Positions 1-64,000 of a stretch of 64,000 nt of DNA are shown here, one piece after another. The notes below the pieces were generated by a model. The model saw only the letters and a list, made by a program, of their open reading frames with translations, was not told the origin of the DNA and ran no database searches. The position numbers and the translations under genes were made by a program. This stretch comes from Planctomycetota bacterium (GTDB taxonomy: Bacteria > Planctomycetota > Phycisphaerae > UBA1845), in NCBI GenBank assembly GCA_016208685.1, contig JACQXM010000014.1, positions 1 to 64,000 on the forward strand. The letters are read 5' to 3'. Position 1 is the first letter of the stretch; each line of letters opens with the position of its first letter.

Positions 1-114
1 GAGCTGAGCCACGATGCGTTGCCGTGGCCCGCGCTCGGTGCGCTGTGATTCAACCAACGCGAAGTAGGTGTGCCGCTTGCCGTCCTTGGTGCGGTGGTAT
101 TCGCGAAGAAACAT
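1..114 (-). mobile_element. N-terminus of an IS transposase (IS4/IS1634-like), truncated by the window edge
   Basis: Reverse complement of 1-114 reads MFLREYHRTKDGKRHTYFALVESQRTERGPRQRIVAQL, the typical start of IS1634-like transposases; open to the window edge, absent from the ORF track because it is truncated. Confidence 0.72.
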
Positions 115-284
115 CCTTGACTCCTCGCGCTCAATCTACCCCTCCTATCACGAATGCAACGGGGTAGGTCTTCACTACACGCACCTGCGACGCACGGACT
201 ACGCCTGGCGCTACCGCCAAGGCGGTTCCGCCCCCCAAATCCAGCCAAAAATCGCTACGATTCTTCGCGAACTGCGCAACCTGG

Positions 285-379
285 GCTAGGAGTGCTCGCG
301 GAGGCGGGCTGAGATGAGAACCTCAGAACCTCATCAGGGCGGAAGGCCAGGGCTGCACGGCGCGCCGAACGAACCTGCG
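285..379 (+). pseudogene. Orphan truncated copy of the thiC TPP riboswitch aptamer
   Basis: 285-362 matches 3201-3278 with one mismatch (C332 vs G3248); weaker similarity continues to 379 (CCTGCG), then the conserved 3' GTAGGGAAGC is absent. No thi gene follows. Confidence 0.8.
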
Positions 380-737
380 ACTGAACTCAATAGCCATCAC
401 GATCCATCGAATTCTTCGGACCTCCGCGTCTCGGCTCAGCGACCGTCAACTCGTTCGCCGAGTGCCATGCCCAAGCGCAGCGCGGGCATGCCCCCGTAAG
501 CAAGCGTCGTCGGCCCGCTGTCACGTCGCGTCGTACCTTCTGCGCGCCTCGCCCGTTGGCACGGGTTACTACGCAGTTGTCGCCTGATTGCCTTGAGGGC
601 CCGGCTTTCCAGCCGGTCAACCCAGCCTTCACGATCATCGCGCGACGGCAGGGTTGCCGAAGTGTCCACAGAGTGCCCGAAACACGGTTGGTCGTGGCAC
701 GTGCGTCCACCTGCCCTACTGCACTTCCGCTCACGCT

Positions 738-2714
738 CTACGGCACCGCCTGGAAGCGGTTTTGGAAAGCAGCGACGTCCTTCAGATCCAGGAATCGATC
801 ACTTCCCAGATACCCGTCATGACAACCGGCCGGGAAGGGAACGCCCGGCCCTGTCACCGGAAGCCACCGGCCGAAAATGGCCACGAAATCGTCCAAGTCC
901 ACGTCGCCGTCAACGTCGCGGTCGCCGCGGAGGCCGGTCACCCCAAGACTGTGAGCCTCCCCCGCCGCCACCGAAACGAATCCCATTTTCAGCATCGGAA
1001 CGTCAGTTTGCCCTTGGGTACTGTTTCCCCACGCAGTAGTGTCACCGTCGACCCTCACTCCCAGGCTGTGAAACCCGCCCGCCGCTATCTGGATGAACCC
1101 GCAATTTGGCGCAGGCACGTCACTTTGCCCATGGGAGTTGTCCCCCCATGTGACAACAGTGCCGTCCGCCTTGAGTCCCAGACTATGGTGCCGGCGGGCC
1201 GCGACGTGCACGAATCCCATATTGGGCGGCGGAACAGTCAGTTGACCGATGCGATTGTCTCCCCACCCTACGACCGTACCGTCGGCCTTAAGGCCAAGAC
1301 TGTGAAACATGCCCGCCGCGACCTGGATGAATCCCGCATTCGGCGCCGGAACGTTGGTTTGCCCCTCGTAGCGCATTCCCAGGGCTACAACGGATCCATC
1401 GGACTTTAGGCCGAGACTATGATACCCTCCCGCCGCGACCTGAATGAATCCTGTGTTCGGCGCGGGAGATCTGGCTTGACCGTAGAAGTCGTAGCCCCAA
1501 GCCACAATAGAGCCGTTGGCCTTCAGTGCCAAACTGTGGTTCCCGCCCGCCGCAACCTGCACGTAGCTACTATTCGGAGCCGGGACGTCGATTTGCCCGT
1601 AACTGTTGTCACCCCACGGGATGATAGAGCCATCGGACTTCAGTCCCAGACTGTGGTTCCAGCCTGCGGTGACCTGGATGAATCCACTATTTGGCGCGGG
1701 AACATTGCTTATGTAGCCTCCCCACGCGACGATGGAGCCGTCGGCCTTGACGCCGACGACTTGGTGCCCCCTCACCGCAACGTGGATGAATCCACTATTC
1801 GGCGCGGGAACATCGGTCTGACCGAAATCGTTCAGTCCCCACGCTGCAATGGAGCCGTCAGTCTTCAGTCCTAAGCTCGTGTGCAAGCCCGCCGCAATCT
1901 GGCTAAATCCTGTGTTCGGCGTAGGAACAACCGATTGGCCGTAATGCGGGTAGCCCGACCGCCCCGGCTCCCCTGCTCCCCATGCCACGATGGAGCCGTC
2001 GAACTTCAATGCCAAAGTGTGATCCATGCCAGCCGCGACGGCAACGAAGCCGGTATTCGAGGAAGGGCTGGAGCATTGCCCGTAATCAGAATCCTGCCCA
2101 TACCTTGCTCCACATCCCCACGCCACGACGGATCCGCCCGCCTTCAGTCCCACACCGTGGCTCAAGCCCCCCGCGACCTGGATGAATCCAGAATTCGGAA
2201 CTGCAACTGCGGTTTGATCGCAGCAGTCGTCGCCCCACGCTACGATGGAGCCGTCGACCTTAAGCCCTAAACTGTATAGTTCGCCCGCCGCCACCTGGAT
2301 GAATCCACTATTTGGCGCGGGAACATCTGTTTGCCCGTAACTGTTGCCGCCCCACGCCACGATTGAGCCGTCGGACTTCAGTCCCAGGCTGTGGTTCCAG
2401 CCAGCCGCGAGCTGGATGAACCCAGTGTTCGGCGCAGGCACGTTGGCTTGCCCGACGTTGTTGTATCCCCACGCCGCGATCGAGCCATCGGCACTCAGAG
2501 CCAGAGCATGGTTTCCGCCCACGGCGACCTGGACGAATTCTGTGCGATGATCACCGCCGACGACCTCCGCACCCCATCCCGCAATTGAGCCGGCAGGCTG
2601 TCCCCGTGCGGAACCGTGCTCGAGGGCGAAACCAAACAACCAAATACAAACCGCGCTGGCGCATACGGAGGGAGAGAAGCCAAGGTGCGTCAAGTACGGT
2701 TTGGGAGGGCCCAT
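738..2714 (-). CDS. RCC1-repeat (regulator of chromosome condensation-like beta-propeller) secreted protein with dockerin-like C-terminal tail
   Basis: Many tandem GFIQVAAGxxHSLGLKxDGSIVAWG units; C-term GDRDVDGDVDLDDFVAIFG...DLKDVAAFQNRF. Start placed at internal ATG 2714 before a hydrophobic stretch. Confidence 0.88.
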   Translation of the reverse strand: MGPPKPYLTHLGFSPSVCASAVCIWLFGFALEHGSARGQPAGSIAGWGAEVVGGDHRTEFVQVAVGGNHALALSADGSIAAWGYNNVGQANVPAPNTGFIQLAAGWNHSLGLKSDGSIVAWGGNSYGQTDVPAPNSGFIQVAAGELYSLGLKVDGSIVAWGDDCCDQTAVAVPNSGFIQVAGGLSHGVGLKAGGSVVAWGCGARYGQDSDYGQCSSPSSNTGFVAVAAGMDHTLALKFDGSIVAWGAGEPGRSGYPHYGQSVVPTPNTGFSQIAAGLHTSLGLKTDGSIAAWGLNDFGQTDVPAPNSGFIHVAVRGHQVVGVKADGSIVAWGGYISNVPAPNSGFIQVTAGWNHSLGLKSDGSIIPWGDNSYGQIDVPAPNSSYVQVAAGGNHSLALKANGSIVAWGYDFYGQARSPAPNTGFIQVAAGGYHSLGLKSDGSVVALGMRYEGQTNVPAPNAGFIQVAAGMFHSLGLKADGTVVGWGDNRIGQLTVPPPNMGFVHVAARRHHSLGLKADGTVVTWGDNSHGQSDVPAPNCGFIQIAAGGFHSLGVRVDGDTTAWGNSTQGQTDVPMLKMGFVSVAAGEAHSLGVTGLRGDRDVDGDVDLDDFVAIFGRWLPVTGPGVPFPAGCHDGYLGSDRFLDLKDVAAFQNRFQAVP

Positions 2715-3197
2715 CCGCGTGTGCCGTTCGCTTCGGAGTTGCCGCCGACGCGCCGCGAGCGGCGTCGCCCGCCGCGAAAAGACTCGCCCGATTGTAGCAA
2801 GATTGCAACGGGTGTGCCAGAGCAAAAACACGGGACCCTCGAAGCAATGAAACGGGGGCCGAGCCGACCGACAGGCTGCGCGCGCGGGAGTCTGTCCCAG
2901 CCCTGCGGATCGGAGTCCACGCTCGGTCGGTGCGAGATGGAACGCACGCACGAGCCGTCACTGCGCAAGTTCATTCCCGGCAGCGACTTACGAAAGCCTA
3001 CTTCGCGCTTGGCTTTCGGCCCATATGTTCGCAGAAAGTTTGGTACGCGCGCTTGTCCCCGCGGGCACCCGAGGAGCTGAGACGGTGTGCGCCTCAGCGT
3101 TCTTGGCGGTGAACAGGATGGGCCGCGATTGGGTCGCCGGCAAGAACCCTCGGGGACGAAACTTGACGCTTCGTTCGAGTGAACGTAAAGGAAGGGT

Positions 3198-5356
<2,159 letters not shown>

Positions 5357-5439
5357 TAGCGTATTGGTCGCGCGATGGTGCAGGGGTACACTCTTGCACC
5401 GGTTGACCGTCTCGTGGCAGCGTAAGGAAATCGTCTTCC

Positions 5440-6297
5440 ATGGCCCTTGAGGCAACGCGGACCGTGAACGCTCAGTTACCATCATTCCGACACCCACCAG
5501 TGGTCGAGACGGTTCTGGGCGTCCAGTTTGCTCGGATCGACGGGTTTACGAACGCGCACCTCGGCGCGTTCTGGAAGTACCTCGTGAACGAACTGGAAGG
5601 CGGACCACGTGACTGGCTAAGAACGTCGGATGCTCCACCGCTTCCGGATACGTTCGAGACCTTCGGGGCAAGTGACAAGTGGACTGCGGCTCTGGCGGCT
5701 TCGGTCGCTCAGTCGGACGCCCCGCGCCGACTTCAGATCCGCAACGCCACCAACGACCGGATGATCCAGGTCCAGAGCACGCGTCTGCATTACAACTGGG
5801 TTGGTACCGCAGGCGACACCTATCCGCGATACACGCGCATCCGACCGGAGTTTGATCGCGTGCTCAGCTCATTCGGGGCGTACTTGCGGGGAGAGTCGCT
5901 TGGCGAGCTCCGGGCGAACCAGTGGGAAGTTACGTATGTCAACCACATTCCAAAGGGCTCGGTCTGGGACAACCCGGGCGATTGGTCCGGCCTGTTTCCC
6001 ACGCTGCCCGGACCGGCGGCCTCGATCTCCACAGCCAGCTTCGAGAGCTTCGGTGGCCAATGGCATTACGAGATTTGCCCGAAGCTAGGCCGGCTTCACG
6101 TGGATATCCGACACGGGCGCCGCAACACCGTCAAGCAGGAGGAATTGCTGGTTATGACCCTCACCGCGCGGGGGCCTGTCGACGAGTCGGTCCCGCTGAA
6201 CCGAGGGCTGGAACTCGGACATGAAACGATCGTAAGATCATTTGCGGAGTTGACTGCTCCGGAAGCTCATGCCGTTTGGGAGATCAACCATGCGTGA
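5440..6297 (+). CDS. TIGR04255 family protein
   Basis: N-term LPSFRHPPVVETVLGVQFARIDGFTNAHLGAFWKYL and overall length match the TIGR04255 family. Confidence 0.75.
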   Translation: MALEATRTVNAQLPSFRHPPVVETVLGVQFARIDGFTNAHLGAFWKYLVNELEGGPRDWLRTSDAPPLPDTFETFGASDKWTAALAASVAQSDAPRRLQIRNATNDRMIQVQSTRLHYNWVGTAGDTYPRYTRIRPEFDRVLSSFGAYLRGESLGELRANQWEVTYVNHIPKGSVWDNPGDWSGLFPTLPGPAASISTASFESFGGQWHYEICPKLGRLHVDIRHGRRNTVKQEELLVMTLTARGPVDESVPLNRGLELGHETIVRSFAELTAPEAHAVWEINHA

Positions 6298-6724
6298 TAC
6301 GGGAGGTGCGCTCCTCAGTGACGAGCCAACGCCGGTGGTCCGCACGGGCGCATTGGATGAGGACGGAATGGCACTCCCGGATGAGCGAGCCCGGGCGTCC
6401 CGGGGGGCTTGGCAGCACGCGATTGACGATTACCTGATCGAGTGGGGCCGCCATCCGGAGCAACTCGCGGACGAGGCGCTGGACCTGGTGGCACCGACGC
6501 CTATCGCTATCCGAATCGCGTCCGACCTCGCTATGCGGGCGCGGGATAACGCGTGGCCGCCCCCGCTTCGCGTTGTTCCGGACGGCGAGGGGGGGATAGC
6601 GTTTGAGCTGCGGGCCGGAGCCGTTTTCCAGTCGCTCGAGGTTTCAGGCGACGGAGTGCTGGAGCTTCTGACCTTCCGCGATTCCAAGCTTGTCTCTCGT
6701 GATCCACTGCCTAGAGTCGGATAG
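6290..6724 (+). CDS. Hypothetical protein, translationally coupled to the TIGR04255 gene
   Basis: ATG at 6290 overlaps the upstream stop (ATGCGTGA); ORF open to 6724. Confidence 0.65.
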   Translation: MRDTGGALLSDEPTPVVRTGALDEDGMALPDERARASRGAWQHAIDDYLIEWGRHPEQLADEALDLVAPTPIAIRIASDLAMRARDNAWPPPLRVVPDGEGGIAFELRAGAVFQSLEVSGDGVLELLTFRDSKLVSRDPLPRVG

Positions 6725-6739
6725 CGGCGGGATGGCTCC

Positions 6740-7147
6740 ATGTCCGACGGAACCGAGCCGATCGCCGACGACGAGTTGCTCTATCGCCGCGTTCCCGAAG
6801 CGTGGTTTGATCGGAAAACGGATGCCAGACCGTCTCCACTGGCGTTCAAGCCACGCGAAGGCGATGTGACGGGCATCTCCGTGTCACGGGGCAAGTACAA
6901 GACTCCCGAACAGGCCGCGGTGAACCAGTCCGGCAAGTCATACTACGTTGCCGTTCTTCGAGCCGGCGATCTTCGCACGTGTGGTATGGACGTCGTCGCC
7001 CGCCCGCAGGAAGGTGACCCAGGGCACGCCGAGATTCCGGAACTGACTTTCGCAAGCCGGCAGACGCCGACGGCCAAAGGCTTCCAGCTACTGCTCGCTG
7101 AGCGTCTCTGCCGCGAGGTCCTCGGTCCGTTCCCGGAAGCCTCGTGA
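6740..7147 (+). CDS. Hypothetical protein, third gene of the TIGR04255 cassette
   Basis: 135-aa ORF 15 nt after the previous stop, same strand, no overlapping credible alternative. Confidence 0.65.
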   Translation: MSDGTEPIADDELLYRRVPEAWFDRKTDARPSPLAFKPREGDVTGISVSRGKYKTPEQAAVNQSGKSYYVAVLRAGDLRTCGMDVVARPQEGDPGHAEIPELTFASRQTPTAKGFQLLLAERLCREVLGPFPEAS

Positions 7148-7350
7148 AGAATGATGCTCCGGGACTCCTCCACAACAGCCATTTGCCCGTGCTGCGAGCC
7201 CGATCGAGCGCAGACTCCTTCCGCCCGATAACTTCACCCACGCCGCGATCCATCCGATGTTCACGCATCGGCAAGGCCCGCGCGCCCAGGCCGCGTCCGT
7301 CAAACGCGATCGCCGGCGTCGCACAGCCCTTGGCGGGAGGTCGACGGCTC

Positions 7351-10300
7351 ATGCACCACCGAGAGTTTGGTCTGGATCGTCCCCCGTTTGATGATCAGAC
7401 GGACGCGCAACGCGCCTTCACCACGCCCGAAGCGGACGAAATCCTCGCCGCCGGACAATACGCGGCGCGCTTCGGCGGCGGCATGATGCTGGTGCTTGCC
7501 GAGGCGGGGGCGGGAAAGACGGTATTGCTCCATCGCCTGGTTTCCGCCTTGGGCGCCGACGACCAGACCGTCGTCGTGACTTGCCCCTCCGGCGCGGAAC
7601 TCGATCTGCTCCGCGAAACCTGCCGCGGGTTCGGCGTCACGCTGCCTGCCTCGTACCAGCGCCACCGGGCCCTCGAGCGGCTGACACGTCAACTCACCGC
7701 GACCGCGAAAGCGAAGCGGCGCTCCGCGCTCCTTATCGATCAGGCTGAACACCTGACCGACGACGGGCTGGCCGTGCTGGAGGTGCTGGCGAACTCCTGC
7801 CCGGGCGGGCGTGGACTTCTTGCCGTGGTGCTCTTCGCGCAACCTCAACTGCGGCAGCGGCTGGAGGCCGCGGAGCACGCCCGCCTGCGGCAACATCTGT
7901 TCCCCGCGCACTTGCTTCCGCCCCTCAGCTCGGCGCAGACCGTCGAGTACATCCGGCATCGCCTGCGTCTCGCCGGAGGCGAATCGGCGTTGTTCGACGA
8001 TGCCGCCTTCGAGCCCATCCACGCGGCCGCCGCGGGCATTCCACGGCTCATCCACCGCATCGCCGACGCCGCCATGCTGGTCGCCTACGGCGCCGGCGAG
8101 CGCCGCGTAGGTCGCGACACCGTGCTGGAAGTGACACGCCGTGGCGTGCTTCAGGAACGCTCGGCCCCCCTCAGCCACGTCGCGCTCGCTTCGACAACGG
8201 CGCTGGTCCGGGGGCTGGAGAAGACCGCGCCATCTCCGCCGCAGCCCTCGACGCCTTCCCCAGTTCCACCCGCCTCAATACCCGATAGACGAGCTAACGT
8301 GGCAGGCCGCGCTCCCTCCTCCGCATCTGACGTGGAGCCCGGGCGCATCGTCCCCGCGGGTGTTGATCCGAGCGGCGGGTATTCGCCGAACACGCGTCTG
8401 CACGACCGCGAGGTGATGGTGAGCATCGCGGGTCTTTCGGACCCGCAGCACGTAGCGTGGGTACCGCCGCCGGCCACTCCCCCGCCGCCACCGACCATGC
8501 CGGCCGTCGCCCCGCCCGGCGAGGCACAGGACCTCGTCGCCAGGCTGGAGCAGGCGTTGGGCCGCGCGGACGAACTCTGCCGCACCTTGGGCGCGGAGCC
8601 CGGCGGGCTCGGAACCGGCGCGATCGCACCGCAACAACACGACCTCCCCACGGCCTCCGCGGCCCTGGCCGGCCTGCATGATGCGATGGACCAATTCGTG
8701 CCGCGCCTGGAATCGCGCATCGAGGCACTGATCGCCGACGCCGAGGAACGCGTGCGGGCACTGGAATCGCGGGCGGAGCGCGCCGCAGCATGGACCTCGG
8801 CGGCCGGCGATCCGCTCGAGCGCCTGGAACAGGCATGCGAGCAGGCGCGATCGGCCGAATCCAGGCTCTCGGGTTTCACGGAAGAATTGGTGCGCCGGGT
8901 CGACACGATTCAGGTCCGGTGCGCGGAGTTTTCGGGAGTCATCGAGCGCGGCGAGCACCTGGAACAGCGCCTGACGCGCGCGACGGACTCGGCAGCCCGC
9001 GAGTCGCAGGAGTCGGAGGGCCGGATGGCGACACTGGAACGCCGCGTGGCTCACGAGGCGGCGCGGGCGGAGGAACAGGCGCGGGCGTTGCAACGCTGCC
9101 AGGAGGCGTCCGCCGCCGGCCAGCGACAGCTCAAGACCCTGCTGGAGATCGCCGCCACCGCCCATCAGGACACCGTGGCGCGGGTCGAGTCACAGCACGC
9201 CGCGTTCCGGCAGATGGTCGGGCAGTTGCGCCAGGAGTTGGAACAGGCCGGACACGCCGCGCGGCAGGCATTCTGCGACGACGCCGCTCGTACCGTCGCT
9301 ACGTCCGCCGGCGCCCTCGATACCGCACTGGAGACGTTCGCACACCGCCAGCGTGAGCTTGCCGACACTGCCATCGCGGACCTGCAAGCCCGCCTGGACG
9401 CCGAGGGGACGCGGCACCGGCAAGCGCTGGGGGCGAGTGAAGCGGATGCCGCCAAGGTGCGCGAGGCCGCGTCGTCCGCCGTCGCGCAGGCGCGAGTCGC
9501 CCTGGAGCGACTGGTCCAGGAGTATCGCGACGCCGCGGAGGCCGTCTCCGCGAAGCTGGCGGCGGAACGGAAGGCTACGGAAGCGGCCGGCGCGGCACAG
9601 CGCCAGGTGACGCTAAGCCATGTCAAGGAAGTGCGGGAGCAGACGGCCACCGCTGTCGCCGACGCGCGCCGAGAGCTTGCAGCCACCGTCGAGGGACACC
9701 GTGACGCGGTTGCGACGTTGTTCGAGGCCGCCACGACGCAGCGCACCACCCTGCAACGCGAGATCACGGCCGATCGCGCCCAGGTGTCCGCGATTGCCGC
9801 GGCGTGGGAGCAGACGCACGCCCAACGGGTCGCGGAGATGCGTGACGATGCCGCGCAGCTCCAGGCGCAGCTGGAAGCGGCGGAGAAGCAGCAGCACACG
9901 CTCCAGGGCGCGGTCGAGGAATCAGAGCAACGCACCCGGGCATCGGTATCGCGTGTGGAGTCACTGGCCGAACGGTTGGGCGGGCTAAGCACGGTGGTGG
10001 AGCAGCTCGCCCAACGTGCCGAGTCGGCCCGCGTTCCGCTTGCCGGCGCCGTGGAGCGCAGCGACGGTCTGCTCCAGGCCGTGCAGGAAGCCGCGGGCCG
10101 CCTGGAAGGTTTGCAACACAACGTGTCCGCTTCACTGGTGGAGATCGGGTCGCATTACAGCCAGCTCGCCGCCTTGCGCGATCAGACGCAGCGCGGTGAA
10201 CAAACCGTATCGCGCCTGGTGGGTGCCGACCACGCGGCGCAGAAGCGGGTGAGGCAGCTTGCCGAGATCATCGAGGCCGCCGGGCGATCACGGCAGGCGG

Positions 10301-11640
10301 CCAAGCGCTGGGTGGCGGACGCGCAGTCGGAGCTCGGGCGCCTCGCGGCACAGCGCGCCGCAGCCGGCGAGCTGATGCAGCGCCTGGCGGAGGCGATCGT
10401 CGAGGCGCGCGTCGCGGCGGACCGGGTTTCCGCGACGTCGGCCGCCGGAGTGCAATCGGCGTCCGAGGTGGGACGACGCATCGGCCGGCTCGCCGAGGAA
10501 CTCTCGCCGTTGATGGAAACCACGCAGCAGCGCGCCGCATGCCTTGCGGCGGCGTGCGGCACGGCCGAGGACTGGTCCGCGCGGCTGCGGAATCTACTCG
10601 AGCAGGCGGAAGCCGCGGCAGAGCCGCTGGCCGGCCACGCCGATCGCGCGCAGAGCCTGTCGGCGGAGCTTGCTGCCCGGAACGAGGCCGCCGGAGACGC
10701 GCTGGAACGGCTCCGCAGCGCCGCGGGAATCGTCGAAGCCGCGGAGCGCACGTGCGGGCGCATCGCCGATTCGCTCGACGAAGGACGGACCACGTACGAG
10801 ACGCTCAGTGCGGCATCGGATGCCGCAGCCGTTCAGCGGTCCCGGCTCGAACACCTCTCCGCCGCGGCGCAGGAGCTGATTGCCAACCAGACGCAGCTTC
10901 ACCAGGACATGCAGGCTGCCGGGCGGGAGCTGGCGGACCGGACGCAGGCGGCGCAGGCCGTCGAGGACCAGGGACGCACCCTGGTCACCGAACTTGCCGC
11001 TCGGCTCGCGGAACTGGCCAAGACGGTCCCCGCGCTCGAACAACGCGCGGGACAATTGGAGCAGATGCTCTCGCGCACGCTCGCCCGACCGGGGGAGATC
11101 GTCGCCGCGGCGCAGGCCCAGGCAACGCAACTGGCCCGCGTGTGCAGCGCCGTCCGCAAGGTATTCGCCGGACTCTCCCAGGCGGGACTCGACGCACGAA
11201 AGCTGACGCAGGCCTCGGAGGCGAAGAGCGCGGAGGCCGCGCGTCACATGACGCAGCTCGCCGCCGAAACTCATCGCGCTTCCGCAGCCCTGCATCAGTG
11301 GGTTCAGGAGGCGGTGCGGGTCCAGACGCGACTCGAGGCCACCTTGCAGGAGTGTCCTTCGGTACGTCAGACGCATCCGGCAGAGGCGTTGCAGGCCCTC
11401 TCCCGGCTGGCCCAGCCTGTCCGCGCCGGGGCACCGGCCGGCGCTGGCGAGCTTGCGGTGTTGCCCGACCCCCGCCCGCGAGCCCTCACCGGCGATCGGC
11501 GCGACGGCGGAGATCCCAAGGTCACCGGCCCCGCGACGCGGGCCGCGGAAATCGCTGCCCTCATCGAGGACGCCAAACGCGCTGCCGACGAGGTGCCCAC
11601 CTATCCGGCCATGGAGACCATGCCGGCCGGCGCGGCGTAG
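7351..11640 (+). CDS. ExeA/GspA-like AAA ATPase fused to a very long alanine-rich coiled coil
   Basis: Start at ATG 7351 (MHHREFGLDRPPFDD); Walker A LAEAGAGKT, Walker B ALLIDQAE; ExeA-like N-term FGLDRPPF; residues after ~430 are heptad-rich A/E/Q/R. Confidence 0.85.
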   Translation: MHHREFGLDRPPFDDQTDAQRAFTTPEADEILAAGQYAARFGGGMMLVLAEAGAGKTVLLHRLVSALGADDQTVVVTCPSGAELDLLRETCRGFGVTLPASYQRHRALERLTRQLTATAKAKRRSALLIDQAEHLTDDGLAVLEVLANSCPGGRGLLAVVLFAQPQLRQRLEAAEHARLRQHLFPAHLLPPLSSAQTVEYIRHRLRLAGGESALFDDAAFEPIHAAAAGIPRLIHRIADAAMLVAYGAGERRVGRDTVLEVTRRGVLQERSAPLSHVALASTTALVRGLEKTAPSPPQPSTPSPVPPASIPDRRANVAGRAPSSASDVEPGRIVPAGVDPSGGYSPNTRLHDREVMVSIAGLSDPQHVAWVPPPATPPPPPTMPAVAPPGEAQDLVARLEQALGRADELCRTLGAEPGGLGTGAIAPQQHDLPTASAALAGLHDAMDQFVPRLESRIEALIADAEERVRALESRAERAAAWTSAAGDPLERLEQACEQARSAESRLSGFTEELVRRVDTIQVRCAEFSGVIERGEHLEQRLTRATDSAARESQESEGRMATLERRVAHEAARAEEQARALQRCQEASAAGQRQLKTLLEIAATAHQDTVARVESQHAAFRQMVGQLRQELEQAGHAARQAFCDDAARTVATSAGALDTALETFAHRQRELADTAIADLQARLDAEGTRHRQALGASEADAAKVREAASSAVAQARVALERLVQEYRDAAEAVSAKLAAERKATEAAGAAQRQVTLSHVKEVREQTATAVADARRELAATVEGHRDAVATLFEAATTQRTTLQREITADRAQVSAIAAAWEQTHAQRVAEMRDDAAQLQAQLEAAEKQQHTLQGAVEESEQRTRASVSRVESLAERLGGLSTVVEQLAQRAESARVPLAGAVERSDGLLQAVQEAAGRLEGLQHNVSASLVEIGSHYSQLAALRDQTQRGEQTVSRLVGADHAAQKRVRQLAEIIEAAGRSRQAAKRWVADAQSELGRLAAQRAAAGELMQRLAEAIVEARVAADRVSATSAAGVQSASEVGRRIGRLAEELSPLMETTQQRAACLAAACGTAEDWSARLRNLLEQAEAAAEPLAGHADRAQSLSAELAARNEAAGDALERLRSAAGIVEAAERTCGRIADSLDEGRTTYETLSAASDAAAVQRSRLEHLSAAAQELIANQTQLHQDMQAAGRELADRTQAAQAVEDQGRTLVTELAARLAELAKTVPALEQRAGQLEQMLSRTLARPGEIVAAAQAQATQLARVCSAVRKVFAGLSQAGLDARKLTQASEAKSAEAARHMTQLAAETHRASAALHQWVQEAVRVQTRLEATLQECPSVRQTHPAEALQALSRLAQPVRAGAPAGAGELAVLPDPRPRALTGDRRDGGDPKVTGPATRAAEIAALIEDAKRAADEVPTYPAMETMPAGAA

Positions 11641-11688
11641 CCGTCCGTCGTGCATCAGCACCCGGCTGGGGCGGATGCGACGAATGGT

Positions 11689-12486
11689 CTACGGACCAAG
11701 CCGCGGAGCCTGGCCGGGCGAATGCTGATACGCGAAGTCTGCGTTGAGGAGTACCTGGTCCAGCGCCCTGGGAATCTGATCGAGCGTGCTGAACACCTCG
11801 GCCGGCAAGGAGAAAATGCCCCCCCGATTCGGGATGGCTCGGACCGAGCGGTCCCGAAAGAGCACGTTGACTTCCCGTCCGGCATGGTTGGTACGCCGCA
11901 GGTTCAACTCCGGCGGGCCGAGACTGTTCATATCCAATGCCAAGGCCTCCACCCGCACGCGGCGACCGCCGACGACATTAACGCCCAGATCCGTGAGCAG
12001 GCCGCGGCGACGGGCCGCGGGCACGAAGTCCACCTGCCGGTACAGATAGGAACCGTAGGCGTCGTGCTCCGTGCCCACGCGCGGCAGCTCTTCCTCGGCG
12101 TCGCTACTGTCGTCCGCCGGACAGTAGAACACTTCCCGGCTTGCCGCGTGTTGTTTCAGCAGGGCTCCTGCGCCGTTGTACTCCAACCGATGAAACGGAT
12201 TCGCGGCGCCGATCCAGAGCTGGTTGGTTGCCAAGTCGGCGCAGGAGAAGTCGAAAGGACCGGCACAGATCGCTCCGCGTGGCACGGCGTCACGATGGTC
12301 ACCGGCGTAAGCAATTACGGCCAGGCCGATCTGCGCGAGGTTGGAGGCGCAAGTGATCGCCTTGGCACGGGTGCGCGCTGCGCCCAGCGCCGGCACCAGC
12401 ATGCCCACCAGCAGGGCGACGATCGCGGCCACGACCAGGAGTTCGACCAGGGTGGAGGCACGGCAACGGTCGGAAGGCGGCGGCAT
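11689..12486 (-). CDS. Type II secretion/type IV prepilin-like protein with N-terminal methylation motif
   Basis: CRASTLVELLVVAAIVALLVGMLVPALGAARTRAKAITCASNLAQIGLAVIAY; start at internal ATG 12486. Confidence 0.8.
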   Translation of the reverse strand: MPPPSDRCRASTLVELLVVAAIVALLVGMLVPALGAARTRAKAITCASNLAQIGLAVIAYAGDHRDAVPRGAICAGPFDFSCADLATNQLWIGAANPFHRLEYNGAGALLKQHAASREVFYCPADDSSDAEEELPRVGTEHDAYGSYLYRQVDFVPAARRRGLLTDLGVNVVGGRRVRVEALALDMNSLGPPELNLRRTNHAGREVNVLFRDRSVRAIPNRGGIFSLPAEVFSTLDQIPRALDQVLLNADFAYQHSPGQAPRLGP

Positions 12487-12759
12487 GAGTCGGCCGCACG
12501 ATCCCGCCCCCCGCGCGCCGCGCACGGTCGTTCGCCGCCGTTCTGAGAGTGAGGGTCGCAAGCCGCCACCCAGGTTAGCGACCCCGCCCATTTAGTTCAA
12601 CATCTTTACCAGTTCGATCGGAGCGTGCGGCATTCGCGAAGCGTATCCGTTAACGTCCGATCCGGCGCGCCTCCCCGTGAGCGCTGCGTGCACGGCCGCT
12701 CCGCAGGTGCCGAAGGGAGCGCTTCCCAGGGAACGTGTTGCGCGCGGATGCCGCGCGGC

Positions 12760-14031
12760 CTACCCCCCGCGGGCGACGGCGCCGGTTGCGGCGACGGTGA
12801 AGCGGTGCAGCGCCTCGTTGACCCGACCCGACTGAAGATCCTCCACGGTCACCTTCAGCACGTGCTCTCCGGCCGCCAGGGTCGCGGGCAGAGTGATCCG
12901 CTGGGCGATGAAGAAGTCCGTGCGCCGACGCCGACAGGTATCGACGATCTCCGGCTCCTCGTGCCTCCAGATAGATTCACCGGCGGCGGTGAGCAGCTCC
13001 AGCCGCGTAGCAAGGCGGGTCCGGTAGTCGCCCTCCGCGGTCCGTTCGGCGCTGAGGTTGCGGATTTCGCAGTACACGATGCTCGGCGTGCTCCGCCCGG
13101 CGACCAGATCGTCGGGCGCCATCTCCTCGAACACCCCGAAGGTGACAACCTTGCGACACAGCGCGACCGCCGCCAGGACGGGGTCGGCGCGCTCGGCAAG
13201 TAACCGGTGCAGCGCCTCCGCCTGCGTCAGCGCGGTCTCCAGGGCCGGCCCCGGCGCTTTGGCGGCGGCGGGCACGGCGGCCACCAGCCCCACCACACCC
13301 GCCATCAGCGAACGTTCCGCCGGCGCCAGCGACGGTCCGACCTCCTCGGCTGCCACCGACGCACCGAACGCCAGTTGCCCCAGCCGCCAGGACCATTCCC
13401 CATCCCACCCCCCACCGGCGCGGGCGCGGGACTCGAGTACCGCCAGCAGCCGGTCCGGCGAAGCGTCGGCCTCTCCGGCGTGGACGTCGAGCGGCTGGTT
13501 GGTGGCATTGGTGCGCGCGGGCTCCACGGCGGTTCCCAGGACCGTGGGCGGCGCGCGAAGGGAAAGCGACTTAACCACGGGCGCCGCCGGGCTCGGCCGG
13601 GCCGCACCGTCGGAGAGCGTCACCTGGGCGTTGGCCACCGCCCGGTCCCGGACCGGAGCCGCAGGCAGCACGGATGCCGGCGCCGATTCGGAGGCGGCGA
13701 GCGCCGCGCCCGGAGCCTCCGCGCGCTCGCCTATGCGGTCCTCGGCGCCCGACGCCGGCTTCGGCACTGAACTCCGCGGCGAAGCCGCGCTCGCGTCGTA
13801 GTCCCTGGTGCGGGCGAGGAAGTCCTCCACCAGCGCCACCGAAGGCGAGTCCTTCTCGGCGGGCGCCGGTGCGGAATCCGCGGTCGCGGAAGAGGGTGCC
13901 GCCGGCGGCGAGCCGGTCTTGCGTTCTGCGGCCCAGCCGGCGCGCCATCCCTGACATCCACACGCCAGCGCCGCCGTCAGCCCCGCGAGTACGATACTAC
14001 GCACAGGTCCCTGCCCTCCCTGGCCGGTCAT
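12760..14031 (-). CDS. Hypothetical lipoprotein
   Basis: MTGQGGQGPVRSIVLAGLTAALACGCQG lipobox; start at ATG 14031. Confidence 0.7.
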   Translation of the reverse strand: MTGQGGQGPVRSIVLAGLTAALACGCQGWRAGWAAERKTGSPPAAPSSATADSAPAPAEKDSPSVALVEDFLARTRDYDASAASPRSSVPKPASGAEDRIGERAEAPGAALAASESAPASVLPAAPVRDRAVANAQVTLSDGAARPSPAAPVVKSLSLRAPPTVLGTAVEPARTNATNQPLDVHAGEADASPDRLLAVLESRARAGGGWDGEWSWRLGQLAFGASVAAEEVGPSLAPAERSLMAGVVGLVAAVPAAAKAPGPALETALTQAEALHRLLAERADPVLAAVALCRKVVTFGVFEEMAPDDLVAGRSTPSIVYCEIRNLSAERTAEGDYRTRLATRLELLTAAGESIWRHEEPEIVDTCRRRRTDFFIAQRITLPATLAAGEHVLKVTVEDLQSGRVNEALHRFTVAATGAVARGG

Positions 14032-14141
14032 GTCGTGACTCCTTCCTCCGTCGTTGATCGTTCCATGCCGCTGGTTGTCGTCACCCGGGCGGCGCTCCAG
14101 GTCGCCGGAGATTGCGGCCTGGGTCGGCCGCCGCATCCCCT

Positions 14142-15119
14142 CTACCGCGCACAATGGGTCACGATGAAGCGCTCGATCACCGATTCCAGTGTTGCCGCGC
14201 CGGTCTTAACCGCCACGTCCGCGTCCAGAAGGTCACGCTGCTGCGTTTCCAACTTCGCGGTGGATACACGCTCCAGACGCCGGCGCAGCACGTCGGGCGA
14301 GGTGAACATCCGTTTCGAAAGGTCGGTCAGGCTGCCGCCCGCCTCCCACTCCCGCCGGGCTTCGAGCAACCGCCGCACACCCCACGCCAGTCCGCCGAGG
14401 GCCCGCCCCGGCGCCGCCCTATCCGTGGCCAGCACCTGTTCCCAGGCACCAAGAGCCGCGGCCACGTTCCCCGCCATGAGGGCATCGGTAACCGCGAACA
14501 CGTTCTCCTCGCGGTGGCAACCGGTGATCGCCTCCACGTCCGCGGCCACGATCTCCGCCCGGTCGCCGGCATAGGTGGCGAGCTTGGCCAGCTCCGCGTC
14601 CAGCACGCCCGGCGAATCGCCCAACTGCTCGCGCAGCAGCTCGGCCGCCGCGGGCCCCATGCGCTTCCCGTGCGTCGAACGGGCACGGGCCGTGATCCAC
14701 GGCACGACCTGCGGTTTCTTCAAGGCCTCAAGCGTCCGCACCTCGCCGCACTCGTTGATGATCTTGTAGAGCCGCGTGGTCCTGGGCATTGACTGGCAAA
14801 CGAGAATGAGTGTGCCGCACTCTGCGGGCCGAGCGCAATAGCGCTCCAGGACGGCCCGGTTGGCGCTGATGAAGTCGTCGGCATCGTGCACGATCACAAC
14901 GCGTCGCGCTCCCAGCAACGACGGCGTTCGCACCTCGTCAAGCACCACCGCCGCTTCCGTGCTGTCGCCGTCGAATCGGGCCGGACCGAGCGCATCCGCC
15001 TGGTCGCCCAGTTCTTCCAGCAAACGCGCCAGGGCATCGAGGCGCAGGAAGCGGTCGGGGCTGACAATGGCGTACAGAGCTTTCGCTTTCGCGGCGCGGG
15101 TGCTCATGGGTGTGTTCAT
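14142..15119 (-). CDS. holA: DNA polymerase III subunit delta
   Basis: YAIVSPDRFLRLDALARLLEEL...LILVCQSMPRTTRLYKIINECGEV...LLREQLGDSPGVLDAELAKLATYAG typical of HolA; ATGA overlap with upstream gene. Confidence 0.88.
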   Translation of the reverse strand: MNTPMSTRAAKAKALYAIVSPDRFLRLDALARLLEELGDQADALGPARFDGDSTEAAVVLDEVRTPSLLGARRVVIVHDADDFISANRAVLERYCARPAECGTLILVCQSMPRTTRLYKIINECGEVRTLEALKKPQVVPWITARARSTHGKRMGPAAAELLREQLGDSPGVLDAELAKLATYAGDRAEIVAADVEAITGCHREENVFAVTDALMAGNVAAALGAWEQVLATDRAAPGRALGGLAWGVRRLLEARREWEAGGSLTDLSKRMFTSPDVLRRRLERVSTAKLETQQRDLLDADVAVKTGAATLESVIERFIVTHCAR

Positions 15120-16354
15120 TTGCCGGCGCGTGAGGCTTCGGCCATCAGGCTCAGTCGCCGCCGCGCCTCCTCCACGACCGGGACGGCCTTCGGGTCGATC
15201 TGCGAGGCGCGAGTGTAGCACTCGCGTGCCAGAAGCTCGTCTCCCTGCTGCACGGCCACATCACCGAGCAGCATCCACATCTCGGCGTCGTTGGGATTGT
15301 ACCGCAAGATCGTGCGCAGGCGCTCGGCCGCGGCGGAAAAGTCGTTTCGGCGGCTGTACACCTTCGCGGCACCTGCCAGCGCCGAGCGGAGGTTCGGTCG
15401 TTGGCCCAGCGCCACGCCGTAGGCGGACAGGGCACGGTCGTAGTCACCCAGCGAGTAGAGCATGCCCCCCATCTCGGTGAAGGCCTCGGTCATGAGCGGG
15501 TCGAGGTGGACCGCCTCGCGCAGTCGCGAGATTCCCTGGCGATAATCTCCCCGGTCCCGGTGGCCCAGCGCCTCGGTGAATAGCCGCGCCGCGCGAGCGC
15601 GGGCCGCCTCGGCCGTGGCTGCCGGCTCGTTGGGGCGGGCGCTCGCCGCGGCGCCTTTTCCCCCCGCCGGTTCCGGGGGCGGGACCGGTGTGATTTCGAT
15701 GGTCTGCTGCTCGCTTTCGGTCCGATTGCCGCCGCGATCACTCGCGGCCAGCCGCACGGCCACGGCGCCGACGAGGTCGTCAGGAACGCGCCAGTCGAAG
15801 CGCCCGGTATTCGCCACGGGTTCGGCCACGATGGGGAACCACGCACCGGCGGGCAGTCGTTGGTATTTGAGCTCAATGGGGCGGGTCGTCAGGTTGGCGT
15901 CCACCGCGGCCCACCGTATCTGAAGTGTGCGCTGCCCGAGGGAGGTCGCCTGGCGCGGCGCGTGGAGCTGCACCACGGGAGGAGTGAAGTCGACGAAGAC
16001 GCGAAGCTGAGGACGCGTGGCGCTGGTCGGCGGTCCGCCTGAGATACCGGCGGCGTTCTTGAGGACGATGACGAAGCCGAAGAGCCCTTCGGCGGGCGCG
16101 TGGAACGCCACCGGGGACTGGCGGTCATCGTCAAATCCATACTGGTGCCACGTAGCCCCGTCGTCGAGCGTGTACCAGAGCTGGACCGACTCCAACGGCT
16201 GGGCGCTTTCGTTGACGGCGTAGTCCAGCTCGAAGACCCGGGCCTGGGTCTGCGTTTCCCCCTCCGCGAGAACGGCAGCAACCGGCGCCAGAGTAAACGT
16301 GGTCAGGAGCCAGAGGCGCGCACAGCGCCATCGCCGCCTGAGGTTCGTGTGCAT
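15116..16354 (-). CDS. TPR-repeat periplasmic/secreted protein
   Basis: Signal peptide-like N-term; C-terminal TPR units (AARLFTEALGHRDRGDYRQGISRLREAVHLDPLMTEAFTEMGGMLYSLGDYDRALSAYGVALGQRPN). Confidence 0.8.
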   Translation of the reverse strand: MHTNLRRRWRCARLWLLTTFTLAPVAAVLAEGETQTQARVFELDYAVNESAQPLESVQLWYTLDDGATWHQYGFDDDRQSPVAFHAPAEGLFGFVIVLKNAAGISGGPPTSATRPQLRVFVDFTPPVVQLHAPRQATSLGQRTLQIRWAAVDANLTTRPIELKYQRLPAGAWFPIVAEPVANTGRFDWRVPDDLVGAVAVRLAASDRGGNRTESEQQTIEITPVPPPEPAGGKGAAASARPNEPAATAEAARARAARLFTEALGHRDRGDYRQGISRLREAVHLDPLMTEAFTEMGGMLYSLGDYDRALSAYGVALGQRPNLRSALAGAAKVYSRRNDFSAAAERLRTILRYNPNDAEMWMLLGDVAVQQGDELLARECYTRASQIDPKAVPVVEEARRRLSLMAEASRAGK

Positions 16355-17121
16355 CCTGCACCTCCAAAACGCTGGTCAGCGCCCGGCCCGCACTCCGCGG
16401 GGGCATCGTCCTCCCCTTGTGGAAGGCAGGGCGAGTATCGGATGGACCCAGGACGCGACTGCACCGAATGCGCCTCGCCAGGCATGTCGTGCGCCCAGGG
16501 TGATCGACGGCGCGACGCACCATCGGGCTCGCACCAGTGCTGCCAACGCACCTGGGAAGCGCCGCAGTACTGTGGATGCACTGTCGGAAGCGCGACAATT
16601 GCCCGGGGGCGAAGTCCTCCCCTCCGCACCGATCGCCGCCGCCGGCCGGTCCCCGCCCATCGCGAGCCCCTCGCTCGCCCGGCCCCCCATGCGCCGTCAA
16701 AGGGTCCGCGGTCGGGGCTCCGTTGGAGCGGGCGTCGCCGGGGCGAACGAGCGCATCACGATGACGGCCTCGTTGCGAACGTGGACCCGACCAGCGTGAC
16801 CAACGGCCGGCTACGACTGGGTCCAGGGATGACCTACGCACCGTGTGGCCGGCGGGCGTTCGGCGGCCGGGAGCCGCCGATCGGCCTTCACGAGGCACGC
16901 CTGCCATCGTCGGTGTTGATCCGCCGCATCCGTCCCGCCTCGCGCTTGGAGCGCTCGGAATTCCAGTAAGGTTTCCCTTGGCCGGAGACATTAAGTCTGG
17001 TAATATGCAGGGTTCGTGCGCGCTTCCCGACGGCTTACGCGCCGAGGGCGATCGTGCGGACCGCCACCCCGGCTTCGTCGGGAGCGGTTAGGGATGGCGA
17101 GTGCTGTGGGAGCAATGAGGA

Positions 17122-19785
17122 ATGCAGAGGATCGGATTCCGGACGGCGGTGGCGTTGACGGTGTGGAGCTCGGTATGCCTGGGCCAGCTTGCCCATGACG
17201 ACAGCCAATGGCAGCAGGATCGGCAGCCGCCTTACCTGGGCCCCGGCTACCGCATGGCGGACGGCGGCGCTCCGCCGCTGAACTTCAGCTCCAACGGCGT
17301 GCAACTGCTCGCCTGGATTCCCCTCAACGAGTTCGGCCCGACGATCGTCGAGGGCAATAGCTGCTTCGGCTTCGTCTCTCCCTCCGGCCGTGAGTACGCC
17401 ATCATCGGAACCTCCGGCGGCACGGGCTTCGTCGAGGTCACTTCACCGACCGACCCCGTGATCGTGGCGCACATGACCGGCCCGGATAGCTCCTGGCGCG
17501 ACATGAAGACCTACCAAGGCAAGGCCTATTCGGTGAGCGAGGCGGGCAGCGGCATTCAGGTCTTCGACCTGAGCGGGATCGATTCCGGCGTGGTGACGCA
17601 GATCAACACGGTGTTGGCCGGCGGAACGCTGTCCACCGCTGCCACGCACACCGTGGCGCTCAATACCGACAGCGGGTACCTGTACCGTTGCGGCGGCGGG
17701 GGCGGGACCATTGGGCTGCGCATCTACAGCCTGGCGGACCCGGCGAATCCCACGTTCGTCGCCGAGTGGCACAACCGTTACGTGCACGAGGCCCAGGTAG
17801 TGACCTACACCTCGGGACCGTACGCCGGCAAGGAGCTTGCCTACTGCTACACCAACAACGTTTCCAACGGCGGCAATGCCAACATCACGGTGCTCGACGT
17901 CACCAACAAGACCGCCATCTCCACGGTCGGCGTGATTCCCTACTCCACGCCGTCGTTTTCGCACCAGGGGTGGCTCTCTCCGGATCGGCAGTACCTCTAC
18001 CACAACGATGAGCTCGACGGATTGCCGCGGACTCGGATCTTCAATGTCAGCGACCCGGCGGCGGCCTTCGAAGTGGGGTTCTTCAACATCGGCTCGACGG
18101 CGATCGACCACAACATCTACACCGTGGGCAACTACATCTTCGAAGCCAACTACCGCAACGGACTGAACGTGTTCGACGCCACCAACCCCACTGCCCCCGT
18201 GCGCATCGGGTACTTCGACACCTACGTCGAGGATGACAGCCCGAACTTCAACGGGCTGTGGAACAACTACCCTTACCTCCCCAGCGGCGTGGTTCTCGGC
18301 AGCGACATCGAGAAAGGGCTGTTCGTTTGGTGGATTGGCAATCCCCTCTTGGCGTTCAGCTATCCGCAGGGCCAGCCGACGCTGGTCGACCCCGCCGGGG
18401 AAACGGTGCAGGTGCAGATCGACGAGGATACCCCCGGCGTTCTGCTCCCGGGCACCACCAAGGTCTATTACGACACGGGAAGCGGTTTCGCGTCCGCCGA
18501 TCTGACGCCCCTGGGCGGCGGGCTCTTCGAGGCAAGCCTGCCCGCGGCGGCATGCGGAACCACGGTCAACTACTATTTCGCGGCCACCTCCAACAACAAC
18601 ATCATCTGGCGTGACCCGGCGATGGCGCCCGCGGAAGTGCACACCGCGGTGGCGGCCGTCGGGCAGACGCTGGCGCAGGAGTTCCTGATGGAGGCGGCCG
18701 ACGGCTGGTCGGCCGGGGCCGCGGGAGACAACGCCACCGCCGGGGTCTGGACGCGCGTCGATCCCGTGGGTACTGGCGCCCAGCCCGAAGACGACCACAC
18801 GCCCAGCGGGACGATGTGCTGGGTGACGGGTCAGGGGTTCGTCGGCGGCAGCGTCGGCGCGGCCGACGTGGACGGCGGAAAGACGACGCTGCTGAGCCCG
18901 ATTCTCGATCTCAGCGCCGTCAGCACGCCGCGCATCTCCTACTGGCGCTGGTACTCCAACAGCGCGGGCAGCGGTCCTCATGAAGATGTGTTCACCGTGG
19001 ACATCTCCAACGACGGCGGAGCCAACTGGGTGAACGTCGAGACCGTGGGACCCGGCGGGCCGGAAACCGACGGAGGCTGGTTCGCGCGTGGCTTTCTGGT
19101 TGCCGATTTCCTGACGCCTACGGCGCAGGTGCGGCTGCGATTCGTTGCTTCGGACGTGGGCAACGGGTCGATCGTCGAGGCCGCGGTTGACGACCTGCAA
19201 GTCAACGGGATGAACTGCGGAGCCTTCGCGGCACCGACGGTTTTGGCCGAGGGCTCGCGAGCCCTCGTGGCCACGCCGCTTCCCGGAGTTGACCCGCTCG
19301 CCCTCCTTCTGAGTTCAGACGATTATCCCTGCCTGACGAAATACGTCGCCGCCGACGGCTCGCTGGGTGATACGCCTACCTTGCAGACGCCCGGCGCGTG
19401 GGGAACGGTCGTCATCCGCGGCAGCGAGGTCGTGCCGGGCACGAACTACAAGCTGCAATCGGAATTCGCGGGCGGGGCACGATCCGTCCCCGCAGACGCT
19501 ACGACCGCCGTCTGGGGTGACGTGGATGGGAATTCGGTGGTCAACTTCACTGACATTCAGCAAATCCTGCTGGTGTTCCTGGGGAACCCGCAGGTCAGTC
19601 TCGCCGCCGCCGACCTGGAACCGTGCGATCCCAACAACGTGGTGAACTTCTCCGACGTGCAGCGCGCGCTCAAGGCATTCCAAGGCGATTCCTACGCCAC
19701 GCTGGGTTGCGCCGGCCCCTGTGCGCAACAAACGCGCACTGACTTCTGGACGCTGCCGCAGGGTCGGCTGGGTCGGACGAAGTAG
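17122..19785 (+). CDS. Choice-of-anchor B (LVIVD-repeat) secreted protein with dockerin-like C-terminus
   Basis: LVIVD-type repeats (SLADPANPTFVAEWHN, VSDPAAAFEVGFFN, ATNPTAPVRIGYF); C-term GDVDGNSVVNFTDIQQILLVF...CDPNNVVNFSDVQRALKAFQG. Confidence 0.85.
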   Translation: MQRIGFRTAVALTVWSSVCLGQLAHDDSQWQQDRQPPYLGPGYRMADGGAPPLNFSSNGVQLLAWIPLNEFGPTIVEGNSCFGFVSPSGREYAIIGTSGGTGFVEVTSPTDPVIVAHMTGPDSSWRDMKTYQGKAYSVSEAGSGIQVFDLSGIDSGVVTQINTVLAGGTLSTAATHTVALNTDSGYLYRCGGGGGTIGLRIYSLADPANPTFVAEWHNRYVHEAQVVTYTSGPYAGKELAYCYTNNVSNGGNANITVLDVTNKTAISTVGVIPYSTPSFSHQGWLSPDRQYLYHNDELDGLPRTRIFNVSDPAAAFEVGFFNIGSTAIDHNIYTVGNYIFEANYRNGLNVFDATNPTAPVRIGYFDTYVEDDSPNFNGLWNNYPYLPSGVVLGSDIEKGLFVWWIGNPLLAFSYPQGQPTLVDPAGETVQVQIDEDTPGVLLPGTTKVYYDTGSGFASADLTPLGGGLFEASLPAAACGTTVNYYFAATSNNNIIWRDPAMAPAEVHTAVAAVGQTLAQEFLMEAADGWSAGAAGDNATAGVWTRVDPVGTGAQPEDDHTPSGTMCWVTGQGFVGGSVGAADVDGGKTTLLSPILDLSAVSTPRISYWRWYSNSAGSGPHEDVFTVDISNDGGANWVNVETVGPGGPETDGGWFARGFLVADFLTPTAQVRLRFVASDVGNGSIVEAAVDDLQVNGMNCGAFAAPTVLAEGSRALVATPLPGVDPLALLLSSDDYPCLTKYVAADGSLGDTPTLQTPGAWGTVVIRGSEVVPGTNYKLQSEFAGGARSVPADATTAVWGDVDGNSVVNFTDIQQILLVFLGNPQVSLAAADLEPCDPNNVVNFSDVQRALKAFQGDSYATLGCAGPCAQQTRTDFWTLPQGRLGRTK

Positions 19786-19991
19786 CGTCCGGGCGCAGAC
19801 TTCGGTCGATCGGCAGGCTCGGCGGCGGGCGAGTTCGCGCCCCCAACGAGGGCCGGGCGCGCCGATCGCGGGGGTTTGAAGTATTCGCGTCCGTGCACTA
19901 TAGTATGGAGCGGCGGAGGCGGTTCAGCCGGCGCCGTTCGGCGCTGCCGCCGCCGCGCGAAGGCCGGGCATGGATTGACGGACGCGCCCCC

Positions 19992-20483
19992 ATGAACTTC
20001 AAGCTGATCATGTTTCGCGAGGACGGGACGCGGCGGGATTTCCCCTTGAAGCCCGGCGTGACCATGATCGGGCGCAAGGACGACTGCGCCATCCGCATCC
20101 CCCTTGCGGACGTATCGCGCCACCACTGCGAGGTTCTCCTGGACGGCGAGACCATGCTGGTGCGCGACTTGGGCGCTGCAAACGGCACCTACCTGAACAA
20201 CCGCCGCATCCAACGGGAAGAGGAGCTGGAGCCGGCGGACCAGATCCGCATCGGCCCGGTGGTGTTCACGGTGCAGATCAACGGGGAACCCAGCGACGCC
20301 GAAATTCTGGCCATCCGCACCAAGCTCCGAGTCCGGGGGAAGACCGCCGGGGCGACCCCGGCCGTCGGCACTTCCAAACACGTGTATGTCTCCGAGGATG
20401 AGGTCGATCCCATCGCGGCCTTGGAAGCGCTCGCTTCCAGCGCCGATCAGACGGCCATCAACCCCGAAGAGGAAGACGAGTAA
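19992..20483 (+). CDS. FHA-domain protein
   Basis: MIGRKDDCAIRIPLADVSRHHCEVLLDGETMLVRDLGAANGTYLNNRRI. Confidence 0.92.
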   Translation: MNFKLIMFREDGTRRDFPLKPGVTMIGRKDDCAIRIPLADVSRHHCEVLLDGETMLVRDLGAANGTYLNNRRIQREEELEPADQIRIGPVVFTVQINGEPSDAEILAIRTKLRVRGKTAGATPAVGTSKHVYVSEDEVDPIAALEALASSADQTAINPEEEDE

Positions 20484-20490
20484 TCCCGCC

Positions 20491-21066
20491 GTGGGCAAGG
20501 CCGTTTCGATTCCCACCGCGCCGACAGCCACGCCGGCGATGCGTGGCGGCGACGACGCCCCCGCGCAGACCGGCACGGTCGCGCCTGGGCCGCCCCCCGC
20601 CTCCCACAAACGCGCCATTGTCCGTCGCTCGGCCGCACTCCTGGCGGCGACGGCGGCGCTCGTGGCGTTCATCCTGCTCCTGGGCGACATGCGGCGGCGG
20701 AACGTGGCGATGGAGCGGGCGCAACGCTTCGCGGAGCAACTGACGGGCCGCGTCGGCCAGGACGGCGTTCTCCCACTTAACCTGGAACCGGCGCCGGCCG
20801 CGGGCCAGCCGGCGGGTGGCTTTCGCTTCACCTGGCTGACGCGCGACGAGGCCCATCGCCTGCGCGGCAGCCACGAACGCATTCTGGCGGCCTACAGCCC
20901 CGGCATCGAATGCAACCTCTCCCCCGACGGGCGCGCCGTGCTGTTCTTCGAGTCCGGGCGCTTCGGCGCCGCATGGGTGTCGGAAAAGGAGTTCACAGCC
21001 CTCAACGCTGCCCAGCAGCGGCTGCTGGAGCCCGACGCGCCCCACGCGCAGACGGGTGCACGATAG
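20491..21066 (+). CDS. Hypothetical single-pass membrane protein
   Basis: GTG start at 20491, 8 nt after FHA stop; TM segment SAALLAATAALVAFILLLG. Confidence 0.6.
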   Translation: MGKAVSIPTAPTATPAMRGGDDAPAQTGTVAPGPPPASHKRAIVRRSAALLAATAALVAFILLLGDMRRRNVAMERAQRFAEQLTGRVGQDGVLPLNLEPAPAAGQPAGGFRFTWLTRDEAHRLRGSHERILAAYSPGIECNLSPDGRAVLFFESGRFGAAWVSEKEFTALNAAQQRLLEPDAPHAQTGAR

Positions 21067-21119
21067 GCTTCCCTTTTTCCTCCCCCTGCCGGTGTGCGCG
21101 GGCGGTTGTCGATGGCCGG

Positions 21120-21647
21120 TCACCCGAGGATGCCGAGATCGGCCTTGGTAAACAGGGCCTCGAACGTCAGCCCGGCCGACTCGATGTTCTCTCTCGCCCC
21201 TTCCTGGCGGTCGATCACCGCGACGATCCGTTCCACGGCGGCGCCGATCTCACGGATCAGCTTCGCCGCCTCCAGCACTTGTCCGCCAGTGGTGGCGATG
21301 TCCTCCACGAGCAGCACGCGGTCGGCGGCCGTCAGTCGCCCCTCGAAGGGTCTGGACGTTCCGTAGTCCTTCTTGGCGTTGCGGATGATGACGAAGGGCT
21401 TGCCGCAAGCCATGGAAGCGGCGGCCGCCAGCGCCACGCCGCCCAGCTCGGCGCCGGCGATCAGCGTCGTGGCGGGCGTGACTCGCGCGCCGAACGCCGC
21501 GCCCAGCTCGCGTAGAATGTCGGGTTGGGTCTCGAAAAGGTACTTGTCGAGATAGTACTTGCTCTTCCGGCCCGAGCGCAGCGTGAAGTCGCCTTCCAGG
21601 TAGGCGGCCTCACGGATGCGGCGTGCCAATTCGGTTCGGTTCATCAC
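21120..21647 (-). CDS. pyrE: Orotate phosphoribosyltransferase
   Basis: FTLRSGRKSKYYLDKYLFETQPDILRELG...GRLTAADRVLLVEDIATTGGQVLEA PRPP-binding motif. Confidence 0.94.
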   Translation of the reverse strand: MMNRTELARRIREAAYLEGDFTLRSGRKSKYYLDKYLFETQPDILRELGAAFGARVTPATTLIAGAELGGVALAAAASMACGKPFVIIRNAKKDYGTSRPFEGRLTAADRVLLVEDIATTGGQVLEAAKLIREIGAAVERIVAVIDRQEGARENIESAGLTFEALFTKADLGILG

Positions 21648-23074
21648 ACCTCCAGGTCGGCGTTGCGGCCCAGCACCCGCCGATAGCGCCGGCGGATGGG
21701 GGCCACATGATCACGCAGGAACTCCTCCACCTGCTGCGGAGCCCGCCCCACGTAGCGGCGGGGGTTAAGCACGTCCTTCAAGTTCACGCCGGCGAAGGCG
21801 GGGTCGGTCCGCAGTCGGTACAGCAGGTCGTTGGCGGCGCCGTCGCGCTTCACGCGTGCCCCGGCGGCGTGGGCGTGGCGGCGGATACGCTCGTGCAGGT
21901 CCTGGCGGTCACCGCCCGCGGCTGCGACAGCCATCATGATGTTCTCCGTGGCCATGAAAGGCAGCTCGGCGGCAAGCCGCGCCGCGATCACCCGCGGGTA
22001 AACCACCAGCCCGCGCCCCACGTTGGTCACCAGCCGCAGCATGGCGTCGGTGGCGAGGAAGGCCTCGGGAATGCTCAATCGCTTGTTGGCGGAGTCGTCC
22101 AGCGTGCGTTCGAACCATTGCTCCGCGGCCGTCTGCAAGGGTGATTGCACCAGCGAAATGACAAACCGTGCCAAACCCGTGGCACGTTCGCAGCGCATGG
22201 GGTTGCGCTTGTAGGGCATGGCGCTGGAGCCGACCTGCGCGGTTTCAAAGGGCTCTTCGATTTCTTTGAGGTGCGCCAGCAGGCGGATGTCGTTGGCGAA
22301 CTTGTGCACGCTGGCCGCGATTCCGCCCAGCACGCACACCACTTCGGCGTCCACCTTCCGGGAGTACGTCTGCCCGGTCACCGGCTCGACCTGGGTGAAC
22401 CCGCAGGCGCGGGCCACCTCGGTTTCCAGGCGGCGAACCTTGGCGTGGCTGCCGCCCAGCAGTTCCAGGAAGCTGGCCTGCGTACCCGTCGTGCCCTTGA
22501 CACCGCGAAAACGAAGGCGCGAAAGCACATGCTCGACCGCTTCCAAGTCGCGCAGAAAATCGTAACACCACAGCGCGGCACGCTTGCCGACCGTGGTGAC
22601 CTGTGCCGGTTGAAAGTGCGTAAGGCCCAGCGTGGGCAGGGCGCGGTGCTTGCGGGCGAAGGCGGACAAGGCGTCGACGGCGTTGGCCAGCCATTCGGCG
22701 ATGGAGCGTAACGCGTCGCGCAGGATCATCAGGTCGGCGTTGTCGACGATCTCGGCGGAGGTGGCGCCCAGGTGGAGAATGCCGCGGGCGCGCGGCGCGA
22801 TCTCGCCCCAGGTGTGGACGTGCGCCATAACGTCGTGGCGCAGGCGCTTCTCGTGTCGCGCTGCACTTTCGAAATCGATGGCCTCAAGAGTGCGCCGCAG
22901 CTCGATGATTTGCCGGGTCGTTATGTTCAGCCCTGCGCGGCGTTGCGCCTCCGCCAGCGCCAGCCAGATGCGGCGCCAGGTGAGGATGCGGTGCCGCGCG
23001 CCGAACAGCCGACACATTTCCGGCGAGGCGTAGCGATCCACCAGCGGCGATTCGTAGATGTCCCGTGTTGCCAT
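21644..23074 (-). CDS. purB: Adenylosuccinate lyase
   Basis: MATRDIYESPLVDRYASPEM...; fumarase-superfamily signature SSAMPYKRNPMRCER. Confidence 0.96.
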   Translation of the reverse strand: MATRDIYESPLVDRYASPEMCRLFGARHRILTWRRIWLALAEAQRRAGLNITTRQIIELRRTLEAIDFESAARHEKRLRHDVMAHVHTWGEIAPRARGILHLGATSAEIVDNADLMILRDALRSIAEWLANAVDALSAFARKHRALPTLGLTHFQPAQVTTVGKRAALWCYDFLRDLEAVEHVLSRLRFRGVKGTTGTQASFLELLGGSHAKVRRLETEVARACGFTQVEPVTGQTYSRKVDAEVVCVLGGIAASVHKFANDIRLLAHLKEIEEPFETAQVGSSAMPYKRNPMRCERATGLARFVISLVQSPLQTAAEQWFERTLDDSANKRLSIPEAFLATDAMLRLVTNVGRGLVVYPRVIAARLAAELPFMATENIMMAVAAAGGDRQDLHERIRRHAHAAGARVKRDGAANDLLYRLRTDPAFAGVNLKDVLNPRRYVGRAPQQVEEFLRDHVAPIRRRYRRVLGRNADLEV

Positions 23075-23376
23075 AGGCTCGTACGCCGCACCGGCGGAGC
23101 GCACATCCGTAGCCCACGGCTACGCCCTGGGCTGGTCGGCGTCGCCGCCCCACGGGGCGGCGCAGCGATCCCGCGCTGCTCTGCGCTAAAGCAGTGCCTC
23201 GTGATTACCTAACCGCATGGGGATCGCTCTCGCGACGGGCTCTCGGCCTTCGTGGGGCCGCGCGGGCTGAAGCCCGCGGCTCGATGCGGATAGACCTCCA
23301 TGAGACACTACACCAACCGGCCCGCTCCCTTACGGCTGCGGCGTTGTTTTCGCGGCGCCGCACCGCGCATGCCGAT

Positions 23377-24942
23377 TCACTCGCAGCGCCAGACGGTTCC
23401 GTCCGGCCGGTCCTCCAGTGTGATCTTGTGCTCGGCCAGCAGGTTCCGGATCAGATCCGCGGTTTCGAAGTCCTTCTTCTTGCGCAAGTGCTGGCGGACC
23501 ATGATGAGCACCTGCATGGCCTTGTCCGCCGTGCCGTCGGTACCGGCCGTTGTGCGCTCCGGGGGCTCAAGGAACAGGCCGATGGTTCGCGCCAGGGCGA
23601 TCAACCCGGCGGTCGCCGTCAGGGCATCGTGCTTTCCCGCCTCCGGCCCCACCGTCTCCAGCTTCTCCTGCTCGATGTGCCGGTTGATGGCACCGGCATA
23701 CTCGAAGAGGGCGGCGATGGCGCCCGCGGTGTTGAAGTCGTCGTCCATGGCGCGGAGGAACTCGGCCGCCTGCTCCTCGCACGCGGAGGCCAGGGTGGCA
23801 GACGCCACGCCCTTCCCCGCCTGCACGGCGCCGTTACCGCCCGACTGCGGCGCGCCGGCCTGCGTATAGGGCGACGCGCGGCACAGGCGTTCCACGCGCT
23901 CGAACGTGCGGTAGAAGGTATCCAGCCCCTTGCGCTTGCTCTCGATCTCGGCCTCGGAGTACTCGATGGGGCGGCGGTAATGCGTGCTGAGCACGAAGAA
24001 CCGGATGAGTTCTCCGGGATAAACGGCGAGCAGGTTGTGCAGGGTCATCTTCACCAGCGCCGCCTGCATCTCCGGGTCGGCGTCGGACTTGGCAACCTTC
24101 TTGGTGTTGAAGCGCGTCAGGCCGTTGTGAAGCCAATACTTGGCGAACGGCTTGCCGGTGCAGGACTCCGATTGCGCTATTTCGTTCTCGTGGTGCGGGA
24201 AGACCAGGTCCAACCCGCCGCCATGGATGTCGAAGGTCTCGCCCAGGTAGCGCATGGCCATCGCGGAGCATTCGATATGCCATCCCGGCCGGCCGGACCC
24301 CCAGGGCGAGTCAAACCGGACCTCCTTCGGTTCGTCGGGCTTGGCCGCCTTCCACAGCGCGAAGTCTCCGGGGTTGCGCTTCTCACCGCTCTGCAAGTCG
24401 CGCTGCCCCTCCTGCTCGTCGGTGCGGCGGTTCGAGAGCTTGCCATAGTCGGCGTCCCGGGTCACGTCGAAGTACACATCGCCGCCGGATACGTACGCCA
24501 CGCCGCGCTCGACCAACCGCTGGATGATCGCCACGATGTCGCCGATGTGCTCCGACGCCTTGGGCATCAGGTCGACGCCGTCCACGTGCAGCGTCTTCAT
24601 GGCCCGGAGGTAATCGGCGGTGATGCGCTCCGCGAGCTCCACCGTGGAGGTGCCCTGCCGGGCGGCCTCGACGATCAGCTTGTCGTCGACGTCGGTAATG
24701 TTCACCACCCAGGTCACCTGAAACCCGCGGAACACCAGGTAGCGTTTGATGGCGTCGAAGATGATGGGCCCCACCGCATGGCCGATGTGACTGGGCTTGT
24801 AGACCGTCGGCCCGCAAAGGTAGATGCCGACTTTGCCCGGCGTCACCGGTTGCAGCGGCTCTTTCTGCCGCGTCAGGGTGTTGTAGACGGCAATGGACAC
24901 GTTCTGCTCCTCCGGCGCCGCGGGCGAAGCCCCGCGCGTCAC
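23377..24942 (-). CDS. cysS: Cysteine-tRNA ligase
   Basis: [76 protein letters not shown] (KMSKS-like variant). Confidence 0.97.
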
Positions 24943-25081
24943 CGGCCGCGGAATGTCGACGAGCGAATAGCGAAGGAGCGCGGCCCGACCGTGACCGCCG
25001 TGTCCAGCTTCCTCGTTCGCTATTCGCTAGATGACACTCCGCGCCGGAAGTCGCGCCCCAGCGCTGCGTACGTTCACGAGC

Positions 25082-25567
25082 CTACTCGATCGCCTTCAGG
25101 AACGCGACGGCCGTGCAGGCGATGGCGTCCCCGGAGCCCAGCGGCCCGAGTCCCTCGTTGGTTTTAGCTTTCACACTGACCGCCTCCGGAGCAACGCCCA
25201 CCAGCGCGGCGATCGACTCCGCGATCCGCCGTTTATACGCCGAGAGCTTGGGGACCTCGGCGTGGACAATCAGATCTACGTTGTTGGTCATCCACCGTTG
25301 GGCGCGCACGCGCTCCATGGCGCCGCGCAGCAGCACGCGGCTGTCGGCATCGCGGTAGGCGGGGTCGGTGTCGGGAAACAGCTCGCCGATGTCGGGCAGA
25401 CCGGCCGCACCCAGCAGGGCGTCCGTCACGGCATGCAGCACCACGTCGGCGTCGCTATGCCCCAGCAGACCGCGGGCGTGAGGTATCTCAATGCCGCCGA
25501 TCACCAGCCGCCGCCCATCGGCGAGCCGGTGGATGTCATACCCGATGCCCACGCGATACGACCGCAT
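25082..25567 (-). CDS. ispF: 2-C-methyl-D-erythritol 2,4-cyclodiphosphate synthase
   Basis: RVGIGYDIHRLADGRRLVIGGIEIPHARGLLGHSDADVVLHAVTDALLGAAGLPDIGELFPDTD. Confidence 0.97.
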   Translation of the reverse strand: MRSYRVGIGYDIHRLADGRRLVIGGIEIPHARGLLGHSDADVVLHAVTDALLGAAGLPDIGELFPDTDPAYRDADSRVLLRGAMERVRAQRWMTNNVDLIVHAEVPKLSAYKRRIAESIAALVGVAPEAVSVKAKTNEGLGPLGSGDAIACTAVAFLKAIE

Positions 25568-25753
25568 GCCCGAAAGACACTCTCCGCCTGTCCTGCTGCC
25601 CTGGCTACGCTACAAAGAGCGCGTACCTGTTTCAAGCCCTCGCCGGAACGGCTTTGTCGCATGCGGGGTGTTGCCGCTATCATCCGTTGCCGCGGCGACG
25701 CAAGGCGGGCCGCGTTAGGGACCGGGCCCGACGGCAACCGACGAGGATCGACC

Positions 25754-26593
25754 ATGGACTTTCCCCAGGCGCAATCGGCGGAGTCCCTGAACTTCCGCCA
25801 CATCATCTATCGCAAGCAGGGGCACCGCGCGACGGTGACCATCAACCGCCCGGAAGTGCTGAACTGCCTGAACTTCCCGACGCTGCGCGAGCTGCACCGG
25901 GCCTTCGAAGATGTTGCCTGGGACGATCAGATCCGCGTCATGGTGCTCACCGGCGCCGGCGACCGCGCCTTCTGCACGGGGGCGGACCTGAAGGAGCAAA
26001 CCGAACACTGCCTCGACCATCCCGACGCCTACTGGAAGTGGATGGGGGCCTTCATCGAGGTGCATGAGCGGTTGCGCAACATCGGCAAAGTGACCGTCGC
26101 GCGGCTCAACGGCATGGTCGTCGGGGGAGGCAACGAGATGAACATGTCGTGCGATCTGGCCATTGCCGCGGACGACGTGTTCATCCGTCACGTGGGACCG
26201 GCGCGGGGCAGCGTGCCTGCGGCCGGGGCCACCCAATGGCTGCCGCTTATCGTGGGTGATCGGCGGGCGCGCGAGATCCTCTTTCTCTGCGAGGAAATCC
26301 CCGCCGCCAGGGCGCTGGAGTGGGGGCTGGTGAACCAGGTCGTTCCCCGCGCTCAGCTCGACGCGGCCGTGGACGCCATGTGCGCCAAGCTGGTTGACAA
26401 GCTCCCCGAGTGTACGCGCTACACCAAACAACAGCTCAACTTCTGGCGCGAACTGTCCTGGCACACCACCATCGGCCACGCCCGCGACTGGCTGGCCATT
26501 CACAACCTGGCGCCCGAGGTGCGGGAGGGAATCCAGGCGTTCGCCGAGAAGCGCCCGGTGGATTACGCCGCCGTGCGCGCAAAGAACGTGTAG
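25754..26593 (+). CDS. Enoyl-CoA hydratase/isomerase (crotonase) family protein
   Basis: VTINRPEVLNCLNFPTLRELHRAF, GAGDRAFCTGADLKE, RLNGMVVGGGNEMNMSCDLAIAAD. Confidence 0.9.
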   Translation: MDFPQAQSAESLNFRHIIYRKQGHRATVTINRPEVLNCLNFPTLRELHRAFEDVAWDDQIRVMVLTGAGDRAFCTGADLKEQTEHCLDHPDAYWKWMGAFIEVHERLRNIGKVTVARLNGMVVGGGNEMNMSCDLAIAADDVFIRHVGPARGSVPAAGATQWLPLIVGDRRAREILFLCEEIPAARALEWGLVNQVVPRAQLDAAVDAMCAKLVDKLPECTRYTKQQLNFWRELSWHTTIGHARDWLAIHNLAPEVREGIQAFAEKRPVDYAAVRAKNV

Positions 26594-26853
26594 GAATACC
26601 GGGTTGGTGTGGATACCGGCGCCGGCCCGTTCCCGTCCGGTAACACCGCTGCGTTGCCTTCGCGCGCGCCGGCCTCCGCGGTTGCGCCGCGCATTCCCCG
26701 CCCTGGTTCCAGGTGGAAGGTAGCTCCTTTCGCGGACTCGGCGCACCGCAGGCGGGCGCTCCGCACCGTAAGTTGAGCGCCGATGAGTGGTTTCCCCCAT
26801 CGACACTTCGTTACGTAGCCTGCAACGTTTCGCCTGCCGATGTATGAAACGCC

Positions 26854-28458
26854 ATGACGCGCAATCCCCTGGGCACCATCCTCGTAGTCGAGGACGAGGC
26901 GGAACTCCGCTTCATCCTGCTGGCACACCTGCGCGCTGCCGGGTTCGATGTACTGGAAGCCACCGATGGCGCCACGGCGGTCCGCCTGACGCAGGAGCGC
27001 GTACCGGACCTGATCCTCATGGACGTCGGCCTGCCGATGCTGGACGGTGTGGCCGCAACCAAAGCGCTGAAGGCCGACCCCGCAACGACACACATCCCCA
27101 TCATCATGCTCACGGGAAGGGCGCGAACCGAGGACGTGGTGCGGGGGCTGGAAGCCGGGGCCCAGGAGTATCTCGTCAAGCCCTTCGCGGTGGCGGAACT
27201 GCTGGCGCGAGTGCGTACCGTGCACCAGCTCGCCGCGGCGCACAAGGACCTCGACCGGCTCAACACCAAGCTGGAGGCCGAGGTGGATATCAAGACCCGC
27301 CGCCTCCAGTTGCTCTATGAGTTCATGCGTGACCTGAACCAGGCGCATACCCACCAGCGCATTTATGACCTGATCATGCAGTGCGTCGAACGCATGACGG
27401 GTGCCAGGCGTCTGTCGCTTCTGCTGCTCGACCCGAGCGGCGAACATCTGGCCTGCGTCCGTGCCGTGGGCATCGACCCTAAGGTAGCGGAGCAGATTCG
27501 CGTGGGCACCGCGGCGGGGATCGCCGGACAGGTGTTTCAGACCGGCACCACGCTGGCGGCCCGCGCCCTGGGGGGCGCCGCGGCGCGGGGCGAGTACCGC
27601 AACCACAGCTTCGTGAGCACCCCGCTGTTCTCCGCCTCGCTGGCCACGCGCGACGGCATCATCGGCGTCCTGAACGTGACCGAGAAGGACGAAAACGCCG
27701 CGTTCTCGCAGGAGGAGATCGAGTGCATCCGCTCCATCGCCGACGCCGCGGCCATCGCCCTGGACAACATCACGCGCCGGACGCAGCTTCAGCAGTCGGT
27801 GCGCGTCCTGCTGCAAACCGTGGGTCAGCTCGCCGAGTATCGCGACGAGGAGACCACGCTGCACATCGCCCGCGTTTCGCGCATGGCCCGCATCCTCGCC
27901 AACCAGCTCCATCGCGAGGGGCCCTACGCCGCGCTGGTGACCGAGGAGTTCATCGACAACCTGGTCCAGGCCGCCCCCATGCACGACATCGGCAAGGTGG
28001 GCATCCCCGACGAAATCCTGACCAAACCCGGCAAGCTCACGGACGAAGAATACAACATCATGAAGACGCACACCGACATCGGACGCCGGGTGCTTTCGCA
28101 GGCCCTGGACCCGGCGCACCCCGTGCCGCTGCTTCAGATGTGCGTCGACATCGCTTACTGCCACCACGAGCGTTACGACGGCCGCGGCTACCCCCGCCGC
28201 ATCGCGGGCGAGGCCATTCCCCTCTCGGCGCGGATCATCGCCCTGGTCGACGCCTACGATGCCATCACCAGCCGCCGGCGCTATTCCAAGGCCCGCACCC
28301 ATGAGCAGGCCGTCGCCATTGTCCGCGAGGAAGCGGGTAAACACTTCGACCCCGTCCTCGTGCAGGCGTTCCTCGCCTGCCAGGACCAGTTCGACGACAT
28401 CCGCGCCCGCTACGACGAAACCCAGCAGGAGCCGGCTACGCCGGTGGGTAGGACTTGA
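26854..28458 (+). CDS. Response regulator with REC, GAF and HD-GYP domains
   Basis: ILVVEDEAEL...LILMDVGLPMLDG; GAF-like middle; HDIGKVGIPDEIL and HHERYDGRGYP. Confidence 0.94.
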   Translation: MTRNPLGTILVVEDEAELRFILLAHLRAAGFDVLEATDGATAVRLTQERVPDLILMDVGLPMLDGVAATKALKADPATTHIPIIMLTGRARTEDVVRGLEAGAQEYLVKPFAVAELLARVRTVHQLAAAHKDLDRLNTKLEAEVDIKTRRLQLLYEFMRDLNQAHTHQRIYDLIMQCVERMTGARRLSLLLLDPSGEHLACVRAVGIDPKVAEQIRVGTAAGIAGQVFQTGTTLAARALGGAAARGEYRNHSFVSTPLFSASLATRDGIIGVLNVTEKDENAAFSQEEIECIRSIADAAAIALDNITRRTQLQQSVRVLLQTVGQLAEYRDEETTLHIARVSRMARILANQLHREGPYAALVTEEFIDNLVQAAPMHDIGKVGIPDEILTKPGKLTDEEYNIMKTHTDIGRRVLSQALDPAHPVPLLQMCVDIAYCHHERYDGRGYPRRIAGEAIPLSARIIALVDAYDAITSRRRYSKARTHEQAVAIVREEAGKHFDPVLVQAFLACQDQFDDIRARYDETQQEPATPVGRT

Positions 28459-29029
28459 TGACCTCGATCAGACGTTTGAAGTGCGGCGTATCGCACTGCC
28501 GGCACAGCTCGAACAGCATGCTCTCCACCGTGCCCACGTACACTCCCTCCTGGCGCAAGCGCGCCAGGGCCTGTTCATAATCGCACTGACCGCGAGAACC
28601 CACGGCGTCGGCGCACACGAAAACGTCGTAGTCGGTCGTCCACAGGTCAAGCGCCGTTTGCAGTACGCAGACGTGGGCTTCGATTCCGACCACGATGATC
28701 TGCGGCCGATCCAGCTCGCGCAAGGCCTGGCGCACCGGCACGTGCCCGTAGGCGCTGAAGGTCGGCTTCTCCAGCACCGCGGCACCCGCGGCGTGAAGCC
28801 GCTGCGCCAGCGGCGCGTGCGTGGGACCCAGGCCGTGCGGATACTGCTCCGTGGCCAGCACCGGCAGATCAAAGACCCGCACCCCCTCCAGCAGTTTGCA
28901 GCAGGCCGTGACGATGCGGTCGTGCCCGCGGATGAGCGGCAGGAGCTTCTCCTGCACGTCGATCAGCAGCACCATGGCGCGGTCGACGTCCAAGGCGCTG
29001 GCGCGGAAGCCGATTTCCAGATCGGTCAT
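28436..29029 (-). CDS. Isochorismatase-like cysteine hydrolase
   Basis: AMVLLIDVQEKLLPLI...PTFSAYGHVPVRQALRELDRPQIIVVGIEAHVCVLQTALDL. Confidence 0.9.
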   Translation of the reverse strand: MTDLEIGFRASALDVDRAMVLLIDVQEKLLPLIRGHDRIVTACCKLLEGVRVFDLPVLATEQYPHGLGPTHAPLAQRLHAAGAAVLEKPTFSAYGHVPVRQALRELDRPQIIVVGIEAHVCVLQTALDLWTTDYDVFVCADAVGSRGQCDYEQALARLRQEGVYVGTVESMLFELCRQCDTPHFKRLIEVIKSYPPA

Positions 29030-29186
29030 GAAACGACATTCCCTGCCGGCGGCGTCCCCTCCGAGCATCGGGGCGCGGGCCTTGCCGGCCTCGCGGAGCA
29101 GCCCGCAGCGCGACGCAACGCGGGGGTTGAACCCCGCGGCGAACCCAGCCGCCGCGGCCACCCCCGTGACCCAGCGTGACGACGAA

Positions 29187-31952
29187 TTAACCGCCGGCGT
29201 TTTCCTTCGGCGCCAGGTCGCCGGCCTTGACCTTCACCAGTCGGTCCATCACCACGTGCTTCTTGATGGCCTTGGCCGCCTGTTCCGGTGTCAGGGCGTC
29301 GATGGCGGCGTAGAGTTTGGCGTGGTACTCCAGGGTTCGGCCCAGGTGCAGGGCATCGTTGATCATGCCCGCCACCATGCCATCGTTGGCCAGGCGATTC
29401 TGGATCTGCAAGGCGAAGCTCTTCTTGGCGTCGGCCAGCTCTTCAGCCGGGATTCCCTCGCCGGCGAGTCGGGTGAATTCGTCGATCATCGACGCCTGCG
29501 CCTTGGCGGCGTTCTGCGGAGCACAGATGGCCATCGCCCCCCACACGGCGGTGCGATCCTCGCTGTCGGCCATCATCATGGAGAAGGCGCCGTACGAGAG
29601 CCCCTCCTTCTGCCGCAGGCGTTCCAGAAGCCGCGACTTGGCGCTCGCCCCGAAAACGTAGTTGGCCAGGTGCAGCGCCGCATAGTCCGGATCGTCGTCG
29701 CGCACTTCCATGTTAAGCCCGGCGCCCACCATGGCCATCTGCTTGTCGGGAGTGTTGATGTCGTCGTCGGAGGCTTTTACGTCGCCGCGGAAGCGCATTT
29801 CCACGCGTTTGAAGGGCTTGGGCGACTTCCAGGTTCCGATGGCCTCGGTGACCGCACTCTTGAGCGGCTCAGCATCAAAATCGCCGACCACGGTCATCTC
29901 GGCGAAGCTGGCGCCGACGAAGTCCTGGTAGAGCTTCTTGACGTCGTCGACCTGCACGGCCTTGATACGCTCGATGGACTCGGCGACCGTGGGCACGTAG
30001 CGCACATCGTCCGTAGGCCAGGGATTCAGGCGGCGGAACATGCTGACGAACGCCAGCGCCTGGGGCTCGGAAAGCTGCTCCTCCAGCTCCGCCAGGTGCT
30101 CCTTGCGCACGATGTCGAACTGATCCGCGGGGAAGGTGGGGTTGCGGAGCATCTCACCCAGAAGCTCGGTCACCGCGGTGACGTGCTCGCGATCCGTTTT
30201 GAACCGCAGGTTCAACGTGCCGTCGACCACGCGCATCTGCCCGCCGGCGGAGATGTCGACCGTGGCCTTCAATTCATCAAGTTTGTCCTGAAGCTGCTGG
30301 AAGGTGTAGTTCTTGCTGCCGCGGGTGAGCATCTTGCCGAGCATGAAGATGGCGGCCTGCCGGCCCTTCAGGTCGGCCTCGCTGGCAAAGTGCAGCGTAA
30401 CCCGCCCGTTGACGGAGTTGCCCCGCGTGCGCTTGGGGAGCATGGCTAGCTTCATCCCGCCGGGAAGCTGAGTGCGAGTGACGCGCTTCTCGATGGCCTC
30501 GGGCGTGGCCTCGATCTCCTCGCCCTGCGCCAGCGCCTCGCGCCCCTTGTAGTCCTTGAGCATGGCGACCACGTCCGGCGGCTGCGGCACGGACGTGCGG
30601 TCGAACTCCTTGGTGGGGTAGAACACGCCCGAAGTGCGGTTGCTCTCCTTGAAGTACAAGGCGGCCACGCGGCGGGTGTCGTCCACGCTGACCTTTTCCA
30701 GGCGGTCACGGTGCAGGAACAGAAGCCGCCAATCGCCGGCCGCCGCCCACTCACTGAGCTCCACGCCGATCCGTCCGGATTCCTTCATGGCCAGTTCCAG
30801 ATTCTTGAGCAGCCGGGCCTTGGCGCGTTTGACCTCCTCCTCGGTGATGGCGTTCTTGGGCAAACCCTCGATGACCTCGGTCATTTTCGCCAACACGGGA
30901 TCGACGGCATCGTTGGCCCGGACCTGTGCCACGTTGACGGCAACGCCCGGCTCCCGCCAGCCGTATGCGGTGCCCCGCAGCTTGGCGGCCATGCCCGATT
31001 CCACCAGGGCCTTGTACAGCCGGCCCGCCGGTTCCTCGGTGAGGATGTTCTGGATGACGTCGAGCACTGCGTAGTCCGGGTGGGAAGCGGCGCAGATGTG
31101 GTACGCGGTCCCCACGGCCGCCAGATCGCCGTTGCGTCTCAGAACCACGTGCCGCGGTCCGTCCTGGTCAGGCTCGACGGTGTAGGTGTCATCGAGCTTG
31201 CGCGTGGGACGCGGAATGGCGCCGAAGTGCTTCTGCACCAGGTCCAACGCCTTTTGCGGCTCGAAGTTCCCGGCGATCACCAGCATGGCGTTGTCCGGCT
31301 GGTAGTAGGTTTTGTAGAACGCCTGGAGGTTCTTGATCGGAACCCGCTCGATGTCGCTGCGTGAGCCGATGGTGGATTTGCCGTAGTTGTGCCACAAGTA
31401 GGCAGTGGAGAGCATGCGCTCTTCCAGGATGGAGACGGGGTCGTTCTCGCCCATCTCGAACTCGTTGCGCACCACGGTCATCTCCGTGTCCAGGTCCTCC
31501 TGGCGGATGTAGCTGTTAACCATGCGGTCGGCTTCCATTTGCAGGGCCCACGCAAGGTTGCCCTCCTCGGTGGTAGGAAGCGTTTCGAAGTAGTTGGTCC
31601 GATCGGTCCAAGTGCTGCCGTTGAACCGCGCCCCGTGATCCTCCAGCGCCTTCCAGATGCTGGGGTGGCTGGGCGTCCCTTTGAACACCAGGTGCTCCAG
31701 CAGATGCGCCATGCCCGTTTCGCCACGGCCTTCGTGGCGCGACCCCACGAAGTAGGTAACGTTCACGGTCACCGTCGGCTTGGAGTTGTCGGGAAAGAGC
31801 AGCACCTGAAGGCCGTTGTCCAAGCGGTACTCGGTGATCCCCTCCACGGTGGTGAGGGGCTTGACGTCCGCCGACGCCGGCATCGACGCCGGCCCGAGCA
31901 ACGCCGTGACAAGAATCCAGGCATGCCGATGGAACAGGGTCCGCGGGTTCAT
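29187..31952 (-). CDS. M16 family zinc metallopeptidase (two-domain, secreted)
   Basis: YFVGSRHEGRGETGMAHLLEHLVFKGT (HxxEH) followed by second M16 half. Confidence 0.95.
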   Translation of the reverse strand: MNPRTLFHRHAWILVTALLGPASMPASADVKPLTTVEGITEYRLDNGLQVLLFPDNSKPTVTVNVTYFVGSRHEGRGETGMAHLLEHLVFKGTPSHPSIWKALEDHGARFNGSTWTDRTNYFETLPTTEEGNLAWALQMEADRMVNSYIRQEDLDTEMTVVRNEFEMGENDPVSILEERMLSTAYLWHNYGKSTIGSRSDIERVPIKNLQAFYKTYYQPDNAMLVIAGNFEPQKALDLVQKHFGAIPRPTRKLDDTYTVEPDQDGPRHVVLRRNGDLAAVGTAYHICAASHPDYAVLDVIQNILTEEPAGRLYKALVESGMAAKLRGTAYGWREPGVAVNVAQVRANDAVDPVLAKMTEVIEGLPKNAITEEEVKRAKARLLKNLELAMKESGRIGVELSEWAAAGDWRLLFLHRDRLEKVSVDDTRRVAALYFKESNRTSGVFYPTKEFDRTSVPQPPDVVAMLKDYKGREALAQGEEIEATPEAIEKRVTRTQLPGGMKLAMLPKRTRGNSVNGRVTLHFASEADLKGRQAAIFMLGKMLTRGSKNYTFQQLQDKLDELKATVDISAGGQMRVVDGTLNLRFKTDREHVTAVTELLGEMLRNPTFPADQFDIVRKEHLAELEEQLSEPQALAFVSMFRRLNPWPTDDVRYVPTVAESIERIKAVQVDDVKKLYQDFVGASFAEMTVVGDFDAEPLKSAVTEAIGTWKSPKPFKRVEMRFRGDVKASDDDINTPDKQMAMVGAGLNMEVRDDDPDYAALHLANYVFGASAKSRLLERLRQKEGLSYGAFSMMMADSEDRTAVWGAMAICAPQNAAKAQASMIDEFTRLAGEGIPAEELADAKKSFALQIQNRLANDGMVAGMINDALHLGRTLEYHAKLYAAIDALTPEQAAKAIKKHVVMDRLVKVKAGDLAPKENAGG

Positions 31953-32318
31953 GGTTGGTCCTCTCGAACGGGTGACAAGTCTCGTAAAGCGGACTTATAT
32001 AGGCTTTTCTCGCCGTAACGTCAACGCGCGGCTGTCGAAAAGCGTCGGGCGGGCACATCCCACGGGTGGGGGCTCGCTTCACCGAACCATGGCGTGATCC
32101 GTTCCTTCCCGACGCGCGGGCAGGCACCCCAACGGACTTCGATTTGGCGGCTGGGGGACGAGCGCAGTGAGGCCCCCGAGTCCCTCGCACCATTGACGGC
32201 GGCATAGACCTGTCGCCAGGGGGCTCGTCAGGAAGGTCGTTGGCGGTCCCCGAGGATGAGTGGCGGGGCGATTCCCACGATGATCGTTCCGCGCGCCTCG
32301 GGTACCGCTTGGGGACGG

Positions 32319-33851
32319 TTAGCGCGTGTTCCGGAACCAGACCAAGGCGTCGTTCGTCAAGCCGCTCAAACCGCTACGGTCCAGCGTCACCACGACGTCG
32401 TTGAGACCGTCGCCGTCGAGGTCCACCACCACCAGCGAGTTCATGGAAGTGGAATTGCCGACTTCCTCGGGCGCGACGTTGGGATCGGTCGTTGCCGGGT
32501 CGTTGTCGCCCGTATCGGCGGGTTGATCGTCGATGATGAGGTTCTCCGTCCACTGGTCGTAGAGGGTTGGGGCCGACTGCGAGTCAAACCAGGACAGGCC
32601 GCCTTGAGCGGTGGCGATCGCCTCCACCTGGCCGTCGCCGGTGAGGTCCCCGAGCGCCGTCGCTTCCGGCGTCCGTTCGACGTACTCCGCAAGGGTGTAG
32701 ACCTGCCAGGGAACGGCGCGGACCGGCGCCGTGGTGGCGCCTTCCGGTCCCTTGAGCCATTGCAGTACCCGACCATTGGTTGATCGCACCAAGACATCCA
32801 GCCTGCCGTCCCGGTCCATGTCGGCAAGCTTCACGGTGTCCGCGCCGGTGGCGATCTGCGCCACGGTGCCGGTCTGCCATTGCCCGTCGCTGATGTGGAA
32901 ATCGTCCGGCACATCCACGGCCGGGTTGCGGTACCAGCGCACGTTCATAGTCTGTGCCTCGGGATAGGCCGCGACCACGTCCAGGTCACCATCGCGATCG
33001 ATGTCACCCAGAGCAACGCCCTTGAGGGCCGTGCCCTTGGGGAAGGAATCAGGAATAGCCAGCGCCGCCCAGGTGCCGTCGCGCGCCGGACCGGGTCCGC
33101 CGTTGGTGAACACCACTGCCGCGAAGGTGCCCTCGGTGCCGCAATCGGAGTTCAGCGCCGCCACGATGTCCATGTCGGAATCACCGTCCATGTCCCCGAC
33201 GGCCATGCCGGTGTAGCCGCCGACATCCGGCGCCGTCGCCGAATCGCCGGTGCCTTGCAAAAACGCGGCGCCGATGTCCACCTCTTCCCATGCCAGGGCC
33301 TGATTCGTGGCGTCGTGATCCGCGGGACCGAAGTAAACCAGGATCAGCCCGCTCAGGCCGTCCGGCGCGACGGCGGAGTCCAGGCAGCCCGGCCCCTCCA
33401 GAAGCGTCTCCTTCACGAGCACCGCAACATCCAGCGCATCGTCCTGGTCGAAGTCCGTTATCGCCAGGCCCGCAACCGCTACGACCGGAATGTTCCCCGC
33501 CAGCGTAACGGTCTCGAAGCTGACGGCACCGGCGGCATTGCGTCGCTGGAGGTGCACCTGCACCGGCTGTGATTGATTCCAGGCGGACACCAGGTCCATG
33601 AGGCCGTCGGCGTTGACGTCTTCAGCAACCACGAACTGCGGGCCGGCGGAATCCTCGCTGCGCGGATCGACCTGTATGGCCTGGAAGAAGCTCAGCGTTC
33701 GGCCGGAGGTCAGAAAGTCCGTAATGGCTCCGGCGCCCCCTCCACCCGCCGGCGCGACGCCGTAGTCGCCGCGACAGCCCGAAATGACCGCGCCTGCGAT
33801 GGCACCGATCGCCGCCACACCCGATACCGCCAAGCAAAGTCGACGCTTCAT
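32319..33851 (-). CDS. FG-GAP/VCBS-repeat lipoprotein
   Basis: Repeated DxDxDGxxDVV motifs (DMDGDSDMDIVAAL, DIDRDGDLDVVAAY, DMDRDGRLDVLVRS, DLDGDGLNDVVVTL); N-term AVISGCRG lipobox. Confidence 0.88.
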   Translation of the reverse strand: MKRRLCLAVSGVAAIGAIAGAVISGCRGDYGVAPAGGGGAGAITDFLTSGRTLSFFQAIQVDPRSEDSAGPQFVVAEDVNADGLMDLVSAWNQSQPVQVHLQRRNAAGAVSFETVTLAGNIPVVAVAGLAITDFDQDDALDVAVLVKETLLEGPGCLDSAVAPDGLSGLILVYFGPADHDATNQALAWEEVDIGAAFLQGTGDSATAPDVGGYTGMAVGDMDGDSDMDIVAALNSDCGTEGTFAAVVFTNGGPGPARDGTWAALAIPDSFPKGTALKGVALGDIDRDGDLDVVAAYPEAQTMNVRWYRNPAVDVPDDFHISDGQWQTGTVAQIATGADTVKLADMDRDGRLDVLVRSTNGRVLQWLKGPEGATTAPVRAVPWQVYTLAEYVERTPEATALGDLTGDGQVEAIATAQGGLSWFDSQSAPTLYDQWTENLIIDDQPADTGDNDPATTDPNVAPEEVGNSTSMNSLVVVDLDGDGLNDVVVTLDRSGLSGLTNDALVWFRNTR

Positions 33852-34304
33852 GGGACTTCGTCCTCGAACGTTCGTTGTCGATCAATCCGCGCGGATGGAT
33901 ACCGCCCTTGGTTATCGGCACGGGATGAAGCGGCCTTTGGCTTCTGGGACCGGCCCGCTTGGCATTGTTCGCCCGACGCTCGGGCGGGCCTTCCACGCGG
34001 GGTTATCAGCCCGTGGAGACGTAGGTCTGTGTCGATGGCATGCAGCTCGCGCGCCCTCGTCCGAAAGAGGGGCCTTGCGTCATCCCACTCCAGCCGCGCG
34101 CCAACCTGCGGCGCGAGCGTCCGACGTTGTGCCGGCAAAGGCTCGCGCGGGCCATCATGATGTCCGATAACGCCCCAGTGTGTTGCCGGCGTGGCGCTCT
34201 CGCGACGCCGGGCGCGGGTGGCGCCGGATCGGGCGCATAGGGAAACTAGTCGTAGACAGGTTGGAGGTCAGACGCCGGGAGAGCCCGCGCCGGGCTGCCG
34301 CGGC

Positions 34305-35150
34305 CTAATGGTGCGTGAAGTAGCCGATAATCATCTCGTGCACCTCAATGGTGTTGTAGACCACGAGGGCGCGATTGTTGAAGAGCTCGATGCGGCCGGG
34401 GCCGCTCTGCGTGCCGGCATCGGCCCCTTCGCCGCCCCAGGTTTCCGGAGCCACGGTGCGCATGATGGTGCGGCGCAAAGCCTCAAGCCGCTCCTTGACT
34501 TCGTCTTCCTCTTCTTCCAGGTCTTGCTGCGAGCTGCCGCCTCCGCTGCCGCCGAACACGCTCTGGCTGCTTCCGCCGCCACCGCCGCTGCCGCTGTTAC
34601 GTCCGGCCTGCTGCAAGTCGATCGTGGGGGCGCTGCGACCGAAGTCAGGCACCTGGAAGACTACGTCTGTGACGACATAGACCCGCTCGTAAAGCTTGCG
34701 ATCGAAATCCGCCCTGGCAGAGATTTGCAGCTTGTCCTCCATGGCGTGGTAGGTGACGCGCCCTTCTTCGGCAAGCTGGTCCATCACCTCGTTCAGCACA
34801 TCGGCGACCGTGCTGTTCCTCAGTTGCAAAGTGACGGTCTTCTCCGCGTCCACACCCTCGCCGCTTAAGACCCGCCAGCGGGGAAGGACATTCACGCGGT
34901 CCTCCGCCTGATCGCGCAGCCACGTGATGACTTCGTCGAAGGTAATGTCCGTCCAATCTACCTTGTCCACGCGCTTGCGCAGCAGCTCGGCCGCGGTGTT
35001 TTCCGAAGCAACACGCGGACGCACGGCCCTGGAACTCGCCGACGGCTCGCGCTTGGCGTCCTCGCCCTTGCCTTCCGTCTGCGCCAAAGCCCAGCCGTAG
35101 CTAGCTGCCAACACCCCCACCGCCGTCAGGATCGTCTTTCGCGTTGCCAT
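34305..35150 (-). CDS. Secretin-associated (STN-like) domain protein with Gly/Ser linker
   Basis: DITFDEVITWLRDQAEDRVNVLPRW...VTLQLRNSTVADVLNEVMDQLAEEGRVTYHAMEDKLQIS; start at ATG 35150 before signal peptide. Confidence 0.6.
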   Translation of the reverse strand: MATRKTILTAVGVLAASYGWALAQTEGKGEDAKREPSASSRAVRPRVASENTAAELLRKRVDKVDWTDITFDEVITWLRDQAEDRVNVLPRWRVLSGEGVDAEKTVTLQLRNSTVADVLNEVMDQLAEEGRVTYHAMEDKLQISARADFDRKLYERVYVVTDVVFQVPDFGRSAPTIDLQQAGRNSGSGGGGGSSQSVFGGSGGGSSQQDLEEEEDEVKERLEALRRTIMRTVAPETWGGEGADAGTQSGPGRIELFNNRALVVYNTIEVHEMIIGYFTHH

Positions 35151-35482
35151 CACTCGCACCTTCTCGAACAAGTCCGCCACTAACGCATTGTCGTCTGTCG
35201 CGGGGCGACAGTCCACGCCGCGACGACCCACCCCGTCCGGAATCGGCCGCACGGTAACCGTTGCCACGCGGAGCGCACACTTCCGATAAGATTATACCGT
35301 CCCCGCGACCGGAAGTACAAGCGCCCCCCGCCGGCGAACTGGGGGACTTCGCGACCGTCACGGAAACCCGCGCCGGCCGGTACCGGGCGGGCCCGCGCGG
35401 GTTGACGCCGGCAGTAAGATCGGTGTCATAGGCCGCCGCGCCGTTGTGATTTCCCGCGCCCGGCGCCGCACGAGGAGGCACC

Positions 35483-37270
35483 TTGGCCACAGCCGCTCTC
35501 AAGCCCGGCCCCGGCGCTGCCAACACCCCTGCAACCGGTACGTGTAACGTCGCCCGGTACCTGCCGGCGATGGCCGCCGCCGTGCCCCACCAGCCGGCCG
35601 TGATCGTCACCCGGCGGCGCGATGCCACCGGCCGCGCGGAGTACGACTCGCTGACCTTCGCCGGGCTGGAGGCACGTTCCAATTCCTACGCCCGCGGGCT
35701 TGGCGAAGCCGGTCTGCAGCGGGGCATGCGTGTGCTGCTCATGGTGCGCCCGGGCTTCGAGTTCATCGGCCTGGTGTTCGCGCTGTTCAAGCTGGGGGCC
35801 GCCCCGGTGTTGATCGATCCGGGGATGGGGGTCGCACGGTTGCTGGACTGCATCCGCGGCGTGGACGTGCAGGCGTTCATCGGAATTCCGGCGGCCCAGG
35901 TGCTGCGTGTCCTTCGCCCCGCGGCATTCCGAGGCGTGCGGATCGTCATCACCGTCGGGCGGCGCTGGGGATGGGGCGGGAAAACACTCGAAGAACTGTG
36001 CGGTGGCGGCGCGCCGGGGCAAACCGGCCGCTCGAGTGCGTCGCCGGTGGCTTCGCAGGCCTTCCCCGTCGCCGAGACCCCGCCCCACGACACCGCCGCC
36101 ATCCTCTTTACCTCGGGGAGCACCGGACCGGCCAAAGGCGTGGTCTACGAGCACGGGATGTTCGACGCCCAGGTGCGCATGATCCAATCACACTATGACA
36201 TCCGACCGGGCGAAGTGGACCTCCCCGCCTTCCCGCTATTCGCTCTGTTCAGCACCGCGATGGGCATGACTTGCGTGATCCCCGAGATGGACCCCTCGCA
36301 TCCGGCGCGCGTGGACCCGGCGAAGATCGTCGCGGCAATCCGCGATCATCGGGTCACGAACACCTTCGGGTCGCCAGCGATCTGGAAGCGCGTGGCACCC
36401 TACTGTCTGGAGCGTGGGATTTCGCTGCCCACGCTGCGGCGCGTGCTGATTGCCGGCGCGGCCGTCCCCTGGCAGGTCATCGAACAACTGCGCGCCGTGC
36501 TGGCTCCCGGTGCGGACGTGCACACGCCGTACGGCGCCACGGAGGCGCTGCCCCTGTGTTCGATCAGCGGCGGCGAGCTCTTTGCCCCCGGCGGCGCGGC
36601 GCACGTGCCGGACGCGGGCCTGGACGGCAGTTGCTCGGCCGCGGCCCGCAAAGGCGCCGGCACCTGTGTAGGCAGGCCGCTTCCAGGCGTCGAAGTGCGC
36701 GTGATTCGAATCAGCGACGCGCCGATCACACAGTGGTCGGACGACCTTCTGGTTCCCGACGGCACCATCGGAGAGCTGGTCGCCGGCGGGCCCATCGTCA
36801 CGCGTCAGTACCACGGCCAGCCGGGGGCCACCGCCGCGGCCAAGATCGCCGACGGTGACACGATCTGGCACCGCATGGGCGACGTAGGCTATCGCGACGC
36901 CGCGGGCCGTTTGTGGTTTTGCGGCCGGAAAGCCCAGCGGCTCACGTCCACGGAAGGCACGTTGTTCGCCGATCAATGCGAGGCGGTATTCAACGAACAT
37001 CCCGAAGTCGCCCGTTCCGCGCTGGTAGGTGTGGGACCGCCCGGCGCGCAGCAACCGGTGATCATCATCGAGCCCAAGCCCGGTTGCTTCCCGCGTGGCG
37101 GGCGCCGCGCGCGATTCCGCGAGGAGATTCACACGCTGGCGCGGGCCAATCCCCTGACGGTCTCCATCACGCAAGTGCTCTTTCGCGGTTCGTTCCCGGT
37201 GGACGTCCGTCACAACGTCAAGATCAACCGCGAGGAACTGGCGCGCTGGGCCGCAAGGCGGGTTCGATGA
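35483..37270 (+). CDS. oleC: OleC-like acyl-AMP ligase (beta-lactone synthetase family)
   Basis: LFTSGSTGPAKGVVYEHGMF AMP-binding motif and GAAPVLIDPGMG typical of OleC-type ligases; TTG start with GAGGAGG upstream. Confidence 0.8.
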   Translation: MATAALKPGPGAANTPATGTCNVARYLPAMAAAVPHQPAVIVTRRRDATGRAEYDSLTFAGLEARSNSYARGLGEAGLQRGMRVLLMVRPGFEFIGLVFALFKLGAAPVLIDPGMGVARLLDCIRGVDVQAFIGIPAAQVLRVLRPAAFRGVRIVITVGRRWGWGGKTLEELCGGGAPGQTGRSSASPVASQAFPVAETPPHDTAAILFTSGSTGPAKGVVYEHGMFDAQVRMIQSHYDIRPGEVDLPAFPLFALFSTAMGMTCVIPEMDPSHPARVDPAKIVAAIRDHRVTNTFGSPAIWKRVAPYCLERGISLPTLRRVLIAGAAVPWQVIEQLRAVLAPGADVHTPYGATEALPLCSISGGELFAPGGAAHVPDAGLDGSCSAAARKGAGTCVGRPLPGVEVRVIRISDAPITQWSDDLLVPDGTIGELVAGGPIVTRQYHGQPGATAAAKIADGDTIWHRMGDVGYRDAAGRLWFCGRKAQRLTSTEGTLFADQCEAVFNEHPEVARSALVGVGPPGAQQPVIIIEPKPGCFPRGGRRARFREEIHTLARANPLTVSITQVLFRGSFPVDVRHNVKINREELARWAARRVR

Positions 37271-38262
37271 AGGCCCTGGTCACCGGCGGCGGCGGGTTTC
37301 TCGGTACGCGCATCGTGCAGATGCTCGTCGCGCGCGGTGACACCGTGACGGTGTTGGGCCGCGGCCGGTACCCGCACCACGAACGCGCCGGCGTGCCGAG
37401 CCTCCAGACCGACATCAACGACGCGGCGGCCGTTCAGCGCGCCTGCCGGGACATGGACGTCGTTTTCCACGTCGCCGCCCTGGCCGGCATTTGGGGCAAG
37501 CCGCGGACGTTCTGGGACACCAACGTCAGCGGAACGCGGACGGTTATCGACGCCTGCCGCTCCTGCGGCGTGCCTAAGCTCGTATTCACCAGCTCGCCCA
37601 GCGTCGTCTTCGGCAACCGCGAACTATGCGGCGTCGACGAGTCCGAGCCCTACCCCGCGCGCTTCCTGGCTGACTACCCCCGGTCTAAGGCGGCGGCGGA
37701 ACAATTGGTCCTGGCAGCGAACGGGGATGGGCTTTCCACCGTCGCCCTTCGGCCACACCTGATCTTCGGACCGGGCGATCCGCACATCCTGCCGCGGATC
37801 GTCGCGCGGGCACGCGCCGGACAGCTCCTGCAGGTCGGGGACGGGACGAACCTGGTGGATATCACCTACGTCGATAACGCGGCGGAGGCACACCTGCGGG
37901 CTGCCGATGCGCTGAGCCCCGACTCCGCGTGCGCCGGGCGCGCCTATTTCATCAGCCAGGGCGAGCCGGTCCGGCTCTGGCAGTGGATCAACGGCGTGCT
38001 GGAAGGGCTGGGCGTCCCCTCGGTGACGCGGCACGTTTCTCCGCGCCTGGCCTATGGCGTGGGGGCGGCGATGGAGGTCTGGCATCGGCTGACACGATCA
38101 GCACGGGAGCCACGGATGACGCGATTCCTGGCCCTTCAACTGGCGCACTCACACTACTTCAACATCTCCGCCGCCCGCCGCGACCTGGGCTACGTGCCGC
38201 GGGTTTCCACCGCGGATGCGACCGATGCCACCGTTGAGTGGCTGCGAACGCAAGGTCCCTGA
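37267..38262 (+). CDS. oleD: OleD-like NAD(P)-dependent 3-beta-hydroxysteroid dehydrogenase family protein
   Basis: MKALVTGGGGFLGTRIVQMLVARGDTVTVLGRG, YPRSKAAAE; ATGA overlap with oleC-like gene. Confidence 0.8.
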   Translation: MKALVTGGGGFLGTRIVQMLVARGDTVTVLGRGRYPHHERAGVPSLQTDINDAAAVQRACRDMDVVFHVAALAGIWGKPRTFWDTNVSGTRTVIDACRSCGVPKLVFTSSPSVVFGNRELCGVDESEPYPARFLADYPRSKAAAEQLVLAANGDGLSTVALRPHLIFGPGDPHILPRIVARARAGQLLQVGDGTNLVDITYVDNAAEAHLRAADALSPDSACAGRAYFISQGEPVRLWQWINGVLEGLGVPSVTRHVSPRLAYGVGAAMEVWHRLTRSAREPRMTRFLALQLAHSHYFNISAARRDLGYVPRVSTADATDATVEWLRTQGP

Positions 38263-38491
38263 CCCGTGCGGACCGACGATGCGGGAAGCCCGCCGTGGTG
38301 TGCCTGCGGCCACCGTGCGAGGCGCGCCGAAACGGGAAGCTACCGGCGAAGCGGGGCTCGGGGGCGGGAATCGAACCGCGCCGCCCGTCCTTCGGCCGTG
38401 ATCCGCACGTCTGCCGCCGGCACGAGCGCGGGCTCGTTTACGACACGGGCTTTTGCGATCGACGGTTTTTCAGTCGGGGCGCGGCCGACGG

Positions 38492-39133
38492 TCAACCACC
38501 GCCGGCACCGAGTTTGAGCCGTCGTGCAATGCCGGCCACATGACGGCCCTGGAAGCGGGCGATGGTCAGTTCGTTTTCGCTCGGCTGACGCTTTCCATCC
38601 GAACCGGCCAGCGTCGAGGCGCCGTACGGCGTACCGCCGGTGATCTCGTTCATATTGGTCAGGCCCGGCTCAGAGTAGGGCACGCCGACGATGATCATGC
38701 CGTGGTGCAGCAGGGTCGTATGAAAGCTGGTGATGGTGGTTTCCTGTCCGCCGTGCTGGGTGCCGGTGCTGGTGAACACGCTGCCGATCTTGCCGATGAG
38801 GGCACCCTTGGCCCACAACCCGCCGGTTTGATCCAGGAAGTTGCGCATCTGGGCGCACATGTTTCCGAACCGCGTGGGCGTGCCGAAGATGATGGCGTCG
38901 GCCTCCGCGAGCTGCGACGGTTGGGCGACGGGCACGTGCGCGAACGCCGCCCGCGTCGCCTTGGCCCCGGTGCGTTCGAGCGCGTCCTCAGGGACGAGTT
39001 CCGGCACCTGCATGACGGACACCTGCGTATCGGGCACCTCGCGCGCTCCCGCTGCGATTGCCTCGGCGAGGGCATGCACGTGGCCGTACATGCTATAGAA
39101 AACGACTTGTATCCTCGTTTGGTCAGCGCGCAT
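38492..39133 (-). CDS. wrbA: NAD(P)H:quinone oxidoreductase, type IV (WrbA)
   Basis: [63 protein letters not shown]. Confidence 0.95.
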
Positions 39134-39198
39134 CGTGCGAGGACCATACCGCCCGGCCACCTACCTTGGCAAGCCGGCTTTCGCCCGCTTTTCGTTAC

Positions 39199-39375
39199 GC
39201 GCTGCTCGTGCGAGATTCCTAGCGGCGCTGCTCGTGCGAGATTCCTATCTCGCACGCGCGAGGCGGGGATTCCCGCCCCTGGTCTCGGGAAAGGATTCCC
39301 GGAGGCTTGGGTGCGAGAGAGGATTCTCGCACCAGCGATACCCAGACCCCGGCGCACCGGGACTCGCACCAGCGA
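39199..39375. repeat. Array of hairpins and short direct repeats between wrbA and the RT gene
   Basis: Direct repeat GCGCTGCTCGTGCGAGATTCCTA at 39199-39221 and 39225-39247; hairpins 39233-39256 (10 bp), 39262-39277 (6 bp), 39286-39301 (6 bp), 39310-39333 (9 bp); CTCGCACCAGCGA at 39326-39338 and 39363-39375. Confidence 0.85.
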
Positions 39376-39481
39376 ATCCTCCGGCGGATCCGTGCGCAGC
39401 ACGAAGTTGAGCCACGCCGTTGGGCGATCGATCCGAGGGTTACGTCAATGCGCTTCCGAAACAGGCGCCTAGTCAGAACCA

Positions 39482-40549
39482 CTACGCTGCCGGAGAGTTG
39501 TCGCTTTTCAGGCGCCATCGGTCCCCGATTTCGCGTGGGCGGTTCCGCTTTCGCGAATTAACCCACCATTTCGCGGTAAGTGAAACGCCAACCGTCGACA
39601 GCCGGCTCCGAACAAGGCGGTCGCCTTGGCGAAGGAGGCGGGCCAGATGCCGCGCCGGACTGAATCGGAGTTGGCGAAAATAGTTGATCATTCCCACCAG
39701 TTCGGCACGTCGTGACGCGAGACCTTCAAGGGTCTCCGGACGCACGCTTCGGGCGCCGCATACGTACGATTCCGCAAGTCGCAGTCCCTTCGCGCGATGC
39801 TCTGGTACGGCGCCGACTCCACGCCGGTTGTTTACAAGCAGGTTGTGGACGCGCGGCCCGCCCCTGGTGTTTGAGTGTTGAACGCCCTTCTGCCTTCGCT
39901 TGTGCTCGCTGACACGCAGCCCGTGACCCTCGATCTCATCCTCAATGACTCGTGCAAGCGGCGTGACGGATTCGCGAGCGCCGACCGAAACGACCATGTC
40001 GTCGGCACTTCGCGTGTAGCTCCCCCCGCGTCGGCGCACGCAATGGTCAAGCCGGCGGTCGGAGTCGGCGAGGAACAGATTGAGCGCATCGCCGCTCACC
40101 GGGGCGCCGTGGGGGATGACGCCTCGATTGGTCATCAGTCTGCTCAACAGCAGTGCCGTGTCACTCCTAAAGCCCTCATCAATCAGCCTTCTCCGCAACG
40201 CCTCAGTCGGGATGGATGGGTAACAGTCCTTCACGTCACGCGTCACGATGTACTTTCGACCCACATGGTTCCCAGCGGCTGTAACGCAGGAACGCCCCCT
40301 GAGGCCGCCGTGGACGCACCTAGGGAAAGTCAGACTGCGTTGTAGGTACCGGTGGAGTCGGCGAAGGACTTTCTTGAAATCGTGGTTCGGTGGATCAATC
40401 TCGCGATGTCGCCCCTTAATGAGTTTGGGGCGTGGCGAATGGTATTGTGATTCCGTCCGCTCCGCGATTCGCCAAAGTCGACCCTCATCGACTTTGCACG
40501 CCTCAGCGATCATCGCGGGGGTTATGTCACTCGGCTTCACGCGCCCCAT
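39482..40549 (-). CDS. Retron-like reverse transcriptase (RVT_1)
   Basis: RT motifs VHGGLRGRSCVTAAGNHVG, VTRDVKDCYPSI, GVIPHGAPVSGDALNLFL, SYTRSADDMVVSV, RVHNLLVNNRRGVGAVPEHRAKGL, LVGMINYFRQL. Confidence 0.88.
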   Translation of the reverse strand: MGRVKPSDITPAMIAEACKVDEGRLWRIAERTESQYHSPRPKLIKGRHREIDPPNHDFKKVLRRLHRYLQRSLTFPRCVHGGLRGRSCVTAAGNHVGRKYIVTRDVKDCYPSIPTEALRRRLIDEGFRSDTALLLSRLMTNRGVIPHGAPVSGDALNLFLADSDRRLDHCVRRRGGSYTRSADDMVVSVGARESVTPLARVIEDEIEGHGLRVSEHKRRQKGVQHSNTRGGPRVHNLLVNNRRGVGAVPEHRAKGLRLAESYVCGARSVRPETLEGLASRRAELVGMINYFRQLRFSPARHLARLLRQGDRLVRSRLSTVGVSLTAKWWVNSRKRNRPREIGDRWRLKSDNSPAA

Positions 40550-40862
40550 CCTTGAGCAGCCGGTCCCGAAGCGTCTCCTCCGCTTCGACCAGTTTCCGAA
40601 TGGCCTGCGTCAGCTTGTGGCCGTTCGGACTGGAATTCCGCAAGGTTCCATTTGTAGGTTGTGACAATAGAATGAGCACTTCCGGAGGTACGCCCAGCGC
40701 AAGGGCGATCCGGCGAAGGACGGTTAGCGACGGTTGTCGATCCCCGCCCTCCACCAAGCTCAGGAAAGCGACGCTTACGTCGGCCTTCCGCGCCAAGTCG
40801 TTGGCCTTGAGCCGCTTGGCCTGGCGCACTATTCGAATGGCTCTGCCAATGTCCAGAGGCAT
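40527..40862 (-). CDS. XRE-family helix-turn-helix protein
   Basis: IGRAIRIVRQAKRLKANDLARKADVSVAFLSLVEGGDRQPSLTVLRRIALALGVPPEVLI; overlaps RT start by 23 nt. Confidence 0.93.
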   Translation of the reverse strand: MPLDIGRAIRIVRQAKRLKANDLARKADVSVAFLSLVEGGDRQPSLTVLRRIALALGVPPEVLILLSQPTNGTLRNSSPNGHKLTQAIRKLVEAEETLRDRLLKDGAREAE

Positions 40863-40918
40863 AACGGCAGTTCCGTACTTTCAGTCTGTAGGGACATGCG
40901 TTCCGAACGCACGCCAAT

Positions 40919-41209
40919 TCAGGATGCAAGGAGTTCATCGATTTCCGTCCAGAGTAGATCGACCAAAAGGTCAACCTTCTCCGCGATCTCGGTGGCCTCG
41001 TCCGCGTCTGCGTTCCGCCCCTTTTGGGACAACTGCTCGATGAGCAGCGTCAACGCGATCGCGTCACCCATAGACCCCGCATTGCCGGATGCGCCGACGG
41101 AAAACGCCTGGAGCTGCTTTCGAAGGCAATTCGCCTTGCGTTCCGCGAGCTGCAGGAACCTCCGGGGCGTCCAGCGCAATTCGGGCCGTGGAAAACGACG
41201 GTGTTGCAT
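40919..41209 (-). CDS. Small hypothetical protein (96 aa), first gene of the RT cassette
   Basis: ATG 41209 preceded by AGGAGGA; same strand and spacing as HTH and RT. Confidence 0.6.
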   Translation of the reverse strand: MQHRRFPRPELRWTPRRFLQLAERKANCLRKQLQAFSVGASGNAGSMGDAIALTLLIEQLSQKGRNADADEATEIAEKVDLLVDLLWTEIDELLAS

Positions 41210-41212
41210 TCA

Positions 41213-41388
41213 TCCTCCTTTCGGTTTGTGGGAAGCCGTCTCTTCCCATGCGGGTCGTATTGGACGGGGAACATCCCCGGTCCCTCGACTGGTAGCCCCA
41301 AGGGGGGCTACGTGGCGCGAGGGCAAGTCGCCTCGTCGCGCCCGACGCCCATCGGCACGCATGCGCACCGGTGAAGGGAGTAGGAGGA
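41213..41388 (-). ncRNA. Candidate structured leader RNA of the RT cassette
   Basis: Tandem hairpins 41229-41248, 41262-41283, 41292-41311, 41314-41342 with closing 7-bp complementarity between 41382-41388 and 41213-41219 (the Shine-Dalgarno). Confidence 0.4.
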
Positions 41389-41450
41389 ACAACCTCGGCC
41401 CGATTCAGATTTTCAAAGAGCGCGGGCGAGAATTCGACTCACCCAAGGGA

Positions 41451-41505
41451 AGAATGCGCCATCGGGCGCGCGTTGTCAAGGCTGCAGAAAAAAAATTTTC
41501 TGCAG
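41451..41505 (-). promoter_or_regulatory. Candidate promoter and A/T-rich palindrome upstream of RT cassette
   Basis: Minus-strand TTGACA (41474-41479), weak -10 CATTCT (41451-41456, 17-nt spacing); perfect 10-bp inverted repeat CTGCAGAAAA/TTTTCTGCAG at 41482-41505. Confidence 0.4.
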
Positions 41506-41809
41506 GCTCAGGATCGAGCGTCCCGGGGGAATGGCGGGTGGCTGAGGAACGGAGCTGGGAGGGGAGGCGACAAGGAAAAAACCAGCCACGGAGGTCCGTT
41601 CGCATCCGGCCGTAATCAACCGGACTTGGCGCGTTTCGGCGCGGACGGCGATGAGTGGCGCGCCCGCACTGCGGATGAACGCGAGGCGATCCTGCGCCGC
41701 TCCGCATCGTCTTGCCCGCTCCCTCACGGTCGCGGCTCTGTTTCCACATTCATCATTCAGCATGCGGAGCGGATTCGCTTCCTCACCGCTGAATGCCCGG
41801 GCCACCCGT

Positions 41810-43213
41810 CTAGTGCCCTGCGCCGGAGAGGTTCTTCACCATCTCTCCCACGAACGCCTTGGCGTCGCCGAAGAGCATGAGGGTGTTGGGCATGTAGTAC
41901 AGCTCGTTGTCGATGCCTGCGAAGCCGGGGTTCATGCTGCGCTTGATGACCATCACCGTGCGCGCCTTGTCCACGTCGATGATGGGCATGCCATAAATGG
42001 GACTGGTCTTGTCGTGCCGGGCCGCGGGGTTCGTGACGTCGTTGGCGCCAATGACCAGCGCCACGTCCGTCTGCGGCAGCTCGGAATTCGCGTCCTCCAT
42101 CTCCTGAAGGCGCTCATACGGAATGTCTGCCTCGGCGAGCAGCACGTTCATGTGCCCCGGCATGCGCCCGGCCACGGGGTGAATGGCAAAGGTGACGTTG
42201 ATGCCGCGTTTGGAAAGCAGGTCGTACAGCTCGCGGACCTTGTGCTGCGCCTGGGCGACCGCCATGCCGTAGCCGGGGACGATCACCACGCGCGTGGCCT
42301 GTTCCAGCATCTGCGCCGCGCCTTCCGCGTTTTCGGACTTGTATTGCTTCTGTTCTCCGGCGGCCGCCTTCTTGGCCACCTGTCCGAAGGCCCCGAAGAG
42401 CACGTTGGCGAACGAGCGGTTCATCGCCCGGCACATGATGATGGAGAGGATCAGGCCGGAAGAGCCGTCCAGCGCCCCGGCGGTGATGAGCAGTTTGTTG
42501 TCCAGCACGAACCCCATGGCCACGGCCGACAGCCCGGCGTAGGAGTTCAGAATGGCGATGACCGTGGGCATGTCCGCCCCGCCGATGGGCATGACCAGCA
42601 TCCAGCCGAAATTCAGCGAGAGCACGATGATGAGCACGAAAAGCACCGCCGACGTCGTGGTGCCGGGCGAGAGGATGACCAGGACGCCGAAGAGGACGGC
42701 CAGGGCGAAGGCGCCGAGATTGACGTAGTTCTGCCCCTTGTAGACCCAGGGCCGCTGCGGAATCCACTTGACCTCCTGAAGCTTGCCCGCGGCGATCAGG
42801 CTGCCGGTGAACGTGAGGTATCCGAGGATGATCTCCAGGATGATCGCCGTCATGCGGAAGGCGGTGAGCGCCTCGGTTTCGTGGTTGAGCCAGTAGAAGT
42901 ACTTGGCGGTGCCCACCAGTCCGGCGGCCAGTCCGCCGAACGCATGGGAAAGCGCAGTCCGCTGCGGGACGGCGGTCAGAGGCACGAGGGAGAGCCAGAT
43001 GCCCGGGGCCACGGCGATCAGAATCGGGATGAGCACCCACCAGTGCCGCGTGACGTTGGCTCCCGACCAAGTCGCAAGCACCGCGATGGTCATGGCCGCC
43101 ACGCCGGAGAACACGCCGCGGCGGGCGGTCTTGGGAGTGTTCATCCAGTGCAGCGAGAGGACGAACAGCGCGGTGGCCGCGAGGTAGGCGAGTTGCACGA
43201 GTACGGCGTTCAT
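41810..43213 (-). CDS. pntB: NAD(P) transhydrogenase subunit beta
   Basis: IPGYGMAVAQAQHKVRELYDLLSKRGINVTFAIHPVAGRMPGHMNVLLAEADIPY. Confidence 0.97.
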   Translation of the reverse strand: MNAVLVQLAYLAATALFVLSLHWMNTPKTARRGVFSGVAAMTIAVLATWSGANVTRHWWVLIPILIAVAPGIWLSLVPLTAVPQRTALSHAFGGLAAGLVGTAKYFYWLNHETEALTAFRMTAIILEIILGYLTFTGSLIAAGKLQEVKWIPQRPWVYKGQNYVNLGAFALAVLFGVLVILSPGTTTSAVLFVLIIVLSLNFGWMLVMPIGGADMPTVIAILNSYAGLSAVAMGFVLDNKLLITAGALDGSSGLILSIIMCRAMNRSFANVLFGAFGQVAKKAAAGEQKQYKSENAEGAAQMLEQATRVVIVPGYGMAVAQAQHKVRELYDLLSKRGINVTFAIHPVAGRMPGHMNVLLAEADIPYERLQEMEDANSELPQTDVALVIGANDVTNPAARHDKTSPIYGMPIIDVDKARTVMVIKRSMNPGFAGIDNELYYMPNTLMLFGDAKAFVGEMVKNLSGAGH

Positions 43214-43581
43214 GGCTTACCCCCCTCGCGCGTCTTGAACATCTTCAGCATGCGGTCCGTGATCAGGAATCCGCTGATGATGTTGGTCATGGAGCAAAAG
43301 AGGGCCACGGCGCCGAGGACGCGGATGCCGGTGGGATAGTGCTCTCCGCCGGCAACGATAATCGAACCGACTACGGCGATGGCCGAGATGGCGTTGGTAA
43401 TCGACATCAACGGCGTGTGCAGCAGGCGGGAAACGCGGAGGATCACGCCCACCCCGATGAAGGTGGCGAGCATGAACACGAAGAGCATGGACATCAGGTC
43501 CAGCGACGCCCCGGCGCCGGATGCGGCCGCGGGGTCGGCACCCGCCACCGCGGCACCAACGGCGAGGAAGGCTTGAACCAT
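43210..43581 (-). CDS. pntAB: NAD(P) transhydrogenase subunit alpha, membrane part
   Basis: Three TM segments; HTPLMSITNAISAIAVVGSI; operon position between pntAA and pntB. Confidence 0.93.
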   Translation of the reverse strand: MVQAFLAVGAAVAGADPAAASGAGASLDLMSMLFVFMLATFIGVGVILRVSRLLHTPLMSITNAISAIAVVGSIIVAGGEHYPTGIRVLGAVALFCSMTNIISGFLITDRMLKMFKTREGGKP

Positions 43582-43614
43582 GGTTGGACTCCGTGTCTGC
43601 TGAAATACCGACCG

Positions 43615-44772
43615 TTACGGCTTCGCCCCCGCGGCCAGTGCGTCGCGCGCCGCGGCATGCAGGACCTGCCCTTCGTGCGTCACGACACAGCCCTTGAGGA
43701 TTTCGTCACTGAGGTCCAGGTTGAACTTCCCGTCCTTCCAGAAGGCAAGCACGAACGTCGTCAAGTTCCGCGAATACAGCAGGCTGGCGTGGGTGGGCAA
43801 TTCCGAGGGCAGGTTGAGCGGAGCGCAGATCTTCACGCCGTGCCGCTCCACGGTGGTCCCGGGCTCGCTGAGTGTGCAGTTGCCGCCCGCCTCCGCGGCC
43901 AGGTCCACGAGAACCGACCCGGGCTTCATGCCCCTGACCATGTCTTCGGTGATCAACTTGGGCGCCTTCACGCCGCCGATGAGCGCCGTGGTGATGACCA
44001 CATCGTTGGCGGCGCAGCGCTCCGCGATCAGCTCCGCCTGTTTGCGGTAGAACTCCTGCGACAGCTCCTTGGCATAGCCGCCGGCGTCCTGCGCCGACTC
44101 GGCGGTTTGCACGCCGACGAACTTGGCGCCCACGCTCTCGACTTGTTCCTTGACCACGGGGCGGGTATCGGTGGCCTCGACGGTGGCGCCCAGGCGCCGC
44201 GCCGTGGCAATTGCCTGCAAGCCGGCAACGCCCGCACCGATGACGAACACCTTGGCGGGCAGGACGGTCCCCGCTGCGGTCATGAACATGGGGAAGTACT
44301 TGGGCAGGTAGTTGGCGGCGATGAGCACGGCCTTATAGCCGGCGATGTTGCTCATAGACGAAAGCGTATCCATCGCCTGGGCGCGGGTAATGCGCGGTAT
44401 GCAATCGGTGGACACTGCGGTCAGACCGGCGTCGGCCAGTCGGCGCATGAGTTGCAGGCTCAGTACCGGCTGGAAGGTCGCCACCAGCAGCGCGCCGCGG
44501 CGCAGGTGCGCGACTTCGTCCGCACCGCCGTCGCCAAAGGTGGGCGGGCGCACTTTCAGCACCAGGTCGGCGTCGGAAAGCAGCGAACCAGCGTCGGCGA
44601 CGACCGTGGCACCGGCGGCTGTGTACTCGCCGTCCGAGATGGACGAACGGTCGCCCGCCCCTGCCTGAACGCCGACCGAAAGTCCGGCTTTGATAAGCTT
44701 GCGAACTGATTCCGGCACGAGCGCCACCCGGCGCTCCTGCGGCACGGTCTCCATGGGAACAGCGACCTTCAT
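43615..44772 (-). CDS. pntAA: NAD(P) transhydrogenase subunit alpha, soluble part
   Basis: MKVAVPMETVPQERRVALVPESVRKLIKAG, VFVIGAGVAGLQAIATARRLGATVEATDTR. Confidence 0.97.
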   Translation of the reverse strand: MKVAVPMETVPQERRVALVPESVRKLIKAGLSVGVQAGAGDRSSISDGEYTAAGATVVADAGSLLSDADLVLKVRPPTFGDGGADEVAHLRRGALLVATFQPVLSLQLMRRLADAGLTAVSTDCIPRITRAQAMDTLSSMSNIAGYKAVLIAANYLPKYFPMFMTAAGTVLPAKVFVIGAGVAGLQAIATARRLGATVEATDTRPVVKEQVESVGAKFVGVQTAESAQDAGGYAKELSQEFYRKQAELIAERCAANDVVITTALIGGVKAPKLITEDMVRGMKPGSVLVDLAAEAGGNCTLSEPGTTVERHGVKICAPLNLPSELPTHASLLYSRNLTTFVLAFWKDGKFNLDLSDEILKGCVVTHEGQVLHAAARDALAAGAKP

Positions 44773-45148
44773 GAACCACCCCGCGGACCCTGCCGCGCCA
44801 TGCCCCGCGAACGCAACCGCCGCGCCCGCCGGCGTCACCGGTGGGTACCACCGGCGCAAAACACCTTAGCAAGATCGGGACCAGCGGCAATGCGCGTCGA
44901 CGGAATTTCGGCGCCGTCGGGGCGCGGTGCCACTGGCGCCCGGACGAGCCGGGAGATTTGGCACCCGGGCTGCTTGACGTGATTCTGTCAGACCGGATGA
45001 TAGCCTTCCTAGGGCCTCATGTGGGGTTGCGCGGACCACCGCATGGAGGCAGCGCGCCTGCTTTCGATGATCCGGCGGCATGATGGTGCAATCGTGCGCC
45101 GGGTTTTTCTCGAGCGTAACTGACGAATACTGGCAAAAGGAGTCTACG

Positions 45149-47179
45149 ATGCGAAGAGGTTCATGGTTGGGAGTGTGGTTGTCGGCAGTCCCCATGCTGA
45201 TGTTGGCGGGGTGTCCGGGAGCCGGCGGCGGAGGCGGCGGAGGTGGTGGTGGAGCAAACGCCACGAACTTCGACGGGTTGCCCGGCAGGTCGGCGACCTC
45301 GAATCTCGCCAACTTTGCCCTCAAGACCCGCTGGCAGAAGCAGAGCATCACGTACTTCATCTCCGGCTTCTCGCCCGATTTGAGCGAGGCGGATCAGCGT
45401 CAGATTCTCGCCAACGCCCTGGCCGTCTGGTCCGGCGTCGTGCCTCTGGATTTCCAGGAAGTGAGCAGCGCCGGTGAGGCGGACATGGTGTTCGGCTTCG
45501 GCGAGGGGCAGCATTGCGAGTTGTATCAGGCGGCGAACGTGACCTGCCCCACGGATGACGACGCGGGCTTTGACGGCCCCAGCGGCGTGCTCGCCCACTG
45601 CTACTTCCCGCCGGGAAGCGGCGGCGACAGTGCCGGTGACTGCCACTTCGACGAGGCGGAGGATTGGACCTCCGACAACTCGGACACCGTGCGCATCCGG
45701 CTCTTCGAGACCGCGGTGCACGAGTTCGGCCACGGCCTGGGCTTAGCGCACAGCGACGACAACGGCGCCGTCATGTTCCCCAGCTACGATCCCAACAACC
45801 CCAAGCTGCAACTCGGTCAGGATGACATCAACGGCATTCAGCAGCTCTATGGCGCCCGTGACCCGAACGACAAGGTTCCGCCCGCCACGCCGGACCGGCC
45901 GACGGCTCCTAATCCGGATGATGTTCCGGTCGACCCGGGGGTGGCTTCGGCGACCGATTCCGACGGCGACGGCCTCGAGGACGGCGTCGAGCTGTTCCTC
46001 GTCGGCACCGATCCGCTCAACCCGGACACGGATGGTGACGGGTTGGTCGACTTCGAGGTCGTCTTCGGCCTCAACCCGCTCAACCCGGACACCGATGGTG
46101 ACGGTCTGAGCGACCTGGACGAGCTGACCGGCGGCACCGACCCGCTTACGCCCGACTTCGGCGGCGGCGCCGGCTTCGCGGGCGAGTACTTCGGACAGGA
46201 TGACTTCGGCTCGTTCCTCCAGTTCAAGGTCGAGGATGACGGCAGCGTCTTCGGCACCTTCAGCATCATCACCTACGGGTATTACTACGATTACGATCTC
46301 ATCGGCGGCGTGGACAGCTTCGGCAACGTGCTGATGGTCTCGTTCGACTACATCTTCGCGTTCTCCGGCACCATTGCCGACGGTTCCGCCAGCGGCTTGC
46401 TCCAGGTGTTCGGGCCGGAAGGACAGGGCCTGGTGCTCGGCTGGTCTGCCCAGCGCGACGCTGAGTTCGAGGGGTGCGAAGACTCCTGCGAATACGCCCT
46501 GGACGGCGAGTGCGACGACGGCCGGCCGGGGGCGGTCACCGACCTGTGCTTCCCGGGCACTGACTGCTCCGATTGCGAGGACCTCACGGGCGGTGTGGAT
46601 TGTGAAGACTCCTGCGAGTGGTCCTTCGACGGCGAGTGCGATGACGGCCGCGAGGGCGCGGTTACCGATCTGTGCTTCCCCGGCACGGATTGCACCGATT
46701 GCGAGGGCACCGACGATGGGACCGACGACGGCACCTTCCCGGCTTGCGAGGACACCTGCGAGCTGGCGCTCAACGGGTCCTGCGACGACTCGACATTCGG
46801 TGGCACCTGTTTGCCGAACACCGACTGCACGGACTGCGGGCCGCTCGACGACGGAGGTGTCGACGGCGGTGACACTGACTGCGACACCTGCGATTTCGCG
46901 TTAGACGGCGAACGCGACGAGGCCGACCTCGGCGGCACTGGCACCGATTGCGGCTTCACCGACGGCTTCAAGCGCGCTGCAGCGAAGAGCCCCGAGAAGC
47001 GAGCCGCCAAACTCGCCGCGGTTCAGGCTCGGGCGGCGGACGGCGATCCGCGGACCAAGGGCCGGGCGAAGAGCGATCTGTACTTCCCGGTGCCGTCCAA
47101 GCGCATGCCGCACACCAGCCAGGTCCACTACCGAGTGGATTGGCGGGCGGAGCAGCGGGCCGCGGCCGGCCAGAAGTAG
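45149..47179 (+). CDS. Matrixin-like zinc metalloprotease lipoprotein with Ca-binding (TSP3-like) and Cys-rich repeats
   Basis: Lipobox [35 protein letters not shown] (HExGHxxGxxH plus Met-turn); [12 protein letters not shown] repeats; [16 protein letters not shown]...GTDCSDC repeats. Confidence 0.9.
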
Positions 47180-47408
47180 CAGGGTATTCCGATCGGGCGT
47201 GTGTGGCGCGGCCTCCGGGCCGTGCCACACACGCCGGCCGGGAATCGTCCAAAGCCGGCCGGCCGCGCGGCTTGCCGGGTCTGGGCGCGGGAGTAGAACA
47301 GGAACCTGACCGCGCCCGCTGAGGCAGCCTCAGCGCGGCACGATCAAAACCGCCTCCTCGATGATCGCCTCCGGCGACCGCCGGGACGATGATTCGACGG
47401 GGGCTTTT

Positions 47409-48848
47409 TCATTGCCCATCGAAGGCGTTCTGAAACGCGGCGGCATCGTGAAGGTCGATGTCGGAATCCGCTTCCAGATCGAAAATACGGCAGCAGGGTG
47501 TAAGAGCCGCCGGGCCGATGCCGGTGAAGCAGGCACGCAGGTCAACGAAATCGCTGGAGCTCACGCCGCCGTTGCGGTCGGAATCTCCCAGAGGGAACGG
47601 CCGCCCGGTAGGCGGATGATGGAACCCCAGGTCGACGAGCCCGTCGTCCGTGGCTTCGTCGCTGCGCGTGGTGACCGAAGAAACGCCCTCCGCGGCGGCG
47701 CTCGTCCCGCCGGCGTCGATGCACGGGCTCTGGACGCCGTGGCGGGCGGCGGAGTGGCTGAGGTAGTAGCAACTCAGTGGGCCGCTGGTAAACAGCGGGT
47801 CCGCCCCGGAGTTACCCACCCCGCATGGATCGCCAACACCACACAAGGTACCGGTGAAGTCGTCGATGACCGTGTAGTCGACGCTAAGCGTGCCGCTGAT
47901 GACCACGATCTGCGCCGTCTCATTGTGCGTCAGCCCGGCGTTGGAAGTGTTCTGCCACAGAATCGAGTTGGCAACCGTGATGTCGCCGGCGCTGAAGATG
48001 CCTCCGGCGTCTTCGTCGGCGGTGTTTCCCACGATCGTGCAGTTGCGAACCTTGGCCAGCCCGGTGGTGCTGAAGTTGGTGATCGCCCCGCCCACCGTGG
48101 CGTGGTTTCCGACAAAGAGGCAATTGGCGATTTCGGGGCTTCCCTGCGTGGTGAAGATCGCGCCGCCGGTCTCCAGGCCCTGGTCGGCACGGTTGTTGCG
48201 GAACACGCAACCGTTGATGATCGGACTTCCTCCGTTGTTGGCGATGGCTCCACCGCGGGCCGCGGAGTTGTCGCGGAACGTGCAGTTGATGATCCCCGGG
48301 CTGACGCCCGCGATGTAAATTCCGCCGCCGTTGGCCTCCGGGCCGCAGCAGGGTCCGTCGGCGTTTCCGCCCATGATGGTGACCGACTGAATGAGGCTGA
48401 CCACCGCGGAAGCGCCCGCGACCACGACATGCCGGCAGTTGTCGTCGCGATTCGCGAAATCGGCGCCATCATCTCCGTTCAAGTCGCCGGACAGGACGGT
48501 TTCGAACAGCGTGGGATCGTGCTCATCGGGATCGGCTGCTGCGCATCCGGCGTGACCGCCACGGATGAGCACTCCGTTCTTCATCGCGAACGCCGCCTGG
48601 CGCGGATCGGCCAGGCCGGTGGCGTCCGGCACGAACGTTCCGTCCGCAACGAGGATGGAGTCCGGAGCCGTTGCCGCCGCGAGAGCGTCGTCGAGCGCGG
48701 CAAACGCCGTGCACCAGGTGGTGCCGTCGCGCGGAACTCCGGTGGCGTCGGGGTCGACGTACCACGTCGTCTGTGCTACCGCGCTACCTCCCATGCTGAT
48801 GGCGGACACAGCCGCCCACGTGTAGAAACGTCCTGCTGCTGCTTGCAT
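47409..48848 (-). CDS. Choice-of-anchor Q / parallel beta-helix secreted protein with dockerin-like tail
   Basis: WYVDPDATGVPRDGTTWCTAFAALDDALAAA, repeated INCTFRDNSAARGGAI / INGCVFRNNRADQG; C-term DLEADSDIDLHDAAAFQNAFDGQ. Confidence 0.85.
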   Translation of the reverse strand: MQAAAGRFYTWAAVSAISMGGSAVAQTTWYVDPDATGVPRDGTTWCTAFAALDDALAAATAPDSILVADGTFVPDATGLADPRQAAFAMKNGVLIRGGHAGCAAADPDEHDPTLFETVLSGDLNGDDGADFANRDDNCRHVVVAGASAVVSLIQSVTIMGGNADGPCCGPEANGGGIYIAGVSPGIINCTFRDNSAARGGAIANNGGSPIINGCVFRNNRADQGLETGGAIFTTQGSPEIANCLFVGNHATVGGAITNFSTTGLAKVRNCTIVGNTADEDAGGIFSAGDITVANSILWQNTSNAGLTHNETAQIVVISGTLSVDYTVIDDFTGTLCGVGDPCGVGNSGADPLFTSGPLSCYYLSHSAARHGVQSPCIDAGGTSAAAEGVSSVTTRSDEATDDGLVDLGFHHPPTGRPFPLGDSDRNGGVSSSDFVDLRACFTGIGPAALTPCCRIFDLEADSDIDLHDAAAFQNAFDGQ

Positions 48849-49054
48849 TCCGCGCCTCGTTTTCCCCAACCGTCCGGTCATCCGGTTTGAACGTACCCCA
48901 GCTTGTGAAGTAACCGCGTCCTCTTTAGCATAGGCATGTCGGTGCGGGAAGTCATCCGCGTGCAAGGCCGGTAACTGTCGGGCGCCCGGATAGCATCGCA
49001 CCCCGAATAAGCCGCCAGACACGGGGAATTACGGGCCCCTGGGAGACTGCCGTC

Positions 49055-49900
49055 GTGAGCCGAACCATCACCGCCGGACCCCAGCGCTGCATAGTGGGCC
49101 TGCTGGCGAGCCTCTACTGCGTCGGACTCCTCGGCGCCGGTTCCAAGTCCCTGACCACCGAGCCCGCCGAGAACCCCGCGCCGACCTCGGTGCCAGCCGA
49201 ACCGGCCGGGCCGGACGCGGCGCGGATCAACGAGATCCTCGAACGCCTCGAAAAACGCAGCGACGACATCAAGGACATTCGTTGCGACGTTCGCTTCGTG
49301 GAAGACGACCGAATCAACCTCTCCAAGCGAACCAAGCGGGGCCGCATCATCTTCCTTCTCACCGAGGAGAATCCGAACTTCCTGGTACACTTCGACAAGA
49401 TTGAGAGCGACGGCGTCGCCGGCAAGCAGGAGTGGTATCTCTTCGACGGGCGTTGGCTTCTCCAGGCGATGGAACGCCTGCAACAGGTCACCAGGCAGGA
49501 AGTCGCCCGAGAAGGCGAACGCGTGGACCTGTTCGATTTGGAACGTGCCCCTTTCCCGCTGCCCTTCGGTCAGAAGAAGGAGCAGATCCTGCGGAACTTC
49601 GACGTGACCTTGGCGCCGCCCTCCGGCGAAGACCCCTCCGAGACCGACCATCTGGTGTGCATCCCCAAACCCGGCAGCACCATGGACCGGCGCTATGACA
49701 AGCTGGAGTTCTTCGTCCGCCGGGATATCAACCTGCCTGGCCGCGTGGTGGCGACCAAGAGCGGAGGGCTGGAGATCAACACCGCTGACTTCCCCGATCT
49801 TTCGCCGAAGTCGCTGAACGCCGGCGTGAGCAAGAAGGACCTTTCCCGCCCGGCAGCGTGGAAGGGGTATAAGGAGGTCGTCGAACCGCTGGCCGACTAG
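49055..49900 (+). CDS. LolA-like outer-membrane lipoprotein carrier family protein
   Basis: ILERLEKRSDDIKDIRCDVRFVEDDRINLSKRTKRGRIIFL...YLFDGRWLLQAMERLQQV. Confidence 0.7.
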   Translation: MSRTITAGPQRCIVGLLASLYCVGLLGAGSKSLTTEPAENPAPTSVPAEPAGPDAARINEILERLEKRSDDIKDIRCDVRFVEDDRINLSKRTKRGRIIFLLTEENPNFLVHFDKIESDGVAGKQEWYLFDGRWLLQAMERLQQVTRQEVAREGERVDLFDLERAPFPLPFGQKKEQILRNFDVTLAPPSGEDPSETDHLVCIPKPGSTMDRRYDKLEFFVRRDINLPGRVVATKSGGLEINTADFPDLSPKSLNAGVSKKDLSRPAAWKGYKEVVEPLAD

Positions 49901-50153
49901 TGCTCGAACGCAGCCTCTTCTCAGGGTGCCATGGCGAAGCGCAGCGCCGCCATGCCCAGGAAAGACACGCCGGCGCACGGTTGTGCCGTGCTGGGGAATG
50001 CCACCCAACGCGCCGAATCGGGTGCGTCGGAGCACGAGAGCCGCAAACGAAGGAGTGCGATTGGGGTCGAAAGGCGCCGGCGGCCGGCGTGCCAGCGCCG
50101 CCGTTCCCCTTCGCCCCACACGGCGCGGCGCTTGCCCGCAGGAGTTCGTTTCC

Positions 50154-51305
50154 ATGTCTGATATGATGCAGGCGGTTCGTAAGACGCGTCCGGACAAGGG
50201 GCTGGAAGTCTGCACCGTGCCGCGCCCGCAACCCGGACCGGAGGATGTGCTGGTCTACGTGGAGGCGGCCAGCATCTGCGGCACCGACCTGCACATCTGG
50301 AACTGGGACGATTGGTCGCAGCGGCGGATCAGGCCGCCGTTGACGTTGGGCCATGAATTCTGCGGCACCATCGTCGCCGTCGGTGCCAAGGTGCAGCACG
50401 CCCACGTGGGCGACTACGTCTCCGCCGAGTCCCATGTTACCTGCGGCATGTGCTACCAGTGCCGAACCGGCCAGGCGCACATGTGTCCGGCCACAAAGAT
50501 CCTGGGCGTCGATTGTGACGGTGCCTTCGCGAACTACGTGGTCGTGCCCGAGAAAGTGATCTGGCAGAACAACCGGGCGAAGCTGCCGCCGGAGGTGGCC
50601 ACACTTCAGGAGCCCTTCGGCAACGCCGTCTTCTCCACCATGAACCAGGATCTGTCGGGCCAGTCGGTGGCCGTCCTGGGATGCGGGCCCATCGGGCTTT
50701 TCACCATCGGCATCGCCCGGGCCGTGGGAGCCAAGGCGGTGTTCGCATCGGACGTGCACCCGCACCGCATCAACCTGGCGCGGCGCATGGGCGCCAACGA
50801 GGTGTTCAACCCTGCGGAGCTCGCTCGAAACGGCTTGGACTCCATCAAGGCGACGGTGGACGCCATGGTGGCCGCCAACGGCTACGGCGTGGACGTGGTG
50901 CTGGAGATGAGCGGCGCGGCGTCGGCGATCACCACGGCGTTCCGCGTGGTGCGCAACGGCGGTACGGTGATCCTCTTCGGCATCCCCGCCCGGCCGGTGG
51001 AGATCGACGTCGCCGAGAACATGATCTTTAAGAACCTCACGGTGTTCGCGCTCAACGGGCGGCGCATCTTCGACACCTGGTACAAGACCCGCTGGCTGCT
51101 GGAAAGCGGCGTGGTGGATCTTCGCCCGCTGATCACCAAAACCATCCACTTCGAGGAGATCAACGACGCCATGGCTATGCTGGCGCGGGGCGACGCCTGC
51201 AAGATCGTGCTGCTCCCCAACGCCGGCCGCCCGGCGGAGATCTCCGAACCCCACCGCCCCCGCCCGCCGGATCCCAACATCACCGGCGCGCCGGTGCACC
51301 GGTAG
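50154..51305 (+). CDS. tdh: Zinc-binding dehydrogenase, probably L-threonine 3-dehydrogenase
   Basis: ASICGTDLHIWNWDDWSQRRIRPPLTLGHEFCGTIV, CGMCYQCRTGQAHMC, VAVLGCGPIGLFTIGIARAVGA. Confidence 0.88.
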   Translation: MSDMMQAVRKTRPDKGLEVCTVPRPQPGPEDVLVYVEAASICGTDLHIWNWDDWSQRRIRPPLTLGHEFCGTIVAVGAKVQHAHVGDYVSAESHVTCGMCYQCRTGQAHMCPATKILGVDCDGAFANYVVVPEKVIWQNNRAKLPPEVATLQEPFGNAVFSTMNQDLSGQSVAVLGCGPIGLFTIGIARAVGAKAVFASDVHPHRINLARRMGANEVFNPAELARNGLDSIKATVDAMVAANGYGVDVVLEMSGAASAITTAFRVVRNGGTVILFGIPARPVEIDVAENMIFKNLTVFALNGRRIFDTWYKTRWLLESGVVDLRPLITKTIHFEEINDAMAMLARGDACKIVLLPNAGRPAEISEPHRPRPPDPNITGAPVHR

Positions 51306-51325
51306 GCCGCCGCCGGCTTCGTCGT

Positions 51326-51455
51326 CGCTATAAGGCCGGTTTCCGAAGCACCTGGCGCTGTAAGGTCGGCTTCCCAACCACTCTGCGCTGTGGGATTGGT
51401 GCTGCGCCGTGAACCCAGCTTGACGCCGTGGGACCGGCTTTCCAGCCGGTCAGTG
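51326..51455 (+). repeat. Degenerate tandem repeat CGCTGTAAGGCCGGCTTCCnA
   Basis: Units beginning at 51326, 51356, 51386 (30-bp period), then 51405 and 51424; last unit contains hairpin ACCGGCTTTCCAGCCGGT. Confidence 0.7.
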
Positions 51456-51612
51456 TTTGCCGGTCCAGCAGCGCGGAGGAGGACTCACTTTGCGGCTTCC
51501 CGTCGCACCGATGTTCCGAGGATGCCGGACCGCGCCGAGCGCAAAGTCGACGTCGTATCCGGCGGAACCGGGATGCCGCCGCCCGCTGACGGAGGATTGC
51601 GCCTCCGCAAGC

Positions 51613-52758
51613 TCACTTCGACCGAGCGCCTGATGCAGATCCGCGTTTGCCCGTGCGCGACGCAGGCGCTTCCTTCGGCGCTGCCGGCGCGGACGAAACG
51701 TGGTTCCTTGCCGCCTCGTTGTCCCGTGGCGTGGCGTCGTGGCCGGCGTCGACCAGCGTACGCTCGCGCTGCGCCAGCCGCATGTCCGCGTCCACCATCA
51801 TGCGGCAGAGTTCCTGCATGGTCACCTTCGGCCGCCAACCGAGCTGCCGCTCCGCTTTCGTTGCGTCCCCTTGCAGGACGTCCACCTCCGTGGGGCGCAG
51901 GTAGCGCGGGTCGAACTCCACGCGGCCTTCCCCATCCAGCCCCAGGCAGCGGAACGCCTCGGCGAGAAACTCGCGCACCGAATGGCTCTGCCCGGTAGCG
52001 ACGACATAGTCGTCGGGCTTCTCCTGCTGGAGCATCAGCCACATGGCAAGCACGTAGTCCCCCGCGAAGCCCCAGTCGCGCCTGGCGTCCAGGTTGCCCA
52101 GGTAGAGCTTATCCTGCAAACCCAGCTTGATACGCGTGGCGGCACGGGTGATCTTGCGGGTGACAAAGGTCTCGCCGCGGCGCGGGGATTCGTGGTTGAA
52201 GAGAATGCCGTTGCAGGCGAACAGCCCGTAGGCCTCGCGATAGTTCACGGTCTGCCAGAAGGCGTGCACCTTGGCACAGGCGTAGGGACTGCGGGGATAG
52301 AAGGGCGTGGTTTCGCGCTGCGGCACCTCGGCGGCCTTGCCGAACATCTCGCTGCTGGCTGCCTGATAAAAGCGCACCTCGCAGCCCGTCGAATCGCGAT
52401 AGTCGCGAATGGCCTCCAGCAGGTTCAGCGTGCCGATGCCCACTACCTCGGCGGTGTAGATGGGCTGGTCGAAGCTGGTGCGCACGTGCGACTGCGCCGC
52501 GAGGTTGTACACCTCGTCCGGCTTCACCTCGCTGAGAATCCGCCGCAGACACATGGCGTCCAGCAGGTCGCCATAGTGCAGGCGGAAGCGTACGTCAGAG
52601 TCGTGGCGGTCCTGGTAGAGGTGTTCGACGCGCTCCGTGGTGAACACGCTGGAACGGCGGATGATGCCGTGCACCACGTAGCCTTTCTGGAGCAGGAGCT
52701 CGGACAGATACGAGCCATCCTGGCCGGTAATTCCGGTGATCAGCGCTACTTTTGCCAT
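51613..52758 (-). CDS. gmd: GDP-mannose 4,6-dehydratase
   Basis: [39 protein letters not shown]...[21 protein letters not shown]...[16 protein letters not shown]. Confidence 0.97.
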
Positions 52759-52814
52759 GGTCGTCCTCCGCGGGCGTCCTCCGCATGTGAGCCCGAAGCG
52801 GGCTCGTTCGAGTC

Positions 52815-52836
52815 CCCCACCGCTGAAGCGGTGGGG
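52815..52836. repeat. Perfect hairpin CCCCACCGCT-GA-AGCGGTGGGG
   Basis: 10-bp stem with 2-nt spacer; related copy at 53118-53137. Confidence 0.9.
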
Positions 52837-52909
52837 CACCTGTCCCGCTTCATCCTGTCGCGGTACCGATCCTACATCGCTGCGTCGCGCACTTTGCCCG
52901 CTCCCTCAC

Positions 52910-53040
52910 GAGGCTGTCGAAATACTTCCCGTGAGCTACTTCGACACCTGTTTTGAGGGCACTTTTGCCCCTCGGACCCCAGTCTCGGAGGGCGAAAAGT
53001 ACATCTTCCGAGGCCGCGTCGACGGTATTTCGACAGCCTC
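52910..53040. mobile_element. 131-bp MITE-like element
   Basis: Perfect 16-bp TIRs GAGGCTGTCGAAATAC (52910-52925) / GTATTTCGACAGCCTC (53025-53040), flanked by TCAC TSD (52906-52909, 53041-53044); interrupts a repeat found uninterrupted at 41712-41742. Confidence 0.9.
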
Positions 53041-53117
53041 TCACGGTCGCGGCTCTGTTCCTTCGCCGCTGCGTTGCTTTCCTTCGCTATTCACGACTCG
53101 ACATTCGAATCGGCTCC

Positions 53118-53137
53118 CCCACCGCTAAAGCGGTGGG
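53118..53137. repeat. Hairpin CCCACCGCT-AA-AGCGGTGGG containing the GT2 stop codon
   Basis: 9-bp stem; the minus-strand TAG stop of the GT2 CDS (53125-53127) lies inside it. Confidence 0.9.
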
Positions 53138-54327
53138 CCACCCGGCTCTCCGCCGCGACCCGCGTCCGTTTCCGCCGCGAACCAACAGTATATCGGCTTA
53201 TCAGTCAGCCCGGCCACTTGGCGCCGCGTGGCGGCGGCGTGCACATCGGCCATGTTCACCACCACCACCGCGTCGCACGGCAGGGTCAACGCCTCGGCGA
53301 GCGGTACGATCGGGGTGCCACGGTAGTGACGCTCCGGGGCCGCGAAGCGATCGTCGCCGATCGCCGCAACAGCGACCCCCACAAGCCGGGCAGCGCGGTG
53401 AAAGGCGAGCACGTTCTTACCCAAGTCGGCGAACACCACACGGCGCACGCCGCGGCGGGCAAGCTCCGCCACCTTCTGCGCCACGAATTCCCAACGGAAG
53501 AAGGCCTCCAGGGCCGCGGGCGGCAGGCGGTGACGGATATATGTCAGGCGTTCGAGACTCGCGCGAACCGACCCGGCGCATAACCCGCGGAGGTGGGCGC
53601 GCAGGTTGCCCTCCCGCGCTGCCAGCATGGCGTAGCGCTGCCGCCAGTCGTCGCGGTAGGCGGCGTAGAACTCGCCGGGCAGATACCGGGCCGCCACCCG
53701 CAGGTTGTTCCGGATGTCGCAATAGGCGATGCGGTCTGAGCGCCGGGCGTGCGGCGTCTTGAGGTGATCCACCGCGATATCGTCGAAGACGCGTACGCCC
53801 CAGCCACGTGCCGCGAGGCGGAACGCCAGGTCGTACTCCTCGGCCTGCATGAAGAAGCCGGCGTCCAGGCCCCCAACGCCGCGCAGCGCCTCGGCGCGAA
53901 ACCCCACGCCCGCGCCAACGAACACGCCGGGCAGGGCGCTAGCCTCTCTTCCGCCGTCCGGCAGGTGCACGGCGAACCCTGCGGCGCCGAGCCCGGGGTC
54001 GGCGTCGAAGTGCTCCATCATCCGCGCCACGGCCCCGGGACGCGGGTGAGAATCGTCGTCCAGGAACACGATGTACGCCCCCGTGGCGTGCGGAACGCCC
54101 CAGGCCTTGGCGCAACTCCCGCGGTTGCGGCGCAGCGGAACGACGCGATCGGCGACTCCGGCAATGGCGCACGACGTGCCGTCGGTGGAGGCATTGTCCA
54201 CCACGACAATCTCGAAATCCCGCCGGTGCAGGCCGCACGCCGCCACCCGCGCCAGCGTAGGGGTGACGACCTCGCGGCGGTTGTACGTCGCGAGGATGAA
54301 GCTGACGCGGGGGCGATGCTTCGGCAT
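53125..54327 (-). CDS. Family 2 glycosyltransferase
   Basis: VSFILATYNRREVVTPTLARVAACGLHRRDFEIVVVDNASTDGT, GAYIVFLDDDSHP. Confidence 0.93.
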   Translation of the reverse strand: MPKHRPRVSFILATYNRREVVTPTLARVAACGLHRRDFEIVVVDNASTDGTSCAIAGVADRVVPLRRNRGSCAKAWGVPHATGAYIVFLDDDSHPRPGAVARMMEHFDADPGLGAAGFAVHLPDGGREASALPGVFVGAGVGFRAEALRGVGGLDAGFFMQAEEYDLAFRLAARGWGVRVFDDIAVDHLKTPHARRSDRIAYCDIRNNLRVAARYLPGEFYAAYRDDWRQRYAMLAAREGNLRAHLRGLCAGSVRASLERLTYIRHRLPPAALEAFFRWEFVAQKVAELARRGVRRVVFADLGKNVLAFHRAARLVGVAVAAIGDDRFAAPERHYRGTPIVPLAEALTLPCDAVVVVNMADVHAAATRRQVAGLTDKPIYCWFAAETDAGRGGEPGGPPL

Positions 54328-54881
54328 GTTCAGACCCGACTCCCTCCTCACATCTGTGTGACGCGTGCCGTGCGTCCTTGTGGCAAACGCCGCCTGGGTC
54401 GGGAAGCAGACGACGAACGGCGCCCGGCGTACCCCCCTTCCAGCTCGAGCCAGCCGGTCGGGCTGCGGGTAGACGGCGCACCGCGACTCCGCCCGGCCGC
54501 CGTGTATTATCGGTCCGACGCGTGTCCGGCTCGATGTGTTTGGCGGTTTCGCAGCGTACTACAGAGCTCCAAGTGAGCCGGAGCCGGAGGCATGCTGCCG
54601 GGTCAATCAAGCGGGCTGCCCCGCGGCCGGCGAACAGAGCCCCGATCGACGATACGCGCCGCGACCGCTGAACCGAGCCGCAACCGTAGAACTGAGCCGC
54701 GACCGTGAGGGAGCGGGCAATGTGTGCGACGCAGCGGGACAGGGAGGCACCGGGCGAAGGGACGGGGAAGGCGCGCGACGTAGCGGTGCAGGATCGGCAC
54801 CGCGAAAGCAGGGCGCGAGCGTCAACGTCCCGACCGCCCATCGGCACGGGGTAACGAAGCGGGACAGCCGGCGCTTGCGGC

Positions 54882-55142
54882 CTACACCGCCGTCACCGCC
54901 TGGAGTTTGGGTGCCAGGTACTCGGCGCAGCTATTGAGCGTCGCCAGCTTGGGGTAATCCTCTTTCGGCACTTCGATCTTGTAGCGCTTGCGCAGCTCCA
55001 TGACGATGTCGAGGAAGTCCATGGAGTCCATGTCCAACTGGTCGCGCAGGCGGACGTCGCCGCGGATGCCGGACAAATCGGCATCCGGCGCCACCACGGC
55101 GATGATGCCGAGCACAATCTCCTTAACTCGCTGCTCTACCAT
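54882..55142 (-). CDS. Acyl carrier protein
   Basis: LRDQLDMDSMDFLDIVMELRKRYKIEVPKEDYPKLATLNSCAEYL; phosphopantetheine site DMDSMD. Confidence 0.93.
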   Translation of the reverse strand: MVEQRVKEIVLGIIAVVAPDADLSGIRGDVRLRDQLDMDSMDFLDIVMELRKRYKIEVPKEDYPKLATLNSCAEYLAPKLQAVTAV

Positions 55143-55163
55143 GCGTTCCTCGAAGGCCTCCTG

Positions 55164-56402
55164 CTATCCGCGGCACCGGCTCACAATCACCGCGGAGTTG
55201 ATGCCCAGCATCCCGAACGAGTTGTTCAGGATATAGTCCAGTCGTTCCACGCGCCGCGGACGGTTGGCCACCAGGTTCCTCAGTTCGCAACGCGGGTCCA
55301 GGTCCGTGAGGTTGATCGTCGGGTGCACCATTCCGTCGGCAAAGGCACCGAGGTTGCCTGCCAGCTCCAGCGCCCCGGCCGCGCCCATCGCGTGCCCGAT
55401 GTAACTCTTCGTGTTGTTGATGTACGTCTGCGGGCAATCCACGAACACCCGCCGCAGCGCCTCAACCTCCTGTATATCGCCCAGCTCCGTGGCCGTCGCG
55501 TGCGTGCTGACGATGCCCACGTCCCTGGGCTCGATGCCCGCCCGCGCCACCGCCTCGCTCATGCACTCCGCCAGCCGCTCCGGGTCCGGAACCACGGGGT
55601 CGGAGGCGTCGGAGTTCATGGCATAACCGCCCACTTCCGCCACGATCGGCGCTTCGCGGCGCCGCGCGTCGCGCAGGCGCTCCAGCACGTAGACACAGCC
55701 GCCCTCGGAAACCACGATCCCGTTCCGCGCCCGATCGAACGGCCGGCAGGCCTGCGCCGGGTTCTCGTGCCACGCCAAGGCATGTTCCGCGGCGAAACTG
55801 GCGAAAATGCCGAAGGAGTGAATCGCTTCGGACACTCCGCCTGCCAGCGCCACGTCCACCTCACCCAGGCGCAGCATCTGCACGCCCTGTATGAGCCCGG
55901 CGTTGCCCGCGGCACAGGCGGCGCCGATCGTGTAATGCGGTCCGCGCAGCCCGAGGTTCAGCGTCACCTCGCCCGCGGGGTTGTTGGCCACCGTCCGCGG
56001 GTTGTGGTGATGCGACCAGAACTTGGTGTCATAGTCGTATTGGCGGATAACGTCAATCTCGTTCTCGGTCTCCACCGTCCCGTGCTCAGTGATGCCGATG
56101 AACGTCCCTACGCGACGGCGGTCCACACGTTCCCGATCGACCCTGGCACTTCGCAGGGCCTCGTGCGCGCAGTAGATGGAGATGGCGCCCGCGCGCGTGC
56201 CGCGGCGGCGGTCCTTCCGGTCCTGGTATCTTCGCTCGTCGAACGTGCAGACACCCGCGAGCACCTTGCCCATGAAGCGGGTTTCGATCACCGTGACACC
56301 CGATACCCCGTCGATGAGGTTGCGGCGGAAGGTCTCCAGGTCCGCGCCGTTGGGCGACGCTAACCCTATGCCTGTAATGACGATACGTTCGGCTTCGACC
56401 AT
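55164..56402 (-). CDS. Beta-ketoacyl-ACP synthase (FabF-like)
   Basis: Catalytic Cys in GAACAAGNAG, His in THATATELGD and NTKSYIGHAMGAAG. Confidence 0.94.
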   Translation of the reverse strand: MVEAERIVITGIGLASPNGADLETFRRNLIDGVSGVTVIETRFMGKVLAGVCTFDERRYQDRKDRRRGTRAGAISIYCAHEALRSARVDRERVDRRRVGTFIGITEHGTVETENEIDVIRQYDYDTKFWSHHHNPRTVANNPAGEVTLNLGLRGPHYTIGAACAAGNAGLIQGVQMLRLGEVDVALAGGVSEAIHSFGIFASFAAEHALAWHENPAQACRPFDRARNGIVVSEGGCVYVLERLRDARRREAPIVAEVGGYAMNSDASDPVVPDPERLAECMSEAVARAGIEPRDVGIVSTHATATELGDIQEVEALRRVFVDCPQTYINNTKSYIGHAMGAAGALELAGNLGAFADGMVHPTINLTDLDPRCELRNLVANRPRRVERLDYILNNSFGMLGINSAVIVSRCRG

Positions 56403-57044
56403 CGTGCGTTTGCCTGCGACCCCGCGCCGCGCCCGCCGGAATGGGTACGTGAACCGTCCGGCGAACCTGCATCCTATCGCCGAACGAGGGATTGGGGAAC
56501 AGTGCTCGCACAACGCGGTCGCTCGTGGGTTTCGCGCTGCGCTCGCCGGGCGCAGTCGCGGCCACCAGGGCCGATGGCCATACCGGCGCCGGCGCCGCGT
56601 GATTCACGTTCGCAGAGCGTCGCCGACCGGCGCTGGTTCTTGGACACCGGCGTACTCGGTTGGGTAGCACAGAAAGCGGCCGTTCCAGAGTGGACGCATG
56701 GCGGCAAGTATCCCGAGTCCCCGATGTCGTAGCCGCTTTGGCCGCGGCTCGCGCCATCGACCTGGCTTGAACCCGCCTCTGAACCGGGCGCGCCGCCCAA
56801 GCCCGCGACCCGCCGCGCCAACGTGCTGCCCGCGTAAAAACCCGATCCGCGCTGTTTGAGCTCCGGGCGCGGGTCCGGCATCGCCCCGCAGGACCAGCGA
56901 GCAGAACCCGATCGCGTGAAATCGGTGCCGTTTTTCCTTGTAAGAAAACGTCAAGTTCGCTAGATTGACGGTATGCGCAACCGCCGCGGTTCGCGCAGAA
57001 CCGGGGCGGGCGGTGGTACAGCAGCCAACTTCGGCGAAGGGGGT

Positions 57045-57082
57045 GATGCAGGTCGGGCGACGTGAGTCGCCCGACCTGCATC
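57045..57082. repeat. Perfect 17-bp inverted repeat with GTGA loop
   Basis: GATGCAGGTCGGGCGAC-GTGA-GTCGCCCGACCTGCATC. Confidence 0.95.
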
Positions 57083-57598
57083 GGTCGTGCCGGTGCGTCA
57101 GTCCGGCGAAGAGGGCGGAAACAACGCCAGCGCGTGCCTGGGCACACGGTCGCGTCGTGAGTTTCTTGGTTCGCTCGCTGGAGTCACCCCGGGAGTCACG
57201 GTAGCTGGCCCGTGCTCCACATCCGTATATTACCCTAGACGTCCGAGATATTCCAAAGGTTTCACGAATCGCGTGTAAAAGTTTGTCGGACGCTCATTCG
57301 AGCTCTCCCGGGCGGCTTTTCGCGAAAAAAAGCTGGCCGCACGGTCGCAGCCAGGCGTGCTGGCAGGTTGAGCCCGCGCGTCACGCCTGAAACTCGTCCC
57401 CCATCGCACGGTGTCGTCGGCTTGTGAGCAAAGTCTCCCGGCGCCTATGCGAACCCGGGGCCATCGGCCGGAAGGTCAGTCGCACAGGACGAGCCTTGCC
57501 CCGCAACCTTCCGACTCCGCAACGTCGGACAGCGTGGCGCGTGCCGCAAGGGCTGCCGGAGCGGCGGGTGAGCGTGGGCACGAACCTAAGGACCGCAT

Positions 57599-57672
57599 TG
57601 CGCCGGGCAGGACTCGAACCTGCGACTTTCGGATTAGAAATCCGATGCTCTGTCCACCTGAGCTACCGGCGC
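57599..57672 (-). tRNA. tRNA-Arg (anticodon TCT)
   Basis: Reverse complement GCGCCGGTAGCTCAGGTGGACAGAGCATCGGATTTCTAATCCGAAAGTCGCAGGTTCGAGTCCTGCCCGGCGCA; 7-bp acceptor stem, D arm, anticodon loop TTTCTAA, T arm. Confidence 0.97.
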
Positions 57673-57691
57673 GCCGAGGCGGTCCCGGGGC

Positions 57692-58654
57692 CTACAGCCG
57701 CGTGAGGCGTACGAGAAAATCGTAGTACTCGTCTGCCAGCGATTCCGGCGCGGCGGCAAAATAGGCACGGAAAACGACCTCCCCGAAGCTTAGCTCTACG
57801 GCATCCGCGCGTCCAAGCCGCCAGGCACGGGTGCGGGCGCTGAGCCGTCCAACCGCGGCATCGTCCAGCAGACGCCGCAGGGCGGCGGCGCGGCTCGACG
57901 ACCCCGCGTCCTTGAGAAACACCGTCAGCGCCCATACCTGGGCGTAGTAGGCCTCCGTCACACCGCTGTGGTCCAGTTGCAACACCTCGCCCGCATCGGT
58001 TCGCAGCAGATCGGCCAGGGGAATCAAGCGGTCGCCCGCGATCGCCTCCCGCAGGCTGTTGAGCCGCCGCGTGTTGTTCCGCGGCGTGAAGCGCGGACGA
58101 CCGGCGGCACAATCGACGGCCTCATGGTAGCACGCCAGTCCCTCGTTGAGCCACGCCGGCAGACCGGCGTCGAGCTGCGTGGCCACGTACTGGTGCCAAC
58201 CCTCGTGGGCCAGGGCGGCGAGCAGATCGCCGCGACCGGTCAGAAAGGTGGCTGAAGCCGCTCCCTCCGTGTAACCACCGGCGCGAATGCGCGCATACAC
58301 CGCGGAACGTAGCGGGTACCGACGCTGCGTGAACCGCTCCCACTCCGCCCGGGTATTGAAGACGTAGAAGTTCAATCGCGACGGCGCGTGGCGCGGAGCG
58401 ATGGTTTGCGTGTAGCGGCCGTACGCCGCCTCGGCAAAACCCGGAAGCGCCCCTTCCAGCAACGGATCCGCGAGCGTGCTGTAAATCTGGATGTGCGCGC
58501 TCGACAGGCGCCGACCCACGAAGCCCTCCTCGCTCCACGGAGTGAGCGTCACGCCGGCGCGCCGGGCGGGCGGCACGGTGCACCCGTTCCCCACCGCCAG
58601 GAACAGCAGCGCGAACGCAGCGAGGTCGTATCGCGCCCGAAATCCGCCCGGCAT
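57692..58654 (-). CDS. DUF1570-like putative metallopeptidase lipoprotein
   Basis: ALAHEGWHQYVATQLDAGLPAWLNEGLACYHE (HExxH...E gluzincin-like); VGNGC lipobox. Confidence 0.78.
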   Translation of the reverse strand: MPGGFRARYDLAAFALLFLAVGNGCTVPPARRAGVTLTPWSEEGFVGRRLSSAHIQIYSTLADPLLEGALPGFAEAAYGRYTQTIAPRHAPSRLNFYVFNTRAEWERFTQRRYPLRSAVYARIRAGGYTEGAASATFLTGRGDLLAALAHEGWHQYVATQLDAGLPAWLNEGLACYHEAVDCAAGRPRFTPRNNTRRLNSLREAIAGDRLIPLADLLRTDAGEVLQLDHSGVTEAYYAQVWALTVFLKDAGSSSRAAALRRLLDDAAVGRLSARTRAWRLGRADAVELSFGEVVFRAYFAAAPESLADEYYDFLVRLTRL

Positions 58655-58893
58655 AAACGAGAGCCGACGCCCGCGCGCGAGGCAGGACGGCGATCTGCGT
58701 ACAAGGCCTCGCCGCCGATGATTCCGCGCGTGGGGCGCTGCATGCCGCGGTGCCCAGGGTCGGTTTGGATCATCCATGGGCGGTCATTATCATGCGACGC
58801 AACGATGGGGGCGAGTCGCGCGGTCGCGCGGCGAGCCCGAGGCAACGATCACCTGGAGGGCGGCGGAATGCGCCGCGGAGAGTAAACCTAACG

Positions 58894-59934
58894 ATGCCCC
58901 ACGACGCAGATGTGGAAAAAGTCGTCATTGTCGGGTCCGGCCCCGCCGGTTGGACGGCGGCGATCTACGCCGCACGGGCGAACCTCCGCCCCCTGGTCTT
59001 CGCGGGCCGCCCCAAAAGCTCTCCCACCACGATTCTGCCCGGCGGGCAGCTCATGATGACCACCGAGGTGGAGAACTACCCCGGGTTCCCACACGGGGTG
59101 ACCGGACCGAAGCTTATGGCGTACTTCGAGCAGCAGGCCGTGCGTTTCGGCACGCGCATCGTCACGGACAACGGCCTGGAGCCGGACGTCTCCAACGCCG
59201 ACGACGGTCACAGCTACTCCTACCAGGACTGCGCCCGGGTCGATTTCTCCCGCAGGCCGTTTGTGGTTTCCTCCGAGGACGGCACCGAGTTCCGCGCCCA
59301 CAGCGTCATCATCGCCACCGGCGCCACGGCCAACTGGATCGGCCTGCCCAACGAGCAGCGACTGGCGCGGATGGGCGGCGGCGTGAGCGCATGCGCCGTC
59401 TGCGACGGAGCCCTGCCGGTGTTCCGCGACAAGGTGCTGGCCGTGGTCGGCGGTGGAGACTCAGCGGTGGAGGAGGCGACGTACCTCACGAAGTTCGCTT
59501 CCAAAGTGTGCATGATCCATCGCCGCGATCAGCTTCGGGCATCGAAGATTATGGCGCAGCGGGCCATGAGCAACCCCAAGATCGAAATCCTGTGGAACCA
59601 GGTGGTTGTGGACGTGCTGGGGGAGAACATGATCACGGGCATCAGGCTGAAGGACACGATCAGCGGGGCGGAGTCGGACCTCCCCGTCGGCGGGTTGTTC
59701 GCGGCCATCGGTCACACTCCGGCAACCGCGTTCCTCGAGGGACAGTTGGAGCTGGACGCCAAGAAGTACATAAAGCTCCGGGATCCGTACCGTTCCACCA
59801 CCAGCGTTGAGGGCGTTTTCGCCGCCGGTGACTGCGTGGACAGTGTCTACCGCCAGGCGATCACCGCCGCGGGCATGGGCTGCAAGGCGGCCCTGGATGC
59901 GGAGCGCTGGCTGGCGGATAAGGGCATCGAATAG
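58894..59934 (+). CDS. trxB: Thioredoxin-disulfide reductase
   Basis: VIVGSGPAGWTAAIYAARANLRPLVFAG, redox motif CAVCDG, VGGGDSAVEEATYLT, VFAAGDCVDSVYRQAITAAGMGCKAAL. Confidence 0.97.
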   Translation: MPHDADVEKVVIVGSGPAGWTAAIYAARANLRPLVFAGRPKSSPTTILPGGQLMMTTEVENYPGFPHGVTGPKLMAYFEQQAVRFGTRIVTDNGLEPDVSNADDGHSYSYQDCARVDFSRRPFVVSSEDGTEFRAHSVIIATGATANWIGLPNEQRLARMGGGVSACAVCDGALPVFRDKVLAVVGGGDSAVEEATYLTKFASKVCMIHRRDQLRASKIMAQRAMSNPKIEILWNQVVVDVLGENMITGIRLKDTISGAESDLPVGGLFAAIGHTPATAFLEGQLELDAKKYIKLRDPYRSTTSVEGVFAAGDCVDSVYRQAITAAGMGCKAALDAERWLADKGIE

Positions 59935-60004
59935 TCCCGTGTCGGCGCGGGCGCGACTCGGTCTCCGCGGCGTCGGACCGAAGTCCGTCGTTCATCCCAT
60001 GGCT

Positions 60005-61606
60005 TTAGGGGCAGGGGGCCTGTGCCGCGCGTGGTCCCCAGGCCTTCCCTACGGCCTGGTTGCGCCACTCGTCCGCGCCCAGATCGGGGGCATCCCCTGC
60101 GGGACGCGGGTCGCCGTCCATGTCGGTCGTGGGGGCGTCCTCGGCGGAGCCGCGGTCGATTCCTGCGCCGCCCTCGCGCACATGAAAGTCGGCGGCCCCG
60201 GGATCGGCGAAGCCCGGATCGCCCTCGACAGGCTCGTCACCGAGCATTCCCCCCTCGTCACCGCGAATTCCGTCGATGAGATTGTGATCCACGGTATAGC
60301 TGTCGACCGGTACGTCGGTGGCCACGGCGATCTGGAACGAGAGGTTCCGGCTGCAGATGTTGTTGCGAATGACCACGCCCTCCGCCTGGGTATTGTTATG
60401 TGCGATGCCCCCGCCCCAGGGGTCGCGTCCATTGTCATACGAGGTGTTGTTGATGATCGCGATGTTCGACATGGGGTGAGCATCGATGCAACAATCGCTG
60501 ATGCCGATTCCCACCCAGCCGTTGCCGTACGCGACGTTGTTGTACACTCGGACATTTTCAAGCAGCCCGCCGACCTCGGAAGCAATCGCGAACCCGTCCT
60601 CGACACCGTCATGGGAGACGTTGTTGAACACCTCGACGTTGAACGTGTGCTTGTCCTGAGCGTCGACGTAGAACCCCACCGCCTCGGTGCGGTAGACCTC
60701 GTTGCCGAATACCAACGCGTTTGAAGATCCGTCCTTGACGCAGATACCCTCCTTCTGGCTGTCGTGAACTACATTGTTGCGAACCTCCGCGCCGTCGGTG
60801 AGGCCGATCGTGATGCACTCATTGAAGCCGCCCAGACAGGCCTCCACGACCTCATTGCCGTCCACGATCACATCATGGCTGTTCCAGACCGCAATTCCCG
60901 AGTCGTTGGTACGATGGACGTAGTTTCCCTCGACCACGATGTGGTTTGCGGTGTCTACCTGGATGCCCGGATTGTGCGGGTTCGGTCCGGCGTTGATCAC
61001 CCGCAGGCCGCGAACGTGGATATAGTCGTGGCCGGTGATGTCGAACAGCCCGCCCCATTCCGGGATGGTGATGCCGGCTCCATCGACGGTCACGGTTTCG
61101 CCCGGAGAGGCCGCGTAGGTAATGGGGCGGCCGGCTTCGCCGGAGTTCTCCGGAACGACCCGCTCGGCATAAGTTCCGGCCCGGATGTTGACGGTCTGCC
61201 CGGCGGTCAGGGTGGCTGCCGCCTTCTGGATAGTGCGCCAGGGTCGGTCCTGCGTGCCGGGATCGTCGTCGTTGCCGGCAGGGGATACGTATCGAGCGTC
61301 AGCGCCCCCCGGTGGGCTGACGTCGCCCGACGCGTCGTCAGCGTCCGGCGCGCTGTCGTCCGAAGTGTCGCCTCCGTCCGGCGCCGTGTCATCCGGAGTG
61401 TCCTCTTCATCCGGGGCGATGTCGTTGGGGCTCGTGTCGCCCGGAGTCGTGTCATCGGGAGCGGCGCGGGAGCCACCAGACGGCCCGGAGCAGCCGATCC
61501 AGGTGGCCGCCACCAGGAGCAACGCCGCTGAACTCCAGTGGCGCCGGGCGAGCGAGTCGACGACGCGGCGGGTGGCGGCGGCCAGAGTCAGGGGACGAGC
61601 GTGCAT
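60005..61606 (-). CDS. Right-handed parallel beta-helix lipoprotein with acidic D/P/T linker
   Basis: WIGCSG lipobox; PDDTTPGDTSPNDIAPDEED linker; DGNEVVEACLGGFN / RNNVVHDSQKEGICVKDGSSNALVFGNEVYRTEA helix coils. Confidence 0.9.
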   Translation of the reverse strand: MHARPLTLAAATRRVVDSLARRHWSSAALLLVAATWIGCSGPSGGSRAAPDDTTPGDTSPNDIAPDEEDTPDDTAPDGGDTSDDSAPDADDASGDVSPPGGADARYVSPAGNDDDPGTQDRPWRTIQKAAATLTAGQTVNIRAGTYAERVVPENSGEAGRPITYAASPGETVTVDGAGITIPEWGGLFDITGHDYIHVRGLRVINAGPNPHNPGIQVDTANHIVVEGNYVHRTNDSGIAVWNSHDVIVDGNEVVEACLGGFNECITIGLTDGAEVRNNVVHDSQKEGICVKDGSSNALVFGNEVYRTEAVGFYVDAQDKHTFNVEVFNNVSHDGVEDGFAIASEVGGLLENVRVYNNVAYGNGWVGIGISDCCIDAHPMSNIAIINNTSYDNGRDPWGGGIAHNNTQAEGVVIRNNICSRNLSFQIAVATDVPVDSYTVDHNLIDGIRGDEGGMLGDEPVEGDPGFADPGAADFHVREGGAGIDRGSAEDAPTTDMDGDPRPAGDAPDLGADEWRNQAVGKAWGPRAAQAPCP

Positions 61607-62241
61607 GGCATTCCTCCTTCGTTTCGCATGCGGGTCGGTCCCGGTGCCGCGGCCACGGCCCCGGCGACTGCCACCGGGCGGGCGCTACGACGCTGGGGTC
61701 CGGCGCGGGCCCGCACACCTAGCCGGGGGCGCGTTCGTCGGCATCCGGCGCGGCGGTGATGCGGCCGACCAGCGGACACACTGCGGCGAGCCCCCTGCAT
61801 GCTCACGGTAAAGGAAGGAGCTTAACCGAAAGCGCCGGAGCGTCAAGCGGCCGCAAGGGTGGGGAACGGCGCGCCGAGGGCGAGCCGTCGCGGGCTCCAG
61901 ACGACCCAGGCGGCCCGCACGGCAGCGGGAGCCCAGCCGGCCCCGTCCCCAGGAGCGCGCATCGGCGTTGCGTCACCCGCTGGCTTTGGAGCGCTATGAA
62001 CTCAACCCGGTGCCGTGGGTTACGATGGGTGCGATGACGTAGGGGAAAGCCCTTCAGGAATGTCCGAGGCCTTGTGCACAGGTGGGTACGCACACCGAGC
62101 CCCGCGTCGGTTGCGCCGACGGCGTCAAGTACGTCCCCACCTGATTATGCGCGGTTCACCACGGTCCGTGGCGTGTACTCTCGTCGAACACGCCTCCTGC
62201 CGCCACAGCGACTACGCCGCCTCTCGGCTCCTCCGCAACGC

Positions 62242-63303
62242 CTACCGTGCCTCCGTAAACCACGGCCCACCCAAATGAATCCGATTGCGATCATTCAGGT
62301 CGCGCGCGCTGCGGCAGACAATCCCGAAGTCCTCGATTGCCCTTTCGTGTCCCACGCAGAAGAGAATTGCGCGGCGATCGGGATCGACCAAGATCCGCCT
62401 AACCCAGAACAGACCGATCCGCCCAGACAACCTTCGGCGATCCACCCCAGTCTGAACCTCCCGGACCGTTGCTTCGAACGCTGCCTGGCTGGCCCAAAAC
62501 CGCGCCCGCAATGGCCAAGCGGTCACCGCCGCTAGACCCAAAAGAGCTAGGCACGCCGGCACAACAAGAAGGCGCCAACCCCTTCGCCGCGGCGTCACCG
62601 ACGGTGTCACCTCCGAAGCTCTGGCCCCACCCACGTCGCGTATCCAGTCCACAATGCTGCATATCCACAATAGCACCGCAACCACGGTGAACCACCGTGC
62701 CTGGTCTCCGAACAACCATCGCATGCCCGCAGGGTGGCTCATTGCACAGAGGCTCATGCCCGTATTCACCAGCGCCACTGCCTCCGCTGCACGGAGTCGG
62801 CCTAGCTTCATCCGCGGCAGGTTTCCGCCATTCCTGGATACCGCAACGGGGTAGCCGCATTCCGAACACAGACTACCCACACAGTGCGTTAACGCATACC
62901 CACATTTGACACACTGGTCGCGTCGGCGCCTCCGCGCAACACGCATCCATGCCCGGACTCCTTGGGCCGGAAGAATAGCCGCCAACAACGCCGGGTATAC
63001 CAAGGGCAACGCCACATATGTGTGTGATCCACCTATTCGGCCGATCCGCGGCAGAAGTGTGAGGCCCAGGGGGGCGAAAGCCCTGCAGGACAGGCGCAAA
63101 CCGCCGTCCTCCGAGTTCCCCCCTTCTACCGAATGTAGCTCTGCGCAGGCACGGTAAAGCCGAACCGTGTATCGCACGCCATTGAGCTGCCACGCAGCCG
63201 AGCACAGCCAACACCCACCTAGCCAGAGTACCGCAACGATCATGCCGACGCACACGGAGATTGGCGTCAAAACGACACGCCATCGTATGCGTGGCTCCTT
63301 CAT
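62242..63303 (-). CDS. Hypothetical membrane protein with a zinc-ribbon-like CxxC...CxxC motif
   Basis: CVKCGYALTHCVGSLCSECGYPV; several TM segments; start at ATG 63303. Confidence 0.7.
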   Translation of the reverse strand: MKEPRIRWRVVLTPISVCVGMIVAVLWLGGCWLCSAAWQLNGVRYTVRLYRACAELHSVEGGNSEDGGLRLSCRAFAPLGLTLLPRIGRIGGSHTYVALPLVYPALLAAILPAQGVRAWMRVARRRRRDQCVKCGYALTHCVGSLCSECGYPVAVSRNGGNLPRMKLGRLRAAEAVALVNTGMSLCAMSHPAGMRWLFGDQARWFTVVAVLLWICSIVDWIRDVGGARASEVTPSVTPRRRGWRLLVVPACLALLGLAAVTAWPLRARFWASQAAFEATVREVQTGVDRRRLSGRIGLFWVRRILVDPDRRAILFCVGHERAIEDFGIVCRSARDLNDRNRIHLGGPWFTEAR

Positions 63304-63409
63304 CGCGCGTCTCTTTGAGCCGCTAACATAATGATCCCTGTAGGGCCCGACCACAGACCGGAAAACATCCGATCGTGAGAAATGCCTGATGGGAATCGCC
63401 GCACCGGGT

Positions 63410-63946
63410 CTACATCCACGCGATCCACTGCCGCACTATTGTCTGCAGCGTCGCCCGCTTGGCGCGAAGGTCCTCCAGACTGCGGAAACACGCGGAACAG
63501 CGGTCCTTCGCGTGCCAATCCAGCAGGCCGGCCGGGTCGTCGACTTTCAGCCCTTCTGTCGTATTGTCCCGTGCCGTGGCGCCGCGGTGAAACACGACGC
63601 GCACGAAGGTGTCCTTGCGCCGGAGATTCGCGGTGGCGAAGTAGTCCGTGAAATGGAAGCTCGGGGCGTTCCATTTGATGCCTTCGTTGATGCCGGGGTC
63701 CGCGTCCAGGATCGCCTCGCGCACGGCCTCCAGCGCCGGCTTGAGGGGGTGATCCAGCCTCCGCAGAAACTCGACCACTTCAGCGTTAGGCCGGGCTACC
63801 GCGGGGGTGCCGGTGCTCTGTTGCTTCGCCGCGCCCGCCCGGGGTGTGGCGGCCGCCGATCCTCCCGCTACCCGCTTCCCGGCCGCGGGCTTCGCACGCG
63901 TTGACCGTTGCGTCGAACGAGGCGCGGGGCGTTTTCTTGCCGGCAT
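63410..63946 (-). CDS. DUF1801-domain protein with basic Ala/Lys-rich N-terminus
   Basis: EAILDADPGINEGIKWNAPSFHFTDYFATANLRRKDTFVRVVFHRG typical of DUF1801; start at ATG 63946. Confidence 0.85.
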   Translation of the reverse strand: MPARKRPAPRSTQRSTRAKPAAGKRVAGGSAAATPRAGAAKQQSTGTPAVARPNAEVVEFLRRLDHPLKPALEAVREAILDADPGINEGIKWNAPSFHFTDYFATANLRRKDTFVRVVFHRGATARDNTTEGLKVDDPAGLLDWHAKDRCSACFRSLEDLRAKRATLQTIVRQWIAWM

Positions 63947-64000
63947 GGGACGCTCCTTGTCCGCACCATGCGGATTGCTTGCGCCGGCGCACACGATGCT

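Follow-up and report, generated by a model that had tools for sequence, protein, structure and literature searches.

A reverse transcriptase operon of planctomycetes that probably forms a divergent branch of the type VI retrons

The window analysed here is a 64-kb stretch of planctomycete DNA. On its minus strand lie three genes in the order 96-aa ORF, XRE-type helix-turn-helix (HTH) regulator and reverse transcriptase (RT), the last two of which overlap by 23 nt; pntB and pntA precede the operon and wrbA comes after it. The original prediction had described three same-strand genes with this overlap between wrbA and the pnt genes, and its positions proved exact. The genes are:

38492-39160: wrbA (NCBIfam flav_wrbA, 306 bits against a cut-off of 132.5)
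39482-40549, minus strand: reverse transcriptase of 355 aa, probably of a retron of divergent type VI (PADLOC RT_VI)
40527-40862, minus strand: XRE-type HTH regulator of 111 aa, best PADLOC match HTH_VI
40919-41209, minus strand: ORF of 96 aa
41810-43213: pntB, with parts of pntA beyond

A palindromic, repeat-rich stretch between the RT gene and wrbA (39195-39345) was considered as an RNA and rejected, being a dispersed repeat found at 10 places in the genome, its own included, and no part of the retron. In a search for empty sites wrbA lay within 1.5 kb of pntB in none of 19 relatives, and an insertion boundary therefore cannot be placed.

The RT matches Pfam RVT_1 (E 3e-11), and its top matches in PADLOC are all retron RTs, led by RT_VI (118.2 bits), RT_X (117.1 bits) and RT_IX (108.8 bits); among solved structures its best match is the RT of retron Ec86 (E 6e-11). 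The regulator is matched by Pfam HTH_31/HTH_3 and, best within PADLOC, by HTH_VI (E 3.7e-19), which is also the best match in every relative scanned. Type VI is defined here by the names of the PADLOC models (RT_VI and HTH_VI), and PADLOC-DB type VI reportedly follows the classification of Mestre et al. 2020. Two of the scores count against a type VI reading: the lead of RT_VI over RT_X is only 1.1 bits in the window RT, and the RT of one relative (G747) scores slightly higher with RT_IX than with RT_VI. A group II intron, held less likely at the outset, is a much weaker reading, the group II RT/maturase model TIGR04416 scoring far under its cut-off (30 bits vs 300) and no intron RNA family being found in the 64-kb window. 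So is an RT of the DRT/UG antiviral kind, the Drt models scoring far under their cut-offs (Drt2 41.5 bits vs 390, Drt3a 21.2 bits vs 200). The original prediction also considered a DGR less likely, having noticed no template/variable repeat pair; by its matches the RT is retron-like instead. Among viral contigs we found no close relative of the window RT, and tblastn with it against plasmids and phages returned distant RTs only.

Close RTs were gathered from 60 relatives, 392 genomes of the phylum and 397 of the class. The order small ORF, HTH, RT is present in all loci with a long enough contig (G411, G555, G491, G475, G531 and G747), in six genomes that belong to the same class as that of the window; G411 is 'Planctomycetes bacterium syqfu' (CP087563). 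Two further loci, in G539 and in G032, a MAG labelled Phycisphaera mikurensis, run off the end of their contigs. The HTH and the 96-aa protein are linked to the RT in every complete locus. Co-occurrence of the three genes in relatives, which had been proposed as a check, is thus borne out by an order conserved in six genomes of the clade. Moreover, the same order is found in more typical type VI loci of Planctomycetota and Pseudomonadota, including an Azospirillum plasmid. On sequence comparison the three-gene arrangement is more than chance: it recurs across families and phyla, and codon comparison of G555 with G491 indicates that each of the three genes is under purifying selection (dN/dS 0.35 for the small ORF, 0.10 for the HTH and 0.15 for the RT). 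A further locus (L060, G230:C2:373500-379500) combines relatives of the small ORF and HTH with an RT frame that stops after about 80 residues by a transposase-like ORF, and is a probable transposon-broken copy.

The 96-aa protein was described as unrecognised in the original prediction, and it has no match in Pfam, PADLOC, NCBIfam or PHROGs. It is predicted to form three helices (pLDDT 84.6) and is near neutral; a fold search with the model gave no significant PDB match, none falling under E 0.9. The G411 small ORF shares 32% identity with that of the window (E 8e-6), and the family comprises 7-8 homologues, eight aligned members being 25-38% identical with R30, A50, I57, E58 and A69 invariant. 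A profile search of the 397 class genomes returned seven credible homologues, all seven adjoining such an RT, and one extra weak match inside a 712-aa frame. As the profile was built including those seven, this result speaks against orphan copies and adds no new members. Two typical type VI loci, those of G201 and G250, have third ORFs in which profile comparison revealed no similarity to the 96-aa protein; the proteins may be unrelated or may have diverged past detection. We also observed that dS between G555 and G491 (L078/L079) is three to four times lower in the small ORF (0.136) than in the HTH (0.449) and RT (0.562) genes. This may reflect a leader RNA that reaches into the gene, or exchange of the 5′ part by recombination.

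The genes are packed too tightly to leave space for an RNA between them, and we therefore compared the loci over the sequence that precedes the small ORF. Common to the planctomycete loci here are a promoter-like sequence, a boxA-like element and, ending at the small ORF, a structured leader. The non-coding features of the window are:

41482..41505, minus strand: perfect palindrome CTGCAGAAAA-TTTT-TTTTCTGCAG, ending 2 nt upstream of the -35 (p 0.002 vs shuffles)
41451..41479, minus strand: Sigma70-like promoter, TTGACA-N17-CATTCT, 9/12 consensus positions
41410..41420, minus strand: boxA-like antitermination element CTCTTTGAAAA, the only match to the pattern in 64 kb on both strands
41213..41388, minus strand: candidate template RNA (msr-msd), about 176-180 nt, between a1 and a2
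41388-41382, minus strand: candidate a1, TCCTCCT, predicted to pair with a2
41229..41248, minus strand: last leader hairpin, TGGGAAG-AGACGG-CTTCCCA, just before a2
41219-41213, minus strand: candidate a2, AGGAGGA, predicted to pair with a1
40897..40911, minus strand: inverted repeat TGCGTTC-G-GAACGCA between the small ORF and HTH genes (p 0.017)

Promoter-like hexamers also stand before boxA in the sister loci, with 9-11 of 12 positions; a consensus promoter scan made no call at 41451..41479. Sequences related to the boxA-like element occur at the matching place in other planctomycete loci, and the genome's own 16S leader carries a boxA, GTTCTTTGACAAG, that resembles that of the operon. boxA elements precede long non-coding RNAs and CRISPR arrays (PMC7862264). 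The window is like such a known case in having a boxA-like sequence shortly after the promoter of a defence-type system's non-coding RNA and differs from it in that the RNA is a candidate retron RNA; among the papers that a literature search listed, none joined a retron with boxA.

The fold of the leader has a z of -2.5 in the window and a mean of -3.3 over 8 loci. Its last hairpin reaches p 0.03 in the window and a combined p of 2e-4 over 7 loci (vs shuffles), and the sequence of its stems varies from locus to locus. Leader identity between G555 and G491 is 93%, as against 65% over the 136 nt that precede boxA. Taken by itself, the a1/a2 arm of the window does not reach significance (p 0.15), nor did an RNAduplex test of a1/a2 with free bulges (combined p 0.30). 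A test of ungapped helices and their positional agreement came after RNAduplex and is a second test of one idea. By this test the window, G411, G555, G747 and G230, which are independent loci of different sequence, all have their top ungapped helix of leader and ribosome-site region beginning 28-31 nt past boxA; five loci fell within a 4-nt span in 0/1500 shuffles, and the summed helix score was reached in 4/1500. In G475 and G531 the top ungapped helix lies elsewhere, and other pairs were seen by eye. Rfam searches, by gathering threshold and by E-value, found no ncRNA family at the locus. We consider the comparisons good evidence for a conserved leader RNA upstream of the 96-aa gene and moderate evidence that this leader is an msr-msd. 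The Shine-Dalgarno sequence of the 96-aa gene, AGGAGG, falls inside a2, and so the RNA may also limit translation of the small protein.

The palindrome beside the promoter is a candidate operator for the HTH protein, or else the end of the pnt transcript. G411 has a palindrome of the same geometry, AGTCTTGTGAA-AAAA-TTCACAAGACT, with the same 2-nt gap (p 0.002); none was found on the promoter side in G555, G475, G531 or G747. The second repeat, between the small ORF and the HTH gene, has a similar counterpart in G531 (p 0.003) and weaker ones in G475 and G491 (combined p 0.015), and is a candidate operator or RNA hairpin. By eye, the Azospirillum plasmid AZO_p4 (L123, about 1545-1580) has a TTGACC -35-like site with an inverted repeat, GTTCGCTGGCAGCGAAC, a few bases ahead of it, a layout that matches the promoter-side palindromes of the window and G411.

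How the operon relates to known retrons can be judged from typical type VI loci, whose RT_VI scores are 180 bits in G221, 211 in G250, 212 in G201, 227 in Sphingobium, 279 in Bacteroides uniformis and 294 in Azospirillum. The window shares with typical loci such as those of Azospirillum and Sphingobium the RT and XRE-HTH model families, an HTH gene before the RT gene, overlapping or tightly spaced genes, and a small ORF before the HTH. It differs from these two in its RT score (118 bits vs 227-294), and its clade differs in carrying xxDD and VHx motifs. Moreover, its third ORF encodes a 96-aa, predicted three-helical protein, whereas those of the Sphingobium plasmid (57 aa; L119) and of the Azospirillum lipoferum plasmid AZO_p4 (51 aa; L123) encode strongly basic peptides, and its leader follows a boxA-like element, which was not noticed in the Azospirillum leader read. 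The original proposal of a new retron type is not supported, as RT and XRE-HTH are an existing PADLOC type VI pair and typical loci also have a third small ORF. Its description as retron-like does stand, given best matches to retron RTs, a conserved operon and a candidate template RNA with a1/a2. So does its description as divergent, in view of the low RT_VI score (118 bits vs 180-294), a separate clade, altered motifs and a partner unlike the two third ORFs compared. We therefore regard the operon as probably a type VI retron, broadly understood, and as a divergent planctomycete branch of that type. Put more cautiously, it appears from sequence to belong to, or beside, the little-studied type VI retrons, as a branch of its own with altered enzyme motifs. 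Gene content, gene order and linkage, the RT clade, leader conservation, and the a1/a2 and hairpin elements are supported by the data; the altered RT motifs, the clade-specific third protein, boxA and the position of a2 over the ribosome site are probable new details.

It is quite unlikely that the operon is instead a distinct retron type that gained its XRE regulator separately. In a maximum-likelihood tree of 46 same-phylum RTs the window RT groups with six relatives in a single clade (100/100) on a long stem, and midpoint rooting sets this clade apart, as a distinct type would have it; the lack of profile similarity between the third protein and the third ORFs of G201 and G250 points the same way. 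However, the gene order is the same, HTH_VI is the best match of the regulator and RT_VI that of the RT in most members, and joining the clade with typical type VI RTs, although without tree support, is not rejected (AU p 0.39).

The window RT retains its catalytic aspartates, Asp105 in motif A and Asp183 and Asp184 in motif C. It has SADD instead of YxDD, VHN instead of VTG, and TAAGNH at the position of NAxxH, such that NAxxH and VTG, which are typical retron motifs and not strict criteria, are both absent; the RTs of G201 and G221 score highly with RT_VI and yet also lack VTG. V-H-[GNS] replaces VTG in 8/8 clade RTs, whereas VTG is present in most other planctomycete RTs compared. The YxDD tyrosine is lost in 7/8 clade RTs, G747 retaining YADD, and TYDD is common to several. 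Clade RTs also have an altered motif B, and most of them carry KWW at the C-terminus. An AlphaFold model of the window RT was poor (pLDDT 46.5) and was left unused. Loss of the YxDD tyrosine and of VTG could mean that RT activity is altered or lost.

These motifs bear on a second alternative, that the RT works in the manner of DRT/UG enzymes and makes no branched msDNA, with the HTH and small protein as regulator and partner. VTG is thought to be important for template recognition in retrons. Its replacement by VHx throughout the clade and the altered NAxxH would fit such an enzyme, as would the lack of matches to known ncRNA families. However, Drt2 and Drt3a (41.5 and 21 bits) score far below the retron models (105-118 bits), and the pairing with HTH_VI and a leader with a1/a2 arms also argue against it, so that we consider it improbable. 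Very improbable is a decaying retron, in which reverse transcription has been lost, in the window copy or throughout the clade, and the HTH and small protein persist as a toxin-antitoxin or regulatory pair: the serine in place of the YxDD tyrosine in the window, the truncated RT beside a transposase-like ORF in G230, and G539, a partial RT gene with DG for DD, speak for it, but the RT is under purifying selection in G555/G491, the three catalytic aspartates are kept in 7/7 full-length clade RTs, and the recurrence of TYDD marks a lineage trait rather than random decay. In a separate locus (L006, G053:C15) an HTH_VI-like HTH precedes an RT with YGDN in motif C, not YxDD, which is possibly an inactive or altered relative.

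For the way the operon may work, type IX is, by analogy only, the nearest model. In retron-Kva2 a winged-helix DNA-binding protein cradles the msdDNA, and the second small protein is a HEPN effector, a toxic RNase (PMC13405049). The window resembles that system in joining an RT, a candidate template RNA, a DNA-binding protein and a second small protein in one operon; it differs in having an XRE-type and not a winged-helix regulator, a second protein with no HEPN match, and an RT that scores 109 bits with RT_IX vs 118 with RT_VI. In retrons, the RT, RNA and RT-DNA restrain an effector until phage disturbs them (PMC12548924, PMC13405049).

In the scheme that we propose, a single transcript would start at the promoter (41479-41451), boxA would load Nus factors, and the long structured leader would be transcribed in full. 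The leader would then fold, with a1 pairing to a2, and the RT would bind it and copy part of it into branched RNA-DNA msDNA; the a1:a2 stem, in which a2 holds the Shine-Dalgarno, would also limit translation of the 96-aa protein. The RT-msDNA complex and the HTH protein would keep the system silent, until a phage attack on the complex frees an effector that stops the cell. The 96-aa protein is the likeliest effector, and the HTH would then act as regulator or second subunit, although the HTH could be the effector instead; the HTH probably also represses the operon via the palindromes beside the promoter. As a whole we hold this detailed scheme only tentatively, somewhat on the doubtful side of even. 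A further proposal, which we judge rather unlikely, is a separate subtype in which the template RNA acts as a translational switch: a1:a2 would mask the ribosome site of a new three-helix effector family, reverse transcription or phage disturbance would open translation, and boxA would secure transcription.

Most retron types are mechanistically uncharacterised (PMC13405049). The loci of this clade are complete and compact, have a defined candidate RNA and an obligate small protein, and are clearly marked in sequence, and thereby make type VI testable. Moreover, the clade widens the range of motifs possible in retron RTs and suggests a link between retron RNA, antitermination and effector translation.

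Two minor observations concern other loci. On Bacteroides uniformis pBUN2 (L121, 2222-3325) an RT of 279 bits with RT_VI is directly preceded by a very basic ORF of 71-73 aa, with no HTH_VI match between the two, and this is a possible two-gene form of type VI. Lastly, a short way upstream of the G411 retron is the end of a reading frame that resembles an integrase C-terminus (L010, 23-376), which hints at a mobile context.
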